Of a stretch of DNA of 64,000 nt, positions 1-64,000 are shown in pieces. The DNA lies in NCBI RefSeq assembly GCF_004762095.1, contig NZ_SIJH01000002.1, forward strand, positions 1 through 64,000, read 5' to 3'. A program made the position numbers and the translations under genes. The stretch is from Tabrizicola caldifontis. GTDB taxonomy: Bacteria > Pseudomonadota > Alphaproteobacteria > Rhodobacterales > Rhodobacteraceae. The notes under the pieces were generated by a model. That model had not been told where the DNA came from. It ran no database searches and saw only the letters and a list, made by a program, of their open reading frames with translations. Positions within the stretch are counted from its first letter, which is position 1; each line of letters opens with the position of its first letter.

Positions 1-103
1 CGTCGCGCCCAGGAAGATGCCCCTCGATCCGCGCCCACTGCGCGTAGGTCAAGGTCCGCCGGCTCAAGATCGCCTCCGTCTTCGATCTTGAAGCAGAACT
101 CAC
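1..103 (-). CDS. IS5-family transposase, N-terminal fragment (cut by window edge)
   Basis: Reading leftward from a GTG at 103, the open frame gives about 34 residues, including RRTLTYAQWARIEGHLPGR. That pattern (TDAQW.RI.PHLPG) is typical of the start of IS5-family transposases. The frame is still open at base 1, so the rest lies outside the window. TTG at 67 is an alternative start. The sequence just upstream (about 110-135) may be this element's end, abutting the IS481-type element. Family assignment rests on a short segment only. Confidence 0.55.
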   Translation of the reverse strand, partial: MSSASRSKTEAILSRRTLTYAQWARIEGHLPGRD

Positions 104-140
104 GACAAACGGGAATCCCCAAATGCAGACAGGACCTAGG

Positions 141-1147
141 TGTTTGATCCCCCGGTTTGATTGTGTGATTCTTTCGCATGAATGGAAGGAAGCACTATGG
201 GACAAGTTCGTCACGGGAGCGCCACGACCACGCACGCCGTCAGAGCTACAATACAGCGATCGCAAGCTTCGCTCGCGTAGCTGAGCCGGGAGCTGGGCAT
301 CAATCCGAAGACGCTCGCAAAGTGGCGCAAGCGCGCGACGGTCGAGGATATGAAGACCGGGCCGACGGAACCGCGCTCGACGGTTTTGACTGAAGCCGAG
401 GAAGCGGCAATCGTCGCAATCCGGCGCCATACGCTCCTTCCGCTGGACGACTGCCTCTATGCCCTGCAGCCGTCGATCCCGCATCTGACGCGGTCAGCGC
501 TGCATCGGTGCCTGCAGCGTTATGGGATCTCGCGTCTTCCAGATGTCGAGGGTGACAAGCCAAAGCGCCAGAAGTTCAAGCGCTACCCCATCGGGTTCTT
601 TCATATTGACATCGCCGAGGTGCAGACGGCAGAAGGCAAGCTCTATCTCTTTGTGGCCATTGACCGAACTTCCAAGTTCGCGGTCGCTCAAATCGTTGCA
701 ACAGCTGACAGAAAGACTGCCTGGGAGTTCCTGCAGCACATGCTCGAGGCCGTGCCCTGCCAGGTCCACACGGTCCTTACCGATAATGGCATCCAGTTCG
801 CCGAGCAGCCCCGGAAACGGAACACTATCTGTTCCCGGCCAATGCGCTTCGACATGATCTGCGAGGCCAACGGGATCGAGCATCGCCTGACCAAACCATC
901 CGTGGACGAACGGCCAAGTCGAGCGGATGAACCGCACGATCAAGGACGCCACGGTGAAGCGCTACCATTACGACAGCCACGACCAGTTGTGCACGCACCT
1001 CGCCGACTTTCTCGCAGCCTACAACTTCGCCCGAAGGCTCAAGACCCTGAACGGCCTCACGCCCTACGAATACATCTGCAAAATATGGACATCAGAGCCT
1101 GATCGATTCATCCTCAATCCGATCCACCAGATGCCAGGACTGAACAA
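141..1147 (+). mobile_element. IS481-family insertion sequence, about 1.0 kb, degenerate
   Basis: The element encloses one broken transposase gene. Its left end begins TGTTTGATCC (141-150). The complement of its right end begins TGTTCAGTCC, so the tips match at 7 of 10 positions and both start with the TGT usual for IS481 elements. A direct repeat CTAGG lies outside the ends (136-140 and 1148-1152), consistent with a short target-site duplication. The right copy overlaps the transposase stop codon. The exact ends are inferred from these short matches and could be off by 1-2 bases. Confidence 0.6.
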
Positions 1148-1151
1148 CTAG
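197..1151 (+). pseudogene. IS481-family transposase, inactivated (internal stop plus frameshift)
   Basis: Translated from ATG 197, the protein begins MGQVRHGSATTTHAVRA, an IS481 helix-turn-helix N-terminus. An amber TAG at 278-280 interrupts it at codon 28, where a Gln codon (CAG) would restore SLAQLSRELGIN. The same frame resumes through the integrase core: HIDIAEVQ with the first Asp, then VHTVLTDNG with the second. At about 899-905 the frame is lost: the expected KPNHPWTNGQVERMNR motif lacks the Pro-Asn part, consistent with a small deletion. The VERMNR segment with the catalytic Glu and the C-terminus continue in another frame from 927 to 1151. Two independent lesions make it inactive unless complemented in trans. 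Confidence 0.85.
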
Positions 1152-1252
1152 GCTCAGCACCGCCCGGTGAAATCGGCTGTCGCACCGGAAAGCGGGGCGA
1201 TTCCCCCTGGCGGCAGACTTGCCCTTTCCCTTCCCGCATGACACGAAGCCGC

Positions 1253-2188
1253 ATGGTCGAGATCTTCCTGAAGACCCTGCCCTTCTTCGCGGTGATCGGG
1301 CTGGGTTACGCCTCGGGCCGCGCGCAGTTCTTCAGCGCGGAGGCGACGGCCTATCTGACACGCTTCGTCTTCTATTTCGCGCTGTCGGCGATGCTGTTCG
1401 GCTTTGCGGCGAACCTGGACGTGGCGGCGATCTTCTCCTGGTCCTTCGTCTTTGCCTATCTTGTGGGCACCAGTGCCGTCTGGCTGGTGGTGGCGGCAGT
1501 CGCGCTCTGGCGTGGCGCCAGCCGGGAAGAGGCGGTGTTCGAGGCACATGCCGGTGTCATCGGCAACGTGGGCTTTCTCGGCATCCCGATGCTGGTGCTG
1601 CTTCTGGGGCCGGGGGCAGTGGGGCCGGTCCTTCTGGTGCTGGCGGTCGATCTGATCGTGTTCTCGTCGATCCTGACAATGCTGATCACCGGACTGCGCG
1701 CGGGGCGCGTAGGCGCACAGACCCTGGGCATCCTGGGGGTGGGTCTGCTGAAGAACCCGATGATCGTTTCGGTCGTCCTGGGCATCCTGTGGGGCACGAC
1801 GGGTCTGACCCTGCCTGCCCCGGTGAACGAATTCCTGACGCTGCTCGGCGCGGCGGCCACGCCCTGCGCGCTGTTTGCCATCGGCGCCTCGCTGGCCGGG
1901 CGCAATGCGGAACGGGTCGAGGTCGCGGCCTGGCTTTCGGTCTCGAAGCTGATCCTTCACCCCGCCGCAGTGGCCGGAGCCTGCTGGCTGTTCGGCGTCA
2001 CGGGCTATGCCGCAGGCGTGATGGTCGCCGCCGCAGCCTTGCCGGTGGCGGGCAATGTGTTCATTCTGGCGCAGCACTACCGCGTTGCGCCGCAACGGGT
2101 TTCCACCGCGATCCTGCTGTCCACGGCGGCCTCGGTGCTGACGGTGACCGGGGTGATCGCACTGGTCAGTCAAGGAGGGTTCCCATGA
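1253..2188 (+). CDS. AEC-family transporter (auxin efflux carrier/malonate permease type)
   Basis: Inner-membrane transporter of about 311 residues, probably exporting or importing a small organic anion; the substrate cannot be read from sequence. It is strongly hydrophobic with roughly ten membrane segments. The family-typical start MVEIFLKTLPFFAVIGLGY is present, as is the conserved GNVGFLGIPM around residue 105-115. ATG 1253 is preferred over ATG 1238 because family members start at this point and GAAG lies a few bases upstream; neither has a strong Shine-Dalgarno. Its stop overlaps the next start by 4 nt, so it is translationally coupled to the formylglutathione hydrolase. The IS481 remnant ends only about 100 bp upstream and may have replaced the original promoter. 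Confidence 0.85.
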   Translation: MVEIFLKTLPFFAVIGLGYASGRAQFFSAEATAYLTRFVFYFALSAMLFGFAANLDVAAIFSWSFVFAYLVGTSAVWLVVAAVALWRGASREEAVFEAHAGVIGNVGFLGIPMLVLLLGPGAVGPVLLVLAVDLIVFSSILTMLITGLRAGRVGAQTLGILGVGLLKNPMIVSVVLGILWGTTGLTLPAPVNEFLTLLGAAATPCALFAIGASLAGRNAERVEVAAWLSVSKLILHPAAVAGACWLFGVTGYAAGVMVAAAALPVAGNVFILAQHYRVAPQRVSTAILLSTAASVLTVTGVIALVSQGGFP

Positions 2189-3015
2189 AGACCGTTTCGG
2201 AAAACCGCGCCTTCGGGGGGGTGCAGGGGGTCTATACCCATGCCTCCTCCGCCTGCGCCTGTGACATGACCTTCGGCCTTTTCCTGCCCGCGCAGGCCGA
2301 GGACGGGCCGGTGCCTTTGCTCTGGTTCCTCTCAGGCCTGACCTGCACGCATGAAAACGCCATGGTGAAGGCGGGCGCGCAACGCTGGGCGGCCGAGATG
2401 GGCATTGCGCTGGTCTTCCCCGACACCTCGCCGCGCGGCGAAGGGGTGGCGAACGAGCTGGACTTCGCCATGGGCCAGGGTGCGGGGTTCTATGTGAACG
2501 CCACGCAGAAGCCTTGGGCGCCCCACTTCCGCATGTGGGACTATGTGACCGAGGAACTGCCACGCCTTCTGTTCAACGCCTTCCCCCTGGCCGAGGAGGC
2601 GCAGGCGATCACCGGCCATTCCATGGGCGGCCACGGCGCACTGACCATCGCGATGAGCTTTCCGGGCCGGTTCAAGTCGGTCTCGGCCTTCGCCCCGATC
2701 TGCAACCCCACGACGAGCGACTGGGGACGCCCGCAATTTTCCGCCTATCTTGGGCCCGATGAATCGCTCTGGGCGGCGCATGATGCCAGTCTGCTGATGC
2801 GGCGGCGGGGCTTTGACGGGCCGATGCTGATCGACCAGGGCACGGCGGACCAGTTCCTGGACAAGCTGCGCCCCGAGGCTTTGGCAGAGGCGATGGCCGC
2901 TGTCCGCCAGGGGGGCACGTTCCGGATGCAGAAGGGCTATGACCACAGCTATTTCTTCGTCTCCAGCTTCATGGAAGACCATGTCGCATTCCATGCCGCG
3001 GCGCTGGCCGGCTAG
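2185..3015 (+). CDS. fghA: S-formylglutathione hydrolase
   Basis: Cytosolic esterase that hydrolyses S-formylglutathione to formate and glutathione, the last step of glutathione-dependent formaldehyde oxidation. The 276-residue length matches the family. The alpha/beta-hydrolase nucleophile motif GHSMGGHGAL is near residue 147, the acid is probably in IDQGTADQFL, and the histidine is in DHSYFF near the C-terminus. The family signatures SGLTCTHENA and DTSPRG are also visible. ATG 2185 follows a strong AAGGAGGG. The gene overlaps the AEC transporter at its start and the CAP-domain gene at its end. The usual partner, glutathione-dependent formaldehyde dehydrogenase, is not in this window. Confidence 0.93.
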   Translation: MKTVSENRAFGGVQGVYTHASSACACDMTFGLFLPAQAEDGPVPLLWFLSGLTCTHENAMVKAGAQRWAAEMGIALVFPDTSPRGEGVANELDFAMGQGAGFYVNATQKPWAPHFRMWDYVTEELPRLLFNAFPLAEEAQAITGHSMGGHGALTIAMSFPGRFKSVSAFAPICNPTTSDWGRPQFSAYLGPDESLWAAHDASLLMRRRGFDGPMLIDQGTADQFLDKLRPEALAEAMAAVRQGGTFRMQKGYDHSYFFVSSFMEDHVAFHAAALAG

Positions 3016-3484
3016 GGTGGCGGCTGTTGCGCTGGCCGTGGCGCTGGCAGCCCTGCCTGCGGCGGCTTCGGATGCGGCGCAGGGCGTGCTGGCGCAGGTC
3101 AATGCCCTGCGCGCAAAGACAGGATGCGCGCCGCTGAGCCTGAACCCGGCGCTGATGGCAGCGGCCAGAACCCATGCCCGCAACATGGCCGAGCAGAACT
3201 TCTTCGGGCATACCGGCAAGGACGGACGCGGCTTCGCGGCGCGGATCCGGGCACAGGGCTACAGCTACGGCCTCGCCGCCGAAAACATCGCCGCCGGCCA
3301 GCCGACGGTGGACCGAGCCGTGCAGGCCTGGCTGAAAAGCCCGGGCCACCGCCGCAACATGCTGAACTGCCGTTTCCGCGACACCGGCATCGCCATGGTC
3401 CATCAGCCCGACGATGCGCCCCTGCGCGGCCAGAGCCGCGGCCTGCGCTATTATTGGGTGCAGGTCTTCGGTTCGCCGCGATGA
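2993..3484 (+). CDS. Secreted CAP-domain (SCP/PR1-like) protein
   Basis: The N-terminus starting [12 protein letters not shown] is followed by an Ala/Leu/Val-rich stretch ending in AAASDA, a clear Sec signal peptide. The mature part is a CAP domain: [24 protein letters not shown] early on, then AENIAAG and GHRRNMLN, holding the cavity His and Glu residues of the family. The molecular role of bacterial CAP proteins is largely unknown; periplasmic or secreted location is inferred. An in-frame ATG at 2981 would add four residues. The start lies inside fghA and the stop overlaps the next start, so the three genes are coupled. Confidence 0.85.
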
Positions 3485-3933
3485 CCCGCCTGCTGATCGA
3501 CGCCGATGCCTGCCCGGTCAAGGCCGAGGCGGAGCGGGTGGCCACCCGCCTGGGGGTGCGCATGGTGCTGGTGTCGAACGGCGGCATTCGGCCCTCGGCC
3601 AATCCGCTGGTCGAAAGCGTCCATGTGGCACAGGGCCCGGACGAGGCCGACAAGTGGATCGCCGGGGCCTGCGGTCCGGGCGATGTGGTCGTGACCGCCG
3701 ACATCCCGCTGGCTGCGAAATGCGTGGCGGCAGGCGCCCGTGTGCTGAGGCCGAACGGCGAGGAGCTGACTGCGAGGAATATCGGGATAGTGCTGGCGAC
3801 GCGCGACCTGATGGCCGACCTGCGCAGCGCGGACCCGTTCCGCCAGGGCGGCGGAGCGCTGTTCTCCAGGGCGGACCGCAGCCGGTTTCTGGAGACGCTC
3901 GACCGCCTGCTGCGCGCCGCCCTGCACAGCTGA
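3481..3933 (+). CDS. YaiI/YqxD family protein (DUF188, PIN-like)
   Basis: 150-residue cytosolic protein beginning [18 protein letters not shown], the conserved N-terminal signature of the YaiI/YqxD family. VVTADIPLA and [16 protein letters not shown] further on are also typical. The family has a PIN-like nuclease fold, but the biochemical role is not established. ATG 3481 overlaps the CAP-gene stop by 4 nt. It ends the fghA cluster; a 73-bp gap separates it from the following transporter. Confidence 0.9.
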
Positions 3934-4006
3934 CAGCGGGCGCTTCCCGACCAGCCCTGTCGCGGGCAGGACAGACGCCTGCTGGGCGTCCGGATCATCT
4001 GCCGCC

Positions 4007-4945
4007 ATGGCCCGTTCCCAAGCCCTGACCGGAATCCTGTTTGCCGCCGGCGGCACGATGATCTTTTCGATCAATGACGTGGCGATCAAGTTCCTGTCCG
4101 GCGGCTATGCCCTGCACCAGGTCATCCTGATCCGCGCCTTTGTCGCCATGGCCTTCATCCTGACCGTGATCCACCTGTCGGAACGCGGCTGGTCTCAGGT
4201 CGGCACCAGCCGGCCGGGCACGCATCTGCTGCGCGTGGCGATCATCATGGTGTCGAATGTGACCTTCTTCCTCGGCCTTGCCGCCCTGCCCCTGGCCGAC
4301 GCGGTGGCGGTGGCCTTCATCAGCCCGATCGTCATCACGCTGATGTCGATCGTCTTCCTGCGGGAAAAGGTCGGCCCACGCCGCTGGGCGGCAGTTGTCG
4401 TGGGCATGGTCGGCGTCGTCGTGATGCTGCGCCCCGGCGCCGGGGTGATCCAGCCCGCCGCCCTGCTGGTGCTGGTCTCGGCCGTCCTATATGCCAGCGG
4501 CAACCTGCTGGCCCGGCACATGGGGGGCACCGAAAGCGCAATGACGCTGTCCTTCTATGTGCAGGCGGGGTTCATCGTCGTCAGCCTGTGCATGGGGCTC
4601 TGGGCTGGCGACGGGCACATGGCAACCGACGATCCGATCTGGGCCTTTCTCTTCCGCCCCTGGATCTGGCCGCCCCTGGCCGACTGGCCGGTGTTCCTGG
4701 CCACGGGCCTGTCGGTCGGCATCGGCGGGCTTATGGTCACCCAGGCCTACCGCACCGCCGAGGCCGGGCTGATCGTGCCCTTCGAATATGTCGGCATGCC
4801 GCTGGCGATCTTCTGGGGCGTGGTGATCTTCGGCACCTTCCCCGATGCCACCGCCTGGGTGGGCATTGCGCTGATCTGCGGATCGGGCCTTTATGTCCTC
4901 TGGCGCGAGACGGTGGTGCGGCAAAGGACGCAGGATGCAGCCTGA
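4007..4945 (+). CDS. DMT-superfamily transporter (EamA domains)
   Basis: 312-residue inner-membrane protein with about ten hydrophobic segments arranged as two EamA repeats. The first repeat ends around VSNVTFFLGLAALPLADAVAVAFISP; the second ends near GLIVPFEYVGMPLAIFWG. Such proteins are exporters of amino acids or other metabolites; the substrate is not predictable here. The gene overlaps the downstream HAD gene by 11 nt, and that gene overlaps the cyclodeaminase-like gene. This suggests a three-gene operon concerned with an amino-acid-derived compound. Confidence 0.87.
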   Translation: MARSQALTGILFAAGGTMIFSINDVAIKFLSGGYALHQVILIRAFVAMAFILTVIHLSERGWSQVGTSRPGTHLLRVAIIMVSNVTFFLGLAALPLADAVAVAFISPIVITLMSIVFLREKVGPRRWAAVVVGMVGVVVMLRPGAGVIQPAALLVLVSAVLYASGNLLARHMGGTESAMTLSFYVQAGFIVVSLCMGLWAGDGHMATDDPIWAFLFRPWIWPPLADWPVFLATGLSVGIGGLMVTQAYRTAEAGLIVPFEYVGMPLAIFWGVVIFGTFPDATAWVGIALICGSGLYVLWRETVVRQRTQDAA

Positions 4946-5558
4946 GGCAGTGGTCTTCGACATCGGCAACGTGCTGGTGCACTGGCAGCCCGAGGCATTC
5001 TACGACCGGGTGATCGGCGAGGCGCGCCGCCGCGCGCTGTTTCGGGCGGCAGAGCTGCCGCAGATGAATGCCCTGATCGACGACGGGGCGCCGTTTCGCG
5101 AAACGATCTACGACCGGGCCGACCGCCATCCGGAATGGCGCGCGGAAATCCGCCTGTGGCACGACCGCTGGATCGAGCTGTTCGGTCCCCGGATCGAGGG
5201 ATCCATCGCCCTGATGCGTGCCCTGCGGGCCAAGGGCGTCCCGGTCTTTGCGCTGACGAATTTCGGCAGTTCCACCTACGAGACGGCGCGCGACCGGCTG
5301 GAGTTCCTGAACGAGTTCGACCGGGAATATGTCTCGGGCCGACTGTTCGTGTCGAAGCCGGAACCCCGCATCTACCAGATCGTCGAGGAAGACAGCGGCA
5401 TCCCGCCCGACCGGCTGATCTTCACCGACGACCGCGCCGACAACATTACCGCCGCCGCCCGCCGGGGCTGGCGGACGCATCAGTTCGAAACCTGGCAGGG
5501 CTGGGCGCGGCGGCTGGTGGCCGAAGGGCTTCTGACGGAAGGGGAGGCAGGGCTGTGA
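4935..5558 (+). CDS. HAD-family hydrolase, subfamily IA type
   Basis: 207-residue cytosolic phosphatase-like protein. Motif I is FDIGNVLVHW (a nucleophile-type Asp followed by G-N rather than D-x-D-G-T, as in the YihX/epoxide hydrolase-N group). Motif II is ALTNF, motif III Lys is in SKPEPRIYQ, and motif IV is FTDDRADNI. All catalytic positions appear intact apart from the Asn variant in motif I, which is common in this subgroup. ATG 4935 is chosen because translation upstream of it is not family-like; it overlaps the transporter end by 11 nt. Substrate unknown. Confidence 0.85.
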   Translation: MQPEAVVFDIGNVLVHWQPEAFYDRVIGEARRRALFRAAELPQMNALIDDGAPFRETIYDRADRHPEWRAEIRLWHDRWIELFGPRIEGSIALMRALRAKGVPVFALTNFGSSTYETARDRLEFLNEFDREYVSGRLFVSKPEPRIYQIVEEDSGIPPDRLIFTDDRADNITAAARRGWRTHQFETWQGWARRLVAEGLLTEGEAGL

Positions 5559-6463
5559 TCAACATCGTCCCGAAGGAGGCGGAAGCACATCTGGACTGGC
5601 CGGGCCTTCTGGCCGCGCTGGAGGCCGGGCACCGCCTGCCCCGGGCCGAGATCGCCGATCTCTTCCTGCATCGCGGGGCCGACACGGTGCTGGACCGCGC
5701 AGCCTGGATCGACGGCCTTGGCGCGCTGGTCAAGGTGGCGACCGTGCATCCCGGCAATACCGCGCTGGGCAAGCCCACGATCAACGGTGCGGTCACACTT
5801 TATGACGACGTGACCGGAGAGCTGACGGCGCTGGTCGATTTCCACCTGGTGACCAAATGGAAAACCGCCGGCGACAGCCTTCTTTCGGCCACCCGCCTTG
5901 CCCGCAAGGATGCAAAAAAGATCCTGCTGGTCGGTGCCGGAACCGTCGCGCGCTCCATGGTCGAGGCCTATTCCAGCGCCTTCCCCGGCGCCCGCTTCAC
6001 CGTCTGGAGCCGCAACCGCAGTTCGGCCCTCGCCATGGGCCTGCCCGTGGCCGACGACCTTGAGACAGCGGTCCGCAAGGCTGACATCATCTGCACCGCC
6101 ACCATGGCGACAGAACCCCTGATCCGGGGCGACTGGCTGCAACCGGGCCAGCATCTCGACCTGATCGGCGCCTTCAAGGCGGGCATGCGCGAGGTGGACG
6201 ATACCGCGATGCGCCGTGCGCGCCTGTTCGTGGACAGCCGCGCCACCACGCTGCACCACATCGGCGAACTGATCGAACCCCTTGCCTCGGGCGCGATCAC
6301 CGAAAGCGATGTCATTGCCGATTTCTATGACGACCCGGCGCTTTATGCCCGCCGGTCGGATGACGAGATCACCATCGCCAAGAACGGCGGCGGCGCCCAT
6401 CTGGACCTGATGACCGCGACCTACATCGCCAATCGCTGGCGCAACCGCAGCCAGGCGGAATAA
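5555..6463 (+). CDS. Ornithine cyclodeaminase/mu-crystallin family protein
   Basis: 302-residue NAD(P)-binding enzyme of the ornithine cyclodeaminase/mu-crystallin family. VKVATVHPGN and LTALVDFHLVTKWKTAGDSLLSA give the substrate-binding part. The Rossmann motif is LLVGAGTVARS near residue 130, followed by ICTATMATEPLI and HLDLIGAFKAGMREVD. Family members deaminate ornithine or reduce cyclic imines, so exact activity is uncertain. Start is GTG 5555, overlapping the HAD stop as GTGA, with AAGGGGAGG just upstream. Last gene of the operon. Confidence 0.85.
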   Translation: MINIVPKEAEAHLDWPGLLAALEAGHRLPRAEIADLFLHRGADTVLDRAAWIDGLGALVKVATVHPGNTALGKPTINGAVTLYDDVTGELTALVDFHLVTKWKTAGDSLLSATRLARKDAKKILLVGAGTVARSMVEAYSSAFPGARFTVWSRNRSSALAMGLPVADDLETAVRKADIICTATMATEPLIRGDWLQPGQHLDLIGAFKAGMREVDDTAMRRARLFVDSRATTLHHIGELIEPLASGAITESDVIADFYDDPALYARRSDDEITIAKNGGGAHLDLMTATYIANRWRNRSQAE

Positions 6464-6918
6464 CCGGCGGCCCCCCGGCTTGTCCTCTTGCCGCCGGGGC
6501 TTGTCGCCCTCGACATCCGGCAGACGCGAGCTGCCATGAACGACCGGCTCTGCTGCGCAAGACACCGGCGATCGCTGAATTGCGGGTCTGACGACGAGTG
6601 GCCGTGGCACGCCCGTGACGACCTTGGCCCATGGCGTTTGCTTCCATTCCCGAGAAAGGAACGCACCATCAAACCCTCATTGCAAGAACCTGTCGGCCGC
6701 GCGCCCCCCTTCCCGCGAGGGGCCCCTGTCCCGGTCGGGCAGTCGGATCAGCCGGAGCCGCGCTTCGCGGGGTGGTGACGGGCAGGGGTGCCGATCGGTG
6801 CCGGCGCCTCGCTGTCAGGGTTTGCGTTACCCCCGGGATACAGATCGATCACCTCAACCCATTGCAGGACCGTCTGGCCGGTGGCATGACGACCGGGAAA
6901 CGGGTTGTGGAGGACATC
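6464..6918. other. 455-bp intergenic region with an IS fragment
   Basis: No intact gene is visible between the cyclodeaminase-like gene and the inositol dehydrogenase-like gene. The left part contains a short reverse-oriented piece of an IS481-type transposase. The remainder (about 6640-6900) has no recognisable protein similarity; an open frame running into iolG from 6631 looks like a GC-driven extension rather than coding sequence. GTGGAGGA at 6907-6914 is the ribosome-binding site of the next gene. Confidence 0.6.
6485..6537 (-). pseudogene. Short remnant of an IS481-type transposase
   Basis: Read leftward, this stretch encodes SRLPDVEGDKPRRQ, nearly identical to the SRLPDVEGDKPKRQ segment of the broken transposase at 197-1151 (nucleotides about 526-575). 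About 40 of 53 bases align without gaps. Similarity fades on both sides, so only a small internal piece survives, in the opposite orientation. The divergence argues for an older, separate insertion. Confidence 0.6.
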
Positions 6919-7920
6919 ATGACGATCAGATTCGGGCTTCTGGGTGCGGGGCGCATCGGCAAGGTGCATGCGAAGGCGGTGACGGGGAACCCGGCCGCAA
7001 GGCTGGTGGCGGTGTCGGATGCGATGCCGGCTGCGGCGCAGGCGATCGCCGACCAGTATGGCTGCGAGGTGCGCACGATCGACGCCATTGCAGCGGCAGG
7101 CGACATCGACGCGGTGGTGATCTGCACGCCCACCGACACCCATGCCGACCTGATCGAGCAGTTCGTGAAGGCCGGGAAAGCGGTATTCTGCGAAAAGCCG
7201 ATCGATCTCAGCCTTGCGCGCGTGAAGCAGTGCCTTGATGTCGTGCGTGCCAGCAAGGGCACGCTGATGGTCGGCTTCAACCGCCGCTTCGACCCGCATT
7301 TCCGCGCCGTGAAGGCCGAGATCGACAACGGCCACCTTGGCGCGGTCGAGATGGTGGTGATCATCAGCCGCGATCCCGGCGCCCCGCCGGTGGACTACAT
7401 CCGGCGGTCGGGCGGCATCTTCCGCGACATGACGATCCATGACTTCGACATGGCCCGGTTCCTGCTGGGCGAAGAGGTGGCCGAGGTCTCGGCCATGGCC
7501 TCGGTTCTGGTCGATCCCGAAATCGGCAAGGCGGGCGACAGCGACAGCGTGCAGGTGATGCTGCGCACGGTCAGCGGCAAGCTGGCGGTTATCTCGAACA
7601 GCCGCCGCGCGACCTATGGCTACGACCAGCGGATCGAAGTGCATGGGTCCAAGGGCATGGCGGCGGCCGAAAACCAGCGCCCGGTCAGCATCGAGGTCGC
7701 AACGGCTGCCGGCTACACCCGCCCGCCACTGCACGATTTCTTCATGACGCGCTACACCGAGGCCTATGCCGCCGAGATCACGGCCTTCATCGACGCGATG
7801 GCGGGCAAGGCCGAGGCCAGCCCTTCGGGCGAGGACGGGCTTCTGGCGCTGGCACTGGCAGAGGCAGCCCTGAAATCGGTTGCCGAGGGGCGCACCGTGA
7901 AGGTGAGCGAGGTTCTCTGA
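6919..7920 (+). CDS. iolG: Inositol 2-dehydrogenase-like oxidoreductase (Gfo/Idh/MocA)
   Basis: 333-residue NAD(P)-dependent oxidoreductase. The Rossmann motif GLLGAGRIGKVHAKAV opens the protein. EKPIDLSL near residue 95 carries the catalytic-loop Lys. GFNRRFDPHF and GIFRDMTIHDFDMARFLLG, containing the proton-transfer Asp/His region, are typical of IolG, which oxidises myo-inositol to scyllo-inosose. ATG 6919 is set by the family N-terminus and GTGGAGGA upstream. No other inositol-catabolism gene is adjacent, so a different sugar or polyol substrate is possible. Confidence 0.82.
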   Translation: MTIRFGLLGAGRIGKVHAKAVTGNPAARLVAVSDAMPAAAQAIADQYGCEVRTIDAIAAAGDIDAVVICTPTDTHADLIEQFVKAGKAVFCEKPIDLSLARVKQCLDVVRASKGTLMVGFNRRFDPHFRAVKAEIDNGHLGAVEMVVIISRDPGAPPVDYIRRSGGIFRDMTIHDFDMARFLLGEEVAEVSAMASVLVDPEIGKAGDSDSVQVMLRTVSGKLAVISNSRRATYGYDQRIEVHGSKGMAAAENQRPVSIEVATAAGYTRPPLHDFFMTRYTEAYAAEITAFIDAMAGKAEASPSGEDGLLALALAEAALKSVAEGRTVKVSEVL

Positions 7921-7969
7921 CCCCGCAGCGACCGGGACGGGGCCATTCCTGTCACGTTGACGAAAAGAG

Positions 7970-7998
7970 AAAGGGTTGCCCTGCGCAGGCAACCCTTT
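7970..7998. terminator. Hairpin terminator, probably bidirectional
   Basis: Perfect 11-bp stem AAAGGGTTGCC / GGCAACCCTTT with a 7-base loop, between the converging iolG (+) and yhhQ (-) transcripts. Only the minus-strand transcript is followed by a T-rich run (CTCTTTTCG), so it should terminate leftward transcription best. Confidence 0.75.
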
Positions 7999-8069
7999 CC
8001 GAGATCCAAGGAGATGGGCCAGTTAGGCATCCAAATCCAATCGTGGTGGTCATTTCCAAGGGGCTGCCC

Positions 8070-8126
8070 TCAGAAAATCATCCCTCCGACTGTCCCGACA
8101 CCTCTCTCCAATATCACTCTAGACAC
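8070..8126 (-). CDS. Possible 18-codon micro-ORF behind an extreme Shine-Dalgarno
   Basis: GTG at 8126 starts an 18-codon frame reading (V/M)SRVILERGVGTVGGMIF and ending in TGA at 8070-8072. Its only support is translational context: AAAGGAGGTGATCC lies immediately upstream, with GGAGG 7 nt from the GTG. There is no recognised family. It could be a leader peptide, a small protein, or an accidental frame inside a small RNA that lies between the yhhQ stop and the 7970-7998 terminator. Confidence 0.35.
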   Translation of the reverse strand: MSRVILERGVGTVGGMIF

Positions 8127-8142
8127 TGGATCACCTCCTTTC
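8126..8142 (-). promoter_or_regulatory. Ribosome-binding site fully complementary to the 16S rRNA 3' tail
   Basis: The minus strand reads GAAAGGAGGTGATCCAG. It is perfectly complementary over 17 nt to the universal bacterial 16S rRNA 3' end (CUGGAUCACCUCCUUUC). Typical Shine-Dalgarno pairing in this window is 4-7 nt. A TTGACA-like element (plus-strand TGTCAA at 8185-8190) lies upstream on the same strand, but no good -10 follows it. Confidence 0.6.
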
Positions 8143-8196
8143 AAATGGTTGCCGATGAGAGGAGCGTGCCACAGATTTTGTGTTTGTCAAAACAAA

Positions 8197-8817
8197 TCAC
8201 GCAACCTTTGCCGTCAGGCGGGCAACCGCGACCCGAAACGGCACAAGTGCCACCAGGGCGAGCAGAAGCTTCACGATCCAGTCGCCAAGCGCCAGCGAGA
8301 CCCAGAACGGCGCGACAGGGCCAAGGCCGATCAGCGGCATCGGGTCGGCGGCCCAGGACACATCGTTGGCGGGCTCGATGAAAGTCAGCGTGCCGGAAAA
8401 GGCGATGGTGAAGAACAGCGCGGTATCCACGCTGGATCCGACCAGGGTCGATACCAGGGGGGCCTTCCACCAGCTGCCCTGACGCAGGCGATCGAAGATC
8501 GTCACGTCAAGCAGCTGGGCGGTCAGAAAGGCCAGGCCCGAGCCGATTGCGATGCGCAGGGTAACCAGCGGGCCGAACTCGCCCGTGATCTGCGTGCCGA
8601 TGAACGAGCAGACAACGCCGGTGACAAAGCCCGCCAGCACCACGCGCCGCGCAACCGCAGGGCCGGCCAGGCGATTGGCAAGGTCGGTGACCAGAAAGGC
8701 GAAGGGATAGGTCAACGCCCCCCACGTGAGGTAGAGCCCAAGCGGATACTGGACAAGGATGTTGGACGCGGTGACGATCACCGCCATGGCAATTATGCCG
8801 GGCAGAAGCAGGCGCAT
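8197..8817 (-). CDS. Queuosine precursor transporter, YhhQ/VUT family
   Basis: 206-residue inner-membrane protein with about six hydrophobic segments. LTYPFAFLVTDLANRLAG near the N-terminus is the YhhQ signature; QLLDVTIFDRLR and GSSVDTALFFTIAFSGT follow, carrying conserved polar residues. The family imports preQ0/preQ1 for tRNA queuosine modification. ATG 8817 (MRLLLPGI) is preferred; the frame extends further upstream but that extension is not family-like. It is monocistronic on the minus strand with a possible promoter at 8878-8904. No preQ1 riboswitch was recognised. Confidence 0.85.
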   Translation of the reverse strand: MRLLLPGIIAMAVIVTASNILVQYPLGLYLTWGALTYPFAFLVTDLANRLAGPAVARRVVLAGFVTGVVCSFIGTQITGEFGPLVTLRIAIGSGLAFLTAQLLDVTIFDRLRQGSWWKAPLVSTLVGSSVDTALFFTIAFSGTLTFIEPANDVSWAADPMPLIGLGPVAPFWVSLALGDWIVKLLLALVALVPFRVAVARLTAKVA

Positions 8818-8877
8818 GATGTGATCCGTTTTGACAAGGTCGCGGAGACTTGGCCCCCGACATGAGGGCGCGGGCGA

Positions 8878-8904
8878 CCTATACCTGCGCCCTGCGTCTG
8901 TCAA
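8878..8904 (-). promoter_or_regulatory. Possible sigma-70-type promoter of the YhhQ gene
   Basis: On the minus strand TTGACA (8904-8899) is followed after 15 bp by TATAGG (8883-8878); a frame shift of 1-2 bp gives ATAGGT or TAGGTC at 16-17 bp. It lies about 60 bp before the ATG at 8817. Based on sequence match only. Confidence 0.35.
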
Positions 8905-8921
8905 TCGGTATCCTTCCCGGC

Positions 8922-9815
8922 TCAGTTTGCCGCCAGCACCGCCTGACACTGTTTCGGCAGGTCGGCCATGGTGAATTCGCGCGGCCCCTTCTTGCGAGGT
9001 GCATCCTCGTCCTTCGGCTTCTTTCCATCGGACTTGGGCGGGTTCAGATAGTCGGTCACCCACCACATCAGCGTGTCGTCGCAGCCGTCACCGCCCTTTG
9101 AAAGTTCAACCACCGTCGGGGTCTGCGTCTCGCACAGCCGCGCGCCTTTCGGGCATTTCAATCGGACGTGAAAGTGCGTGTCGTGTCCGGCGACCGGACG
9201 GATCTTCTGAAGCCATTTCCTGTCCTGGGCGGTGGCCGTCCTGCACATCTCGATCTTGACCGCCGCGGCAACGAAGATGCGATCCACCCGCGGGTCGGAG
9301 GCCGCCACCTTCAGCAGGCGGTGATGCACGCCGGTCCAGTTCCCGGTCACCGAACGCTGGTCGGCCGAACGCACTGGGATCGAGCTGATCTCCTCGCGCT
9401 GCTCGCGGGTCAGCGACAGACTGCGTGGCGGCAGCATCCAGATGTCGGCGTCCAGTCCGATCTGGTGGCTGGCGTGGCCGCTGGTCATCGGCCCGCCGCG
9501 CGGCTGGCTGATGTCGCCGATGTAAAGGCCCTTGCCGAAACCGATGTCGCGGGCGGTCTGCGACAGGTCCATAAGGAACTGTATGGTAACCGGATGGCCC
9601 CAGTTGCGGTTCCGCGACAGCCGCATCGCCTGCCAGGTCGGGCCGGTTTCCGGCAATTCGACCAGACCTGCCGCGCAACCACGGGCATAAGAGCCTATGG
9701 GCATCGCATCCTCGCGCGAGGGCGTGGCCATGGCGCCGAACAGCTTGTTCGCCAGTTTTTCCGCCTGGGCGGGCGCTGCCAGGCACAAGATCAGCAGAAC
9801 TGCGCGGGTCAGCAT
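8922..9815 (-). CDS. mepA: Penicillin-insensitive murein endopeptidase (M74)
   Basis: 297-residue periplasmic D-alanyl-meso-DAP endopeptidase that cuts peptide cross-links in peptidoglycan. A short signal peptide (MLTRAVLLILCLAAPAQA) precedes the M74 domain. Zinc ligands are visible in GHASHQIGLDAD (His and Asp) near residue 113 and in HDTHFHVRLKC near residue 210. A Lys/Asp-rich low-complexity stretch (about 260-280) precedes the C-terminal tail. The ATG at 9815 overlaps the stop of the upstream MFS gene by one base, so the two are coupled. Confidence 0.93.
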   Translation of the reverse strand: MLTRAVLLILCLAAPAQAEKLANKLFGAMATPSREDAMPIGSYARGCAAGLVELPETGPTWQAMRLSRNRNWGHPVTIQFLMDLSQTARDIGFGKGLYIGDISQPRGGPMTSGHASHQIGLDADIWMLPPRSLSLTREQREEISSIPVRSADQRSVTGNWTGVHHRLLKVAASDPRVDRIFVAAAVKIEMCRTATAQDRKWLQKIRPVAGHDTHFHVRLKCPKGARLCETQTPTVVELSKGGDGCDDTLMWWVTDYLNPPKSDGKKPKDEDAPRKKGPREFTMADLPKQCQAVLAAN

Positions 9816-11185
9816 CAGGCCTTCATCTCTCCCCTGGGTCGAACGAAGGATAGCAGGAAAAGACCGATCAGGAACAACACGATCAGCGGAGCGATGCCGA
9901 TGCGCTGCGATCCGCTGATCATGGTGACCAGCGCGATCAGGGCCGGCGCAAGGAAGCTGGTGACCTTGCCCGACAGGGCATAAAGCCCGAAGGCCTCGGT
10001 CGCGCGGTCCGGCGTGGTGTGGCGGGCCATCATCGTTCGGCTGGCCGCCTGCAGCGAGCCGCCCGCCGCCCCGATCAGCGCACCGCAGCCGAAGAAGATC
10101 GCGTCGGGCAGGCTGGATGCAGGGTCAAGGGCAAGGCCCCACAGGCTTTCCCGCGTCATGCCGACGATGACGATGCAGACCAGGATCAGCACAAGGATCG
10201 ACGCCACGATCACCGGTTTCGGCCCGTAGGCCCGGTCGGCCCGGCCACCGATGAAGGCAACGATCATCGCCGTCACCACGCCGACGATGCCGAAAATGCC
10301 GATCTGGGTGATGGACCAGCCCAGCACGCCCGAAGCATAGATGCCGCCGAACCCGTAAAGCGCATTCAGCGCGTCGCGGTAGAATAGCGAGGACAGAAGA
10401 TAGGCCGTCAGGCTGCGCCGGTAGCGCAGGCTGCGGATCAGGTCGCCTAGGCTGGCCAGGGCACGTTCAAGATGCAGCGGGCGCCGCTCGGTGCGGGGTT
10501 CCTTAACCCACAGGAAGAATGGGATCATGAACACGACATACCACAGAGCGGTGAAGGGGCCGACGAAGCGGGTGCCCTCGCGCGCTTCGGTATCGAGGCC
10601 GAAAAGCGGCGGGATGCCCAGAAGCGTCAGACCGGTATCGGCGCCCTCGGCAAAGAACAGCAGCATCACGATCAGCGCCACAAGACCGCCCAGGTAACCG
10701 AAGGCAAAACCCGTGCCCGAGATCGCGCCGAGGTCGTCCGATTGCGTCAGCGAGGGCATCAGCGCATTGGTGAAGATCGTGGCGAACTCCATGCCGACAA
10801 AGCCAAGCCCGAACAGCAGAACGGCCCAGAACAGCATCCCCGCCTCGCCGCCCGGCGCCACCCACCACAGGCCCGCTGCGCCGATCACATAGCATGCGGA
10901 AAAGGCCCAGACCCAGACCAGCCGCCGCCCCGTGCCGTCGGCGATGGCGCCCAGGACCGGGGCCAGCACCGCGATGATCAGCGAGGCGATGGCCAGGCCC
11001 CAGCCCCAGTAGGCCTGGGCAGCAGCCTTGGCGGCCTCTTCGTCGAGGCCCGCACCCATGTAGTAGCCTCGGGCGATCTCGGCGAAGTAGGGGCCGAAGA
11101 CGAAGGTCAGAAGCAGCGTGTTGTAGGGCTGGCTGGCCCAGTCGAAGAAATACCAGCCCCAGATGCGCTTCCTGTCGCCGACCAT
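9815..11185 (-). CDS. MFS transporter, UMF1 (Atg22-like) family
   Basis: 456-residue inner-membrane transporter with about twelve segments. The start MVGDRKRIWGWYFFDWASQPYNTL, with FDWA(S/N)xPYxT, is the hallmark of the UMF1/Atg22-like major facilitator family. NALMPSLTQSDDLGAISGTGFAFGYLGG after the fourth or fifth segment is also typical. Yeast Atg22 effluxes amino acids from vacuoles; the bacterial substrates are unknown. Start ATG 11185 follows AAGGGGCAGGG; the frame continues upstream but loses family character. It is coupled to mepA. Confidence 0.85.
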   Translation of the reverse strand: MVGDRKRIWGWYFFDWASQPYNTLLLTFVFGPYFAEIARGYYMGAGLDEEAAKAAAQAYWGWGLAIASLIIAVLAPVLGAIADGTGRRLVWVWAFSACYVIGAAGLWWVAPGGEAGMLFWAVLLFGLGFVGMEFATIFTNALMPSLTQSDDLGAISGTGFAFGYLGGLVALIVMLLFFAEGADTGLTLLGIPPLFGLDTEAREGTRFVGPFTALWYVVFMIPFFLWVKEPRTERRPLHLERALASLGDLIRSLRYRRSLTAYLLSSLFYRDALNALYGFGGIYASGVLGWSITQIGIFGIVGVVTAMIVAFIGGRADRAYGPKPVIVASILVLILVCIVIVGMTRESLWGLALDPASSLPDAIFFGCGALIGAAGGSLQAASRTMMARHTTPDRATEAFGLYALSGKVTSFLAPALIALVTMISGSQRIGIAPLIVLFLIGLFLLSFVRPRGEMKA

Positions 11186-11292
11186 GCCCTGCCCCTTGGT
11201 CTTTCCCGAAGTGAACCCGGAAAAGCCGCCTGGCGCAAGCTGTCGCGCTTCCGCCCTTGCGGGCGTCATCTCGGGCGCGGCGAAAAGACCCG

Positions 11293-11844
11293 TCAGGGGC
11301 GATGAGCGGACCCGACCCGCCCGGGCGGCCAGGGGCGGGTTGCCTCGGCCGCGCACCAGGCCGTGACCCAGTCGGGCAGGGGCGGGCTTTCCGGGGGCAG
11401 GCCCATGGCCAGCGCCAACTCGCGCGGAGGGACGATCCCGGCCTTCGACACGATGGCCGACCGGATCAGCACCTGCGAGGTGCACTCTTCGCCCTTCCAC
11501 ATCGACTGGTCCATGTAGATGAACCGTTCGTCCCAGCCAAGGCAGCGGCTGCGCATCGTCAGCCGCATGAACATGGTCACCCGGCGCCGGTACCGCACCG
11601 AGGCCCCCGCCACCGTCATGCCCCAGCGCATTTCCCGCAGGATGCGGTGCAGGCCTGTCCGGACCCCCAGCGGCAACCGGCCCAGGTCGTACAGCGTCAG
11701 CGTGCGGCCGTTGTTCAGCTCCACCCACGGGTCAAGATCCCAGGGCCAGCAGATCAGACTGTCTTCATGCGTGTCGAAAATGCCCAGCGGCGCTTGACGG
11801 CGGGCCCGGGCCATGGCCCTGAACATGCGCAGGAAAGGATACAT
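11293..11844 (-). CDS. Acyl-CoA thioesterase-like protein (4HBT/hot-dog fold)
   Basis: 183-residue protein of the thioesterase-like group related to THEM6/4HBT_2. LDPWVELNNGRTLTLYDLGRLPLG gives the hot-dog motif with the conserved Asn-Asn-Gly. VRYRRRVTMFMRL and DERFIYMDQSMWKG follow in the expected strand order. Start ATG 11844 (MYPFLRMFRAM) has GGGAGA upstream. Family members hydrolyse acyl-CoA or aryl-CoA esters; the substrate is unknown. It is 107 bp upstream of the MFS gene on the same strand, so they may be cotranscribed. Confidence 0.75.
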   Translation of the reverse strand: MYPFLRMFRAMARARRQAPLGIFDTHEDSLICWPWDLDPWVELNNGRTLTLYDLGRLPLGVRTGLHRILREMRWGMTVAGASVRYRRRVTMFMRLTMRSRCLGWDERFIYMDQSMWKGEECTSQVLIRSAIVSKAGIVPPRELALAMGLPPESPPLPDWVTAWCAAEATRPWPPGRVGSAHRP

Positions 11845-11971
11845 CTGCTTCTCCCGTTTCCCGCCCGGATTTGCCCGGGTCGGCGGCAAGGTCAAGCGCA
11901 ACGCTGCGGAAGGCATTGCCCTTCCCCGCCCCTGCGGCTACCTCTGGCCGAAACCTGCGCCGGAGTGCCCG

Positions 11972-12259
11972 ATGACCTCGCTCTTCCAGATCCTGCTTCT
12001 GATCCTAGACATCGCGCAGTTCATCATCATCGCCCACATCATCATGAGCTGGCTGATCAATTTCCAGGTGCTGAACCTGCGCCAGCCGCTTGTCGCCTCG
12101 ATCTGGGACGGGCTGAACCGGCTGCTGGAACCGGTCTATTCCCGCGTGCGCAGCATTCTGCCGAACATGGGCGGACTTGATCTTGCGCCGCTGGTCGTGC
12201 TGATCGCGGTCTATGCGCTGCGGATCATCCTGATCAACAACGCCGCCGTCTTCCTCTGA
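11972..12259 (+). CDS. YggT family membrane protein
   Basis: 95-residue protein with two hydrophobic helices flanking the YggT signature: IAHIIMSWLINFQ, then LNRLLEPVYSRVRSILPNMGGLDLAPLVVLI. Family members sit in the inner membrane; osmotic-shock and cell-division links have been proposed, but the function is not settled. ATG 11972 begins MTSLFQILLLILDI; upstream translation is not family-like. It ends four bases before recQ. Confidence 0.9.
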   Translation: MTSLFQILLLILDIAQFIIIAHIIMSWLINFQVLNLRQPLVASIWDGLNRLLEPVYSRVRSILPNMGGLDLAPLVVLIAVYALRIILINNAAVFL

Positions 12260-12263
12260 TCCC

Positions 12264-14306
12264 TTGGACCAGGCGGCCCGGCTTCTGCACTCTGTCTTCG
12301 GCTTCCCCGATTTCCGCCCCGGTCAGGCGGAAATCGTGCAGTCGGTGCTTTCAGGGCGGAACACGCTGGCCATCATGCCCACTGGCGGCGGCAAGTCGCT
12401 CTGCTTCCAGCTTCCGGCGCTTTGCCGCGAAGGGGTGACGGTCGTCATCTCGCCGCTCATTGCACTGATGCGGGACCAGGTCCGCGCGCTGCGGGCGGCG
12501 GGGGTAGAGGCCGGGGCGCTGACCTCGGGCAACACCGGCGAAGAGACGGAGGCAGTCTTTCAGGCCATCGACGACGGTCGCCTGAAGCTTCTCTACATGG
12601 CGCCGGAACGGTTGGCTTCGGGCGGAGCGCTGGCCTTGCTGCGACGGGCTCGATGCAGCCTGATCGCGGTCGACGAAGCCCATTGCGTCAGCCAGTGGGG
12701 CCATGACTTCCGCCCCGACTACCTGCGGATCGGCGAACTTCGCCGGTCGCTGAAGGTGCCGCTCGCGGCGTTTACCGCCACGGCCGACCACGAGACCCGG
12801 GCCGAGATCGTCGCCCGGCTGTTCGACGGCGAGGCGCCGGCCACCTTCCTGCGCGGCTTCGACCGGCCGAACATCCACCTGGCCTTCGCCGTCAAGTCCA
12901 GCCCGCGCGAGCAGATCCTGCGCTTTGCGGCGGCGCGAAAGGGGCAATCCGGCATTGTCTATTGCGGCACCCGTGCCAAGACCGAGGTGCTGGCCCAGGC
13001 CCTGCGCGAGGCGGGCCATCCCGCGGCGGCCTATCATGGCGGAATGGAGGCGGAAGAGCGCCGGCAGGTCGAGGCGCGCTTCCAGCGCGAGGACGCGCTG
13101 ATCGTCGTTGCGACGGTCGCCTTCGGAATGGGGATCGACAAGCCCGACATCCGCTGGGTCGCCCATGCCGACCTGCCGAAGTCGATCGAGAGTTATTATC
13201 AGGAAATCGGCCGCGCGGGCCGCGATGGCAGCCCGGCCGAGACGCTGACGCTTTACGGCCCCGACGACATCCGTCTGCGCCGGTCGCAGATCGACGAAAG
13301 CGCAGCTCCGGCAGAGCGCAAGGCCGCCGATCACGGGCGGCTGAACGCGCTGCTGGGCCTTGCCGAGGCCCTGGCCTGCCGTCGGCAGGTGCTGCTGGGC
13401 TATTTCGGGGAAGAGGCCGGGGCCTGCGGCAACTGCGACCTGTGCGACCGCCCGGCGCAGACCTTCGATGCAACCGAGGCCGTGCGCAAGGCGCTGTCGG
13501 CCATCCTCCGCACCGGGGAATGGTCCGGGGTCGGGCATCTGATCGACATCCTGACCGGCACGCCGACGCCCAAGGTGCGCGAGCGCGGGCACCATCTGTT
13601 GCCGACCTTTGCCGTCGGCCGCGACCTGTCGAAGGCGGCCTGGGGTGCCGTGTTCCGGCAGATGATGGGGCGCGACCTCGTGCGACCGGACCCCGAACGC
13701 CACGGTGCGCTGCGCATGACCGAAGCTGCGCGGCCCGTCCTGCGCGGCGAGGCCACGGTGATGCTCCGGCGCGACACGATCGCAGCGTCGGCGGATCGTG
13801 AAGTCGTGCGCACACAGGTTGCAGACGAGGACGCGGCCCTGCTATCGCTGCTGAAAGCGAAACGCCGCGCGCTGGCCGAGGCGCAGAACGTGCCGGCCTA
13901 TGTCGTCTTTCCAGACCGCACCCTGATCGAGATGACCGAACGCAAGCCCCGGACGCTGGACCAGATGGCCGGCATCACCGGGGTCGGCGCGAAAAAGCTG
14001 GAAAGCTATGGCGCGGCCTTTCTCGAGGTGATCGCGGGCGAGGCAGAGCAGCTGCACCCGGCGCGGATGCGGCTGGCCGGACGGCCCGAAGGCGCGCTTT
14101 TCGACCGGCTGGCCGAGGCACAGCTTGCGCTTGCGCGCGGCGCGGACGGGACGGGGAAATATCTGTCCTGCACCCATTCCACCCTGCGCGCCATCGCCGA
14201 ACGGCGGCCCTCGACCCTGGCGGAACTTGCCGCGATACCCGGAATGGGCGAGCACAAGCTGGAACGCTTCGGCGCTGCCTTTCTGGCGGTCCTGCGCGAG
14301 GGCTGA
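12264..14306 (+). CDS. recQ: ATP-dependent DNA helicase RecQ
   Basis: 680-residue superfamily-2 helicase acting 3'-5' in recombination and repair. Walker A is PTGGGKSLCFQLPA near residue 40, Walker B is IAVDEAHCVSQWGHDFRPDY, and motif VI is QEIGRAGRDG. The RecQ zinc site is visible as a Cys in ALACRRQ plus CGNCDLC near residues 373-395. The C-terminus carries two HRDC domains: AYVVFPDRTLIEM with GVGAKKLESYG, and a second around GMGEHKLERFG. The start is TTG 12264, because no ATG precedes FGFPDFRPGQ in frame. The gap to yggT is only 4 bp. Confidence 0.93.
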   Translation: MDQAARLLHSVFGFPDFRPGQAEIVQSVLSGRNTLAIMPTGGGKSLCFQLPALCREGVTVVISPLIALMRDQVRALRAAGVEAGALTSGNTGEETEAVFQAIDDGRLKLLYMAPERLASGGALALLRRARCSLIAVDEAHCVSQWGHDFRPDYLRIGELRRSLKVPLAAFTATADHETRAEIVARLFDGEAPATFLRGFDRPNIHLAFAVKSSPREQILRFAAARKGQSGIVYCGTRAKTEVLAQALREAGHPAAAYHGGMEAEERRQVEARFQREDALIVVATVAFGMGIDKPDIRWVAHADLPKSIESYYQEIGRAGRDGSPAETLTLYGPDDIRLRRSQIDESAAPAERKAADHGRLNALLGLAEALACRRQVLLGYFGEEAGACGNCDLCDRPAQTFDATEAVRKALSAILRTGEWSGVGHLIDILTGTPTPKVRERGHHLLPTFAVGRDLSKAAWGAVFRQMMGRDLVRPDPERHGALRMTEAARPVLRGEATVMLRRDTIAASADREVVRTQVADEDAALLSLLKAKRRALAEAQNVPAYVVFPDRTLIEMTERKPRTLDQMAGITGVGAKKLESYGAAFLEVIAGEAEQLHPARMRLAGRPEGALFDRLAEAQLALARGADGTGKYLSCTHSTLRAIAERRPSTLAELAAIPGMGEHKLERFGAAFLAVLREG

Positions 14307-14319
14307 TCCTGCTGCAAGG

Positions 14320-14757
14320 TCAGTCGTGGCGGCGTTCCAGCTGGGCCAGCCGCACCTGCCGCAGCGCCTCGACCAGAAGCGCGGTAAGAAGGCCGAAGCT
14401 GAGAAAGCCATTGACGGCCGTCATGGCTGCCAGAATGCGCCATTCCGTTGGCGGCACCATGTCGCCAAGGCCGAGGGTGGTGAAGCATTCCAGCGCGAAG
14501 TAGACCGCCTCTTCCATGGTCGCGAACGCGCCCAGAAGGTGCAGCGTTCCGGCCCAGCTCCAGACGCCGGCGGTGACGACGCCAAGCACCCACAGGCCGA
14601 CGCCGATCAGCATCAGCAGAAGCTTCGGCCGCTGCGGCTGGGCGATCAGCCAGGGGTGGGCGCTTCGGAAGACGACTTCCAGCACCAGCGCGGCCACCGC
14701 CATCACCACGAGATTGGCGATGAGCAACCCGGTTCCAAGCGCGATCTGTGTCAGCAT
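14320..14757 (-). CDS. Small ion-channel protein (Ion_trans_2-type pore)
   Basis: 145-residue membrane protein with two N-terminal hydrophobic segments, then a pore unit: ALECFTTLGLGDMVPPTEWR, resembling the K+-channel filter region (TVGYGD) but reading TLGLGD, followed by a final helix. No C-terminal RCK or nucleotide domain. The helix-pore-helix arrangement suggests an oligomeric cation channel; K+ selectivity is uncertain because the filter deviates. It converges with recQ, leaving a 13-bp gap, and is divergent from smpB. Confidence 0.75.
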   Translation of the reverse strand: MLTQIALGTGLLIANLVVMAVAALVLEVVFRSAHPWLIAQPQRPKLLLMLIGVGLWVLGVVTAGVWSWAGTLHLLGAFATMEEAVYFALECFTTLGLGDMVPPTEWRILAAMTAVNGFLSFGLLTALLVEALRQVRLAQLERRHD

Positions 14758-14806
14758 GGTGTCCCTTCTGGACTAAGGCCTCGCCAAGGCTTATCTCAGC
14801 GCGATC

Positions 14807-15286
14807 ATGGTGGCCAAGTCCGATCCCAATTCCAGACTGATTGCCGAGAACCGGCGTGCGCGGTTCGATTACCACATCGAATCCGACCTGGAGGCAGGCA
14901 TCGTCCTTCACGGATCGGAAGTGAAAAGCCTGCGGCAGGGCGGCGCGAACATCGCCGAAAGCTATGCCTCGGTCGAGGGCGGCGAGCTTTGGCTCATCAA
15001 CAGCTACATCGCCCCCTATCTGCAGGCCAAGACCTTCGGACACGAGGAACGGCGGCGCCGCAAGCTTCTGGTGTCGAAGAAGGAACTTTCGCGCCTGTGG
15101 AACGCGGTGGGCCGCGAGGGCATGACCATCGTGCCGATGAAGATGTATTTCAACGACCGCGGCATCGTGAAGCTGAAGCTTGGCATCGCAAAGGGCAAGA
15201 AGCTGGCCGACAAGCGAGAAACCACAGCCAAGCGCGACTGGGAGCGGCAGAAGGCCCGGCTTCTAAAGCAGAACAGCCGGGACTGA
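14807..15286 (+). CDS. smpB: SsrA-binding protein SmpB
   Basis: 159-residue tmRNA partner for trans-translation rescue of stalled ribosomes. Typical features are [12 protein letters not shown] near the N-terminus, [24 protein letters not shown] around residues 30-50, and [10 protein letters not shown]. The basic tail ([14 protein letters not shown]) inserts into the mRNA channel. Length matches the family. The ssrA RNA itself is not recognisable in this window. Confidence 0.97.
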
Positions 15287-15406
15287 CCTGCACCATTCGT
15301 TGACCGAAATGGCCATGTCTGGCACCATTTGCCGACCGGACAGCAAATCCGGGGTCGTCCGGACGCCCTTCCCGGGCCCACCGGACCAGAGGGAAGGGCT
15401 GTGGTC

Positions 15407-15697
15407 ATGGGAATGGAACTGATCATCCAGATCATCGCGGGTCTGATCGGCGGAAATGCCGCAGGCGCCGGGCTAAAGAACCTCAGCCTGGGCACCGCAG
15501 GCAATTCGATCACCGGAGCCGTGGGTGGCGGTCTGGGCGGGGTAATCCTTGCAATGCTGGGCGGCGACGGCGCGGCCGCGGATGCGGCGAAAAGCCTGGA
15601 CCTGAATGCCATCATACAGTCGGTGGCCGGCGGCGGTGTCGGGGGTGCGGTGCTGACGGCAATCCTTGGCGCGATCAGGAAGGCGCTGGTGAAGTAA
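15407..15697 (+). CDS. Small glycine/alanine-rich membrane-associated protein
   Basis: 96-residue hypothetical protein starting MGMELIIQIIAGLIGG. It contains alternating Gly-rich hydrophobic stretches (GAVGGGLGGVILAMLGG and GGGVGGAVLTAILGAIRKAL), which could form two membrane hairpins or a glycine-zipper packing. Similar DNA-binding-like or glycine-zipper small proteins occur in other Rhodobacteraceae, but I assign no function. ATG 15407 has GGGAAGGG 9-16 bases upstream. It stands between smpB and sseA with its own flanking gaps. Confidence 0.65.
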   Translation: MGMELIIQIIAGLIGGNAAGAGLKNLSLGTAGNSITGAVGGGLGGVILAMLGGDGAAADAAKSLDLNAIIQSVAGGGVGGAVLTAILGAIRKALVK

Positions 15698-15818
15698 GAC
15701 GACTGGCACAGGCGCCAGGGGACGCCCGCCCCGTGCCGTACCGCTGTGCCTGTCCGGTGTGCTTGCGTCCGGGGGCCACCCGCGGGTATATGCGGCTGAC
15801 CCTACGGGAGGCCCCCAG

Positions 15819-16682
15819 ATGACCCCATCGCCGCAGGACGACCCCAGGACGCTGGTCTCGACCGACTGGCTGGCCAAACACCTGCGCGACCCCGACCTGC
15901 GGGTTCTGGACGCCAGCTGGTATCTGCCCGATGCCGGGCGGGATGCGAAGGCCGAATATCAGGCCGCCCACATCCCCGGTGCGCGCTTCTTCGACATCGA
16001 CGAGATTTCCGACCAGCGCTCCAGCCTGCCACACATGGCGCCTCCGCCCGAAAAGTTCATCAGCCGGATGCGGGCGATGGGCGTGGGCGACGGGCATCAG
16101 GTTGTGGTCTATGACGGTGCCGGCATCTTCAGTGCGGCACGTGTCTGGTGGACGTTCCGGCTGATGGGCAAGACCGATGTGGCCGTGCTGGACGGCGGCT
16201 TCCCCAAATGGCGCGCCGAGGGCCGCGAGATCGAGGACATGCCGCCGGTGATACGCGACCGGCACATGACGGTTTCCCGCCAGAACCATCTGGTCAAGGA
16301 TGTGACCCAGGTCGCCCATGCGGCAAAGCTGGGCGAGGCGGAAATCCTGGATGCCCGATCGGCCGCGCGCTTTCGGGGCGAGGCACCGGAACCCCGCCCC
16401 GGCCTTAGGTCGGGGCATATTCCGGGGTCCAGGAACATCCCCTTTACCGAGGTGCTGAACACTGATGGCACGATGAAGACGCCGGCCGAACTGAAGGCCC
16501 TGTTCGAAGCTGCGGGGGTGGACCTGACCAAACCCGCGATCACCACCTGCGGCTCGGGTGTCACGGCTGCGATCCTGAGCCTGGCGCTGGAACGGATCGG
16601 ACATCGCAACCACGCGCTCTATGATGGCTCCTGGGCCGAATGGGGCATGTATGACGACCTGCGGGTGGCAACCGGGCCCTAG
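15819..16682 (+). CDS. sseA: 3-mercaptopyruvate sulfurtransferase
   Basis: 287-residue protein of two rhodanese domains. The first, inactive one contains WYLPDAGRDAKAEYQAAHIPGARFFDID. The second has the catalytic loop CGSGVTAA near residue 237, the CG(S/T)GVTA form that distinguishes mercaptopyruvate sulfurtransferase from thiosulfate sulfurtransferase. It transfers sulfur from 3-mercaptopyruvate to thiols or cyanide. ATG 15819 follows GGGAGG. It lies 48 bp upstream of an aromatic aminotransferase gene, a logical pairing because transamination of cysteine supplies mercaptopyruvate. Confidence 0.92.
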   Translation: MTPSPQDDPRTLVSTDWLAKHLRDPDLRVLDASWYLPDAGRDAKAEYQAAHIPGARFFDIDEISDQRSSLPHMAPPPEKFISRMRAMGVGDGHQVVVYDGAGIFSAARVWWTFRLMGKTDVAVLDGGFPKWRAEGREIEDMPPVIRDRHMTVSRQNHLVKDVTQVAHAAKLGEAEILDARSAARFRGEAPEPRPGLRSGHIPGSRNIPFTEVLNTDGTMKTPAELKALFEAAGVDLTKPAITTCGSGVTAAILSLALERIGHRNHALYDGSWAEWGMYDDLRVATGP

Positions 16683-16730
16683 GTCCGGCGCCCCGCGCCA
16701 CCCTGTCCGTAGCTTTCGCCGGAGTTTCCC

Positions 16731-17906
16731 ATGCTTGAATCCCTGTCCCCCCAGCCGCAGGACAAGATCCTGCAACTGATTGCCATGTTCCGCGACGACC
16801 CCAGGACGACGAAGATCGACCTTGGCGTTGGCGTGTACAAGGACGCGAACGGCCTTACCCCGGTGATGCGCGCCGTCAAGGCGGCCGAGAAAAGGCTGTG
16901 GGAGACCGAGACGACAAAGACCTATACGGCCCTTGCCGGCGACCCAGCCTACAACGCCGCCATGGTGGGGATGATCCTCGGGCAGGGCTTTGCCGACCGC
17001 GCGGCCAGTGTCGCGACCCCCGGCGGCACCGGCGCGATCCGGCAGGTGCTGGAACTGATCCGCATGGCCAACCCCAAGGCCCGCGTCTGGATGAGCGCGC
17101 CGACCTGGCCGAACCATCCGTCGATCGTGAAATACCTCGGCATGACGGGGGTTGAGTATCGCTATCTCGATGTCGCCACATCGGGCATCGACTTTGCCGG
17201 ACTGATGGCCGACCTCGAGGGCGTGGCGGCGGGCGATGCCGTCCTGTTGCACGGCTGCTGCCACAATCCGACAGGTGCGAACCTGGATGCCGGGCAATGG
17301 GACCAGGTGATCGCGCTTCTGCAACGGAAGGGCGCGGTACCTTTCGTTGACCTTGCCTATCAGGGGTTCGGTGACGGGCTGGAACAGGATGCGGCGGCAA
17401 CCCGCAAGATCGCCGCGGCCTTCCCCGAAGTGCTGATCGCCGCCTCGTGCAGCAAGAACTTCGGCATCTACCGCGAACGCACCGGCATCCTGATCGCGCT
17501 GACATCAGCCGACCGCAAGGCTGTGGTGCAGGGCAACCTGAACTTCCTGAACCGGCAGAATTACAGCTTCCCGCCCGACCACGGCGCGCGTGTGGTGACG
17601 ATGATCCTGGAAGATGCGGCCCTGACCGCCGACTGGATGGCGGAACTGGAAGAGGTGCGGCAGAACATGCTGGACCTTCGCAGGCAGCTGGCCGACGAGT
17701 TGCGCCGCGCCACAAATTCCGGGCGGTTCGACTTCGTGGCGCAACACCGGGGCATGTTCAGCCGGCTTGGCCTGACCGAGGCGCAGGTCGCCCGCCTGCG
17801 GGAAGAGCATGGCATCTACATGGTCAGCGACAGCCGGATCAACATTGCCGGTCTGAACGCGCATACCGTGCCGGTACTGGCCGCGGCGATCGCACAGGTG
17901 ATCTGA
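16731..17906 (+). CDS. tyrB: Aromatic amino acid/aspartate aminotransferase (class I PLP)
   Basis: 391-residue class-Ia aminotransferase. The opening LDKI-like region (QDKILQLIAMF) and IDLGVGVYKD are characteristic. HGCCHNPTGANLD contains the PLP-contacting Asn, VDLAYQGFGDGL the Asp/Tyr pair, and ASCSKNFGIYRERTG the Schiff-base Lys near residue 243. The C-terminal RINIAGLN holds the substrate-carboxylate Arg. Whether aspartate or aromatic acids are preferred cannot be told from sequence. It is probably cotranscribed with sseA; the following DMT gene starts 6 bp after the stop. Confidence 0.88.
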   Translation: MLESLSPQPQDKILQLIAMFRDDPRTTKIDLGVGVYKDANGLTPVMRAVKAAEKRLWETETTKTYTALAGDPAYNAAMVGMILGQGFADRAASVATPGGTGAIRQVLELIRMANPKARVWMSAPTWPNHPSIVKYLGMTGVEYRYLDVATSGIDFAGLMADLEGVAAGDAVLLHGCCHNPTGANLDAGQWDQVIALLQRKGAVPFVDLAYQGFGDGLEQDAAATRKIAAAFPEVLIAASCSKNFGIYRERTGILIALTSADRKAVVQGNLNFLNRQNYSFPPDHGARVVTMILEDAALTADWMAELEEVRQNMLDLRRQLADELRRATNSGRFDFVAQHRGMFSRLGLTEAQVARLREEHGIYMVSDSRINIAGLNAHTVPVLAAAIAQVI

Positions 17907-17912
17907 CGCATC

Positions 17913-18794
17913 ATGCTTGCCGTCGTGCTTTCACTTGCGGCGGCGGCGTGCTTCGCGCTGTCGGCGATGCAGATCGACAGCCTGACAGGCCGGGTGGGCG
18001 CGCTGCAACTGGCGCGCTGGCAGATGACGATGGCCTTCGGGATGACTGCCGCCGCCTCGCTGGCCCTTGGCGGATGGCGCACGGTCGGGCTGGAGCAGTT
18101 CGCCTGGCTGGCGGGATCGTCTGTCGTGGGGATCATGCTGGCCACCGTCTGCTTCGTCGCCACGATCCAGCTTCTGGGCGCGCGGCTGAATGCACTGGTC
18201 TTCACGCTTTCGGCGCCTTTCGCGCTGATCATGGGCTATGCGTTCCGGGGCGAGACGGTGAACCTGCTGCAAGGTGCCGGGGTCGGGCTGATCCTGGCGG
18301 GAATCGTGCTGGCTATCCTCGGTCCCGGCGGACGCGAAGGCGCGCGCGGGCAGGGCGCGCTGGCGCTTGGGCTGGGGCTGGGTGTGATCACCGCGCTTGG
18401 CCAGGCGGGCGGCAGCCTTCTGGCCCGCCCGGCGATGCTGGCGGGGGTCGAGCCCTTCACGGCGATGGCGATCCGGTCCGGGCTAGGGGCGGCGTTCTTC
18501 CTGGCCCTGCTGGCGCTGCCGCCGCTGCGGCCAGCGGCTTGGCCTGCAATGCCAGAGGTGCGGCGGATCGGGGCCTCGGCCTTCTCGGGGATGTTCCTGG
18601 GCATGTCGCTGCTGATGGCCGCGCTGGCACACGGCGATGTGGGGATCGTGACGACGCTTTCCTCGACCACGCCGATCCTGATCCTGCCGATGGTCTGGGT
18701 TGTTTCCCGCCGCGTACCGGCCCCCATGGCCTGGCTTGGGGCTGCGCTGGCCGTGGCAGGGACGGCGCTGATCACGCTGGGCCAGACGGCCTGA
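17913..18794 (+). CDS. DMT-superfamily transporter (EamA domains)
   Basis: 293-residue inner-membrane protein with about ten segments in two EamA repeats. The second repeat contains GMFLGMSLLMAALAHGDVGIVTTLSSTTPILILPMVW. It likely exports metabolites. The start is six bases after the aminotransferase stop, suggesting an operon and perhaps an amino-acid-related substrate. The 3' end overlaps the converging DMT gene by 23 nt. Confidence 0.85.
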   Translation: MLAVVLSLAAAACFALSAMQIDSLTGRVGALQLARWQMTMAFGMTAAASLALGGWRTVGLEQFAWLAGSSVVGIMLATVCFVATIQLLGARLNALVFTLSAPFALIMGYAFRGETVNLLQGAGVGLILAGIVLAILGPGGREGARGQGALALGLGLGVITALGQAGGSLLARPAMLAGVEPFTAMAIRSGLGAAFFLALLALPPLRPAAWPAMPEVRRIGASAFSGMFLGMSLLMAALAHGDVGIVTTLSSTTPILILPMVWVVSRRVPAPMAWLGAALAVAGTALITLGQTA

Positions 18795-19656
18795 CCCGCG
18801 CCGCTTTCCACGCGGCCAGCAGGCCCGCGGCGGCGATCGCGCCCATGCCGGCAAAGCCGTACAGGTCCGGCAGCTGCCCGAAGACCAGCCAGCCCAGCAC
18901 CGTGGCAAAGGCGACGTGCAGGTAGTTGACCGGCGCCAGGACGGCTGCCGGCGCCTCGCGGTAGGCGCTGGTGAACATCAGGTGGCCCAGCGTCGCAAGC
19001 GCCCCCAGTGCCAGCATCAGCGCAGCATCGACCGGGCCGGGCAGCGGCCCGGCGCCCAGCAGCGGAACCAGCATCAGGAAGACTACCGCTCCGACAAGAG
19101 CGGTGTGGACCATCAGCGCCATCGTGGTCTCGGTGCGGGTCAGGATGCGGGTCAGCAGGTGGTAGCCCGTGGCCAGGGTCGCATTGGCCAGCGCCAGCGC
19201 CACGCCCCAGGGGTCAAGGCCGCCGCCCGGCCGCGCGATCAGCAGAACGCCGGAAAAGCCGAGGGCCGCGGCGACCCAGCCGGCGGTGCTGACGCGCTCG
19301 CCGAGAACGGGGCCAGAGGCCAGCATCAACAGGACCGGTGTGATGTAGATGATCGCCACTGTCTCGGCCACCGGCATGATGCGCAGCGCCAGAAGCATGG
19401 TGATCGAGGCCATCGCAAGGCAGAGGCCCCGCAGGATCACCAGGCCGGTCCGACGCGTCCGCCACAGGGCCGCACCATGCCGCGGGACCATGACGGCAGC
19501 AACCAGCGCAAGGTTCACGGTATAGCGTGCGGCAAGGATAAGCATGGTGGTGTAAAGGGCGGCAAGATGCTTGCCCAACGCATCGGCCAGAGCGAACAGG
19601 AAGGTCGCGGCGATCACCAGAACCGCGCCTTTCAACAGAGTGCCTTCGCGGTCCAT
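18772..19656 (-). CDS. DMT-superfamily transporter (EamA domains)
   Basis: 294-residue membrane protein with two EamA repeats; RIMPVAETVAIIYITPVLLMLASGPVLGERV is the repeat-1 signature and APVNYLHVAFATVLGWLVFGQLPDL the repeat-2 one. ATG 19656 (MDREGTLLKG) is taken as start because the longer frame upstream has no hydrophobic or family character. The substrate is unknown. The last 23 nt overlap the tail of the preceding plus-strand DMT gene. The two proteins are not close copies, so this is not a simple inverted duplication. Confidence 0.83.
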   Translation of the reverse strand: MDREGTLLKGAVLVIAATFLFALADALGKHLAALYTTMLILAARYTVNLALVAAVMVPRHGAALWRTRRTGLVILRGLCLAMASITMLLALRIMPVAETVAIIYITPVLLMLASGPVLGERVSTAGWVAAALGFSGVLLIARPGGGLDPWGVALALANATLATGYHLLTRILTRTETTMALMVHTALVGAVVFLMLVPLLGAGPLPGPVDAALMLALGALATLGHLMFTSAYREAPAAVLAPVNYLHVAFATVLGWLVFGQLPDLYGFAGMGAIAAAGLLAAWKAARVRPSGPA

Positions 19657-19783
19657 GCGGGAAATCCTTCGACGGGCGGACACTAGACTGGCCATGCGAC
19701 AGAGGGAAGGCGCATCGACGGGGTGCCCGACGGTGTCGGCAGACTGCGGAAGAGGCCGCCGACATGAACCCTGCAATGGAAAT

Positions 19784-19811
19784 GGCCCGCGGGGGGAGGA
19801 ACCCGCGGGCC
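19784..19811 (-). terminator. Terminator hairpin after amtB
   Basis: Perfect 10-bp stem GGCCCGCGGG / CCCGCGGGCC with an 8-base loop, 56 bp after the amtB stop. In the leftward transcript it is followed by ATTTCCATT, a weak T run. It is the likely end of the glnK-amtB transcript. Confidence 0.7.
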
Positions 19812-19866
19812 GACGTGACCTTTGGCGGCAAACCGGGAGGAGGCGGCCCGCCGCCGGGTCGTCTGT

Positions 19867-21234
19867 TTACGAATGGTAGGCCTGCTCGCCGTGGCTGGTG
19901 AGGTCAAGGCCCTGCCGCTCGGTGTCGTTGTCCACGCGCAGGCCCATGGTCATGTCCACCAGCTTGAAGGCGATGAAGGACACGACGCCCGACCAGACGA
20001 TGGTAATCAGCACGCCCTCGATCTGGATCCAGAGCTGGGCCATCATCGCATAGTCGTCGCCCTTGACCCCGCCGAAGGCCGCGGCCGAGAAGACGCCGGT
20101 CAGCACAGCGCCGACGATCCCGGCGACGCCGTGGATGCCGAACACGTCCAGGCTGTCGTCATACTTCAGCTTCAGCTTCACCACGGTGACGAAGAAGTAG
20201 CTGGCCAGCGTCGCAAGCACACCCAGCAGGATCGCCCCCATCGGGCCGATGGTGCCGCAGGCCGGGGTGACAGCGACAAGCCCGGTGATCATGCCCGAGG
20301 CCGCGCCCAGCATCGAGGCCTTGCCGCGCGCCATGCCCTCGATCGCACACCAGGCCAGCGTCGCCGCTGCGGTGCAGATGAAGGTGTTGATCATCGCCAG
20401 CGCCGCGCCGCCATTGGCTTCGAGGTTGGAGCCGACGTTGAAGCCGAACCAGCCGACCCACAGCATCGAGGCGCCGATCATGGTCATGACCATGGAATGC
20501 GGGGCCATGTTGTCCTTGCCGTAACCGATGCGCGGTCCGATCACGATGGCGCCGACCAAGGCGGCGATCCCGGCGTTGATGTGCACCACCGTGCCGCCGG
20601 CGAAGTCGATCGCACCCTTGCCGTAGAGATAGCCGCTGGCATCCCAGACCATGTGCGCGATCGGGAAGTAGGAGAAGGTGCCCCAGAGGACCGAGAAGGC
20701 CAGGACCGACTTGAATTTGACCCGTTCCGCGAAAGCGCCGATCACTAGCGCAGGGGTGATTGCGGCAAAGGTCATCTGGAAGGCGATGAACAGGTATTCC
20801 GGGATGACGTAGCCTTCCGAGAAGGTCGCCGCCATGCTGTCGGCGGTGACGCCCGAAAGGAACAGCTTGCCGGTGCCGCCCCACCAGGGCGAGGTCGAGC
20901 CGCCGAAGGCGAAGGAATAGCCGTAGATCACCCAGACAAGCATCATGACGCAGGCGATGGCCGTGGTCTGCATCAGTATCGACAGCATGTTCTTCGACCG
21001 CACGAGGCCACCGTAAAACAGCGCAAGACCCGGCAGCGTCATGAACAGGACGAGGACGGTCGAGATCATCATCCAGCTGACGTCGCCCTTGTCCATGACC
21101 GGGACGACTTCGGCTGCGACCTCGGCGGCGGCCTCGGTCGCCTCGACCGTGGCCTCCTGCGCCCAGGCGGGCAGGCTGGCCAGAAGCGCGGCAGACAGCG
21201 CGCCGAGGCCTGCGAATTTCGATTGCATCTTCAT
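19867..21234 (-). CDS. amtB: Ammonium transporter AmtB
   Basis: 455-residue inner-membrane ammonium channel. A cleavable signal peptide (MKMQSKFAGLGALSAALLASLPAWAQ) and an acidic Ala/Glu/Val linker precede eleven membrane segments. Family signatures are FYGGLVRSKN early on, then FAFQ-type FIAFQMTFAAITPALVIGAFAER, DFAGGTVVHINAG and DVFGIHGVAGIVGA. The pore-lining His residues in VVHINAG and FGIHGVAG are intact. ATG 21234 fits the signal peptide. It sits 28 bp after glnK on the same strand, the standard pairing in which GlnK plugs the channel at high nitrogen. Confidence 0.96.
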   Translation of the reverse strand: MKMQSKFAGLGALSAALLASLPAWAQEATVEATEAAAEVAAEVVPVMDKGDVSWMMISTVLVLFMTLPGLALFYGGLVRSKNMLSILMQTTAIACVMMLVWVIYGYSFAFGGSTSPWWGGTGKLFLSGVTADSMAATFSEGYVIPEYLFIAFQMTFAAITPALVIGAFAERVKFKSVLAFSVLWGTFSYFPIAHMVWDASGYLYGKGAIDFAGGTVVHINAGIAALVGAIVIGPRIGYGKDNMAPHSMVMTMIGASMLWVGWFGFNVGSNLEANGGAALAMINTFICTAAATLAWCAIEGMARGKASMLGAASGMITGLVAVTPACGTIGPMGAILLGVLATLASYFFVTVVKLKLKYDDSLDVFGIHGVAGIVGAVLTGVFSAAAFGGVKGDDYAMMAQLWIQIEGVLITIVWSGVVSFIAFKLVDMTMGLRVDNDTERQGLDLTSHGEQAYHS

Positions 21235-21262
21235 GTCAGGTGTTTCCCCTTTTCCCCGCCGA

Positions 21263-21601
21263 TCACAGCGCGTCGTCATTGGTTTCGCCGGTGCGCACCC
21301 GCACCGCCTGTTCCACGTCGAGGACGAAAATCTTTCCGTCGCCGATCTTGCCGGTCTTTGCGGTCTTCTGGATGGTCGCGACCACCTGGTCGGCCAGCGC
21401 GTCCGAGACCACGATCTCCAGCCGGACCTTCGGAACGAAGTTCACCGCGTATTCCGCGCCGCGGTAGATTTCGGTATGGCCCGACTGGCTGCCGAACCCC
21501 TTGATCTCGGTCACCATCATGCCGCGCACGCCGATGGCGGTCAGCGCCTCGCGGACCTCCTCCAGCTTGAACGGCTTGATTGCTGCAATGATGAGCTTCA
21601 C
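21263..21601 (-). CDS. glnK: Nitrogen regulatory protein P-II (GlnK)
   Basis: 112-residue PII protein: starts GTG at 21601 (VKLIIAAIKPFKLEEVREAL) behind GGGGAAGA. The T-loop is GSQSGHTEIYRGAEYAVNF with Tyr51, the uridylylation site, intact. The B-loop/C-terminal signature KTGKIGDGKIFVLDVE binds ATP. It is immediately upstream of amtB and so is called GlnK rather than GlnB. Upstream the 280-bp divergent region carries three TTGCAC repeats; no clear sigma-54 promoter was seen. Confidence 0.96.
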   Translation of the reverse strand: MKLIIAAIKPFKLEEVREALTAIGVRGMMVTEIKGFGSQSGHTEIYRGAEYAVNFVPKVRLEIVVSDALADQVVATIQKTAKTGKIGDGKIFVLDVEQAVRVRTGETNDDAL

Positions 21602-21725
21602 GTTCTTCCCCTTCTGTCTTTTGGCAGGCACCTCAGGGCACGGGACCCTCGTCACGGATCAGGCGGACGAATGACGTGACAGCACAAGGAAACGGCTGAA
21701 GTCCTGCCGCCGTTTTCCAAAGGAT

Positions 21726-21760
21726 TTGCACAATTTTTGCACTTACGAATTGTCTTGCAC
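21726..21760. repeat. Three TTGCAC direct repeats between glnK and the PBP gene
   Basis: TTGCAC occurs at 21726-21731, 21737-21742 and 21755-21760 within an AT-rich island, at spacings of 11 and 18 bp. The first pair is about one helical turn apart. It lies in the 284-bp region shared by glnK (-) and the penicillin-binding protein (+), the expected place for an activator or repressor such as NtrC, though the classical NtrC palindrome is not obvious. Function inferred from position only. Confidence 0.45.
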
Positions 21761-21885
21761 AAATTTTGGGCGGCAATCATACGCGAATCGTCCCGCGCCC
21801 GACTTCGCTTTCCGGCGGAACGGGATTATGTTCCCGCTCAAACGGGCCAAGATAACCGGCCCATGTCACAAGTGGCTGAGCAGGC

Positions 21886-24249
21886 ATGGCACCAGGAAAC
21901 CGGGGGCGTCGCCCCCTTGTCGCAGACCGACGCTATCCGCCCGCATCGCGCGCCGGTTCCTCTGCCGGCGGGCCGAAGAAGCCTGCGAAACCGTCGCGGC
22001 GCACGGCGCGGCAACCCGGCAGACCCCGGCGGCAGCATGGGCTGATCGTCGGGTTCTTCCTGCTGGTTTGGCGCGTGATCTGGGGCATCGCCTGGCGCAC
22101 CACGGCCATCGGGGCACTGATCCTGGGCGCGGTCGTGTGGTATTTTCACGCCCAGCTTCCCCCGGTGACCGAACTGGTCGACGGCCGCGCGCGAGGTTCG
22201 GTCACCATGCTGGACAACAGGGGCGAGGTCTTCGCCTGGCGCGGCGAGACCTTCGGCGGCATGATCACTGCCGGAAGCGTCGCCAAGGTGCTGCATGATG
22301 CCGTGGTTGCCACCGAGGACCGGCGCTTCTACTGGCATCTCGGCATCTCGCCCCGGGGCATTGCCAGCGCGATCCGCATCAACCTTTCCGAAGGCCGCGG
22401 GCCGTTCGAGGGCAACGGCGGTTCGACCATCACCCAGCAGACGGCAAAGCTGCTGTGCCTGGGCGTGAAATGGGATCCGGCCGTCTGGAAGACAGAAGCC
22501 GATTACGAACGCGACTGCCGCCGCGGCGGGATCTGGCGCAAGATCAAGGAAGTGCCCTTCGCCCTGGCCATGGAGCTGAAATACTCCAAGGAAGAAATCC
22601 TGACGATCTACCTGAACCGCGCCTATCTGGGCGCGGGCACCCGCGGGTTCGAGGCTGCGGCGCAGCGCTATTTCGGCAAGTCGGCCAAGGATGTCTCGGC
22701 CGCAGAGGCGGCGATGCTGGCGGGTCTGCTCAAGGCACCCTCGACGTTTGCGCCGACCAGCAACATGGAACGCGCGCGCAGCCGGGCGAACGTCGTGATC
22801 GGCCTGATGGAGGAGCAGGGCTACCTGACCAAGGCCGAAGCCGACGAAGCGCGGCGCAATCCTGCGCAGCTGTCGGCGGCGGCGCGGCAGCGGTCGGGCG
22901 GTTACTTCGCCGACTGGGTGATGGAAACCACGCCCGACTATCTGGCCCGCGACACGACCGAAGACGTGATCATCGAGACGACGCTCGACCAGAAGATGCA
23001 GAAGCAGGCCGAAGAGGCCCTGGCCTGGGTTTTCGAGAACAAGGTCAAGGCGGGGTCGAAGGCGCAGGCCGCCATCGTGGTGATGGGCGCGGACGGTGCG
23101 GTGCGGGCCATGGTGGGCGGGCGAAACATCCCCAATGCGGGCGACTTCAACCGCGCGACGCAGGCCCTGCGGCAGACAGGATCGACCTTCAAGCCCTTCG
23201 TCTATGCCGTGGCGCTGGACCTGGGCTACAGCCCCTTCGACTATGTCGAGGACGTGCCGCTGACGATCAACATTCCCGGCTCGGGCCCGTGGACGCCACA
23301 GAACTACGACAGGAAGTTCAAGGGCACGATTACCCTGACCCAGGCGCTGGCCGAAAGCCGCAACATCCCGGCCGTTCGGGTGTCCGAGGCGGTGGGACGC
23401 GACCTCGTCCGGCAGGTTGCGACGGAATTCGGTGTGGCACAGAACCTGGCACCCGGCCCGGCGCTTGCGCTGGGGGCATCGGAATCGACGCTGATCGAGA
23501 TGACGGCGGCCTTCGCCGGAATCCTGAACGGGGGGTCGGCGGTAACGCCCTACGGCCTGAAGTCACTGAAACTGAAGGGAGAAAACGAGGAACTCTTCGG
23601 TGCGGGCGGCGGGATCGGCGAGCGCGTCATTTCCGAAAAGGCCGCGCGCGAACTGACCTACATGATGACCGAGGTGCTGAAGTCTGGCACCGGCACCCGA
23701 GCGCGGCTGAAGGATCGCGAGGCCGCGGGCAAGACCGGCACCACGAACTCGGCCCGCGATGCCTGGTTCGTAGGCTTCACGGCGGATTACGTCGTGGGGG
23801 TCTGGATGGGCTATGACGACAACTCGCCGCTGACGGGGGTCACGGGCGGAGGACTGCCGGCCGAGATCTGGCACGAGGTCATGGTGCGGATCAACGAGGG
23901 CGTACCGCCGAAGCCGCTGATCACCGAAGCGCCCGACACCACCTACATGCCGATCGACCCAAGCACTACCGAAGGTGCGATCGTGCCCGAGGACGTGCCC
24001 TATTTCGACGACCCGAATGCACCTGTGTTCAACGGTCAATCCTACCAGGCACCGTTGCCCGAGGCCTATTATGCCCCCCTGCCCGACCCCGGCGCGCTCC
24101 CCCCGCCCGAGGCCTATACGGCACCGCTGCCCGAAGCCTACACCGCACCGCTGCCCGAGGCCTACGTCCAGCCGGTGCCGGACTGGCCGGCAGAGCAGGA
24201 CCTGGCCGACCAGATCCTGCAGGAAGTGCTGGGTACGGTGGGGAACTAG
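21886..24249 (+). CDS. Bifunctional penicillin-binding protein (transglycosylase/transpeptidase, class A)
   Basis: 787-residue inner-membrane peptidoglycan synthase with a basic, Pro-rich cytoplasmic N-terminus (about 1-50) and one membrane helix (about 53-88). The GT51 domain has the catalytic Glu in VATEDRRFYWH, plus GGSTITQQ and YLNRAYLGAGTRGFEAAA. The transpeptidase domain has Ser in GSTFKPF, SRN, and KTGTT. The tail is unusual: repeated PLPEAY-type units from about residue 720 to 770. ATG 21886 is used; its Shine-Dalgarno is weak. It is class A, PBP1a-like; the exact paralogue name is uncertain. Confidence 0.92.
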   Translation: MAPGNRGRRPLVADRRYPPASRAGSSAGGPKKPAKPSRRTARQPGRPRRQHGLIVGFFLLVWRVIWGIAWRTTAIGALILGAVVWYFHAQLPPVTELVDGRARGSVTMLDNRGEVFAWRGETFGGMITAGSVAKVLHDAVVATEDRRFYWHLGISPRGIASAIRINLSEGRGPFEGNGGSTITQQTAKLLCLGVKWDPAVWKTEADYERDCRRGGIWRKIKEVPFALAMELKYSKEEILTIYLNRAYLGAGTRGFEAAAQRYFGKSAKDVSAAEAAMLAGLLKAPSTFAPTSNMERARSRANVVIGLMEEQGYLTKAEADEARRNPAQLSAAARQRSGGYFADWVMETTPDYLARDTTEDVIIETTLDQKMQKQAEEALAWVFENKVKAGSKAQAAIVVMGADGAVRAMVGGRNIPNAGDFNRATQALRQTGSTFKPFVYAVALDLGYSPFDYVEDVPLTINIPGSGPWTPQNYDRKFKGTITLTQALAESRNIPAVRVSEAVGRDLVRQVATEFGVAQNLAPGPALALGASESTLIEMTAAFAGILNGGSAVTPYGLKSLKLKGENEELFGAGGGIGERVISEKAARELTYMMTEVLKSGTGTRARLKDREAAGKTGTTNSARDAWFVGFTADYVVGVWMGYDDNSPLTGVTGGGLPAEIWHEVMVRINEGVPPKPLITEAPDTTYMPIDPSTTEGAIVPEDVPYFDDPNAPVFNGQSYQAPLPEAYYAPLPDPGALPPPEAYTAPLPEAYTAPLPEAYVQPVPDWPAEQDLADQILQEVLGTVGN

Positions 24250-24280
24250 CCCGACGGCTGCCGCAGGCACCCGGGCGTCG

Positions 24281-24889
24281 TCAGAGCCTGGACATGTCGG
24301 CGATCAGCCGGTCAAGGTCGCCGCGCCGCTGGTCGAGCATCGCGCCGATTTCCGTGCGCTCGCTGGCCAGCATGTTCACACCCTCGATGATGATGTTGAA
24401 GAACAGGCTCTTGCCCGACCGGTCGCTGACATGCCAGCGCACCTCGAACGGTGCTTCGCCCTTCAGATAGGCGGTCGAGATCACCTCGTAGAAGCTCTTC
24501 ACCGCCTTGGCGCCGGTCACCTCGATCCGCCCGCCGATGAATTCACGGAAGCGGCGGCCGTATTTGCGGCTGATGTAGCCCTGGAAGGCCTTGGTGAAGG
24601 CGGCGATCTGCACCTGCGAAGCCTGACGCGCCGCCGGGCCAAGGGCCGATCGCGCGATGGCGGGCACATCTGCATAGCGGGCGAACAGCTTTTCGAATTC
24701 GCGCAGCATCGCGCTTTCGGACTTGCCCGAATTGATGATGGCGTTGATGTCGGCCACGGTCTTGTCAACCAGGCTGCGCGCCTGCTCTACCGTCAGTGCC
24801 GATGCCTGACGCGGCAGGGCAGCCAGGGCCAGACCGGAGGCAAGGCCCAGCGTCAGGGTGCGGCGGTTCAGAAGCAGGTCATTCGGCAT
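24281..24889 (-). CDS. mlaC: MlaC-type phospholipid-binding periplasmic protein
   Basis: 202-residue protein of the MlaC/Ttg2D family (periplasmic lipid shuttle of the Mla outer-membrane asymmetry system). A signal sequence with a twin-Arg look (LLLNRRTLTLGLASGLALAALPRQASA) is followed by FEKLFARYADVPAIARSALGPAARQAS and FTKAFQGYISRKYGRRF, both typical. ATG 24889 (MPNDLLLNRR) is preferred over a longer frame. It overlaps the end of mlaA by 11 nt, so the two are coupled. The mlaFED permease genes are not in this window. Confidence 0.88.
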   Translation of the reverse strand: MPNDLLLNRRTLTLGLASGLALAALPRQASALTVEQARSLVDKTVADINAIINSGKSESAMLREFEKLFARYADVPAIARSALGPAARQASQVQIAAFTKAFQGYISRKYGRRFREFIGGRIEVTGAKAVKSFYEVISTAYLKGEAPFEVRWHVSDRSGKSLFFNIIIEGVNMLASERTEIGAMLDQRRGDLDRLIADMSRL

Positions 24890-25655
24890 ATGGATCCTCG
24901 TAAGGGTCGATGAAGTCGTCATCACCGCCCACAGCGCCTGCCCCCCGGCCAAGCTGGAATCGGCGGTTCTGCAGATACAGCAGCCGTGCCTGGGCGTAAC
25001 TGTCTGCGCTTTCATATAGGATCGATTCGACCGTGTTCGAGAAGCGGTTGCGGTCACCAAGGCGTGAGAAAAGCTTCAGAAGCGTCGCGGCATTCGCCTC
25101 GCGCGGGGGGACGGCCAGGCGGACCGGGTTCAGCGCAAGATCGACCAGGGTGCCGACCGTGTCTCGCGTGGTCGAAGGCCCGGTAAAGGGCAGTTCCAGA
25201 TAGGCCCCCTCGCCCATGCCCCAGACATGCAGCGTCTCGCCGAAGTCGGTAGGCTTCTGCGGCAGGCCAAGAGCAGTGGCCGCATCAAAAAGCCCCCCGA
25301 CCCCCATCGTCAGGTTGGTCGCAAGCCGCAGCGTGTTGGTGGCCGCATTGGCAATGCGGCCTTGCAGCAGATTGTTCATTATGTCGCCCGGCAGATCCAG
25401 CGTGCGTGCGACATTGCCCACCACGCGCTGAGCCGGTTCGGGCACCACGCTGCCATAGCCCCTGGAGGCAGGCCCGACCAGCGCCTCGTCAAGTCTGCGG
25501 TTGAAATCGTGCACCTTGCGGTTCGTGGCCTCGTAGGGGTCATTGATCCCCTCTGCCGGCGGGGGAGCGCCGCAGGCCGCCAGCAGACCAAACGCAATGC
25601 TGGCAAGCAAGATCCGGGCGGAGCGCCCTGATATCAACGAATTGTTCAGACCCAT
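24879..25655 (-). CDS. mlaA: MlaA/VacJ outer-membrane lipoprotein
   Basis: 258-residue lipoprotein: a signal peptide ending in the lipobox LAAC, then the VacJ signature NDPYEATNRKVHDFNRRLD. LPGDIMNNLLQGR, TNLTMGVGGLFDAATALGLP and DFGETLHVWGMGEGAYLELPFTGPS are conserved. It removes misplaced phospholipids from the outer leaflet and hands them to MlaC. Its C-terminus is acidic (DDDFIDPYEDPYAE). It is first gene of the mlaA-mlaC pair and divergent from the type I secretion genes. Confidence 0.93.
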   Translation of the reverse strand: MGLNNSLISGRSARILLASIAFGLLAACGAPPPAEGINDPYEATNRKVHDFNRRLDEALVGPASRGYGSVVPEPAQRVVGNVARTLDLPGDIMNNLLQGRIANAATNTLRLATNLTMGVGGLFDAATALGLPQKPTDFGETLHVWGMGEGAYLELPFTGPSTTRDTVGTLVDLALNPVRLAVPPREANAATLLKLFSRLGDRNRFSNTVESILYESADSYAQARLLYLQNRRFQLGRGAGAVGGDDDFIDPYEDPYAE

Positions 25656-25797
25656 ACCCTTACCGTTCGGCCACCTGAAGTGCTTAGCTTAGCGTCATGC
25701 CGCGGTTGGCAAGGGATAAGCCCACGGATTGCCGAACACAACGCGGAAGCATGATCCCTGTGCAGCGCATGGCGGGATGATGCCAAGGAATGCGACA

Positions 25798-27549
25798 ATG
25801 CCGCCACCCCGCGACGCCGCGACCGATGCCCGCACCGGACTGGCGGAAATTGCCGCCGCCCGCTCGCCGCTGCGCGCGGCCCTTGTGCTGGCCTTCGTCT
25901 TTTCGGGCCTCGTCAACCTGCTGCTTCTCACCGCGCCGCTGTACATGCTGCAGGTCTATGACCGTGTGTTGACCTCGCGGTCGGAAGAGACGCTTGTCAC
26001 GCTGTCACTGCTGGCGGCGGTGCTGTTTCTGGTCATGGGGCTGCTTGACCATGCCAGGTCAAGGATCCTCGCGCGGATCGGCGCGCGGATGCAGACGGTG
26101 CTGGATGGGCGCGTGCATCAGGCCGGGATTGACCGTGCCGTGCGGGTGCCGGGCGACATGGCCGCGCCGGCTGCGACGCGCGATCTCGACTCGGTGCTGC
26201 GGCTCTGGACATCACCCATACTGCCGGCTCTGTTCGATGCGCCATGGACGCCACTGTTTCTGGTGGCGATCTTCATCCTGCACCCGCTGCTCGGCTGGCT
26301 GGCCCTGGCCGGGGGCGCTGCGCTGGTTCTGATCGCATGGATCAACCAGCGCACGACCGAAGCCACGTTGCACAGGGCCGGCGCGGCAGCCCTTGCCGCC
26401 GAACGCGAGGTGCAGACCCAGGCGGCCGAGGCCGGGTTGCTGCGCGCCCTGGGCATGCTGCGGGCGGCGCAGACCCGATGGCGAACCCTGCGCGACAGGG
26501 CGCTGATCGAAGGGCTTGCCGCTGCGGACATCGGGGGGCGGTGGTCCGTCGTGACGCGGACCTTCCGGCTGTTCCTGCAATCGGCGATGCTGGGGCTGGC
26601 AGCCTGGCTTGTCCTGCATGACAAGGTGACAGCCGGGGCCATGCTTGCGGCGCCGCTTCTGATGGGGCGGGCCCTGCTTCCGCTCGAGCAGGCCATCGCC
26701 CACTGGCCTGCCCTCACCCGTGCACGACAGGCACGGGCCAGGCTGGGCCAGCTGCTGACCGCCGAACCGGCGCGCGCCTTGCGCACCGCCCTGCCCCGCC
26801 CAAGAGCCGTGGTCGAGGTGCGCGGGCTTGGCGTCCGCCCGTCCGCAGCCGCGCGTCCCATCCTGCATGGGGTGAGTTTCACGCTGAAGCCCGGTCAGGC
26901 GCTGGGTGTGATCGGCCCCTCGGGTGCGGGCAAGACGGTGCTGGCGCGGGCACTGGTCGGGGCCCTTGTCCCGGATACAGGCGAGATCCGGCTGGATGGT
27001 GCGGGATTCGACCAGTTCGGGCCAGATGGTCCTGGGCCGCTCGTCGGCTATCTGCCGCAACGCGTCAGCCTGTTCGACGGCACCATCGCGACGAACATTG
27101 CCCGCCTGGATCCCGATGCCCCGGCCGAACGCATCGTTGCCGCCGCCCGCGCCGCTGCCGCGCACGAGATGATCCTATCGCTGCCCGAAGGTTACGACAC
27201 CCGCGTCAGCGCGCCCGGAACGCCCCTGTCGGGCGGGCAGATCCAGAGGATCGGCCTGGCCCGTGCGCTTTATGGCGATCCGGTCCTTCTGGTGCTGGAC
27301 GAGCCCAATGCCCATCTGGACAGTGACGGCGCGCTGGCCCTGAACCGGGCGGTGGGCGAGGCCAAGGCAGCAGGGGCGGCGGTCGCCATCATGGCGCATC
27401 GGCCAGCGGTCCTGCAGGAATGCGATCTTCTGATGGTGCTGAAACAGGGGGCCGTCGCCGCCTTTGGCCCCCGCGACAGCGTCCTGCGCGATCAGGTCGG
27501 CAATGCGGGGGTCATCAGCCGCAGCCTGGGCCTGGGAATCGCGGGATGA
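25798..27549 (+). CDS. Type I secretion system permease/ATPase (PrtD family)
   Basis: 583-residue ABC exporter half-molecule. The N-terminal membrane domain contains LLLTAPLYMLQVYDRVLTSRSEETL, the PrtD/HasD signature. The ATPase domain has Walker A GPSGAGKTVLA, Q-loop VGYLPQRVSLFDG, signature LSGGQIQRIGLARAL, Walker B LLVLDEPNAHLD (Asn-Ala replaces the usual Ser-Asn) and the H-loop in IMAHRP. No peptidase or cyclase-like N-domain. ATG 25798 has AAGGA 11 nt upstream; ATG 25777 and 25729 are possible. It is coupled by overlap to the adaptor gene. Confidence 0.88.
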   Translation: MPPPRDAATDARTGLAEIAAARSPLRAALVLAFVFSGLVNLLLLTAPLYMLQVYDRVLTSRSEETLVTLSLLAAVLFLVMGLLDHARSRILARIGARMQTVLDGRVHQAGIDRAVRVPGDMAAPAATRDLDSVLRLWTSPILPALFDAPWTPLFLVAIFILHPLLGWLALAGGAALVLIAWINQRTTEATLHRAGAAALAAEREVQTQAAEAGLLRALGMLRAAQTRWRTLRDRALIEGLAAADIGGRWSVVTRTFRLFLQSAMLGLAAWLVLHDKVTAGAMLAAPLLMGRALLPLEQAIAHWPALTRARQARARLGQLLTAEPARALRTALPRPRAVVEVRGLGVRPSAAARPILHGVSFTLKPGQALGVIGPSGAGKTVLARALVGALVPDTGEIRLDGAGFDQFGPDGPGPLVGYLPQRVSLFDGTIATNIARLDPDAPAERIVAAARAAAAHEMILSLPEGYDTRVSAPGTPLSGGQIQRIGLARALYGDPVLLVLDEPNAHLDSDGALALNRAVGEAKAAGAAVAIMAHRPAVLQECDLLMVLKQGAVAAFGPRDSVLRDQVGNAGVISRSLGLGIAG

Positions 27550-28844
27550 CGACGGCCAACCTTTCCGTCCGCGGCCCGGCAGTGTTTGGCCTTCTTGCGA
27601 CGGCCATGCTGGTTCTGGGCCTTGGCCTGTGGGCGGCGACGGCCACGCTGTCTGGTGCCGTCGTCACCCGCGGCCGGGTCGAACCGGATCAGGGTCGCCT
27701 GCCCGTCCAGCATCCCGATGGCGGCGTGGTGGCCGAGATTCGGGTAGCGGAAGGTGCGCAGGTATCGGCAGGCGAGGTGCTTCTGGTGCTGGACGGTGCT
27801 GCGCTGCGCCATGAACTTGCCGTGACAGACCTGCGACTGAACGAGCTTCTTGCCCACAGTGCCCGGCTACGCGCCGAACGCGACGGGCTGGACGCCGTGG
27901 AATTTCCGGCCGAGGTGAAGGCGCGTGCCGCAAACGACCCTGACCTTGCCGCCCGGATCGAAGGACAGCAGAAGCTGTTCGCAGCGCGCCGTGACACGCA
28001 GCGCGAAATGCAGGCACAGCTTGCCCAGCGGATCGTGCAGATCCGTGCCCAGATCGCGGGGCTGACTGCCCAGCGGCAGGCAGTTGACCTGCAGTTGCGC
28101 CTGATCGGAAAGGACCTGGCCGCGCAACAAGGCCTGTTCAAGCGCGGGCTTGTCCCGCAGGCGTCTATCCTGGCCCTGCAAAGGGAGAAGGCGCGACTGT
28201 CGGGTCAGGCAGGGGAATTGCAGGCAGCCCAGGCTGTCGCGGTAGGGCAGATCACCGAAATCGGCATCGAGGACACTGCCCTTGCCCTCCGTCGCAAGGA
28301 GGCCGCCGCAACCGAGCTGCGCGAGATCGAGCCCCTGGTCCTGGAACTACAGACCCGTCGGGCGGCCCTTGCAGAACGTATCGCCCGGCTGGACATCCGG
28401 GCGCCGGTGTCTGGCAGGGTCATGGGCCTTGTCCTGTCAGCCCCCGGCGAGGTGCTCCGCGCGGCAGAAACGGCGCTTGTGATCGTTCCGGAAGGCCGCC
28501 CTCTGGTGGTCACGGCAGGAATCGCCGCGACCGACATTGACGATATCGCACCGGGCCAACGCGCCGATCTTGCCTTTCCGGGCCTGGCGGGGCGCGACTC
28601 GCCCCGGCTTGCCGGAAGGGTCATACTGGTCTCACCCGATGCGGTGACCGACCAGTCGACCGGGGCAGCCCGTTTCCTTGTCCGGGTCGAGATTGCGCCG
28701 CAGGAACTGGCGCGGCTGGGCGATCGCAGGCTGGTTCCGGGGATGCCGGTGGACGTCTTCCTTGCCACCCGCGCCCGAACGCCGCTGACCTATCTGATCG
28801 AGCCATTCAGCGCCTATTTCCGCCGCGCGCTGCGTGAAAGCTAG
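27546..28844 (+). CDS. HlyD-family membrane fusion protein (type I secretion adaptor)
   Basis: 432-residue adaptor. One N-terminal membrane helix (about 12-33) is followed by the first lipoyl half (VQHPDGGVVAEIRVAEGAQVSAGEVLLVLD). A long coiled coil (about 90-290) rich in Gln/Arg/Leu comes next, then the second lipoyl half RLDIRAPVSGRVMGL. A C-terminal beta-barrel ends in PGMPVDVFLATRARTPLTYLIEPF, the PrtE signature. It bridges the ABC exporter to an outer-membrane TolC-type channel. The start ATG overlaps the ATPase stop. Neither a TolC homologue nor a repeat-containing substrate is in the window. Confidence 0.9.
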   Translation: MTTANLSVRGPAVFGLLATAMLVLGLGLWAATATLSGAVVTRGRVEPDQGRLPVQHPDGGVVAEIRVAEGAQVSAGEVLLVLDGAALRHELAVTDLRLNELLAHSARLRAERDGLDAVEFPAEVKARAANDPDLAARIEGQQKLFAARRDTQREMQAQLAQRIVQIRAQIAGLTAQRQAVDLQLRLIGKDLAAQQGLFKRGLVPQASILALQREKARLSGQAGELQAAQAVAVGQITEIGIEDTALALRRKEAAATELREIEPLVLELQTRRAALAERIARLDIRAPVSGRVMGLVLSAPGEVLRAAETALVIVPEGRPLVVTAGIAATDIDDIAPGQRADLAFPGLAGRDSPRLAGRVILVSPDAVTDQSTGAARFLVRVEIAPQELARLGDRRLVPGMPVDVFLATRARTPLTYLIEPFSAYFRRALRES

Positions 28845-28881
28845 CGCCAAGGCAGGCCCCGGGGCGCCCGTGTCCGTCGGG

Positions 28882-29058
28882 TCAGAAGTCGATGGCGAGG
28901 CCCTTTCTTTCCCAGTCGCCATAGCGCACGGGCTCTGGCCCGTCGCGTCCACCGAACTCCGGGGGGAGGGGCGCTCTGGCTTCGGCCGCCTTGCGGCGCT
29001 CTTCCGCCTCGGCAAGGGCGCGGCGGGCGGCGGGGGGAAGCACTTCGGGTTCGGCCAT
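28882..29058 (-). CDS. Succinate dehydrogenase assembly factor 4-like protein (DUF1674)
   Basis: 58-residue protein. The C-terminus PEFGGRDGPEPVRYGDWERKG is the DUF1674/SdhAF4 signature. The N-terminal half is an Ala/Glu/Arg-rich helix. In eukaryotes and alphaproteobacteria this family helps flavinylated SdhA assemble. ATG 29058 (MAEPEVLPP) is chosen over the longer frame. No sdh gene is nearby; it is divergent from rsmB. Confidence 0.85.
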   Translation of the reverse strand: MAEPEVLPPAARRALAEAEERRKAAEARAPLPPEFGGRDGPEPVRYGDWERKGLAIDF

Positions 29059-29121
29059 GGCGGGTTTCCTTGTCCTGCGCGTTGATATACGGCGCAAGCC
29101 TTAGGCAGCAAGGGGCGGATC

Positions 29122-30357
29122 ATGGCCGAAGGCGTGGCGGCACGGGCGGCAGCGGTGGACATCCTGGGCGGCGTCCTTGGCGAGGGCCGGATGCTGGCAG
29201 AGTTCGCCGGCGTCGACCTGATGCCCTCCGACCGGGCCCGGGCGCTGCGGCTGGCAGAAACAGTGCTGCGCCACCTGGAGCCTGCCGACCGCGTGCTGGA
29301 CCGGCATCTGAGCAAGTCGCCTCCCCTGCCGGTGCGCAACGTCCTGCGGCTGGCAGTGGTAGAACGCGCGATGGGCGCGCCGGCGCATGGCGTGGTCAAC
29401 GCGGCGGTCGAGATCGTGCGCAAGGGCAGGCGGACCCGGCACCTTGCCGGGCTGGTGAATGCCGTGCTGCGCGCCCTGCCCGAGGACGGGATGTTCGACG
29501 GCCTGCCGCCGCAGCGACTGCCGCGCTGGCTGCGCCAGCCCCTGGTCCATGCCTGGGGTCGTGAGGCGGTAGGTGCGATCGAGGCGGTGCAGGCCGGGGA
29601 ACCCCCGCTGGATCTGACGCTGCGGCCCGGCTTCCCCGCGCCCGCGGGCGAGGTTCTGCCGACCGGCAGCCTGCGGCTGACCTCGGCCGGACAGGTTTCG
29701 GCCCTGCCGGGCTATGCAGCCGGCGGCTGGTGGGTACAGGATGCCGCCGCCGCCCTTCCTGCCCGGCTGCTGGCAGCACGCCCCGGCGAGCGGGTGCTGG
29801 ATCTTTGCGCCGCACCCGGGGGAAAGACGCTGCAACTGGCGGCGGCAGGGGCCGAGGTGACGGCGCTGGACATTTCCGAGCCGCGCATGGCCAGGCTGCG
29901 GGCGAACCTGGCGCGGACCGGGCTTTCGGCACGCGTGGTTGTGGCCGATGCGCTGCACTGGCAGCCGGATGGGATATTCGACGCGATCCTGCTGGATGCA
30001 CCCTGTTCGGCGACGGGCACGATCCGGCGGCACCCCGACCTGCCCTTCGTCAAGGACGGGTCAGAGGTGGCGGGACTGGTGGCCTTGCAGGCGCAGCTTC
30101 TGGACCGGGCGCTGGGCTGGCTGAAGCCTGGCGGCCGGCTGGTCTTCGCCACCTGCTCGCTTCTGCCGGAGGAGGGCGAGCGACAGCTTTCCGCGGCCCT
30201 GGCACGGCACCCGGAGCTGGCGGTGGAACGCGTGGAGCTTTCCGGGGTCGAAACCCGGTGGTGGACAGCAGAGGGCGGCCTGCGCCTGCGGCCCGATTAC
30301 TGGGTCGAGCTCGGCGGGATGGACGGATTCTTCATGGCGCGGTTGCGCCGGGGCTAA
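29122..30357 (+). CDS. rsmB: 16S rRNA (cytosine-5) methyltransferase, RsmB type
   Basis: 411-residue SAM-dependent methyltransferase modifying C967-equivalent in 16S rRNA. The N-terminal NusB-like RNA-binding domain (about 1-125) contains VRNVLRLAVVERAM and GLVNAVLRAL. The catalytic part has the SAM motif VLDLCAAPGGKTLQLA near residue 225, motif IV DAPCSATGTIRRHPD with the releasing Cys, and motif VI FATCSLLPEEGE with the nucleophilic Cys. The C-terminus GMDGFFMARLRR is typical. Both catalytic cysteines are present. A hairpin of a recurring type follows the stop. Confidence 0.92.
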   Translation: MAEGVAARAAAVDILGGVLGEGRMLAEFAGVDLMPSDRARALRLAETVLRHLEPADRVLDRHLSKSPPLPVRNVLRLAVVERAMGAPAHGVVNAAVEIVRKGRRTRHLAGLVNAVLRALPEDGMFDGLPPQRLPRWLRQPLVHAWGREAVGAIEAVQAGEPPLDLTLRPGFPAPAGEVLPTGSLRLTSAGQVSALPGYAAGGWWVQDAAAALPARLLAARPGERVLDLCAAPGGKTLQLAAAGAEVTALDISEPRMARLRANLARTGLSARVVVADALHWQPDGIFDAILLDAPCSATGTIRRHPDLPFVKDGSEVAGLVALQAQLLDRALGWLKPGGRLVFATCSLLPEEGERQLSAALARHPELAVERVELSGVETRWWTAEGGLRLRPDYWVELGGMDGFFMARLRRG

Positions 30358-30375
30358 GCCCCCGCAACGCGACCG

Positions 30376-30417
30376 CCCGGGGCACACCCCGGGGCCCTTG
30401 GATATTCTTGCAGAGAG
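30376..30417 (+). terminator. Terminator-like repeat, copy 1 (after rsmB)
   Basis: A 7-bp stem CCCGGGG / CCCCGGG with loop CACA is followed by GGATATTCTTGCAGAGAGG. Near-identical tails follow other plus-strand genes: GGATATTTTTGCAGAGAGG after rnr at 47932-47950, and a shorter GAGGGTATAT form after the MltB gene. Likely a family-wide terminator or intergenic repeat. Confidence 0.6.
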
Positions 30418-30446
30418 GTGGGACTGATCCGGGAGAGCTGCCCGGT

Positions 30447-31187
30447 TCAGCCTTTCGGCGGGAACATGCGATAGTAAAGCCAGTCGGGCAGGAACTGGCC
30501 GCCGCGGAAGACCCAGCTGAACAGCGTGGGGAAACTGACCTTGAAACGGTCCGATTGCATGTGGCGGAACATGATTTCGGCCGCCTCGTCGGGTTCCATG
30601 ATGAAGGGCATGGCGAAGTCGTTCTTTGCCGTCAGCCGGGTGCGGATGAAGCCGGGGTTCGCCAGCTGCACCTTGACGCCGGTCTTGCGCAGATCGGCAT
30701 AAAGCGATTCCGCCAGGACCATTGTCCCGGCCTTTGACGCGGCGTAGCCAATGGCGCCGGGCAGGCCGCGAAAACCCGAAAGCGACCCTGTGATGACGAT
30801 ATGGCCGCGACCCTTCGCCACCATTCCCGGCAGAACCGCCCCGACGGCACGGACGCAGCCAGTGAAATTGATGTCGGCCATCGCCTCGGCGGCCGTGGCG
30901 TCCCAGTCCTGTGCGCGCATCGGCCAGTAGACCCCAGCCAGGAAGACCATGCCATCCACGGCGCCCAACTGCGCGGCGGCGGCGGTCACGCTGGCCGAAG
31001 ATCCAACATCGACCGGCAGCGCGGTCGCCTTGCCCGGCAAGCTGGCCACGGCTTCTGCCAGCGCCTCGGCATTGCGGGCCGACAGGATCAGATCTGCCCC
31101 GGCGGCGGAAAGCTTCCGGGCCAGCGAAAGGCCCAGCCCTTCCGAGGCCCCCACCAGCCAGTAGCGTTTCCCAAGGAAGGATCTCAT
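30447..31187 (-). CDS. Short-chain dehydrogenase/reductase
   Basis: 246-residue SDR. The coenzyme motif is LVGASEGLGLSLA (GxxxGxG), with DVGSSASVT after the second strand and VFLAGVY in place of NNAG. The active site has Ser in ITGSLSGFRG and Tyr-x3-Lys in IGYAASKAG. It is last gene of the sigma-E operon (FAD, DUF1365, MFS, DUF3833, SDR), overlapping the DUF3833 stop by 4 nt. In R. sphaeroides a homologous SDR ends the same cluster. The substrate is unknown; a lipid-related substrate is inferred from context. Confidence 0.85.
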   Translation of the reverse strand: MRSFLGKRYWLVGASEGLGLSLARKLSAAGADLILSARNAEALAEAVASLPGKATALPVDVGSSASVTAAAAQLGAVDGMVFLAGVYWPMRAQDWDATAAEAMADINFTGCVRAVGAVLPGMVAKGRGHIVITGSLSGFRGLPGAIGYAASKAGTMVLAESLYADLRKTGVKVQLANPGFIRTRLTAKNDFAMPFIMEPDEAAEIMFRHMQSDRFKVSFPTLFSWVFRGGQFLPDWLYYRMFPPKG

Positions 31188-31777
31188 TCCGCTGCGGCCA
31201 GGTCGACACGCTGGCTGGCTGCGGGCACACGGCGCATGGTGGCGACCAGCTCGGCCACCTTGATCCCGAACTTGCGAAACTGCGAACGGTTGATGATGGT
31301 GCCGTTCTCCATCAGGTACATCCAGTCGGTCACGTCCAGCACATGTCCGCCCGCCTCGGGCGTGAGGCGGATGCGGTAGCGCAGCATGACGCCCGGCCCC
31401 TCGGCCCGGCCACGGCCAAGGCCCACCACATCGGCGGCGGTTGCGGTGATCTCGCCGGAATTGCCCAGCGCCAGGGTCCAGGCCCGGCGCTGGATGGTGC
31501 CGCTGTCATAGCGGAAAACCTCGGACAATGTGCCAGTGTTGCCCTGCCATGTCCCTTCCATGTCCGCAACAAAGCGCGAGGCGACGCGGCCGGAGGGGCC
31601 GAAGATCACGCCTTCGCACTGTATCGGGCCCGAAAGGTGCTGGCGCAGGTCGAAGCGGGGCCCAAGACCGGCATAGTCCGACGGCGACTGCGCGTGGAAG
31701 CTGGCATAGCGGCTGCGGATCCCGATCACGAGGATGACGATCAGGGCTCCGAGCAGGGCGGCAAAGATCTCGGTCAC
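31184..31777 (-). CDS. DUF3833 family protein
   Basis: 197-residue protein with an N-terminal hydrophobic anchor (VTEIFAALLGALIVILVIG) and a lipocalin-like domain: FDLRQHLSGPIQCEGVIFGPSGRVASRF, then DWMYLMENGTIINRSQFRKFGIKVAEL, which are DUF3833 landmarks. Function unknown. GTG 31777 overlaps the upstream MFS stop as GTGA, and its own stop overlaps the SDR start. Its place inside a stress-induced lipid-modification operon suggests a membrane-associated role. Confidence 0.85.
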   Translation of the reverse strand: MTEIFAALLGALIVILVIGIRSRYASFHAQSPSDYAGLGPRFDLRQHLSGPIQCEGVIFGPSGRVASRFVADMEGTWQGNTGTLSEVFRYDSGTIQRRAWTLALGNSGEITATAADVVGLGRGRAEGPGVMLRYRIRLTPEAGGHVLDVTDWMYLMENGTIINRSQFRKFGIKVAELVATMRRVPAASQRVDLAAAE

Positions 31778-33018
31778 GGGGCGTCCTTGGTGGGCGGCAG
31801 GGGTGTAAGGGCGAGCAGCGCGATGGCTGTCATCTTCAATACGCAAGGCAGGCCTGCGTAGATCAGTGTCAGTGTCCAGATCGCCTGGGGCGGATTGTCG
31901 GTTCCAGGGCGAAAGCCGGCGGCGTCGAGCGCGGGCAGGATCGTCAGGGCAGCCAGGGCAAGGGACAGTTTCGAAACGAAGGACCACAGGCCGAAGGCAG
32001 CGGCTGCGGGCCTGCCGGTGCGGGCAAGGCGTTGGGCGAAGATCGCAGGCAGAAGCGTCAGGTCGGCGCCGAGCGCCGCGCCGGACGCGGCACAGATCAG
32101 CGCGAAGGGGATCAGGTCGCCGGGGCCGAGGGCGATGGCCCAGAGGAAGGAAAGCACGGCCAGCGCCATGGCGGAAAGGAGGACTGGCCGGGTGGAATGG
32201 CGGCGGGCAAGCAGGCTCCATGCCGGGGTGGACAGGGCGGCCGCGAGGAAGAAGAGCAGAAGCAGCGGGCCTTCCCAGCCGGGCAGGACAAGGCGGCTTT
32301 CGACGAAGAACAGGAACAGGGTGGAGGTGACGGCGACGGGCGAGGCGTTCAGAAGCGCGACCAGCAGCAGACGGCGTGCAAGGGGGTCGGCAAGCACTGG
32401 CCGGAAAAGCGCGAACGGGCCGGGCGTGGGCGCAGGTGGCGCCCCCTGCCATTCGGGGCGCATGGCAAGGGTTGCGACAAGGGCCAGGATGGCGAAAAGG
32501 ATGGCAAAAAGGGTAAAGGGGGCGCCGGTCAGCGGCATCAGGGCCACGGGGGCCACCGCAGCAAGACAGACACCCAGAAGCGAGCCGCCCTCGCGCCAGG
32601 CGGCAAGACGGACATGGCCTTGCGGGCCAAGCGTTTCGGCCTTTGCCACGCCTTCGGCGTAGAAGCAGATCGTCAGGAAGGAAAAGGCGCTGAACAGTGC
32701 GGTCAGGCACAGGGCGAACCAGATGAGCGGCGCGATGGGCGGGGGAACGGCGAAAAGGGCGATCATCCCGGCGGCCATGACGGCTGTGGCAAGTGCCACG
32801 CCTGCACGGCGACGGGGCCGGGTGGCCTGCGCCAGCCAGCCAAGGGCAGGATCCTGCACCACGTCGATCAGGCGCAACGCGGCGAGTGTGAACCCGAGCG
32901 ATGCCAGCGAAACACCGTAGCTGTCGACGTAGTATTTCGGCGCGTGAATGTAGATCGGCAGGCCTGCCATGGCGATCAGCGCCGCGAACAGCGACCACGC
33001 GGGAAGGCGGTCTGTCAT
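31774..33018 (-). CDS. MFS transporter, GPH (sugar/cation symporter) type
   Basis: 414-residue protein with about twelve membrane segments. The N-terminus LPIYIHAPKYYVDSYGVSLASLGFTLAALRLIDVVQDPALGWLA is the MFS_2/GPH signature with the conserved Asp in R-x-x-D-x-x-x-DP. No sugar-binding landmark is clear, and the companions are lipid-related, so a lipid or lipid precursor may be carried. ATG 33018. It is 127 bp downstream of the DUF1365 gene; the gap holds no recognised second sigma-E promoter. Confidence 0.85.
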   Translation of the reverse strand: MTDRLPAWSLFAALIAMAGLPIYIHAPKYYVDSYGVSLASLGFTLAALRLIDVVQDPALGWLAQATRPRRRAGVALATAVMAAGMIALFAVPPPIAPLIWFALCLTALFSAFSFLTICFYAEGVAKAETLGPQGHVRLAAWREGGSLLGVCLAAVAPVALMPLTGAPFTLFAILFAILALVATLAMRPEWQGAPPAPTPGPFALFRPVLADPLARRLLLVALLNASPVAVTSTLFLFFVESRLVLPGWEGPLLLLFFLAAALSTPAWSLLARRHSTRPVLLSAMALAVLSFLWAIALGPGDLIPFALICAASGAALGADLTLLPAIFAQRLARTGRPAAAAFGLWSFVSKLSLALAALTILPALDAAGFRPGTDNPPQAIWTLTLIYAGLPCVLKMTAIALLALTPLPPTKDAP

Positions 33019-33145
33019 CGCGAGGCATTCGCGCAGGGGTCAGCCATCTCGCGCAATCCCGCGCCGGGCTTGACCCGGGATCTCTTGCGTCCCTGTCGGC
33101 ATGCGGGGGCTGCGCCGGCTCTGGGGTCGGGGCGGGGCTGCCCGA

Positions 33146-33898
33146 TCATCGTGACACGTCTTCGGTGGGGGGCGCGGGGCGATGGTTGAAGTGGACCTTC
33201 TTCCACCAGAGCTTCAGCGCCTGCCAATGGATCAGCGCAAGCACCCGGCGCGAACCAAAGGGACGACGCAGCGCAGAAGCCAGGATGCCTGCGGTGGTCA
33301 GCGGCAGGCGGGGGCCGACCAGGTTTGTGAACAAGCCACCGCCGTCAGGGGCGGTATAGTCGATCCAGATTCCGATCCGATCCGGCCGGATATCGAAACG
33401 GAAGGAATAGGTTCCGGCCACGGGCTGGAAGGGCGAGACGTGAAAGATCTTCCGCGCAAGGATCGTGTCCTCACGGGTGATGGGGGCGCGGTCCTCGCGG
33501 TGGCAGAGGTAGGAATGACGGTCGCCGTAGGTGTTCGTTACCTCGGCAATCACCGCGCGCAGGTGGCCGAGGTGATCGTATGCCAGCCAGAAGGAAACCG
33601 GGTTGAACACGTGGCCCAAGAGGCGCGGCTGCGCGAGGAGGAGGACGCGGTCGTGGGCAAGGCCGTGCCCGGCCAGCACCTCGCGCGCCCAGGCGACTCC
33701 GCGCCCCTCGCCCGGTGCGCCGCCGTGGTCGGCATCATGAAGCGACATCAGGTTGCCGCGGTTACGGGAAAACAACGCCGGCCCTTCGTACCTTTCAGGG
33801 TCGAGCAGGAGGTAGTCTACCGAATAGCGGAAGGCGTTCTTCACCGGGCCCTTGCGGCCGTGGAAGGTTTCCGCCCGGATCCGCTGCACCCGCATCAT
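33146..33898 (-). CDS. DUF1365 family protein (COG3496)
   Basis: 250-residue protein of the DUF1365 family. RIRAETFHGRKGPVKNAFRYSVDYLLLDPE at the start, FNPVSFWLAYD and VTNTYGDRHSYLC in the middle, and KIFHVSPFQPVAGTYSF are conserved. In R. sphaeroides the equivalent gene belongs to the core sigma-E regulon and is grouped with cyclopropane/furan fatty-acid functions; the biochemical activity is not clear to me. The start overlaps the stop of the FAD oxidoreductase by 4 nt. Confidence 0.88.
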   Translation of the reverse strand: MMRVQRIRAETFHGRKGPVKNAFRYSVDYLLLDPERYEGPALFSRNRGNLMSLHDADHGGAPGEGRGVAWAREVLAGHGLAHDRVLLLAQPRLLGHVFNPVSFWLAYDHLGHLRAVIAEVTNTYGDRHSYLCHREDRAPITREDTILARKIFHVSPFQPVAGTYSFRFDIRPDRIGIWIDYTAPDGGGLFTNLVGPRLPLTTAGILASALRRPFGSRRVLALIHWQALKLWWKKVHFNHRPAPPTEDVSR

Positions 33899-35190
33899 GC
33901 CGCCAACCTCAGGCTTTGGCGTTCGGCCATCGCGTTGACGACATCGACAGCCGAGGCAAAGCCATCCTCGTGAAAGCCGTTACGCATCCACGCACCACAG
34001 AACCAGGTGTTGCGCGCGCCGTTCATCACCCGGATCCGTTCCTGCGCGGCGAAGGCGGCCACGTCGAACACCGGGTGATGGAAGGTGATTACATCGTGGA
34101 TCAGATCATCCCGGATCGGCCGGGCGGTGTTCAGCGTCACGAACAGCGGATCATCCTGCGGGATCGGTTGCAGAGAGTTCATCCAGTAGGTCAGGTCGAT
34201 GCGGTCGCCGGGCCCGGTCGCGGGTTCGACATACGACCAGGAAGCCCAGACCTTTTGCGATTTCGGCATCAGCGACGGGTCGGAATGCAGCACCGCCTCG
34301 TTCGGCTGATAGCGGATCGCGGCCAGTGCCTGCGTCTCGTGCGGGGTGGCGTCGGACAGAAGCCGCAGGGCCTGGTCGGAATGGCAGGCAAGCACCACGT
34401 CATCGAACAGCTCCCAATCGGCCCCCGACGCGCGGACAAGGACCGATCCCGCCTCGCGCCGGATACCGGCAACGGGCGCGCCGGTGCGGATGTCAACGCC
34501 CTGGGCAGTCATGGCGGCCTGCAGGCGGCGGACATATTCGATCGACCCACCCCTGACCGTATACCACTGGTGCTGCCCGGTATAGTCCATCAGCGCATGA
34601 TTGCGGAAGAACCGCACCAGCGCCTGCGCCGGGAAGTTCAGGATGCCCGAGGTCGGGGTGGACCAGATCGCGCCCGAAAAGGGGGTGATGTAGTGGTCGC
34701 GGAACCAGGCCCCGGTGCCGAGGCGCCCAAGCAGTTCCCCTATGGTCATGGTGGGATCGCTGGCGACCGCTTCGGCGTTGCGGTTGAAATGCAGGATGTC
34801 GGCCAGCATGCGCAGGAAACGCGGGTCGAAGGCGTTCCGGCGCTGGGCAAAGATCGTGTCAAGCGATGCAAGACCGTATTCCAGCCGCCCTCCTCTGAAC
34901 GAGGCACCGAAGGACATGTTGCTTTCAGTGACGGGCACGCCCAGCTGCTGGAACAGCCGCACCAGGTGGGGATAGTTCACCTTGTTGAACACGATGAAGC
35001 CGGTATCCACTGGCTGATCCCTGCGTTTGCCCGCAATCACCGTTCGCGCATGGCCGCCAAGGCGGGGTTCGGCTTCGTAAAGCACGACGGAATGGGTATC
35101 GGCCAGCATGTGTGCAGCAGCCATCCCCGCAATGCCCCCCCCGATGACAGCGATGCGGCGGGGGGCCTGGCCCAGGGTCTCGAACGGCAT
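33895..35190 (-). CDS. FAD-dependent oxidoreductase (COG2907, amine-oxidase fold), sigma-E target
   Basis: 431-residue flavoprotein. The dinucleotide motif is IAVIGGGIAGMAAAHMLA, the second FAD motif GGHARTV, with TGFIVFNKVNYPHLVRLF following. ESNMSFGASF and IWSTPTSGILNFPAQALVRFF are COG2907 landmarks. In R. sphaeroides this family is a core sigma-E target, and related enzymes act on methylated or unsaturated fatty-acyl chains. It is first gene of the five-gene leftward operon. ATG 35190 lies 29 bp downstream of the -10 (TAAGCC) of a sigma-E promoter, with GAAGGAAG in the leader. Confidence 0.88.
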   Translation of the reverse strand: MPFETLGQAPRRIAVIGGGIAGMAAAHMLADTHSVVLYEAEPRLGGHARTVIAGKRRDQPVDTGFIVFNKVNYPHLVRLFQQLGVPVTESNMSFGASFRGGRLEYGLASLDTIFAQRRNAFDPRFLRMLADILHFNRNAEAVASDPTMTIGELLGRLGTGAWFRDHYITPFSGAIWSTPTSGILNFPAQALVRFFRNHALMDYTGQHQWYTVRGGSIEYVRRLQAAMTAQGVDIRTGAPVAGIRREAGSVLVRASGADWELFDDVVLACHSDQALRLLSDATPHETQALAAIRYQPNEAVLHSDPSLMPKSQKVWASWSYVEPATGPGDRIDLTYWMNSLQPIPQDDPLFVTLNTARPIRDDLIHDVITFHHPVFDVAAFAAQERIRVMNGARNTWFCGAWMRNGFHEDGFASAVDVVNAMAERQSLRLAA

Positions 35191-35218
35191 TCAGGGGACT
35201 TCCTTCAGTGGTTTTGTT

Positions 35219-35248
35219 GGCTTACGCGGCAGGCCCCCTGTCGGATCA
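35219..35248 (-). promoter_or_regulatory. Sigma-E (RpoE) promoter of the five-gene operon
   Basis: On the minus strand TGATCC (35248-35243) is followed after exactly 18 bp by TAAGCC (35224-35219). This matches the R. sphaeroides sigma-E consensus TGATCC-N18-TAAnn, and the spacing is identical to that of the divergent promoter at 35337-35366. It lies 29 bp before the FAD gene ATG. Confidence 0.85.
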
Positions 35249-35336
35249 CCCTGACAGCGCGGAAAGCAGATTGTCAAACAGAGTTGACATGACACCCTTG
35301 ACAGATTTCGGCCGCGCTCCAGATCGGCCTGACAAG

Positions 35337-35366
35337 TGATCCGTCCGGCAGCGTGGTGCGTAAGAG
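35337..35366 (+). promoter_or_regulatory. Sigma-E (RpoE) promoter of rpoE-chrR (autoregulatory)
   Basis: TGATCC (35337-35342), 18 bp, TAAGAG (35361-35366). It matches the RpoE consensus and the autoregulated rpoE promoter known in R. sphaeroides. Transcription should start near 35372, which rules out in-frame starts upstream of that point for RpoE. Confidence 0.87.
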
Positions 35367-35475
35367 AACCATGATGCTTGACGCTTCAAGACCCGTTATG
35401 ACGGAGCAAGCCGGTCAGCCGCAGCCCTCGGGGGCGGCTGGCGGGCAGGGATTGCCCCGCAGGAAGGAAAGGGTC

Positions 35476-36021
35476 TTGGCGCAGGCAGAGGATGGAACGG
35501 ATTGGGCGGGCCTGATGCTTCGGGTGCGCGACTGTCAGGACCGGGCGGCCTTTGCGGCGCTGTTTCGGCACTTCGCCCCCAGGGTGAAGGCCTTCCTGAT
35601 GAAGTCGGGCGCCGGTGCGGCGCTTGCCGAGGAATGCGCGCAGGATGTCATGGCGGTGCTGTGGCAGAAGGCGCATCTTTTCGACCCCGCGCGGGCGTCG
35701 GTGGCGACCTGGGTCTTCACCATCGCGCGGAACAAGCGGATCGACGCGCTGCGCAAGGATCGCCGCGCCGAGCCGGAGGAACTGGACTGGGGACCGGAGC
35801 CCGAGCCTGACCAGGCCGAGGTGATGGAAGCCCAGCAAGAGACGGAACGGCTGGGTCGCGCGCTTGCGGCACTGCCCGAAAAACAGCGCGCGCTGATCGA
35901 ACGCGCCTTCTTCGGCGAGCTTTCGCACAGCGAGATCGCCGCCGAGACGGGGCTGCCCCTGGGCACGATCAAATCGCGCATCCGGCTGGCGCTGGAAAAG
36001 TTGCGCCAGCAGATGACGTGA
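35476..36021 (+). CDS. rpoE: ECF sigma factor RpoE (singlet-oxygen response type)
   Basis: 181-residue ECF sigma factor. Region 2 contains FRHFAPRVKAFLMKSGAGAALAEECAQDVMAVLWQKA and TWVFTIARNKRIDALRK; region 4 contains ALIERAFFGELSHSEIAAETGLPLGTIKSRIRLAL. TTG 35476 is chosen: AGGAAGGAAAGGG lies just upstream, and this start puts the N-terminus (LAQAEDGTDWAGLM) where R. sphaeroides RpoE begins. ATGs at 35371, 35374 and 35398 are in frame, but the first two sit at the predicted transcription start and none has a Shine-Dalgarno. It directs transcription from the two TGATCC-N18-TAA promoters and is held by ChrR, whose gene starts 13 bp after the stop. Confidence 0.88.
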   Translation: MAQAEDGTDWAGLMLRVRDCQDRAAFAALFRHFAPRVKAFLMKSGAGAALAEECAQDVMAVLWQKAHLFDPARASVATWVFTIARNKRIDALRKDRRAEPEELDWGPEPEPDQAEVMEAQQETERLGRALAALPEKQRALIERAFFGELSHSEIAAETGLPLGTIKSRIRLALEKLRQQMT

Positions 36022-36034
36022 AGGACCGAAGCGA

Positions 36035-36679
36035 ATGAAGATACGCCACCATCTCTCGGACCAGCTGCTCATGGCCTATTCGGTCGGGCAACTGCCCGAG
36101 GCCTTCAACCTGGTCGTCGCCACCCATGTCTCGATGTGCGACGAATGCAGGGCGAGGCTTGCCTCGTTCGACGCGGTCGGCGGCGCGCTGATCGAGGAAA
36201 TCGATGAGATCGCCATGGGCGAGGCCGCGCTGGAGGCGGCACTGGCGCGGATCGACGGCCTGCCGCAGGCGACACGCACCGAGCCGCTGAAGACGGCCGG
36301 GATCTTCCCGGCCCCCCTGGCGGATTATGTAGGCGGCGATCTTTCGGCGGTGCGGTGGCGGCGGATCGGCGGCGGGGTGAAACAGGCGATCCTGCCTACA
36401 GGGCGAAGCGCGACCGCCCGGCTGCTTTACATCCCCGCCGGGGTCGCCGTGCCGGACCACGGCCACAGGGGTATGGAACTGACGCTGGTCCTGCAGGGCG
36501 CATTCGCCGACGAGAACGACCGCTTCGACCGTGGCGACATAGAGATCGCCGACGAAGAGGTGGAACACACTCCGGTCGCTCTGGCCGGTGAGGATTGCAT
36601 CTGCCTGGCTGCGACCGATGCGCCGTTGCGGTTCCGCGGGCTGGTTCCGCGCCTGGCTCAGCCGTTGTTCCGCATTTAG
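36035..36679 (+). CDS. chrR: Anti-sigma factor ChrR (zinc, cupin type)
   Basis: 214-residue cytosolic anti-sigma factor. The N-terminal zinc anti-sigma domain has His6, His31, Cys35 and Cys38 (MKIRHH, ATHVSMCDEC), the same numbering as R. sphaeroides ChrR. The C-terminal cupin domain keeps its metal ligands in PDHGHRGMELTLVLQG (His142, His144, Glu148) and EVEHTP (His178), which are needed for the singlet-oxygen signal. It releases RpoE under singlet oxygen. It is cotranscribed with rpoE; the stop overlaps the converging hutD stop by 4 nt. Confidence 0.95.
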   Translation: MKIRHHLSDQLLMAYSVGQLPEAFNLVVATHVSMCDECRARLASFDAVGGALIEEIDEIAMGEAALEAALARIDGLPQATRTEPLKTAGIFPAPLADYVGGDLSAVRWRRIGGGVKQAILPTGRSATARLLYIPAGVAVPDHGHRGMELTLVLQGAFADENDRFDRGDIEIADEEVEHTPVALAGEDCICLAATDAPLRFRGLVPRLAQPLFRI

Positions 36680-37200
36680 ATGCCGGTCAGGCGGACCGCG
36701 ATGACCGGCCAATCACCCTGCAACCGCGCCGCGCCGTCGGTTAGGACAAGGTCATCGCGGGCAATCGCTTCGCCATTCACCCGGACCGGACCAAGAGCAT
36801 AAAGCGCCAGCAGCCCGCCCGCAGGCAGAAGATCGTTCTGTGCGGGCAGAACCTCGGGCCTGGGCAGAAGGCGCAAGGTCATGACGTTGAAATCGTCGGA
36901 CTGCTGGCCCATGGTTTCGGTCGCCTGCAAGGGCACGTCGCCCGGGAACGCCACCGGCACCAGCGGCTCGCAGCGGAAATCAAGCCCCCCACCCTTCAGC
37001 CGGAAGCCGGGGCCCGAAAGTACGGTCAGATTCCGTTCGATGCCCGGAAAGACCGAGAAAGGCCCGTCCTCGACCACCGCTGCACGCGACAGCCGCACCA
37101 GAAGCTGACCGTCGCGTTCCAGCCGCCAAAGTTCGACGGTCGTGCCCCGCCCGTTCTTCCAGGGCTGGCGGACATAGTCGGTGGGGCGCAGGTGGATCAT
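36676..37200 (-). CDS. hutD: HutD/Ves family protein
   Basis: 174-residue cupin-like protein. The start LRPTDYVRQPWKNGRGTTVELW is the HutD/Ves signature; RLSRAAVVEDGPFSVFPGIERNLTVLSG follows. HutD is linked to histidine utilisation control in other bacteria, but no hut gene is here, so its role is unclear. It overlaps rmuC by 4 nt and closes the mutL-rmuC-hutD operon. Confidence 0.87.
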   Translation of the reverse strand: MIHLRPTDYVRQPWKNGRGTTVELWRLERDGQLLVRLSRAAVVEDGPFSVFPGIERNLTVLSGPGFRLKGGGLDFRCEPLVPVAFPGDVPLQATETMGQQSDDFNVMTLRLLPRPEVLPAQNDLLPAGGLLALYALGPVRVNGEAIARDDLVLTDGAARLQGDWPVIAVRLTGI

Positions 37201-38357
37201 TCCGCCGCCCTCGGGCCGGCCACCCGGGCGGGGATGTCCGGGGCCAGTTCCTCGAAGTCGAAATTGTCCAGCCGTCGCGCGCGTTTCGTGGCCTTGTCGG
37301 AGGAGATCTTGATTTCCTCGATGTCCTTCGCCGCCTGGCCGAAATGGCGGTCGAGGTTTTCCACCCGCGCGCCCAGCCGTTCGACATCGGCGTAGAGGAG
37401 CGACAATTCCCGCCGGATCGCGCCAGCCTGTTCGCGCATCCGTGCGTCCTTCAGCACCGCCCGCATCGTGTTCAGCGTCGCCATGCAGGTGGTGGGCGAG
37501 ACGATCCAGACCTTTGCCGCAAAGCCTTCGCGCACCAGGTCGGCGAAATTGGCGTGAAGCTCGGCATAGACGGCTTCCGAGGGCAGGAACATCAGCGCCC
37601 CGTCGGCGGTTTCGCCCTCCAGGATGTATTTCTCGGCGATGGCGCGGATATGGGCGCGGACGGCCTGGCGCATCAGCTGCTGGGCCTCTTGCGCCAAGCG
37701 AGGCGTGTCGGCACGGCGCAGCGCCTCGTAGGCTTCCAGCGGGAACTTGGCGTCGATCACGATGGGGCCGGGCGGGTTCGGCAGGTGGATCAGGCAGTCG
37801 GCGCGGCGGCCGTTGGAAAGCGTCGCCTGCATCGTGTAGGCGTCCTTCGGCAGGGCCTTCTGCACGATGTCGTGCAGCTGGATTTCCCCGAAGGCGCCGC
37901 GGGTCTGCTTGTTCGACAGGATGTCCTGCAAGCTCAGGACGTTGCCCGACAGCTTCTCGATGTTCGCCTGCGCCTTGTCGATGGTCTCCAACCGTTGCTG
38001 CAATTCACCCAGGCTGCGGGCGGTGCGGGTCGAGGTGCCGTGCAGCGCCTCGGTCATCTGGCGCTGCACCTCGGCCAGCCGCTGTTCCATGACCTGAAGC
38101 ATCGCGCTCTGGCTGACGGCCTGCGCCTCCGAGACATGGTGTAGCCCGCCCGCCAGCCGTTCCTGCCCGTCTCCCAGGCTTTGCACCCGCGCGGCCAGCC
38201 AGGAGATCTCGCGCAGCAGCGGTTCGGTGGCCGACGAGGCCCGGGCCGTCGCGCGCAGGATCAGGACGAGAAGACCGAGCAGCAGCGCGGCAAGACCCCC
38301 GAGGATCAGCACCTCGGGGTCGTTCCATTGATAGCTCTGGCCGAACAGCGTGATCAT
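37197..38357 (-). CDS. rmuC: DNA recombination protein RmuC
   Basis: 386-residue protein. An N-terminal membrane helix (about 12-35) is followed by a coiled coil (about 50-150, Gln/Glu/Leu rich). The RmuC nuclease-like domain follows with GAFGEIQLHDIVQKALP, ADCLIHLP, IVIDAKFPLEAYEAL, GALMFLPSEAVYAEL and VWIVSPTTCMATLNTMRAVL. It limits DNA inversion at short repeats in E. coli. ATG 38357 overlaps the mutL stop as ATGA, matching a repair operon. Confidence 0.92.
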   Translation of the reverse strand: MITLFGQSYQWNDPEVLILGGLAALLLGLLVLILRATARASSATEPLLREISWLAARVQSLGDGQERLAGGLHHVSEAQAVSQSAMLQVMEQRLAEVQRQMTEALHGTSTRTARSLGELQQRLETIDKAQANIEKLSGNVLSLQDILSNKQTRGAFGEIQLHDIVQKALPKDAYTMQATLSNGRRADCLIHLPNPPGPIVIDAKFPLEAYEALRRADTPRLAQEAQQLMRQAVRAHIRAIAEKYILEGETADGALMFLPSEAVYAELHANFADLVREGFAAKVWIVSPTTCMATLNTMRAVLKDARMREQAGAIRRELSLLYADVERLGARVENLDRHFGQAAKDIEEIKISSDKATKRARRLDNFDFEELAPDIPARVAGPRAAE

Positions 38358-40195
38358 CGGCGGCCGAACAGCCGTTCGATGTCGGCCAGCGACAGTTCCA
38401 CATGGGTCGGCCGGCCGTGGTTGCACTGGCCCGAAAGCGGCGTCGCCTCCATCTCGCGCAGAAGGGCGTTCATCTCCTCAAGCCGCATCTGCCGGCCGGA
38501 ACGGACCGAGCCATGGCAGGCCATCCGGCTGAGGATCGCGTCAATCCTGGCCCGGACCAGCCCGCTGTCGCCCTGATCGGCGAGTTCGTCCAGGATGTCG
38601 CGGACCAGCGCCGTGCCGTTCACCTGGCCAAGGATCGCCGGGGTTTCGCGGATCGCCACCGCCGCACCACCGAAGGGTTCGATCACAAGCCCGACCTCGG
38701 CCAGCGCCGGTGCGGCGTCCAGAAGGCGGGCGGCATCGGTGGGCGAAAGCTCGACGATCTCGGGGATCAGCAGCGGCTGGCTGCGGATCCCGGTTTCGGC
38801 CAGCTGGCGCTTCAGCCGTTCATAGACCAGCCGTTCGTGGGCGGCATGCTGATCGACGATGACGATGCCGGCCGCCGTCTGGGCGACGATGTAGTTTTCG
38901 TGCAGCTGGGCGCGGGCGGTGCCAAGGGGGTGGGCCTCTGGCGCCACGTCCTGCGCCTGCGGTTCTGCCTCGCGAAGAGCGGGTGCCAAGGCGGTGGCCT
39001 GGGGTGCCTCGGCAAATCCGTCGGGGGACTGGAAGGCGAAGGCGCGGGCGATGGCCGGCTGGCCGGGCCGGTCCATCTGCCAGACGCGCGGCTCGGGGCG
39101 GAAGGCGGCCAGCGTGGCCGCGCCCACTGTGGAGGAGGCGCGGTGCCCTGCCCCAGCCAGCGCCGATTTCAGCGCGGTGATGATCAGGCTGCGCGCGGCG
39201 TCGGGTTCGCGGAAGCGGACCTCGGCCTTGGCGGGGTGGACGTTCACGTCCACGCGCTGCGGGTCGGCGATCAGGTTCAGCACCGCCGCCGGGTGCCGGT
39301 CGCGCGACAGCACGTCGAAATAGGCGGCCCGCAGCGCCCCGAACAGCATCCGGTCCAGCACCGGGCGGCCGTTCACGAACAGGTATTGCTGCGCCGAGGA
39401 GCCGCGCGAATAGGTCGGCAGCGCGGCAAAGCCCCGCAGGCGCAGCCCCTCGCGCTCCGCGTCGATGCGCAGGGCGTTTTCCGTGAATTCGCGCCCGAGG
39501 ATCCCGGCAAGCCGGCCTTCCAGCGCGTCGAACAGATCGCCCGATTGCGGATCGGCGCGGAACAGGGTCCTCGCCTCGCCCCCGGTCACGTCGCGCAGCG
39601 TGAAGCCCACCTGGGGTTCGGCCATGGCCAGGCGGCGGACGACCTCGGCCACCGCCTGCATCTCGGCCCGGTCGGAGCGCAGGAACTTCAGCCGCGCCGG
39701 GGTGGCGAAGAACAGGTCGCGCAGTTCGACCACCGTGCCGCGGGACAGCGCGGCGGGGCGGACAGGCGACAGGCGGCTACCCTCGCAGGCGATCTGTGCT
39801 GCGGGGTGGCCCTCGGCGCGGGAGGTGATGGTCAGCCGACCCACCGCGCCCAGGCTGGGCAGCGCCTCGCCCCGGAAGCCGAAGCTGCGGATGTCCAGCA
39901 GGTCCGATCCGTCGATCTTCGAGGTCGCATGACGCGACAGCGCCAGCGGCAGGTCATCCGCCGTCATGCCGCAGCCGTCGTCCGTGACCCGGATCAGCGT
40001 CTTGCCGCCGTCCGCTATGTCCACCTGGATGCGGCTGGCGCCTGCGTCCAGCGCGTTTTCCACCAGTTCCTTCACGGCCGAGGCGGGGCGTTCCACCACC
40101 TCGCCCGCCGCGATGCGGTTGATTGCTGCCTCGTCCAGTTGCCGGATCACCGGACGACCGGAAGCGCCCGTTATCTTGGGGGTGTGAAGCGTCAT
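38354..40195 (-). CDS. mutL: DNA mismatch repair protein MutL
   Basis: 613-residue GHKL ATPase. The N-terminal domain shows AAGEVVERPASAVKELVENALDAGA, DDGCGM and TSKIDGSDLLDIRSFGFRGEALPS. A Pro/Ala-rich linker spans about 350-420. The C-terminal dimerisation/endonuclease domain contains DQHAAHERLVYERL, the DQHAx2Ex4E metal-binding motif found in bacteria without MutH. ACHGSVRSGRQM and CNHGRPTH near the C-terminus complete it. First gene of mutL-rmuC-hutD; divergent from the SbtA-like gene. Confidence 0.96.
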   Translation of the reverse strand: MTLHTPKITGASGRPVIRQLDEAAINRIAAGEVVERPASAVKELVENALDAGASRIQVDIADGGKTLIRVTDDGCGMTADDLPLALSRHATSKIDGSDLLDIRSFGFRGEALPSLGAVGRLTITSRAEGHPAAQIACEGSRLSPVRPAALSRGTVVELRDLFFATPARLKFLRSDRAEMQAVAEVVRRLAMAEPQVGFTLRDVTGGEARTLFRADPQSGDLFDALEGRLAGILGREFTENALRIDAEREGLRLRGFAALPTYSRGSSAQQYLFVNGRPVLDRMLFGALRAAYFDVLSRDRHPAAVLNLIADPQRVDVNVHPAKAEVRFREPDAARSLIITALKSALAGAGHRASSTVGAATLAAFRPEPRVWQMDRPGQPAIARAFAFQSPDGFAEAPQATALAPALREAEPQAQDVAPEAHPLGTARAQLHENYIVAQTAAGIVIVDQHAAHERLVYERLKRQLAETGIRSQPLLIPEIVELSPTDAARLLDAAPALAEVGLVIEPFGGAAVAIRETPAILGQVNGTALVRDILDELADQGDSGLVRARIDAILSRMACHGSVRSGRQMRLEEMNALLREMEATPLSGQCNHGRPTHVELSLADIERLFGRR

Positions 40196-40311
40196 GCCCC
40201 CATCTGTAGCAGGCGGACCCGAGTCGGGGAAGAACGAAACCGGATTCCCGGATGGCAGGTCTTGCGCTTTTGCGGGCTTGCGTCATACCGGGCAAAAACG
40301 GGGGACGACCG

Positions 40312-41289
40312 ATGCAGGACATGCTGGCGCTGGCAAGCGCCAACCTTCTGACACCGATGATCCTGTGCTTTGCGCTGGGGCTTTTCGCGGCCCTGGCGCG
40401 CAGCGAGCTGACCATCCCCGAGGCGGTGGCCAAGGGGATGTCGATCTACCTGCTGTTCTCGATCGGCTTCAAGGGCGGGGTCTCGGTGGCGGATCACGGG
40501 CTGGACGGACGGCTGCTTGCGGCGCTGGTCGCCGGCAGCGTGCTGTCCTTCGTCATTCCCTTCGCGGCCTTCGCGTTGTTGAAGGTGATGACCCGGCTTT
40601 CGGCCACGGATGCCGCCGCGGTTGCCGCGCATTACGGGTCGATCTCGATCGTCACCTTCGTCACGGCCGCGTCAGTGGTGCAAGGTGCGGGCCTGACCGC
40701 CGAAGGCTACATGGTCGCGGTCGCTGCGGCGATGGAGGCGCCGGCGATCATCTCGGCCCTCTTTCTTGCCAGCCGGTCGGGAGGGCGGGCCGAGAAGATG
40801 GATGCCGACCTCTGGCGCGAGATCCTGCTGAACGGGTCGATCGTCCTTCTGGTCGGATCCTTCCTGATTGGTCTGGTGACCGGCGAGCCCGGCATGGCGC
40901 GGATCGAGGCCTTCATCGTCGCGCCCTTCCAGGGGGTGCTGTGCCTGTTTCTCCTCGACATGGGGCTGGTGGCGGGCCGGGGGATGCGCAGCGCAAGGGG
41001 GGTTTTGACCGGTGGCGTGCTGGCCTTCGGCATGGTGATGCCGGTGGTCGGCGCCGGGTTCGGACTGGCGGCGGGGCTGCTGCTGGGGCTGTCCCAGGGC
41101 GGCGTCGCGCTGATGATGGTTCTGGCCGGTTCGGCCAGCTATATCGCGGTGCCGGCGGCGATGCGGGTGGCGCTGCCGGATGCCAAGCCATCGATCTATC
41201 TGACGCTTTCGCTGGGGGTGACATTTCCGTTCAACCTCGTGATCGGGATTCCGGCCTGGGTGGCCGTGGCGCAGGCTGTGGGGGGGTGA
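40312..41289 (+). CDS. SbtA-like sodium-dependent bicarbonate transporter family permease
   Basis: 325-residue inner-membrane protein with about ten segments. The N-terminus LLTPMILCFALGLFAALARSELTIPEAVAKGMSIYLLFSIGFKGG is the SbtA/DUF897 signature. HYGSISIVTFVTA and GSASYIAVPAAMRVALPDAKPSIYLTLSLGVTFPFNL are the paired half-helix motifs. Cyanobacterial SbtA imports bicarbonate with sodium. ATG 40312 (MQDMLALAS) is chosen over a longer frame. One base separates its stop from a PII-like gene. Confidence 0.88.
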   Translation: MQDMLALASANLLTPMILCFALGLFAALARSELTIPEAVAKGMSIYLLFSIGFKGGVSVADHGLDGRLLAALVAGSVLSFVIPFAAFALLKVMTRLSATDAAAVAAHYGSISIVTFVTAASVVQGAGLTAEGYMVAVAAAMEAPAIISALFLASRSGGRAEKMDADLWREILLNGSIVLLVGSFLIGLVTGEPGMARIEAFIVAPFQGVLCLFLLDMGLVAGRGMRSARGVLTGGVLAFGMVMPVVGAGFGLAAGLLLGLSQGGVALMMVLAGSASYIAVPAAMRVALPDAKPSIYLTLSLGVTFPFNLVIGIPAWVAVAQAVGG

Positions 41290-41290
41290 C

Positions 41291-41599
41291 ATGCAGACGC
41301 ACAAGGCAAAGCGGGTCGAGATCATCATCGAGGCACCGATGGAGGGGCGGCTGACCTCGGCTTTGGAAAAGGCGGGGGTCACCGGATTCACGGTGCTGCC
41401 GGTGCTGGGCGGTTCGGGCCGGTCGGGGCGCTGGACGCGCGAGGGCCAGGTCGGCCGCAGCGGGATGGTGGCCGTCGTCTGCCTGATCCGGCCCGAGCGG
41501 CTGGACATCCTGCTGGAGGCCGCCTTCGGCGTGGTCGACCGGCACATCGGCGTGATCGGGGTCACGGACGCCGAGGTTCTGCGCGCCGAAAGGTTCTGA
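41291..41599 (+). CDS. PII-like regulatory protein (SbtB-like)
   Basis: 102-residue small protein. VEIIIEAPMEGRLTSALEKAGVTGFTVLPVLGGSGRSGRW is a PII-like ferredoxin fold with a basic, Ser/Gly-rich T-loop; the end GVIGVTDAEVLRAERF is also PII-like. It follows the SbtA-like gene with a 1-bp gap. In cyanobacteria SbtB binds adenine nucleotides and gates SbtA, so the same relation is inferred here. Confidence 0.82.
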   Translation: MQTHKAKRVEIIIEAPMEGRLTSALEKAGVTGFTVLPVLGGSGRSGRWTREGQVGRSGMVAVVCLIRPERLDILLEAAFGVVDRHIGVIGVTDAEVLRAERF

Positions 41600-41686
41600 C
41601 CCCGGCCTTCCGCGGTGGCCTGCGGCAGCCGGTTCCGCCGCCGTCGCGCTGCCCCTTCCCGCGTGATCGCGCGCCCGATGGCCGCA

Positions 41687-42508
41687 CTAGACGTGCTGCC
41701 ACCCATCGATCAGCGAGATCGCCTCTTCCGCGGTCTCGACCATGGCGAAAAGCGACAGGTCCTCGGGGCTGATGACCCCCGCCTCGGACAGGTGGTGCCA
41801 GTTCACCACCTTTTCCCACCAGTCGCGGCCGAACAGGATGAAGGGGACACGCTTCATGCGCCGGGTCTGGATCAGGGTCAGGCTTTCGAACAGTTCATCC
41901 ATCGTCCCGAAACCGCCCGGAAAGACCACGATCGCCCGCGCACGCATCAGGAAATGCATCTTGCGGATGGCGAAGTAGTGGAAGTTGAACGACAGATCAG
42001 GTGTGACATAGGCGTTCGGGGCCTGTTCGTGCGGAAGCACGATGTTCAGGCCGATCGACTGGCCCCCGGCCTCGTCCGCGCCGCGGTTGCCGGCCTCCAT
42101 CACGCCGGGGCCGCCGCCGGTGGCGATGACCCATTCCTTCCCGTAGCTTGCCACGCTGCGTTCCGTGATCAGCCGGGCAAAGCGGCGGGCCTCGTCGTAG
42201 TAGTGCGACAAGTCCGCCAGCGTCCGGGTCGCTGCGGTATCGCGGTGTTCCGGCGCGGGAATGCGCGCGCCGCCGAACATGACCACGGTCGATTCGATGC
42301 CGCGTTCGTCCATGATCATCTGCGGCTTCAGCAGTTCCAGCTGCAGCCGCACGGGGCGGAGTTCGTCGCGCAGCATGAAGTCGCGGTCCACAAAGGCCAG
42401 CCGATAGGCCGGCGCCCGGGTCTGGGGCGTGTCGGGGATACGACGGACGGCGGCGGCGTCCTCAATGCTGTCGCGGAACGTGTGACTGCGGTGGTCTTCG
42501 GTCATCAA
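41687..42508 (-). CDS. LOG-family protein (TIGR00730 Rossmann fold)
   Basis: 273-residue protein. The phosphoribohydrolase motifs are IATGGGPGVMEAGNRGA near residue 130 and VVFPGGFGTMDELFE near residue 195, with a Lys/Arg-rich ligand segment between. LOG proteins hydrolyse nucleoside 5'-monophosphates such as cytokinin-riboside monophosphate. The N-terminal extension of about 80 residues before MFGGARIP makes it longer than plain LOG proteins. It is divergent from dapD, with a 77-bp shared upstream region. Confidence 0.87.
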   Translation of the reverse strand: MMTEDHRSHTFRDSIEDAAAVRRIPDTPQTRAPAYRLAFVDRDFMLRDELRPVRLQLELLKPQMIMDERGIESTVVMFGGARIPAPEHRDTAATRTLADLSHYYDEARRFARLITERSVASYGKEWVIATGGGPGVMEAGNRGADEAGGQSIGLNIVLPHEQAPNAYVTPDLSFNFHYFAIRKMHFLMRARAIVVFPGGFGTMDELFESLTLIQTRRMKRVPFILFGRDWWEKVVNWHHLSEAGVISPEDLSLFAMVETAEEAISLIDGWQHV

Positions 42509-42585
42509 CTGGCTCGGATTGCGTGAAACTGCCCCAAGGCTTATAGGGTCGGCAGTCTCATGACCAACCGAAAAGGAAATTCCGC

Positions 42586-43410
42586 ATGACCCATGCCGCG
42601 CTGGAAGCCGCCATCGAAGCCGCCTGGGAGGCGCGGGACACGATTACCCCGGCCACGAAGGGCGAGATGCGCAACGCCATCGAGGCGACGCTGGCCGCGC
42701 TGGATGCGGGGACGCTGCGGGTTGCGGAAAAGCGCGGCAATGACTGGCATGTGAACCAGTGGGCGAAGAAGGCGGTGCTGCTGGGCTTCCGCCTGCGCGA
42801 CATGGCGCAGCAGTCGGGCGGGCCGCAGGGGGGATCCTGGTGGGACAAGGTGGATTCGAAGTTCGCCGGCTGGGGCGATACGGAATGGCGCGCGGCGGGG
42901 TTCCGCGCGGTACCGAACTGCGTGGTGCGCCGGTCGGCCTTCATCGGCAAGGGCGCGGTGCTGATGCCCTGCTTCGTGAACCTGGGCGCCTATGTCGATG
43001 AGGGCACCATGGTCGATACCTGGGCCACGGTCGGCAGCTGCGCGCAGATCGGCAAGAATGTGCATCTTTCCGGCGGCGTCGGCATCGGCGGGGTGCTGGA
43101 GCCGATGCAGGCCAACCCCACGATCATCGAGGACAACTGCTTCATCGGCGCGCGCTCGGAAGTGGTGGAGGGCTGCATCGTCCGCGAGGGCAGCGTCCTG
43201 GGGATGGGCGTCTTCATCGGCAAATCCACCAAGATCGTGGACCGCGAGACCGGCGAGGTGATGTACGGCGAGGTGCCGGCGGGGTCGGTGGTCGTGGCGG
43301 GCTCGATGCCGTCGAAGGGCGGGGTCAACCTTTACTGCGCGGTGATCGTGAAGAAGGTCGATGCGCAGACCCGGGCCAAGACCAGCATCAACGAGCTCTT
43401 GCGGGATTGA
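42586..43410 (+). CDS. dapD: Tetrahydrodipicolinate N-succinyltransferase
   Basis: 274-residue left-handed beta-helix acyltransferase of the diaminopimelate/lysine pathway. It uses succinyl-CoA. The N-terminal helical part is followed by hexapeptide repeats from about residue 105 ([34 protein letters not shown]). [24 protein letters not shown] and [24 protein letters not shown] are conserved. ATG 42586 follows AAAAGGAA. Next a hypothetical gene (3-bp gap) and then dapE, so lysine synthesis is clustered here. Confidence 0.95.
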
Positions 43411-43412
43411 GG

Positions 43413-43748
43413 ATGGCCGAGGCGCCCGAAAGGCCGAAGCGGCCGCAGAAGGTATATACCCTGGTGGTCGAGGTCGGCCGCAAGGCGGGCGACGGCTTGC
43501 CGGACAAGGCCACGGGGGCGGGGCTGGTGATCTATGCCAGCGGCGTCGACGAGGCCGAGGCGGTGCGCGAGACGGTGGCCATTCTCAAGGAGGCGGATCT
43601 TGCGCCGCTGGAGGTCACCGGCCATGGCACGCTGGAAGACCGGCTGAAGGCCGGCGAAGAGATCGACGCCGAGGAACAGGCGCTGATGCAACGGGCGCTG
43701 GACGAGAATTCGGTGATCGTGGCGCAGATGACCCCGTTCTTCGATTGA
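43413..43748 (+). CDS. Hypothetical protein between dapD and dapE
   Basis: 111-residue protein of unknown function. The N-terminus is basic (MAEAPERPKRPQKVY), and the body is an alpha/beta domain: YTLVVEVGRKAGDGLPDKATGAGLVIYASGVDEAEAVRETVAILKEADLAPLEVTGHGT. An acidic helix follows and the end is MTPFFD. No catalytic motif is recognised. Codon use matches its neighbours and the start is 2 bp after the dapD stop, so it is very probably real and cotranscribed. A structural or regulatory role in DAP synthesis is conceivable but not shown. Confidence 0.75.
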   Translation: MAEAPERPKRPQKVYTLVVEVGRKAGDGLPDKATGAGLVIYASGVDEAEAVRETVAILKEADLAPLEVTGHGTLEDRLKAGEEIDAEEQALMQRALDENSVIVAQMTPFFD

Positions 43749-43913
43749 CCGGACAGCCGGGACCGCACCTCGATGGTGTTCGACCACCACTCGCGGGGCA
43801 TGGTGGCGGCAGAGAGATGCCGTCGAACGAACAGCGGCGCGCAAACGGCACACCTTGAGGTTGCGGTTGCGAGTGGGTAGTCAGTCGGTTCCGTCACCAG
43901 AAGAGCCCCCTGC
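43749..43913. other. 165-bp gap before dapE with a coding-like minus-strand stretch
   Basis: No complete gene. The minus strand reads FVRRHLSAATMPREWWSNTIEVRSRLSG, which looks like the end of a protein but matches no family I recognise. It may be a relic of an insertion; otherwise it holds only the dapE leader. CAGAAGAGCC precedes ATG 43914. Confidence 0.35.
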
Positions 43914-45065
43914 ATGTCCATCGAACCGCTTGACCCCGTTGACCTGACCGCGCGGCTGATCCGCTGCCCCTCGGTCACCCCGGCAGAAGGCGGCGCCATC
44001 ACGCTGCTGGCCGAGGTGCTGCAAGCGGCAGGTTTTGCCTGTTTTCGGGTGGACCGGGGCGGGATCGCCAACCTTTATGCGCGCTGGGGCAAGGCGGGGT
44101 CGAACCGGGCCTTCGGCTTCAACGGGCACACGGATGTGGTGCCGGTCGGCGACCGGGCGGCCTGGCGGTTCGATCCGTTCGGGGCCGTGGTGAAAGACGG
44201 CTTCATGTATGGTCGCGGCGCCTGCGACATGAAGTCGGGCGTCGCGGCCTTCGTCGCAGCGGCGGTGGATTTCGTGCGCGAGACGCCGCCTGACGGCGCG
44301 GTGATCCTGGCGATCACCGGCGACGAGGAAGGCGAGGGCAGGGACGGCACACTGGCGATTCTGGACTGGATGGCCTTCAACGGCGAGCGGATGACGCATT
44401 GCCTGGTGGGCGAGCCCACCTGCCCGCACGAGATGGGCGAGATGATGAAGATCGGCCGCCGCGGCAGCCTGACGGCCAGAATCACGGTCACCGGCGTGCA
44501 GGGCCATTCCGCCTATCCGCACCGGGCGAAGAATCCGCTTTCGGCGCTGGTGAAGCTCCTCGCGAAGCTGGAGAGCGAGCCGCTGGACCGGGGCACGCAG
44601 CATTTCGACCCCTCCACCCTGGCGATCACCACGATCGACTGCGGCAACCCGGCCTCGAACGTGATCCCGGCGCAGGCGACGGCCACGGTCAACATCCGCT
44701 TCAACGACACGCATTCGGGCGACACGCTGTCGTCCTGGCTTCGGTCCGAGGCAGCAGCAGTGGCCGAGGCTGCGGGCGTGGAAATCGGCTTGAAGATCTC
44801 GGTCTCGGGCGAGGCATTCCTGACGCCGCCGGGCGAGCTTTCAGCGCTGGTGGCGCGCGCCGTGCAGGCCGTAACGGGGCGAAAGCCGGTCGCCTCGACC
44901 AGCGGGGGCACGTCCGATGCGCGTTTCATCAAGGATCATTGCCCGGTGGTGGAATTCGGGCTGGTGGGACAGACGATGCACCAGGTGGACGAACGCGTGG
45001 CAATCGCGCAGATCCACCAGCTGAAGGCGATCTATGGCCGCATCCTGCGGGAGTATTTCGCATGA
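43914..45065 (+). CDS. dapE: Succinyl-diaminopimelate desuccinylase
   Basis: 383-residue di-zinc M20 peptidase-like enzyme giving LL-diaminopimelate. Metal ligands are in [12 protein letters not shown] (His) and [10 protein letters not shown] (Asp); the catalytic Glu pair is in ITGDEEGEG. The dimerisation lid domain spans about 180-295, and [16 protein letters not shown] holds the last His ligand. [11 protein letters not shown] is the substrate loop. Length and motif order fit DapE rather than ArgE. The stop overlaps the GNAT gene start by 4 nt. Confidence 0.95.
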
Positions 45066-45481
45066 TCCGCATCGAGCAGACGCGCGATATCGCTACCTGC
45101 CAGCGCCTGCGGCGGCTGGTGTTCATCGAGGAGCAGGGCGTCAGCGAGGCCGACGAACTGGATGGGCTGGACGAAGGCGCCATCCACCTGCTCGCCCTTC
45201 AGGATGATCGGCCGGTCGGGACCGCGCGGCTTCTGATAAAGGGCGCGGCCGGCAAGATCGGCCGGGTCTGCGTGCTGCCCGAGGCACGGGGGACGGGCCT
45301 TGGCGCGGCACTGATCCGGGCCGCGCTGGACGTGCTGCGCAGCCAGCCGGGGGTGACAGAGGCCTGTCTCGGGTCGCAATCCCATGCGACGGGGTTCTAC
45401 CAGAAGCTGGGCTTTGCCGTGGAAGGCGACGAATTCCTGGACGCGGGCATTCCGCACCGCCACATGCGCCGCGCCCTCTGA
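45062..45481 (+). CDS. GNAT-family N-acetyltransferase (ElaA/YjcF-like)
   Basis: 139-residue acetyltransferase. [33 protein letters not shown] at the N-terminus is typical of the YjcF/ElaA group. The acetyl-CoA loop is [18 protein letters not shown] near residue 75 (R/Q-x-x-G-x-G/A), and [16 protein letters not shown] closes the fold. The substrate is unknown. It is translationally coupled to dapE. Confidence 0.87.
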
Positions 45482-45661
45482 CCGGCCCTTGCCGCAGCGC
45501 GTTCCCTGACGGGTGCGGCCCCCTTTCCTTTCCCGGGGCCCTTGACCTGGCCAGCCCAGCCTGCGGGGACATTCTGCCCCCGGCCCCTGCGCGGGCATCT
45601 GTCTGTCGGCAGCGTCATGCCGGGATAGTCTTTGCCGCCGTCTCATGATAGGCGATTGGGC

Positions 45662-47893
45662 ATGAAACCCTTGCCCTCAAAAGACCAGATCCGGCAGTGG
45701 ATCGCCGAAAACCCCGGCCTTTCGGCCAAGCGCGACATTGCCAGGGCCTTCGGGATCAAGGGTGACGCGCGGATCGAGCTGAAGCGGCTGCTGCGCGAGC
45801 TGGAGGGCGAGGGCGTGGTCGAGAAGTCGGCACGCCGCTTCCGCGAGACAGGGGTATTGCCGCCGGTGGCGGTGTTGCAGGTTCTGGCACCGGACCGGGC
45901 GGGCGATCTTTACGCAAAACCCCTGGAGGAGGGCGTGGACGAAGGACCGCGCATCCTGATCGTGCCGAAGAAGGGCGATCCGGCGCTAGGGGCGGGCGAC
46001 CGGATCCTTGCGCGGCTGACGAAGGTGGATCTGGACGATCACGCCTACGAGGCGCGGCTGATCCGCAAGCTGGGGTCGAACCCAGCCAAGGTGCTTGGGG
46101 TGTTCCGTTCGAACGCCGAGGGTGGCCGCATCCTGCCGATCGAAAAGGGGGCGGACAAGGAATGGCGCGTCGCGGCAGACATGACCATGGGCGCAAAGGA
46201 CGGCGAACTGGTCGAGGCCGAGGCACTTGGCGGTCGCCGCCTCGGCCTGCCGGCGGCGCGGGTGATCGCGCGACTGGGCGATCCGGCAGGACCGCGCGCG
46301 GCAAGCCTGATCGCCATCCACCAGCACGGGATTCCCGATACCTTTCCCGATGAGGTGATCGCCGAGGCCGACCGGGCGGAGCCCGTGGGGATGGCAGGCC
46401 GCGAGGATCTGCGCGACCTGCCGCTGGTGACCATCGACCCGATCGATGCGCGCGACCGGGATGATGCGGTCTATGCCGAAGCCGACACCGACCTTGCGAA
46501 TATCGGCGGCTTCGTGATCTGGGTTGCCATCGCCGACGTGGCGCATTTCGTCACGCCCGGATCGGCGCTGGACCGCGAGGCACGTCGGCGGGGCAATTCC
46601 ACCTATTTCCCCGACCGCGTGGTGCCGATGCTGCCCGACATCCTTTCGGGCGACCTGTGTTCGCTGCATGAAGGGGTGGATCGCGCCTGCATCGCGGTGC
46701 GGATGGTGATCGACAAGGACGGCCACAAGCGTAGCCATCGCTTCGTGCGCGGCATGATGCGCTCGGTCGCCTCGTTGCATTATGCGCAGGTGCAGGCGGC
46801 GGTGGACGGGGCGCCGGACGAAAAGACCGCGCCCTTGCTGGAGCCGATCCTGCGGCCGCTTTACGCTGCCTATGCCGCGCTGGCACGGGCGCGCGAAGCG
46901 CGGCAGCCCCTGGACCTGGAACTGCCGGAACGCAAGATCGAGCTGGACGAGGAGGGCCGCGTCATCTCGGTCGCATTCAAGGAACGGCTGGAAGCGCACA
47001 GGCTGATCGAGGAGATGATGATCCTCGCCAATGTCGCCGCCGCCGAAGAGCTGATCCGACGGAAGCACCCACTGTTGTTCCGGGTGCACGAGGAACCTTC
47101 GCCGCTGAAGCTGGAGGGCCTGCGCGAGGTGGCCGAAAGCGCCGGTCTGACGCTGGCCAAGGGGCAGGTGTTGCAGACAAGGCACCTGAACCGGCTCTTG
47201 CAGCAGGCAGAGGGGACAGAGTTCGACGAGCTGATCAACCTGTCCACCCTGCGGTCGATGACCCAGGCCTATTACCACCCCGAGAATTTCGGCCATTTCG
47301 GCCTTGCCTTGCGGACCTACGCCCATTTCACCAGCCCGATCCGGCGCTATTCCGACCTGATCGTGCATCGCGCGCTGATCTCGGCCCATGGCTGGGGCAA
47401 GGACGGGCTGAGCCAGTGGGACATGGAGAACCTGGAAGAGACAGGGAAGCTGATTTCAGAAGCCGAGCGGCGCAGCATGGCAGCCGAACGGGACACGACC
47501 GACCGTTACCTCGCGGCCTATCTGGCCGACCGGGTGGGGGCCGAGTTCTCGGGCCGGATCTCTGGCGTGCAGCGGTTCGGGGTCTTCGTGCGCCTGGACG
47601 AGACCGGGGCGGACGGCCTGATTCCGGTGCGCGCGCTTGGGCGCGAGTATTTCCACTATGACGAGGGTAGCCAGACCCTGATGGGGGCAGAGACGGGGCT
47701 GACGCTCGGGATCGGGCAGAAGGTCGTGGTGCGGCTGGTCGAGGCGGCACCGGTGACCGGCGGGCTGATCCTGGAGCTTCTGTCGGTCGAGGGGGCGACG
47801 ATGCGGCCGCCACGGCGGAAGGGTGGCAAGTATCAGCCGCGGAAGCCCGCTCAGGCGGCGGCAAAACGGCGCCTGGTGCGCAGGCGGAGGTGA
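45662..47893 (+). CDS. rnr: Ribonuclease R
   Basis: 743-residue 3'-5' exoribonuclease. An N-terminal winged-helix segment (about 1-65) and cold-shock-like domains precede the RNB catalytic domain with DPIDARDRDDAV (metal-binding Asp residues) around residue 262. FGHFGLALRTYAHFTSPIRRYSDLIVHRAL follows at about 550. An S1 domain occupies about 625-715 (GRISGVQRFGVFVRLDETGADGLIPV), then a very basic tail (RRKGGKYQPRKPAQAAAKRRLVRRRR-like). ATG 45662. A repeat-type terminator follows. Confidence 0.94.
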   Translation: MKPLPSKDQIRQWIAENPGLSAKRDIARAFGIKGDARIELKRLLRELEGEGVVEKSARRFRETGVLPPVAVLQVLAPDRAGDLYAKPLEEGVDEGPRILIVPKKGDPALGAGDRILARLTKVDLDDHAYEARLIRKLGSNPAKVLGVFRSNAEGGRILPIEKGADKEWRVAADMTMGAKDGELVEAEALGGRRLGLPAARVIARLGDPAGPRAASLIAIHQHGIPDTFPDEVIAEADRAEPVGMAGREDLRDLPLVTIDPIDARDRDDAVYAEADTDLANIGGFVIWVAIADVAHFVTPGSALDREARRRGNSTYFPDRVVPMLPDILSGDLCSLHEGVDRACIAVRMVIDKDGHKRSHRFVRGMMRSVASLHYAQVQAAVDGAPDEKTAPLLEPILRPLYAAYAALARAREARQPLDLELPERKIELDEEGRVISVAFKERLEAHRLIEEMMILANVAAAEELIRRKHPLLFRVHEEPSPLKLEGLREVAESAGLTLAKGQVLQTRHLNRLLQQAEGTEFDELINLSTLRSMTQAYYHPENFGHFGLALRTYAHFTSPIRRYSDLIVHRALISAHGWGKDGLSQWDMENLEETGKLISEAERRSMAAERDTTDRYLAAYLADRVGAEFSGRISGVQRFGVFVRLDETGADGLIPVRALGREYFHYDEGSQTLMGAETGLTLGIGQKVVVRLVEAAPVTGGLILELLSVEGATMRPPRRKGGKYQPRKPAQAAAKRRLVRRRR

Positions 47894-47894
47894 C

Positions 47895-47952
47895 GGGTCC
47901 GGGGGACTTCGCGTTCCCCGGTACCCCTGCGGGATATTTTTGCAGAGAGGAA
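47895..47952 (+). terminator. Terminator-like repeat, copy 2 (after rnr)
   Basis: A stem of GGGT plus CCGGGG paired with CCCCGG and ACCC around a CTTCGCG-type loop (47895-47926, one bulged base), then GGATATTTTTGCAGAGAGGAAGC. The tail matches copy 1 at 30400-30417 almost exactly. It contains a five-T run, so it is plausible as an intrinsic terminator of rnr. Confidence 0.65.
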
Positions 47953-47992
47953 GCACAATTCCGTGCGAATTGCGGCTGACTGATGGGGCAGG

Positions 47993-49216
47993 ATGCGTGG
48001 GCTTGCAGGTGCGATCGGTGTCGTAGTGGTGGCGCTGGGGATGGCCAGGGCGCAGACCATCCTGCCCGATCCCGTGGCGGGGGTGGACATGCAGATGGGA
48101 AATCAGGCGGGGCTTGAGGCCTGGGTTGCGGAATTCCGGTCCCGCGCACTGGCGGCAGGGGTTTCCGCTGCGGTGTTCGACGCCGCGCTGCGGGGGGTGA
48201 CCTTCGATCCGAAGGTGGTCGAACGTGACCGCAAGCAGAACGAATTCAGCAAGACCATCTGGGATTACCTGGACACCGCCGTATCCGAAGACCGGGTCGC
48301 ACTGGGGCTGAAGGCCATTGCCCGCCACCGCGACCTTCTTGAGCGGATCGAGGCGGACTACGGGGTGGAGAAGGAAGTCGTCGCCGCCGTATGGGGGCTG
48401 GAAAGCGCCTATGGCACCTATCGCGGCGATCTGCCGGTGCTGGGGTCGCTGGCGACGCTGGCCTACGAAGGGCGGCGGGGGGCCTTTTTCGAGGCCGAGC
48501 TGATCGCGGCGCTGCGGATCGTCGAGGGCGGGCATGTCGAACGGTTCGTCGGCTCGTGGGCCGGGGCGTCGGGGCATACGCAATTCATGCCCTCGTCGTG
48601 GGAAAAGTTTGCCGTCGATTTCGACGGCGACGGCAAGCGGAACCTCTGGGGGGACGACCCGGCGGATGCGCTGGCATCCGCGGCCAACTACCTGCGGCAC
48701 TGGGGCTGGACGAAGGGCATGCCCTGGGGGGTTGAGGTGCGCCTGCCCGAAGGGTTCGACTATGACCAAACCACCGAACGGGTGGTGAAGCCGGTGGCCG
48801 AATGGCAGGCGATGGGGGTGCGGCTGGTGGACGGTGGCGATCTGCCGGATCACGGGCCGGGGTCGATCCTTCTGCCGGGCGGGCACCGGGGCGCGGCCTT
48901 CCTGATCTGGCCGAACTTCCAGGTGATCGAGAAATACAACACCGCAGATGCCTATGTCATCGCCATCGGCAGCCTGTCGGACCGGCTGAAGGGCGGGCCG
49001 CCGATCCGGCACGGCTGGCCACGCGAGCTTCGGGCGCTGACCCTGGCAGAGCGGATGGAATTGCAGGAGCTGCTGGGAAAGGCCGGGTTCGATCCGGGAG
49101 GCGTGGACGGCCGCATGGGCCCCAAGACCGTGGCGGCCGTGAAAGCCTTTCAGAAGGCGCGCGGCCTGGTGCCGGACGGTTATCCCAGCCTCGAGGTGCT
49201 GGAACTGCTGCGCTGA
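47993..49216 (+). CDS. Lytic murein transglycosylase, MltB type, with peptidoglycan-binding domain
   Basis: 407-residue periplasmic enzyme. A signal peptide (MRGLAGAIGVVVVALGMARAQ) is followed by the SLT_2 domain with the catalytic Glu in VVAAVWGLESAYGTYRGDLPV near residue 130. GSWAGASGHTQFMPSSW and DDPADALASAANYLRHWGW follow. A C-terminal PG_binding_1 domain (ELLGKAGFDPGGVDGRMGPKTVAAVKAFQ) anchors it to peptidoglycan. It cleaves glycan strands to anhydro-muropeptides. No lipobox, so probably soluble. Confidence 0.92.
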   Translation: MRGLAGAIGVVVVALGMARAQTILPDPVAGVDMQMGNQAGLEAWVAEFRSRALAAGVSAAVFDAALRGVTFDPKVVERDRKQNEFSKTIWDYLDTAVSEDRVALGLKAIARHRDLLERIEADYGVEKEVVAAVWGLESAYGTYRGDLPVLGSLATLAYEGRRGAFFEAELIAALRIVEGGHVERFVGSWAGASGHTQFMPSSWEKFAVDFDGDGKRNLWGDDPADALASAANYLRHWGWTKGMPWGVEVRLPEGFDYDQTTERVVKPVAEWQAMGVRLVDGGDLPDHGPGSILLPGGHRGAAFLIWPNFQVIEKYNTADAYVIAIGSLSDRLKGGPPIRHGWPRELRALTLAERMELQELLGKAGFDPGGVDGRMGPKTVAAVKAFQKARGLVPDGYPSLEVLELLR

Positions 49217-49235
49217 TCCCTTCGCGCAGGCCGCC

Positions 49236-49275
49236 GGGGCAGTCTGCCCCCGAACCCCCCGAGGGTATATCCGAA
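49236..49275 (+). terminator. Terminator-like repeat, copy 3 (after the MltB gene)
   Basis: GGGGCA / TGCCCC stem (49236-49250), then ACCCCCCGAGGGTATATCCG. This resembles the other two copies in layout (GC hairpin, then GAGG(G)TATAT) but lacks the TTGCAGAGAGG tail. Confidence 0.45.
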
Positions 49276-49356
49276 GGAGCAACTTGCATTTGCTCCTTGC
49301 CCGAATGCTCCCGCAGGAGGCACGCCCGAGCCGGTTGCGCGCGACTGTCGCGCGCA
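49276..49356. repeat. Two perfect hairpins between the MltB gene and dnaE2
   Basis: GGAGCAA / TTGCTCC (49276-49296, 7-bp stem, 7-base loop) and TGCGCGCGA / TCGCGCGCA (49336-49356, 9-bp stem, 3-base loop). The rest of the 269-bp gap 49217-49485 contains no gene; its right end holds the LexA box. These may be terminators or REP-like palindromes. Confidence 0.5.
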
Positions 49357-49453
49357 GAGGCGAGACAAGGGCTTGCGCCTGCCAAGGCGCTCGATCCGAC
49401 AGGCGTCTCGACCCGCGCGGCGGCTGGTCTGCCGGGCGCGATCATGGCAGTAT

Positions 49454-49468
49454 GTTCTTTGTTTGTTC
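49454..49468 (+). promoter_or_regulatory. LexA (SOS) box upstream of dnaE2
   Basis: GTTC-TTTGTTT-GTTC is an exact match to the alphaproteobacterial LexA operator GTTC-N7-GTTC. It ends 17 bp before the dnaE2 ATG, so a LexA dimer would cover the promoter or start region. It predicts DNA-damage induction of the polymerase. Confidence 0.85.
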
Positions 49469-49485
49469 CAGATCCCTGAGTCGCC

Positions 49486-52332
49486 ATGCCCTTCGTCGAG
49501 CTTTCGACGCTCACGAATTTCACCTTCCTCACCGGGGCCTCGCACCCCGAAGAGGTCATTGTCCGTGCGGCCGAGTTGGGAATGCCCGCGCTGGCTGTGG
49601 CCGATGTGAATTCGGTTGCGGGTATCGTCCGGGCCCACACGAAGGCGCGCGAGATCGCGCGGGATGGCGGGCCGACGGTGCGGCTGATCCCCGCAGCGCG
49701 CATCGTGCTGACCGACGGGTTCCAGGCCACCTGCCTGCCGCGCGACCGGGCCGCCTGGGGGCGGCTTTGCCGGCTGCTCAGCCTGGGCCAGTTGCGCGCG
49801 CCAAAGGGGCAGTGCCGGCTGGAAATGGCTGATCTTCTGGACTGGGGCGAAGGCATGGAGATGCTGGTCCTGCCGCCCGACCAGCGCCTGACGCTGGCCG
49901 AGGCGCCGCCTGCGCCGATGGGCGACAGTTCGCGCTGGCGGGGGCATGTCCGGGCGCTGGCAGAGCGGTTTGCAGGGCAGGTCAGCCTGGCCCTGGCACC
50001 GCGCTATGACGGGCAGGATGCAGACCGGTTCCGGCAGCTTTCCGATCTGGCCGCACGGCTGGGTGTGCCCCCGGTCGCGACCGCGCTGCCCTTCCTGCAT
50101 CACGGGTCGCGCCGCCGTCTGGCCGATGTGCTGACTGCGATCCGCCTGGGCGTGCCGGTGGATCGGCTGGGCCGCCGGGCCCTGCCCAACAACGAGGGGC
50201 GGCTCAGGTCCGAGGCCGAGATGCTGCGCATCTTCCGGGGCCATGAGGCGACGGTGCATCGCAGCTCCGATGTCGCCGCGCGGGCCGCCTTTTCGCTGGA
50301 CGAGTTGCGTTACGAATACCCTTCGGAGAATGCGCCCGGCGAGACGGCCAGCCAGCGTCTGGCCCGGCTGGCCGAGGAAGGCCTGCGATGGCGCTACCCG
50401 GAAGGCGCGCCCAGCAGGGTGCGGGCGCAGATGGCACATGAACTGGCGCTGATCGCAAAGCTGGCCTACGAGCCCTATTTCCTCACGGTCCATGACATCG
50501 TGGCCTTTGCGCGATCACGCGGCATCCTGTGCCAGGGTCGCGGTTCGGCAGCCAATTCCGTTGTCTGCTATGCGCTGGGCGTGACCTCGGTTTCCCCGGA
50601 AATAGGCACCATGGTGTTCGAACGCTTCATCTCCGAGGCGCGCAACGAGCCGCCCGACATCGACGTGGATTTCGAGCATGAGCGGCGGGAAGAGGTGATC
50701 CAGCACATCTACGACCGTTATGGCCGCCACCGCGCGGGGCTGTGCGCGACGGTGATCCACTATCGCGGCAAGCGCGCGGTGCGCGAGGTGGGCCGCGCGA
50801 TGGGGCTTTCGCAGGACACGGTGGCCGCCATGTCCAGCCAGATCTGGGGCTGGGGGGGTCCGGGGGCGATCACCGACCAGCGACTGACGGAAATCGGGCT
50901 GGACCCGAAGGACCGCCGCCTGCGCCAGACCATGCGGCTCATCGACGAAATCCAGGGCTTTCCCCGGCATCTTTCCCAGCATGTCGGCGGCTTCGTCATC
51001 ACCGAAGGCCGGCTGGACGAGCTTTGTCCGGTGGAAAACGCCACCATGGAGGACCGGACGATCATCCCCTGGGACAAGGACGACATCGACAGCCTGAAGA
51101 TCCTGAAAGTGGATATCCTGGCGCTGGGGATGCTGAGCTGCATCCGCAAGGCCTTCGACCTGATCGAACGGCATCACCAGCAGCGCCTGACGCTGGCCAC
51201 CCTGCCGCCCGAGGATCCGGCGACCTATGCCATGCTGTGCCGGGCGGATTCGCTGGGCGTCTTTCAGGTGGAAAGCCGCGCCCAGATGAACTTCCTGCCC
51301 CGGATGCGGCCACGCTGCTTCTATGACCTGGTGATCCAGGTGGCGATCATCCGTCCCGGCCCGATCCAGGGCGACATGGTGCATCCCTTCCTGCGTCGGC
51401 GGAACGGGCAGGAACCGGTCAGCTTCCCGTCCGACGATCTGGGCCGGGTTCTGGGCAAGACGCTGGGGGTGCCGCTGTTTCAGGAACAGGCGATGCAGAT
51501 CGCCATCGTCGGCGCGGGCTTTACGCCGGAAGAGGCCGACCGGTTGCGCCGGTCGCTGGCGACCTTCAAGAAACACGGGTCGGTCAGCGAGTTTCACGAC
51601 CGCTTCATCGGCGGCATGCTGGCGCGCGGCTATGACGAGGATTTCGCCCGCCGCTGCTTTGCCCAGATCGAGGGCTTCGGCAGTTACGGCTTCCCCGAAA
51701 GCCACGCGGCAAGCTTCGCGCTTCTGGTCTATGCCTCGGCCTGGATCAAGCGGCACCATCCCGGCATCTTCGCCTGCGCGCTTCTGAACAGCCAGCCGAT
51801 GGGCTTTTACGCCCCGGCCCAGATCGTGCGCGATGCGCGGGAACATGGGGTAGTGGTGCTGCCGCCCTGCATCAACGCCAGCCACTGGGACAATGTGATG
51901 GAATGGCTGACCCGCCCCGGCCAGCCGCCGGACCTCGCGCTGCGGCTGGGGTTTCGCCAGATCAAGGGCATCGCCGAGGAAGAGGCGCGCTGGATCGTGG
52001 CGGCGCGGGGGAATGGCTATCAGGCGGTTCAGGATGTCTGGCGCCGCGCCGGGGTGGGGCCTGCGGTGCTGGCGCGTCTGGCCGAGGCCGATGCATTTGC
52101 GGTTCTGGGCCTGAGCCGCCGCGAGGCGCTCTGGGCCGCCGAGGCGCTGGCGCCGGGGCCGGCCTTGCCGCTGTTTTCCGGCGATATCGAGGGCGAAGCG
52201 ATCGTCGAGCCTGCCGTGCAGTTCCGCGAGATGACGCTGGGCGAGGCGGTGGTCGAGGATTACCTGGCGATGCGGTTGACCTTGCGGGCGCATCCGATGG
52301 CGCTGCTCAGGCCCGTGCTGGACGCGGCCTGA
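49486..52332 (+). CDS. dnaE2: Error-prone DNA polymerase DnaE2/ImuC, C-terminally short
   Basis: 948-residue C-family polymerase of the SOS mutasome. It has the PHP domain (LTNFTFLTGASHPEEVIVRAAELG at the start), the palm with PDIDVDFEHERREEVIQHIYDRYG holding two catalytic Asp residues near 395, and the fingers region FQVESRAQMNFLPRMRP. GYGFPESHAASFALLVYASAWIKRHHP-type segments and helix-hairpin-helix (FRQIKGIAEEEARWIV) follow. It stops at HPMALLRPVLDAA. Usual DnaE2 proteins continue about 100-150 residues into an OB-fold (RPGSAKG...FITIEDE), absent here in all frames. Catalysis may survive, but DNA/partner binding could be altered. Expression should be LexA-controlled. Confidence 0.9.
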   Translation: MPFVELSTLTNFTFLTGASHPEEVIVRAAELGMPALAVADVNSVAGIVRAHTKAREIARDGGPTVRLIPAARIVLTDGFQATCLPRDRAAWGRLCRLLSLGQLRAPKGQCRLEMADLLDWGEGMEMLVLPPDQRLTLAEAPPAPMGDSSRWRGHVRALAERFAGQVSLALAPRYDGQDADRFRQLSDLAARLGVPPVATALPFLHHGSRRRLADVLTAIRLGVPVDRLGRRALPNNEGRLRSEAEMLRIFRGHEATVHRSSDVAARAAFSLDELRYEYPSENAPGETASQRLARLAEEGLRWRYPEGAPSRVRAQMAHELALIAKLAYEPYFLTVHDIVAFARSRGILCQGRGSAANSVVCYALGVTSVSPEIGTMVFERFISEARNEPPDIDVDFEHERREEVIQHIYDRYGRHRAGLCATVIHYRGKRAVREVGRAMGLSQDTVAAMSSQIWGWGGPGAITDQRLTEIGLDPKDRRLRQTMRLIDEIQGFPRHLSQHVGGFVITEGRLDELCPVENATMEDRTIIPWDKDDIDSLKILKVDILALGMLSCIRKAFDLIERHHQQRLTLATLPPEDPATYAMLCRADSLGVFQVESRAQMNFLPRMRPRCFYDLVIQVAIIRPGPIQGDMVHPFLRRRNGQEPVSFPSDDLGRVLGKTLGVPLFQEQAMQIAIVGAGFTPEEADRLRRSLATFKKHGSVSEFHDRFIGGMLARGYDEDFARRCFAQIEGFGSYGFPESHAASFALLVYASAWIKRHHPGIFACALLNSQPMGFYAPAQIVRDAREHGVVVLPPCINASHWDNVMEWLTRPGQPPDLALRLGFRQIKGIAEEEARWIVAARGNGYQAVQDVWRRAGVGPAVLARLAEADAFAVLGLSRREALWAAEALAPGPALPLFSGDIEGEAIVEPAVQFREMTLGEAVVEDYLAMRLTLRAHPMALLRPVLDAA

Positions 52333-52348
52333 GCAGTGCTTGATCGTG

Positions 52349-52480
52349 CCCCCCACCCTCTCCCTCCCCCACGAGGGGGGAGGGAAGCGCGGTTGCCGGA
52401 CGGTCGGTCGCAATGGCCGACGGCAGGGTCCCGGGCGCCTCCCCTCCCCCCGCGTGGGGAGGGGATGGGGGTGGGGGGGC
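52349..52480. repeat. REP-like inverted doublet (BIME-type)
   Basis: Unit 1 (52349-52385) begins CCCCCCACCC and contains TCCCTCCCCC-ACGA-GGGGGGAGGGA. Unit 2 (52438-52480), read on the other strand, has the same order: CCCCCCCACCC, CCCCTCCCC, ACGCG, GGGGGAGGGG. Each unit folds as a 9-10 bp hairpin and the C-rich arms also pair across the doublet. It starts 17 bp after the shortened dnaE2 stop. No REP-associated transposase gene is in the window. Confidence 0.75.
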
Positions 52481-52544
52481 GGTGGGCAGAGGCGGCACCA
52501 CGTCGCCCCTTGCCCCTGCCGCCCGGTCGCGCGACAAGCCGGAC

Positions 52545-53309
52545 ATGTTCGAGGTCGCCCTTTCGCTTGCACTTCTCCTGATCCTTGCCGCATTCGTGGC
52601 CGGGGTGATCGACAGCATCGCGGGCGGGGGTGGGCTGGTCACGGTGCCGGCGCTGCTTCTGGCCGGGGCTTCGCCGGTCGAGGCCTTGGCCACGAACAAG
52701 TTGCAGGGCACCTTCGGGGCGGGCACGGCGATGCTGGCCTATGCGCGCGCCGGGCACGTCCGGCCGCAGGACCAGCTGGGGATGGCCGCGATCAGCGCCA
52801 TCGCCGGGGCGGGGGGCGCGCTGGTCGCGCATCTGATCCCGGCCGAGGTCCTGCGGATCGTCATGCCCGTCGTCCTGATCGGGGTGGCCGCCTTCTTCGC
52901 GCTGAAGCCGGGCCTTTCCGACGACCAGCGCGCCGCGCGCATCCCGCCGCCGGTCTTTGCGGTGACGCTGGTGCCGCTGGTTGCCGCCTATGACGGCTTC
53001 TTCGGGCCCGGCACGGGGTCGTTCTTCATGCTGGGGTTCGTGATGCTGGCGGGCTACGGCATCCTGAAGGCCACGGCGCATACGAAGATGCTGAACTTCG
53101 CCTCGAACGTGGGCAGCCTTCTCGTCTTCATCCCCACGGGGGCCACCTGGTGGGCGGTGGGCCTGGCGATGGCCGCCGCGCAGGTCGCAGGCGCCACGCT
53201 TGGCGCGCGGCTGGCCATGCGCATCGGTGCGGGGCTGATCAAGCCACTTCTGGTCGTCGTCTCCACCGCCATGGCGCTGCGGCTGTTGTGGCAGGCGCTG
53301 GCAGGCTGA
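52545..53309 (+). CDS. TSUP-family exporter (TauE/SafE)
   Basis: 254-residue inner-membrane protein with about eight segments. [42 protein letters not shown] is the TauE/SafE signature, repeated in weaker form in the second half ([32 protein letters not shown]). Family members export sulfite, sulfoacetate or other organosulfonates. ATG 52545 ([12 protein letters not shown]) is chosen; the longer frame runs through the REP doublet and is not coding. Confidence 0.87.
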
Positions 53310-53344
53310 GGGGCGCAAATCGCCGCACCTGCATTGTGCGCCCC
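53310..53344. terminator. Inverted repeat between TSUP and alternative oxidase genes
   Basis: GGGGCGCA (53310-53317) pairs perfectly with TGCGCCCC (53337-53344) across a 19-base loop. It directly follows the TSUP stop; no T run follows. It may be a weak terminator or, being 40 bp before the oxidase start, an operator. Confidence 0.4.
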
Positions 53345-53383
53345 CCTTGCCTGACTATCTCGGTCGGGAAAGGAGCAACGCCC

Positions 53384-54043
53384 ATGACCGACACCCCCCA
53401 TCGCCCGCTTGATCGCCACAAGACCCCCGAGGGCCTGTCCGACCGCGTCGCCCTGGGAGTCGTGAAATTCATGCGCGTCTTCGCCGACGCCTTCTTTTCC
53501 AGACGCTACGGCCACCGCGCCGTGGTGCTGGAAACCGTCGCCGCCGTCCCGGGCATGGTCGGTGGGCTCTTGCAGCACCTGAAGGCGCTGCGCCACATCC
53601 GCGAGGATCAGGGCTGGATCCGCGAACTTCTGGACGAGGCCGAGAACGAGCGGATGCACCTGATGACCTTCATCCACATCGCGCAACCGTCGCTCTTCGA
53701 GCGGGGGCTGATCATGGTCGGCCAAGCGATCTTCTTCAACGCCTACTTCTTCCTTTACCTCCTCTTCCCCAAGACCGCGCATCGCGTGGTGGGCTATCTG
53801 GAGGAGGAGGCGGTGGTCAGCTACACCGCCTATCTGGCCGAGGTGGATGCCGGTCGGGTCGAGAATGTCCCTGCGCCGCAGATCGCGATCGACTACTGGC
53901 ACCTGCCGGAAACGGCGCGGCTGCGCGATGTGATCATCGCCGTCCGTGCCGACGAGGCCAGACACCGCGATGTGAACCACGGCTTTGCCGATGCGCTGGC
54001 GGGCCGTGCGAAGCCCTCGACCGCGCCCCACGCGGCGGAATGA
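53384..54043 (+). CDS. aox: Alternative oxidase (ubiquinol oxidase, cyanide-insensitive)
   Basis: 219-residue di-iron quinol oxidase reducing oxygen to water without proton pumping. [17 protein letters not shown] contains the first ligand Glu, [15 protein letters not shown] the Glu/His pair, [13 protein letters not shown] the third Glu, and [13 protein letters not shown] the last Glu/His. Tyr and Arg residues near the ligands are present. It is shorter than the plant enzyme because there is no mitochondrial targeting region. AAAGGAG lies 8 bp before ATG 53384. Monocistronic between a TSUP gene and a bidirectional terminator. Confidence 0.93.
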
Positions 54044-54051
54044 TCTGGCAC

Positions 54052-54082
54052 GCCCAAGAATTTTCGCCGAAAATTCCTGGGC
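54052..54082. terminator. Bidirectional terminator between aox and zapE
   Basis: Arms GCCCAAGAATTTTC and GAAAATTCCTGGGC pair over 14 positions with one mismatch around a 3-base loop. It lies between two converging genes. The A/T-rich inner stem supplies a T run in either direction. Confidence 0.8.
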
Positions 54083-54098
54083 TTCCCGCACATCAGGG

Positions 54099-55184
54099 TC
54101 AAAGATCCCTGCCCCAGTCGGCAGCCTGCATCTCGCGCAGGCGGCTGGCGGTGCGTTCGAACTCGAAGGCGCCGGTGCCCTCCAGATAGAGCCGTTCGGG
54201 CACATCGGCAGCCGAGGCGATCAGACGCACCTTCGCCTCATAGAGCGCATCGATCAGGGTAACGAAGCGCTTGGCTTCGTTGTAGTTCTCGGCCGAAAGC
54301 TGGGGAATGTCCTCAAGGATCAGCACCCGAACGGCCTGGGCGATGGCAAGATAGTCTGCCGGGCCGAGCGGCTTGGCGCAGAGGTCCCAGAACGTCGCCC
54401 GGCCCACACCATTGGCAAAGCGCGGCAGGGTCAGGCTTCGGCCATTCACGGTCAGCACCAGCGGCTCGTCCGGCGCCCCGCCGGTCAGGTCGGTCCAGAT
54501 CGCGGCGATCTGCGCTGTCGCCTTGCTGGCAGGGTGGAAATAGACCTGTGCGCCTTCCAGCCGGTGCCGGCGGTAATCCGTCGGGCTTTCCAGTTCCACG
54601 ACATGCAGGCGGCTTTCCAGCATGGCGATGAAGGGCAGGAAGAGAGCGCGGTTCAGCCCGTTCCTGTAGAGATCTTCCGGCGGACGGTTCGAGGTGGTCA
54701 CGATCACCACCCCGGCGGCGAACAGCTTCTCGAACAGCCGGCCGACAATCATCGCATCGGTGATGTCGGTGATCTGCATCTCGTCAAAGGCCAGAAGCCG
54801 CGTGTCGCGGATCACCGCCTCGGCCACGGGGGCCAGCGCGTCCTCGACCCCGCGCTTGCGGGCCTCGTGCATGCCCTTGTGGATTTCCTGCATGAAGGCA
54901 TGGAAATGCACGCGCCGCTTCTGGCGGATGTCGGTCGCCTCGGTGAACAGATCCATCAGCATCGACTTGCCGCGCCCGACCCCGCCCCACAGATACAGGC
55001 CCTTGGGCGGGGTGATCGGCTTGGCGAAAAGGCCGGCGAAAAGCCCCACGCGGCGGTTTGCATTGGTTTCCAGCCAGAGGCGCAGCTCTTCCAGCAGGGG
55101 TAGAACGGCATGTTGCGCGGGGTCGGCGCGCAAGGTGCCTGCGGCCACGCGGGCCTCGTAGATTTCTGTCAGCGTCCGGCGCAT
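54099..55184 (-). CDS. zapE: Cell division protein ZapE (AFG1-like ATPase)
   Basis: 361-residue AFG1-type ATPase. The Walker A is PKGLYLWGGVGRGKSMLMDLF near residue 65, Walker B is LLAFDEMQITDITDAM, and VTTSNRPPEDLYRNGLNRALFLPFI is the sensor-1 region. The C-terminus RFVTLIDALYEAKVRLIASA is typical. ZapE acts at the divisome in E. coli; the mitochondrial homologue is a quality-control ATPase. Its ATG overlaps the stop of the VOC gene by one base. Confidence 0.92.
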   Translation of the reverse strand: MRRTLTEIYEARVAAGTLRADPAQHAVLPLLEELRLWLETNANRRVGLFAGLFAKPITPPKGLYLWGGVGRGKSMLMDLFTEATDIRQKRRVHFHAFMQEIHKGMHEARKRGVEDALAPVAEAVIRDTRLLAFDEMQITDITDAMIVGRLFEKLFAAGVVIVTTSNRPPEDLYRNGLNRALFLPFIAMLESRLHVVELESPTDYRRHRLEGAQVYFHPASKATAQIAAIWTDLTGGAPDEPLVLTVNGRSLTLPRFANGVGRATFWDLCAKPLGPADYLAIAQAVRVLILEDIPQLSAENYNEAKRFVTLIDALYEAKVRLIASAADVPERLYLEGTGAFEFERTASRLREMQAADWGRDL

Positions 55185-55813
55185 CAGAGCGGGGCGAGGG
55201 TCAACCCCTCGGGACCATGGATCGGCCCCGGAAGGCCGCGGACCAGCAGGCGGGACCAGTGACCCTCACGCACGCGGTCGGCGAGCGGGGGCTGGAACAG
55301 TTCCATCACCCCGCCATGAAAGGCAAGGAACCGCACGGGAATCGTGCCTTCGGGGCGTGAAAGATCGACCGCGGCGATAAGACGTGCGCCATGGCCTTCA
55401 AGGAATCCCTGCATCGCGGCAAGATCGGCGCAGGGGATGCCGACATGGTCCTGCCCCGTTTCGGCAGGCGCCCCGGTGAGGCGTTGGCACAGTTCGATCC
55501 GCGCACCTTCCGGGCCCGAGAGATAGACGAATCGCAGGCCCGCTTCCCAGAATTCAGCAATCATCTCGGGCCCGTTCGGGGTGACATCGGCCAGCGCGAT
55601 GCCCCGGCCGGTCAAGCGGGACAGGGCCGCGTCCATGTCGGGGACGGTCAGGGCGACATGGTCGATGCGGCCGTGACCGGTGGCCCGACCTTCGACCAGC
55701 CGCAGCGCCTGGTTTCCCAGATGCCACAAGCCGCCATCTTGCACAAAGCCGAAGTCGGCAAGCACATTTGCGGCTCGGGTGGTGTCGGCAACGGTCAGTT
55801 CGGGCACCAGCAT
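55184..55813 (-). CDS. VOC-family (glyoxalase-like) protein
   Basis: 209-residue protein of two vicinal-oxygen-chelate half-domains: IDHVALTVPDMDAALSRL in the first and DHVGIPCADLAAMQGFLE in the second. MELFQPPL carries a metal-ligand Glu. The arrangement resembles glyoxalase_3-like proteins; the substrate is unknown. It is the middle gene between the aldo/keto reductase (11-bp gap) and zapE, probably one transcript. Confidence 0.78.
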   Translation of the reverse strand: MLVPELTVADTTRAANVLADFGFVQDGGLWHLGNQALRLVEGRATGHGRIDHVALTVPDMDAALSRLTGRGIALADVTPNGPEMIAEFWEAGLRFVYLSGPEGARIELCQRLTGAPAETGQDHVGIPCADLAAMQGFLEGHGARLIAAVDLSRPEGTIPVRFLAFHGGVMELFQPPLADRVREGHWSRLLVRGLPGPIHGPEGLTLAPL

Positions 55814-55824
55814 CGCAGCCCCCC

Positions 55825-56646
55825 TCAGGCAAAGTTCATGGGGTCGGGGCCGCAGCGGGCGCCTTCGTCCAGCGTCGCCATGGCGGCCATTTCCCCGGGC
55901 GTCAGTTCGAAATCGTCCAGCGCAAGATTTTCGGCCAGCCCCACCGCACGGGTGGAGCGGGGGATCACCGATACTCCAAGCTGCAGGTGCCAGCGCAGGA
56001 TGACCTGGGCCGGCGTCTTGCCGGTGCGGGCTGCGGCATCGCGCACGGGCGGGGCGTCAAAACTGCGGCCCTGTCCCAAAGGCGTCCAGCTTTGCGTGAC
56101 GATGCCCATCCGGTCGTGCAGCGCGCGCAGGTCCGCCTGTTGCAGGCGGGGGTTCAGCTCGATCTGGTTCAGCACCGGAACAACGCCGGTTTCGCCTACC
56201 AGCCGTTCCAGATGCTCGCCCATGAAGTTCGAAACGCCGATCGACCGCACCCGCCCTTCGTCGCGCAGGCGGATCAGGGCGCGCCAGGTGTCAAGATAGC
56301 GGTCGCGTGCCGGGCAGGGCCAGTGAATCAGGCAAAGCTCCACCCGCTCCATCCCCAGCCTCGCAAGGCTCGCCTCGACCGCGCGAAGGGTGGAATCATA
56401 CCCCTGATCGTCGTTCCAGACCTTCGTGGTGACGAAAACCTCGTCACGCGGCAAGCCGCTTTGCCGCACGCCTTCGCCCAGACCTTCCTCGTTCCCGTAG
56501 ATCGCCGCGCCGTCCACCAGACGATAGCCCAGGCGCAGCGCGGTCGCGACGGTTTCGGCAGTCGCGGCGGCGGGAACCTGCCAGATGCCAAGGCCAAGGC
56601 GGGGAATGTAGTGTCCGTCGTTCAGGCGCAGGCGTTGGGTCGGCAT
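55825..56646 (-). CDS. Aldo/keto reductase (2,5-diketo-D-gluconate reductase-like)
   Basis: 273-residue NADPH-dependent reductase. The catalytic tetrad is visible: Asp in LVDGAAIYGNEEGLG, Tyr in the same motif, Lys in VTTKVWND, and His in LIHWPCP. IGVSNFMGEHLERL and PVLNQIELNPRLQQ follow, and the C-terminal VIPRSTRAVGLAENL binds NADPH. It likely reduces small aldehydes or ketones. It begins the AKR-VOC-zapE leftward unit. Confidence 0.88.
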   Translation of the reverse strand: MPTQRLRLNDGHYIPRLGLGIWQVPAAATAETVATALRLGYRLVDGAAIYGNEEGLGEGVRQSGLPRDEVFVTTKVWNDDQGYDSTLRAVEASLARLGMERVELCLIHWPCPARDRYLDTWRALIRLRDEGRVRSIGVSNFMGEHLERLVGETGVVPVLNQIELNPRLQQADLRALHDRMGIVTQSWTPLGQGRSFDAPPVRDAAARTGKTPAQVILRWHLQLGVSVIPRSTRAVGLAENLALDDFELTPGEMAAMATLDEGARCGPDPMNFA

Positions 56647-57054
56647 CTTCGTTCCTTCTCATGACCGGCCGAGAAAGCGCAAACCCTGCCCCCATGGCAA
56701 GAGGCAAAACGTCCCCGTCAGCGACATGGCGGCCGGGCAGCGGCTGGCCCACATGTCAGCAGGAACGCCGGGAGCACGCCCCTGGAAGCCGGGAAAGCGC
56801 GCCCGGACATGGTCGGTTTCAGCGGATGACAGCGCCGGTGCAGTATCAGCCTGCCGGTTCCGCCCGACAGGGCAAGCCCGGCCGGCACGGCTGCAGTCGA
56901 TTCGCGCTGTGCACAGCGGCGCCCCCCGGTTCGCATGTGCCAGCCAGGAGGTTCGCCTTGTCCGGGGCGCGCATGGCAAGGGCCTTCAGCAGCTTGCCAT
57001 GAACGGCGGGATGCCCGTGACGCAGGATGCCGCTGCGGTCGTAAAGGGCCCGCG
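56647..57054. other. 408-bp intergenic region with a possible gene remnant
   Basis: No intact gene. On the minus strand about 56930-57060 reads ALYDRSGILRHGHPAVHGKLL then KALAMRAPDKANLLAGTCEP, which has protein-like composition but no start, stop or family I recognise. The rest is GC-rich spacer upstream of the aldo/keto reductase. Confidence 0.4.
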
Positions 57055-58044
57055 TCACACAGCCCCCTGCCGCAGCGCCAGAAGCCCGCGCACCAGCGGA
57101 CCGAAATCCAGATCGTTGGCCCGCTGCAGCTCTGCCACCCGGTCGGCAGGCAGGCACACCATGCCGCAGCATGCCGCGGCCATGCCGCAGGCCATCGCCA
57201 CGATCGTATCGGTATCGTCGCCGATGTTCGCCGCGATCAGCGCCGCCTCCCAGGGATCACCCCCCGCCAGTCGGACCACGCCGAAGGCGCAGGCGACCGA
57301 CTCCATGCTCTGCACCGAGGTTCCGATCCGCTGTGCCAGTGCCGCCTCGCCCTCTGTCGCCACCTCGAGCGCCAGCGCGATCCTGTCGGCCATCGCCTGA
57401 TGGGCCGCTGCATTGCCCCCTACCGGGGGACGCCTTGCCGTGGACAGGGCCAGTGGCAGCGCCGCCTCGAAACCCGACCCGGCGATGCCCTGACTGACCA
57501 CCATTGCCACGGCTGCCGCACCGGCCAGCGCCTCGCCCCGGCCATGCGTCAGGCGCGAGACCCGCGTCACGCGCGCCACCATCCGCGCCGGATCAGGCGG
57601 CGTTGCGATGCCCACCGGCGCGATCCGCATCGCAGCGCCGTTCGTCGCACCGTTCCGTCCCGCCTCGGCCGGCGAAACCCCCGCCTGCAAGGCCAGAAGC
57701 GCCGCCTTGCTGGACGGCCCCAGAAGGTCGCGCAGCCCCCGCGCCAGGATGTCGCGTTCCCACGCCAGAAGATCGCAGGCCCAGGCGGATTCATCGAAGT
57801 CCGGGGCATCGGCCAACAGCCGCCGCGCAAGAAGAAGCGTCTGTTCGGTGTCATCCGTCACCTGCGCGGCCCGCAGCCCGTGGGATATCGGGTGCCCCTC
57901 GATTGGCACCCTGAACCCTTCGATCCTGCCATAGATCGCCCGGATCGCCGCGCGGTCCAGCGTCTGCGACGGCATTCCCAGGGCATCACCCAGCGCAATG
58001 CCGGTCAGCGCAGCAAGCGCGCGATCCTCGGCCAGCGCGTTCAT
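57055..58044 (-). CDS. ADP-ribosylglycohydrolase family protein (DraG-like)
   Basis: 329-residue protein of the ADP-ribosylglycohydrolase fold. LTGIALGDALGMPSQTL at the start, VTDDTEQTLLLARRLL (first metal-binding Asp cluster) near residue 65, NGAAMRIAPVGI, and ANIGDDTDTIVAMACGMAAA (second Asp cluster) near residue 285 are all present. DraG-type enzymes remove ADP-ribose from protein; relatives act on small molecules. No dinitrogenase or draT is nearby, so the substrate is open. ATG 58044 is chosen; the longer frame has no family similarity. Confidence 0.87.
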   Translation of the reverse strand: MNALAEDRALAALTGIALGDALGMPSQTLDRAAIRAIYGRIEGFRVPIEGHPISHGLRAAQVTDDTEQTLLLARRLLADAPDFDESAWACDLLAWERDILARGLRDLLGPSSKAALLALQAGVSPAEAGRNGATNGAAMRIAPVGIATPPDPARMVARVTRVSRLTHGRGEALAGAAAVAMVVSQGIAGSGFEAALPLALSTARRPPVGGNAAAHQAMADRIALALEVATEGEAALAQRIGTSVQSMESVACAFGVVRLAGGDPWEAALIAANIGDDTDTIVAMACGMAAACCGMVCLPADRVAELQRANDLDFGPLVRGLLALRQGAV

Positions 58045-58248
58045 CGCTGCACCCTGGGGCCTGGGCACCGCTTCGGCGGCAGCATGATGCTGGCGTTGCT
58101 GGCAGGGCTGGGGGATTGGTCCGGCGTCACGCAGCGAGCCTACGACAGAACGCCGGGCATTCAAACCGCGGCAGCATGGGCCATCATCCCGCCGGGGCTG
58201 CAAAGGGTCGGCGACTGCAGGGCGCAGGGCCCGCGCGCGGATTCACCC

Positions 58249-58276
58249 TTGACCTCGGGCAGCCGCGCGCTTAATC
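58249..58276 (+). promoter_or_regulatory. Probable promoter of tRNA-Met
   Basis: TTGACC (58249-58254), 16-bp spacer, TTAATC (58271-58276), placing the start about 5 nt before the mature tRNA. It is good for the -35 and fair for the -10. The preceding 200 bp back to the ADP-ribosylglycohydrolase gene show nothing else. Confidence 0.55.
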
Positions 58277-58287
58277 CGCCCGCCAGT

Positions 58288-58364
58288 GGCTAGGTAGCTC
58301 AGCTGGTTAGAGCGTGCGACTCATAATCGCAAGGTCGAGGGTTCGAGTCCCTCCCTCGCCACCA
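58288..58364 (+). tRNA. tRNA-Met (CAT anticodon)
   Basis: 77-nt cloverleaf with encoded CCA. Acceptor arms GGCTAGG / CCTCGCC, D arm GCTCAGCTGGTTAGAGC, anticodon arm TGCGA-CTCATAA-TCGCA with CAT, T arm GAGGG-TTCGAGT-CCCTC. The anticodon fits elongator Met; a CAT tRNA could also be the lysidine-modified Ile type. Position 4 is T opposite C69, an acceptor-stem mismatch; relatives usually have G there (GGCGAGG). Confidence 0.92.
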
Positions 58365-58534
58365 TTTCATCCCTGAAAGTTTCTGGAACACACGCCGCCG
58401 GCTCGGCAGTGTCCGGCCTTGCATCGCTGTGGCTTTTCACGGGCCCGACCGCCCGAGAAGGGCAAACCGGATCGCTGAATTCCATCACGGGTTGCACCTG
58501 TCGCCGATCGCCTTCCGTCGGGGGAACAAATGCT

Positions 58535-58563
58535 TTGACAGGGCACGGCGTTCGCCCAAATCT
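58535..58563 (+). promoter_or_regulatory. Possible promoter of the betaine transporter operon
   Basis: TTGACA (58535-58540) with a 17-bp spacer to AAATCT (58558-58563). The -35 is perfect and the -10 poor. It lies 67 bp before the substrate-binding protein ATG. The region 58365-58534 before it shows no gene. Confidence 0.35.
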
Positions 58564-58567
58564 GGCA

Positions 58568-58586
58568 CCCGGAAGGCACTTCCGGG
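58568..58586 (+). promoter_or_regulatory. Hairpin in the betaine operon leader
   Basis: Perfect 8-bp stem CCCGGAAG / CTTCCGGG with loop GCA, right after the possible -10 and 44 bp before the ATG at 58630. It may be an operator palindrome or an mRNA leader structure. Confidence 0.45.
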
Positions 58587-58629
58587 CAACGGAAGGCGAA
58601 ACAACAACCAACAGTGACGGGAGACAGCA

Positions 58630-59568
58630 ATGAAGATGGGTTACCCAATGGCGTTCGCGGCGCTGGCCGTCAGCGCCGGTGCGGCATTTGCGGAAGTGGA
58701 AAGCACCGATCCTATCAAGCTGACGCTGCATGACTGGACCGGGCAGCTCATCACCACCAACATCATGGCTGCCGTGCTGGAAGAAGCGGGTTACAACGTC
58801 GAGCTGGTGCAGGCGGATTACCTCGCCCAGTTCGCCGGCCTGGAGACGGGTGATCTGCATGTCGCCATGGAAATCTGGGAAACCACCGGGCGGGAAGCGA
58901 TGGATGCGGCAACCGCCACGGGCAATGTCGTCGTGATGGGCGAAACCGGGATGCTGGCGAAAGAGGAATGGTGGTACCCGGAATACATGAAGGAAAAGTG
59001 CCCGGGCCTGCCTGACTGGCAGGCGCTGAATGACTGCGCAGAGCAGTTCGCCACCCCCGAAACCGCTCCGAAGGGCCGCTATCTGGGGGGGCCGGTCACC
59101 TGGGGCGGTTTCGATGAAGAACGCGTCGCGGCGCTGGGCTTGAACTACGAGGTGATCCACGCAGGCACCGATGCCGCCATGTTCGCCGAACTGGAATCCG
59201 CCTATCAGCGCCAGGCGCCGATCCTGCTGTGGGTCTATGCGCCGCATTGGGCCCCACAGAAGTTCAAGGGCGAATGGGTGGAATTTCCGCCTTACGAGCC
59301 GGCCTGCTACACCGATCCGGCCTGGGGTCCGAACCCGCAGGCCACCCATGACTGCGGCAAGCCTTTCGGCCCGATCTGGAAGGTTGCCTACAAGGGCCTG
59401 GCCGAGAAATGGCCAGGCGCGGCAAAGGCAGTAGAAGCCTTCAGGATCGACAATGACACGATGGGCGGCATGATTGCCAAGGTCGATCTTGAGGGCCAGT
59501 CGGTCGAGGATGTGGTCGACGAATGGATGACCGCGAACGAGGCCCTCTGGACCAGCTGGATCGAGTGA
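58630..59568 (+). CDS. Glycine betaine/proline-type ABC transporter substrate-binding protein
   Basis: 312-residue periplasmic binding protein of the OpuAC/ProX class. A signal peptide (MKMGYPMAFAALAVSAGAAFA) precedes the mature domain with LTLHDWTGQLITTNIMAAVLEEAGYNVELVQADYLAQFAGLETGDLHVAMEIWETT. WWYPEYMKEKCPGLPDW and WVYAPHWAPQKFKGEWVEFP supply aromatic residues for a quaternary-ammonium ligand. GACGGGAGA precedes the ATG. The first gene of a three-gene operon (binding protein, ATPase, fused permease). Confidence 0.9.
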   Translation: MKMGYPMAFAALAVSAGAAFAEVESTDPIKLTLHDWTGQLITTNIMAAVLEEAGYNVELVQADYLAQFAGLETGDLHVAMEIWETTGREAMDAATATGNVVVMGETGMLAKEEWWYPEYMKEKCPGLPDWQALNDCAEQFATPETAPKGRYLGGPVTWGGFDEERVAALGLNYEVIHAGTDAAMFAELESAYQRQAPILLWVYAPHWAPQKFKGEWVEFPPYEPACYTDPAWGPNPQATHDCGKPFGPIWKVAYKGLAEKWPGAAKAVEAFRIDNDTMGGMIAKVDLEGQSVEDVVDEWMTANEALWTSWIE

Positions 59569-59647
59569 TCCCGACCGGCGGAATGGCTCCGGGGCCATTC
59601 CGCCGCAATCGTGACCGGCCGACAGCCTACTGCCCTTGGACACACGG

Positions 59648-60667
59648 ATGACCGAACGCCCCGTCAAGCTTGCCTGCCGGCATGTCTGGAAGATCTATGG
59701 CCCGCACCCGGAACGGCTTCTGGCAGGCGGCGCGGTGCCGACCATGGAAGAGATCCGACAATCCGACCATGTGGGGGCGGTGCGCGATGTCACCCTCGAA
59801 GTGGCGGAAGGCGAGATCTTCGTCATCATGGGCCTGTCGGGGTCGGGCAAGAGCACCCTCGTGCGATGCCTGTCCCGGCTGATCGAACCCACGGGCGGCG
59901 AGATCCTCTATGACGGAGAGGATCTCTTGAAGGCATCGCCCGCCCGGATGATCGAAATCCGCCGGCACCGGATGGGCATGGTCTTCCAGCACTTCGCGCT
60001 GCTGCCGCATCTGACGGTGCTGGAAAACGTGGCCTTTCCGCTGGAAATCCAGGGGATGGACCGTGCCGCACGGGAAGCCAGGGCGCGCGAGGTCGTTCAG
60101 CTGGTGGGCCTTCAGGGGCGTGAGGGCAACTATCCGCGCCAACTGTCCGGCGGGCAGCAGCAGCGCGTGGGCATTGCCCGCAGCCTTGCCGTCGAGCCTG
60201 ACCTGTGGTTCCTTGACGAACCCTTCAGCGCGCTTGACCCGCTGATCCGGCGCGAGATGCAGGAAGAATTCCTGCGCATCCAGCGGCAGTTGAAGAAGAC
60301 CATCATCTTCATCACCCACGACTTCGACGAGGCGATCCGCCTTGCCGACCGGATCGCCATCATAAAGGACGGGGCCGTCGTGCAGGTGGCCACCCCCGAA
60401 GACCTGGTGCTTGCCCCTGCAAACGATTACGTCGCCGCCTTCACCGCGCATGTGACGCGCTCCAAGGTAGTGACCCTGGGGCGGCTTGCGGTCGCAGGTC
60501 TGCCGGACAGCGTCGCCGGAACCCTGCCTGGCGCAGCGCGAATCGAGGAAGTGGCCGAAAGGATCGTCTCGGCAGACGCGCCCTTTGCTGTGGAACGCGA
60601 TGGCCAGGTGATCGGCCATGTCACCCCGGCGGCAGTGATCTCGGTCCTGATAGGCAGGTCGGCATGA
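59648..60667 (+). CDS. Glycine betaine/proline-type ABC transporter ATPase
   Basis: 339-residue ProV/OpuAA-type ATPase. An N-terminal segment (CRHVWKIYGPHPERLL) precedes Walker A GLSGSGKSTLVRCLSRLIEP. The Q-loop is MVFQHFALLPHLTVLENVAFPLE, signature LSGGQQQRVGIARSLA, Walker B LWFLDEPFSALDPLIRREMQ, H-loop FITHDFDEA. The C-terminal 60-70 residues are a short CBS-like extension. ATG 59648 preferred over an in-frame TTG at 59636. Its stop overlaps the permease start by 4 nt. Confidence 0.92.
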   Translation: MTERPVKLACRHVWKIYGPHPERLLAGGAVPTMEEIRQSDHVGAVRDVTLEVAEGEIFVIMGLSGSGKSTLVRCLSRLIEPTGGEILYDGEDLLKASPARMIEIRRHRMGMVFQHFALLPHLTVLENVAFPLEIQGMDRAAREARAREVVQLVGLQGREGNYPRQLSGGQQQRVGIARSLAVEPDLWFLDEPFSALDPLIRREMQEEFLRIQRQLKKTIIFITHDFDEAIRLADRIAIIKDGAVVQVATPEDLVLAPANDYVAAFTAHVTRSKVVTLGRLAVAGLPDSVAGTLPGAARIEEVAERIVSADAPFAVERDGQVIGHVTPAAVISVLIGRSA

Positions 60668-62622
60668 CGCTCTGGCGCGGGATCTGGGCGGGGATCGCGC
60701 TGATCGCACTGGGGTTGACGATCTTCGCCACGGTGCCCGCCGGTTGGCTGTGGCCGCCGCAGGCCATGCATCTTCCCTTTGCCGCCTGGCTGTCGGCCGG
60801 CATGAAATGGCTCACCGACAGCGCCGCCATCGGCCCGGTGACGGTCAAGGGCCTGACGCGCGCCTTCGCCACCCTGATCGAGGCACCCTACGAGGTGGTG
60901 AAGGTTCTGCTGGTGGACGGCATCACCGAGGGCAAGGGCCGTCGCGCGACCACGATCATCCCACCGCTGTCCTGGGTGGCGGTGACGGTGGCCGCGGTTG
61001 CGCTGGGGCACTATGCCCGCAGCATCTGGCTGGGCCTTCTGGCGGGGGCACTGATGGCCTATCTGGCGATCTTCGGCCAGTGGGACAGCGCCATGGTCAC
61101 GCTGGCCTCGATTGCGATTGCCGTGCCCTTGGGTGTCGTGGGTGGGGTGGTGCAGGGGATCGCAGCCTGGCGCTGGCGCTGGGTGGAAAGGGTGCTGACC
61201 CCGATCCTCGACCTCATGCAGACGATCCCGACCTTTGCCTTCCTTGTTCCGATCCTGGTGCTCTTCGGTTTCGGCCCCGTGGCGGCCCTGCTGGCCACGA
61301 TCATCTATGCCATGCCGCCGATGGTCCGGGTGACGGTCGTGGCCCTGCGCGCGGTTCCCTCCGAGATCGTGGATTTCGCCAACATGGCCGGCTGCACGCC
61401 GTGGCAGCGGATGCGCAAGGTGATGCTGCCGGTCGCGCTGCCCGACCTGATGGTCGGGGTCAACCAGGTGATCATGCTCAGCCTGAACATGGTCATCATC
61501 GCCTCGATGATCGGTGCCGGGGGTCTTGGCGCGGATGTGCTCGAATCCCTGCGGCGGCTGAACATCGGTGGGGGAGTCGAGGCGGGGCTTGCCATCACGG
61601 CGCTGGCCGTGGTGCTGGACCGGCTGAGCCAGGCGATGTCGGAACGCGTGGCGCGCAGCGAGCCGCGCAAGGGCAACTGGTGGCGTCGCCATCCCCGCAC
61701 GACCATTGTGCTGGCTGTAACACTGGCGACCGGGGCGCTGGGTTACCTGATCCCTGCCTTGCAGGACTGGCCCAAGGCCTGGCAGATCACCACGAAACCC
61801 TTCTGGTCAGACCTGATTGCGCATATCAACGTCAACTACTTCGATCAGCTCGAGGCGGTGCGGGTCTGGTTCCTGGAAACGCTGCTTCTGCCGGTGAAAC
61901 GCTTCTTCCTGGCCTTGCCCTGGCCCTTCCTGCTTGCTGTCCTGACCCTTGCCGGCTGGCGACTGGGCGGCCTGCGCCTTGCGGCCCTGGTGCTGGCGCT
62001 GGGTCTTTTCATCGCCGCGTCGGGCCTGTGGGAACAGGCGATGATCACGGTATACCTTTGCGGACTTTCGGTTGTCCTCGCCATGGTCATCGGGGTGCCT
62101 CTGGGAATCCTGGCCGCGTCGAACCAGACGGCCGGCAGGATCATCGGCACGGTGGTCGATACGCTGCAGACTCTGCCTTCGTTCGTCTATCTGATCCCGG
62201 TTGTCATGCTGTTCCGCGTCGGCGATTTCAGTGCGATGATCGCGGTTGTCCTGTTCGCGCTGGTGCCGGCGGTAAAATACACCGCGCACGGGTTGCGTTC
62301 GGTTCCGGCCGAACTGATCGAGGCGGGGGTGGTCTGCGGCTGCACGCGGGGCCAGATCCTGCGCAAGGTCCGCCTGCCGATGGCGGTGCCGATGATCCTG
62401 CTGGGGCTGAACCAGACGATCCTCCTGGCGCTGTCGATGCTGGTGATCACCGCGCTGGTCGGCACGCGCGACCTTGGGCAAGAGGTCTATGCCGCGCTTG
62501 CGACGGCCGATGTCGGGCGCGGACTGGTGGCCGGCCTTGCCGTTGCGGCCATCGCCATCATTGCCGACCGTCTCATCGGTGTTGCCGCAAGCCGGGCACG
62601 GGCCAAGCTTGCGGCAACGTGA
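60664..62622 (+). CDS. Glycine betaine/proline-type ABC permease, two permease domains fused
   Basis: 652-residue inner-membrane protein with two ProW-like units in tandem. Unit 1 ends with the ATPase-coupling motif AVPSEIVDFANMAGCTPWQRMRKVMLPVALPDLMVGVNQVIMLSLNMV. Unit 2 has the parallel SVPAELIEAGVVCGCTRGQILRKVRLPMAVPMILLGLNQTILLALSML. Ordinary ProW/OpuAB proteins are half this size and work as homodimers, so here both halves are made as one chain. About 12-14 membrane segments. It is coupled to the ATPase gene by overlap. Confidence 0.92.
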   Translation: MTLWRGIWAGIALIALGLTIFATVPAGWLWPPQAMHLPFAAWLSAGMKWLTDSAAIGPVTVKGLTRAFATLIEAPYEVVKVLLVDGITEGKGRRATTIIPPLSWVAVTVAAVALGHYARSIWLGLLAGALMAYLAIFGQWDSAMVTLASIAIAVPLGVVGGVVQGIAAWRWRWVERVLTPILDLMQTIPTFAFLVPILVLFGFGPVAALLATIIYAMPPMVRVTVVALRAVPSEIVDFANMAGCTPWQRMRKVMLPVALPDLMVGVNQVIMLSLNMVIIASMIGAGGLGADVLESLRRLNIGGGVEAGLAITALAVVLDRLSQAMSERVARSEPRKGNWWRRHPRTTIVLAVTLATGALGYLIPALQDWPKAWQITTKPFWSDLIAHINVNYFDQLEAVRVWFLETLLLPVKRFFLALPWPFLLAVLTLAGWRLGGLRLAALVLALGLFIAASGLWEQAMITVYLCGLSVVLAMVIGVPLGILAASNQTAGRIIGTVVDTLQTLPSFVYLIPVVMLFRVGDFSAMIAVVLFALVPAVKYTAHGLRSVPAELIEAGVVCGCTRGQILRKVRLPMAVPMILLGLNQTILLALSMLVITALVGTRDLGQEVYAALATADVGRGLVAGLAVAAIAIIADRLIGVAASRARAKLAAT

Positions 62623-62673
62623 AGCCGAAGCTCTGCCGAGTCCCCGCAGGCATGCCAGGCCGGAATGGCCCGG

Positions 62674-64000
62674 TCAGGCGACCTCGAACTGCAGCGCCTT
62701 GACCTGCTGGAACATGCCGGTGCCTTCCAGCGTCTCGATCACCTTCGGGTCGATCGGCTGGTCGAGGTAGAGGATGGCGATGGCATCCTGCCCCACGCCC
62801 GACCGGCCGAGGGTGAAGTTGGCGATGTTGACGTTGTTCTTGCCCATCGTCATCCCCAGAAGGCCGATGATGCCCGGCACGTCCTCGTTGGTGGTGTAGA
62901 GCATGTGGCGGCCGATCTCGGCATCGATGTTGATGCCCTTGATCTGGATGAAGCGCGGCTTGCCGTCACTGAAGCAGGTCCCCGCGACCGAGCGTTCGCG
63001 CTTGTCCGTCACCATCGTCACCTTGATGTAGGCATCGAACACGCCGGTCTTTTCCTGCCGGGTGGTCGAGATCTGGATGCCCTTCTCTTTCGCCACGACG
63101 GGGGCGGAGACAAGGTTGACGTCCGGGTTCTGCGCCTTGAGCACCCCCGCGATCACCGCCTGGTTCAGCGCGGCGAGGTTCATCTCGGCGACGCGGCCGT
63201 CGTAGAGGATGTTGATGGCGCGGATCGGTTCCTCGGTCATCTGGCCGATGAAGCTGCCCAGATGACCGGCCAGCTTGATCCAGGGGCCCATGATCGCCGC
63301 CTCTTCCGCCGTGACGTTCGGCATGTTCAGCGCGTTCTGCACCGCGCCGGTCAGAAGGTAGTCCGCCATCTGCTCGGCCACCTGGAGCGCCACGTTTTCC
63401 TGCGCCTCGGTGGTCGAGGCGCCGAGGTGCGGGGTGCAGACCACGTTGGGATGGCCGAAAAGCACGTTATCGGTCGCGGGTTCGACCTCGAACACGTCCA
63501 GCGCGGCCCCTGCGACGTGGCCACTGTCAAGCATCTCCTTCAGCGCGGCCTCGTCGATCAGGCCGCCGCGCGCACAGTTGATGATGCGGACGCCCCGCTT
63601 CGTCTTCGCAAGGTTCTCGCGGCTGAGGATATTGCGGGTCTTGTCGGTGAGCGGCACATGCAGCGTGATGAAGTCGGCCCGGGCGAGAAGCTCGTCCAGC
63701 TCGACCTTGGTCACGCCCAGCGTCCTGGCACGTTCCTCCGACAGGAAGGGGTCGTAGGCCACGACCTTCATGTGCAGGCCCACCGCGCGGTCGCAGACGA
63801 TGCCGCCGATGTTGCCTGCGCCGATCACGCCGAGGGTCTTGTTGAACAGTTCCACCCCCATGAAGCGGGACTTTTCCCATTTTCCCGCATGGGTCGAGGC
63901 ATTGGCCTCGGGGATCTGCCGGGCAATGGCGAACATCATGGCGATGGCGTGTTCCGCCGTGGTGATCGAGTTGCCGAAGGGCGTGTTCATCACGATCACG
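62674..64000 (-). CDS. serA: D-3-phosphoglycerate dehydrogenase, C-terminal part (runs off the window)
   Basis: About 441 C-terminal residues of SerA, first enzyme of serine synthesis from 3-phosphoglycerate. The NAD-binding motif is LGVIGAGNIGGIVCDRAVGL, with catalytic Arg in NCARGGLIDE, Glu in LDVFEVEPA, and His in TPHLGAST. An intervening domain (about 225-365) and a C-terminal ACT domain (TNEDVPGIIGLLGMTMGKNNVNIANFTLGR), the serine feedback site, complete it. The first roughly 90 residues and the start codon lie beyond base 64000. It converges with the betaine transporter operon. Confidence 0.96.
   Translation of the reverse strand, partial: VIVMNTPFGNSITTAEHAIAMMFAIARQIPEANASTHAGKWEKSRFMGVELFNKTLGVIGAGNIGGIVCDRAVGLHMKVVAYDPFLSEERARTLGVTKVELDELLARADFITLHVPLTDKTRNILSRENLAKTKRGVRIINCARGGLIDEAALKEMLDSGHVAGAALDVFEVEPATDNVLFGHPNVVCTPHLGASTTEAQENVALQVAEQMADYLLTGAVQNALNMPNVTAEEAAIMGPWIKLAGHLGSFIGQMTEEPIRAINILYDGRVAEMNLAALNQAVIAGVLKAQNPDVNLVSAPVVAKEKGIQISTTRQEKTGVFDAYIKVTMVTDKRERSVAGTCFSDGKPRFIQIKGINIDAEIGRHMLYTTNEDVPGIIGLLGMTMGKNNVNIANFTLGRSGVGQDAIAILYLDQPIDPKVIETLEGTGMFQQVKALQFEVA

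Follow-up and report, generated by a model that had tools for sequence, protein, structure and literature searches.

A conserved small RNA gene of the Rhodobacteraceae with a complement of nearly the whole 16S rRNA tail, a likely translated micro-ORF and a predicted Shine-Dalgarno lock

What could a complement of almost the entire 16S rRNA tail be doing in a short intergenic gap? The window analyzed here is a stretch of 64,000 nt from Tabrizicola caldifontis. The gap at 7921-8196 (276 bp) was correctly placed by a sequence-only reading of this DNA between two convergent genes; these are Vut_1 on the minus strand and GFO/IDH/MocA on the plus strand. The element that raises the question is the following:

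8126-8142, minus strand: 17-nt complement of the 16S rRNA tail, with an extended Shine-Dalgarno (SD) sequence

The proposed complement was confirmed by reading the letters from 8142 to 8126, GAAAGGAGGTGATCCAG, against the 3' terminus of the 16S rRNA (GGCTGGATCACCTCCTTTCT) of Gemmobacter aquarius and Cereibacter sphaeroides, two relatives from the Rhodobacterales. With these tails it forms 17 Watson-Crick pairs plus one G-U pair at the 18th base, and in both relatives it extends to one base short of the 16S end. A 16S rRNA search of genus genomes G000-G015, one with only 5 contigs, gave no match in any of the 16; as the organism's own 16S was not found in its genome, the tail complement rests on the 16S of relatives. 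In the 3.48-Mb genome the 16-mer occurs once at up to one mismatch, namely here (reversed control: none), and so does the exact 11-mer AAAGGAGGTGA. Within the window, a tolerance of three mismatches yielded 2 matches versus 0.14 expected by chance, the second one having 3 mismatches. When 46 long ORFs were picked mechanically from the window, their best complements at candidate starts measured 3-7 nt, so that the 4-7 nt given before as typical was a fair description.

The locus was further proposed to encode a short minus-strand RNA, and the following borders support this:

8162-8190, minus strand: likely promoter, TTGACA at 8190-8185, 17-nt spacer, ACGCTC at 8167-8162
7968-8000, minus strand: intrinsic terminator hairpin of 14 pairs with a T-rich tail

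From these we infer an RNA gene of about 190 nt, spanning roughly 8156-7966 on the minus strand, with the start expected near 8156. The TTGACA-like element suspected upstream is indeed present at 8190-8185, although ACGCTC makes a poor -10 box and the pair was not listed in a consensus scan. TTGAC was found upstream of the RNA in 30/30 aligned genus sequences and in 26 of 35 family sequences. Likewise, the terminator with its T-rich tail exists, but with 14 pairs instead of the 11 first counted. In A2, an alignment of 35 of the 61 loci of the Rhodobacteraceae type (6 of 30 from the genus, 29 of 31 from named genomes; L156 and L159 left out as repeats of genus genomes), 11 of 12 consensus terminator pairs change on both sides. 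Here, "Rhodobacteraceae type" refers to how the encoded peptide begins (MSxxxLE or one variant of it); neither length nor taxonomy entered the definition.

Conservation is confined to the RNA. Among 30 genus sequences, mean pairwise identity in 20-nt bins ran from 0.79 to 0.99 between TTGACA and the terminator. The upstream gene had 0.68-0.86 at its end; past the terminator, the values were 0.03-0.23 over 80 nt and 0.44-0.64 beyond. These sequences (alignment A1) are 30 of the 31 genus matches; L031 repeats L001. A 241-bp query had matched 31 of 32 genus genomes including its own, with 85-93% identity in the other 30. R1, a covariance model of the Rhodobacteraceae form, matched 180 of 198 family genomes, and our own genome once; 18 of the 198 gave no R1 match. 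Taken together, confined conservation, the upstream TTGAC, the covarying terminator and the 180 family genomes strongly support the proposed RNA gene, and that it is real and conserved is, in our view, near certain. A plasmid or phage origin was rejected, as the 241-bp query found no match in plasmid and phage collections.

The RNA might belong to a neighbouring gene, as the 3' end of the Vut_1 transcript or as a downstream leader, or be a stray 16S fragment or chance match. Indeed, in 60 of 61 loci of the Rhodobacteraceae type among the matches listed, less than 400 nt separate the RNA from the end of an upstream Vut_1 gene of the same orientation. It is near the RNA in none of 119 other loci among the matches listed, though; TTGAC is conserved between Vut_1 and the RNA, which has a terminator of its own, and the downstream genes (ORFs picked mechanically) vary in identity and strand. 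No neighbour was widely common across clades, the largest mixed cluster among the loci listed comprising 11 Rhodobacteraceae-type and 2 MSS loci. A conserved same-strand downstream gene, the mark of a leader-peptide attenuator, was not found, and a leader of a downstream gene was rejected for this reason. A stray 16S fragment or chance match was rejected in view of the class-wide spread and the covarying fold. We hence regard this whole group of explanations as highly improbable.

Within the RNA, the tail complement runs into a small reading frame:

8070-8126, minus strand: 18-codon micro-ORF with GTG start and TGA stop (MSRVILERGVGTVGGMIF), conserved in length

The 18-codon frame from the GTG at 8126 had been read correctly and ends with TGA at 8072-8070. 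Its length is exactly 18 codons in all 61 loci of the window's peptide type among the matches listed, 30 of which come from one genus, and these loci use TAA 30, TGA 17 and TAG 14 times. In 68 genera found by the model, among the matches listed, the ORF has exactly 18 codons in 60 and 17-22 codons in all 68, when a start shift of one or two bases is allowed in two genera (in L218, ATG lies two bases upstream and the ORF has 18 codons); the other two frames gave 18 codons in 0 of 136 cases. At the stop, the T was invariant in 59 sequences and the other two letters formed all three stop codons, while TGG occurred 0 times in 59 versus 10.1 expected (p 1.6e-5, without correction for kinship). In 42 genomes of the class, the start opened with G, A or T, never with C. 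From start and stop being kept, we consider it quite likely that the micro-ORF is translated, and a purely non-coding RNA was rejected on the same grounds.

Is then the 18-residue product itself the function, with a strong SD and the fold merely tuning its output? Conserved start and stop would agree with this, as do single-base variants that are synonymous in 21/21 cases at codon 2, 25/25 at codon 11 and 15/17 at codon 13, and a peptide core LE[RK]GVGT. Most other codons vary mainly non-synonymously, however. Values for codon positions 1/2/3 were 0.79/0.79/0.73 in codons 2-12 and 0.45/0.46/0.61 in codons 13-18, i.e., third positions are little freer than the others in the former and less free in the latter. 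Moreover, drift affects codons 16 and 17 as well as positions 1 and 2 of codon 18 (its last letter is fairly kept), related clades have unlike peptides (MSHCH..., MSYxKRCHLAGIAR, MSS...), and Brevundimonas, as judged by eye, keeps a CTGG motif out of frame. The codon-position pattern and the drifting peptides led us to reject an ordinary coding gene and render a micro-peptide gene rather unlikely. The previously suggested micro-peptide is supported, by comparison, at the level of translation, with start and stop kept. Selection appears to act on the start, the stop and the RNA, and possibly on part of the peptide.

For a common fold, RNAalifold predicted 45 pairs from the 35 A2 sequences, in the order P1, P2, a long-range helix P3, P4, a stop hairpin, a two-pair helix and the terminator. 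Twenty-two A2 pairs showed changes on both sides, compared with 11.2 in shuffles (none of 500 reached the observed value), and 94.7% of the cells were paired versus 39-58% in slid controls. The same structure imposed on 68 sequences of a second alignment, A3, gave 25 pairs changed on both sides (shuffles 17.0) and 94.1% paired cells; A3 was fitted to the model, and some of its genera may also be in A2. It covers 68 of the 180 family matches, composed of 28 of 30 retrieved loci and 40 of the 41 lowest matches listed; our own genome, a genus-mate and G367 are left out, and the matches covered are the strongest of their genomes, at about 103 bits or more. The predicted elements most relevant for initiation and termination are:

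8132-8138, minus strand: 5' strand of P1, the SD core GGAGGUG, pairing with 8016-8010
8010-8016, minus strand: 3' strand of P1, an internal anti-SD mimic CAUCUCC (in the family C[AG][CU]CUCC), 98.8% (A2) and 99.8% (A3) of cells paired
8107-8130, minus strand: P2, start-codon hairpin UCCAGUGU / AUAUUGGA, 98.2% (A2) and 93.4% (A3) of cells paired
8053-8076, minus strand: stop hairpin, whose 5' arm contains the stop codon and whose loop is CAGC, changed on both sides in A2 and A3 and present in the fold of the window's own sequence

The two segments of P1 are about 115 nt apart. Variation in P1 is one-sided and consists nearly entirely of transitions, almost always to a G-U-compatible letter; one-sided variation would be expected if the 5' strand must also fit the 16S, and for that reason covariation cannot prove P1. 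P1 and P2 have their 5' strands within and beside the 17-mer, and their 3' strands (UUGGA, CACCUCC or like) resemble, by eye, the 16S tail in matching order. Inner pairs of the stop hairpin were paired in 94.3% (A2) and 90.1% (A3) of cells, the outer ones in about 71%.

Single-sequence folds of 35 loci, a set that differs from A2 (4 genus, 31 named), gave unpaired probabilities of 0.00-0.02 for GGAGGU (0.12 for the next G), 0.04-0.11 for the start codon and 0.27-0.69 for the GAAA before it. The fold of the window's own RNA depends on its 5' end: P1 has a probability of at least 0.995 when the RNA starts at 8160 or later and of 0.22 from 8165, where the SD often prefers to pair with CUCCU of the 5' end. 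These folds make it likely that the SD is hidden in Rhodobacteraceae. A predicted internal anti-SD lock is found at least in Rhodobacteraceae and in Bradyrhizobium, where, with another ORF, GAGGUG and the start codon are hidden in a local hairpin by UCACCUC and its neighbours within the ORF (10/10). Elsewhere the SD is partly hidden, GGAGGUG being unpaired with 0.24-0.48 in 68 MSH loci and 0.20-0.61 in 23 MSS loci, and RNAalifold, applied to 63 of the 69 loci of MSH type, gave no common fold of the ORF region. In related clades, the lock would differ or is less clear-cut. As a separate observation, Bradyrhizobium loci such as L083 have in the ORF a CUCGCUGG that is perfectly complementary to a downstream CCAGCGAG (10/10), so that the anti-SD segment could pair in two alternative ways, much like in an attenuator; when single sequences are folded, the SD lock is preferred to the pairing with CCAGCGAG.

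The 17-mer itself was kept in 30/30 aligned genus sequences. Conservation of 17-mer and hairpin in close relatives, the lack of which would have spoken against the sequence-only reading, holds within the genus, but in the family the exact 16-mer is present in only 32 of 68 genera among the matches listed. Seventeen genera have an A-to-G change with which G-U pairing is still possible, and some keep only the 5' 11 nt of the complement; AAAGGAGGTG occurs in 68/68 among the matches listed. These variants bear on another reading, namely that the RNA is a guide which pairs with the pre-16S tail and directs or checks maturation of the 16S 3' end. It would profit from a complement reaching to one base from the tail end, yet the 3' half of this complement is lost in some genera, and the start codon, stop codon and stop hairpin would not be expected to be kept. 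We consider such a guide extremely improbable.

How costly would it be for the ribosomal tail to gain access to its site? Opening the 17-mer was calculated for 35 loci to require 11.8 kcal/mol on average (6.0-18.5), and the tail duplex yields about -35.0 kcal/mol, i.e., a net of -23.2, favourable by 16.7-29.0 kcal/mol. Opening GGAGG alone requires 7.3 kcal/mol (3.2-12.1), and a bare GGAGG duplex of -8.7 kcal/mol pays for this in 29/35 loci; the duplex of the 11-nt complement yields 18.9 kcal/mol and pays in 35/35. All energies were computed without ribosome, magnesium and S1. As bare GGAGG pays in 29 of 35 loci, reaching the SD does not strictly require so long a complement. What it gives, according to these calculations, is a large surplus and reach through the start-codon hairpin.

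A strong net energy of about -23 kcal/mol after opening, and an RNA that is nearly universal in the family, might also fit a 30S sponge or an RNA for hibernation, which would act as a brake in the manner of 6S RNA and keep small subunits bound through their tail. Such an RNA would require an abundance close to that of ribosomes, though, and an ORF with conserved start and stop would be needless. Furthermore, the resting fold is predicted to conceal most of the 17-mer, which points to a site behind a gate and not to a freely accessible sponge. The ribosome sponge of the sequence-only reading is not supported, and we regard it as improbable.

Given the large surplus and the reach through the start hairpin, we offer as our main reading a 30S-gated switch, in which an internal mimic of the 16S tail keeps the RNA closed until the genuine tail opens it. 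This reading is tentative, and we assign it a probability of about 0.4. In the structured small RNA gene we see the form that a widespread alphaproteobacterial RNA, a relative of CC2171, takes in Rhodobacteraceae. In its resting fold, the SD core would pair with the anti-SD mimic and the start codon would lie in a hairpin, both being hidden, with the stop codon placed in a third hairpin. The tail of a free 30S subunit might take the partly open GAAA as a toehold and displace P1 and P2; initiation would follow, and the ribosome would travel to the stop hairpin. The long complement would allow the tail to open the SD and the start-codon hairpin together, with a large surplus, and switching would track the supply of free 30S subunits with a mature tail. 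In its open form, the RNA would expose the anti-SD mimic, which could pair with SDs on other mRNAs, and the life-time of the RNA may depend on whether its translation succeeds or fails. The broader version, a widespread sensor of free mature 30S that combines an SD with a 16S-tail mimic split into pieces and whose opening releases an anti-SD that acts on the translation of other mRNAs, goes further, and we think it unlikely. If true, this sensor would be a riboswitch with the small ribosomal subunit as its ligand.

Are there known RNAs to which this one belongs? When the window was searched with Rfam 15 at family cut-offs, only a tRNA elsewhere in the window reached one. At a permissive threshold there was one match, RF01867 (CC2171), with 33.3 bits, E 1.2e-5 and coverage of model positions 1-159 of 159. 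The similarity to the whole CC2171 model is thus significant, while the score lies below the gathering cut-off of 75 bits. Much of it comes from the 5' core and the terminator. By E <= 0.001, RF01867 matched 85 of 385 genomes in a sample of the class, among them 5/5 Rhodobacteraceae, and 13 of the 385 lay above the cut-off; of 14 control genomes one matched, Caulobacter vibrioides. Further pattern-bearing loci scored 28-91 bits against RF01867, with 7/20 above the cut-off in one set and 0/8 in another. The window shares with CC2171 the 5' core GAAAGGAGGUGAUCCAGUGUCU, the terminator at the 3' end and the whole-model match. It differs by its score, by an 18-codon ORF of another sequence and by the long-range SD:anti-SD helix, which is absent from the Rfam fold as shown.

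As for the 5' core, 16S pairing could in principle cause convergence. With at most one mismatch, the pattern GAAAGGAGGTGATCCAGTGTC was present in 34 of 277 genera of the class, corresponding to 42 of 385 genomes (control: 0). Among 26 one-mismatch matches, 13 changed the initial letter of the start codon, to A in 10 and to T in 3 cases but never to C; 8 deviated at the base before it, 2 at position 12 and 3 at position 1. None of the 26 mismatches fell into TGTC, a constraint that 16S pairing does not explain. The shared TGTC and the terminator speak for common descent with CC2171, and as judged from sequence comparison the window is a divergent relative of CC2171, not a member by Rfam's rule. 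An orphan Rfam entry would hence belong to a widespread alphaproteobacterial RNA of unusual design, combining a near full-length complement of the 16S tail with a micro-ORF whose start and stop are selected. As a whole, the sequence-only reading is partly supported, strongly for the RNA gene and by comparison for its translation; it missed the anti-SD mimic, the hairpins of start and stop codon and the tie to CC2171.

In the literature found, no function of CC2171 is stated in the available text. In open-access literature, as far as its text was available, RF01867/CC2171 turned up only in the paper on Rfam 15 (PMC11701678), which adds one covarying pair, and as MH_s33 of Mesorhizobium huakuii (PMC5596092). 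The available portions of PMC5082802, PMC4117421 and PMC3840354 do not make this RNA apparent; known sRNAs of Paracoccus denitrificans are described in PMC5107571, as far as its text was available. The open-access literature searched gave no description of the ORF, of the 16S complement or of a Rhodobacteraceae form; older or subscription papers could hold one. The RNA is small and related to RNAs of laboratory species such as Caulobacter, so that a possible RNA-based sensing of free ribosomes is directly testable. Caulobacter sRNAs are reportedly treated in Landt 2008.

A precedent for a translated regulatory sRNA is Pos19 of Rhodobacter sphaeroides (219 nt, Rho-independent terminator, translated small ORF; PMC5036791, from the available text). 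The same source, in its available part, gives Pos19 a 150-nt ORF and an RpoE promoter and reports it only for R. sphaeroides, and a full complement of the 16S tail is not apparent there. By this analogy our RNA might be a dual-function sRNA that regulates mRNAs in trans by pairing, probably via C[AG][CU]CUCC, with incidental translation and 30S binding that carries no signal. Its own terminator, the lack of a neighbour common across clades and the conserved anti-SD mimic in the 3' part are in line with this. Such an sRNA leaves the long 16S complement and the folded-away SD and start codon unexplained, however, and we judge it unlikely, though worth serious consideration. Complementary CCUCCC cores and G/A-rich partners are also known, from the available text of PMC12559287, for SisA-D (alpha-R8) and CrfA of Caulobacter, but there the two parts reside on different Hfq-associated RNAs, whereas here both are on one RNA. 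Similarly, extended SD motifs act in translation initiation of Staphylococcus aureus (PMC13009471, available text); they are a general mRNA property in that organism, in contrast to one dedicated small RNA gene with a nearly whole-tail complement.

A scan of named genomes gave at least 120 loci, three of them labelled as outside Pseudomonadota (L064, L119, L175). L064 and L119 stem from metagenome-assembled genomes labelled Gemmatimonadetes and Nitrospinota and have the element with short ORFs, which may reflect misbinned contigs or a wider spread. In L175, from a metagenome-assembled genome labelled Acidobacteriaceae, the 21-mer precedes an ORF of 104 codons, far longer than elsewhere, and is probably an unrelated strong SD. 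In L034 and in the Azospirillum loci L102, L128 and L137 the same extended SD with ATGTCTCATGG stands ahead of an ORF of 56-59 codons, whose start resembles, by eye, a secretion signal; this super-SD may also serve a small protein gene. In the window, an ARAGORN call of tRNA-Ala at 1474-1558 is without Rfam support and likely false. In L041, an alphaproteobacterial tmRNA gene (2723-3021) lies about 1.2 kb from the CC2171 copy of the same locus.
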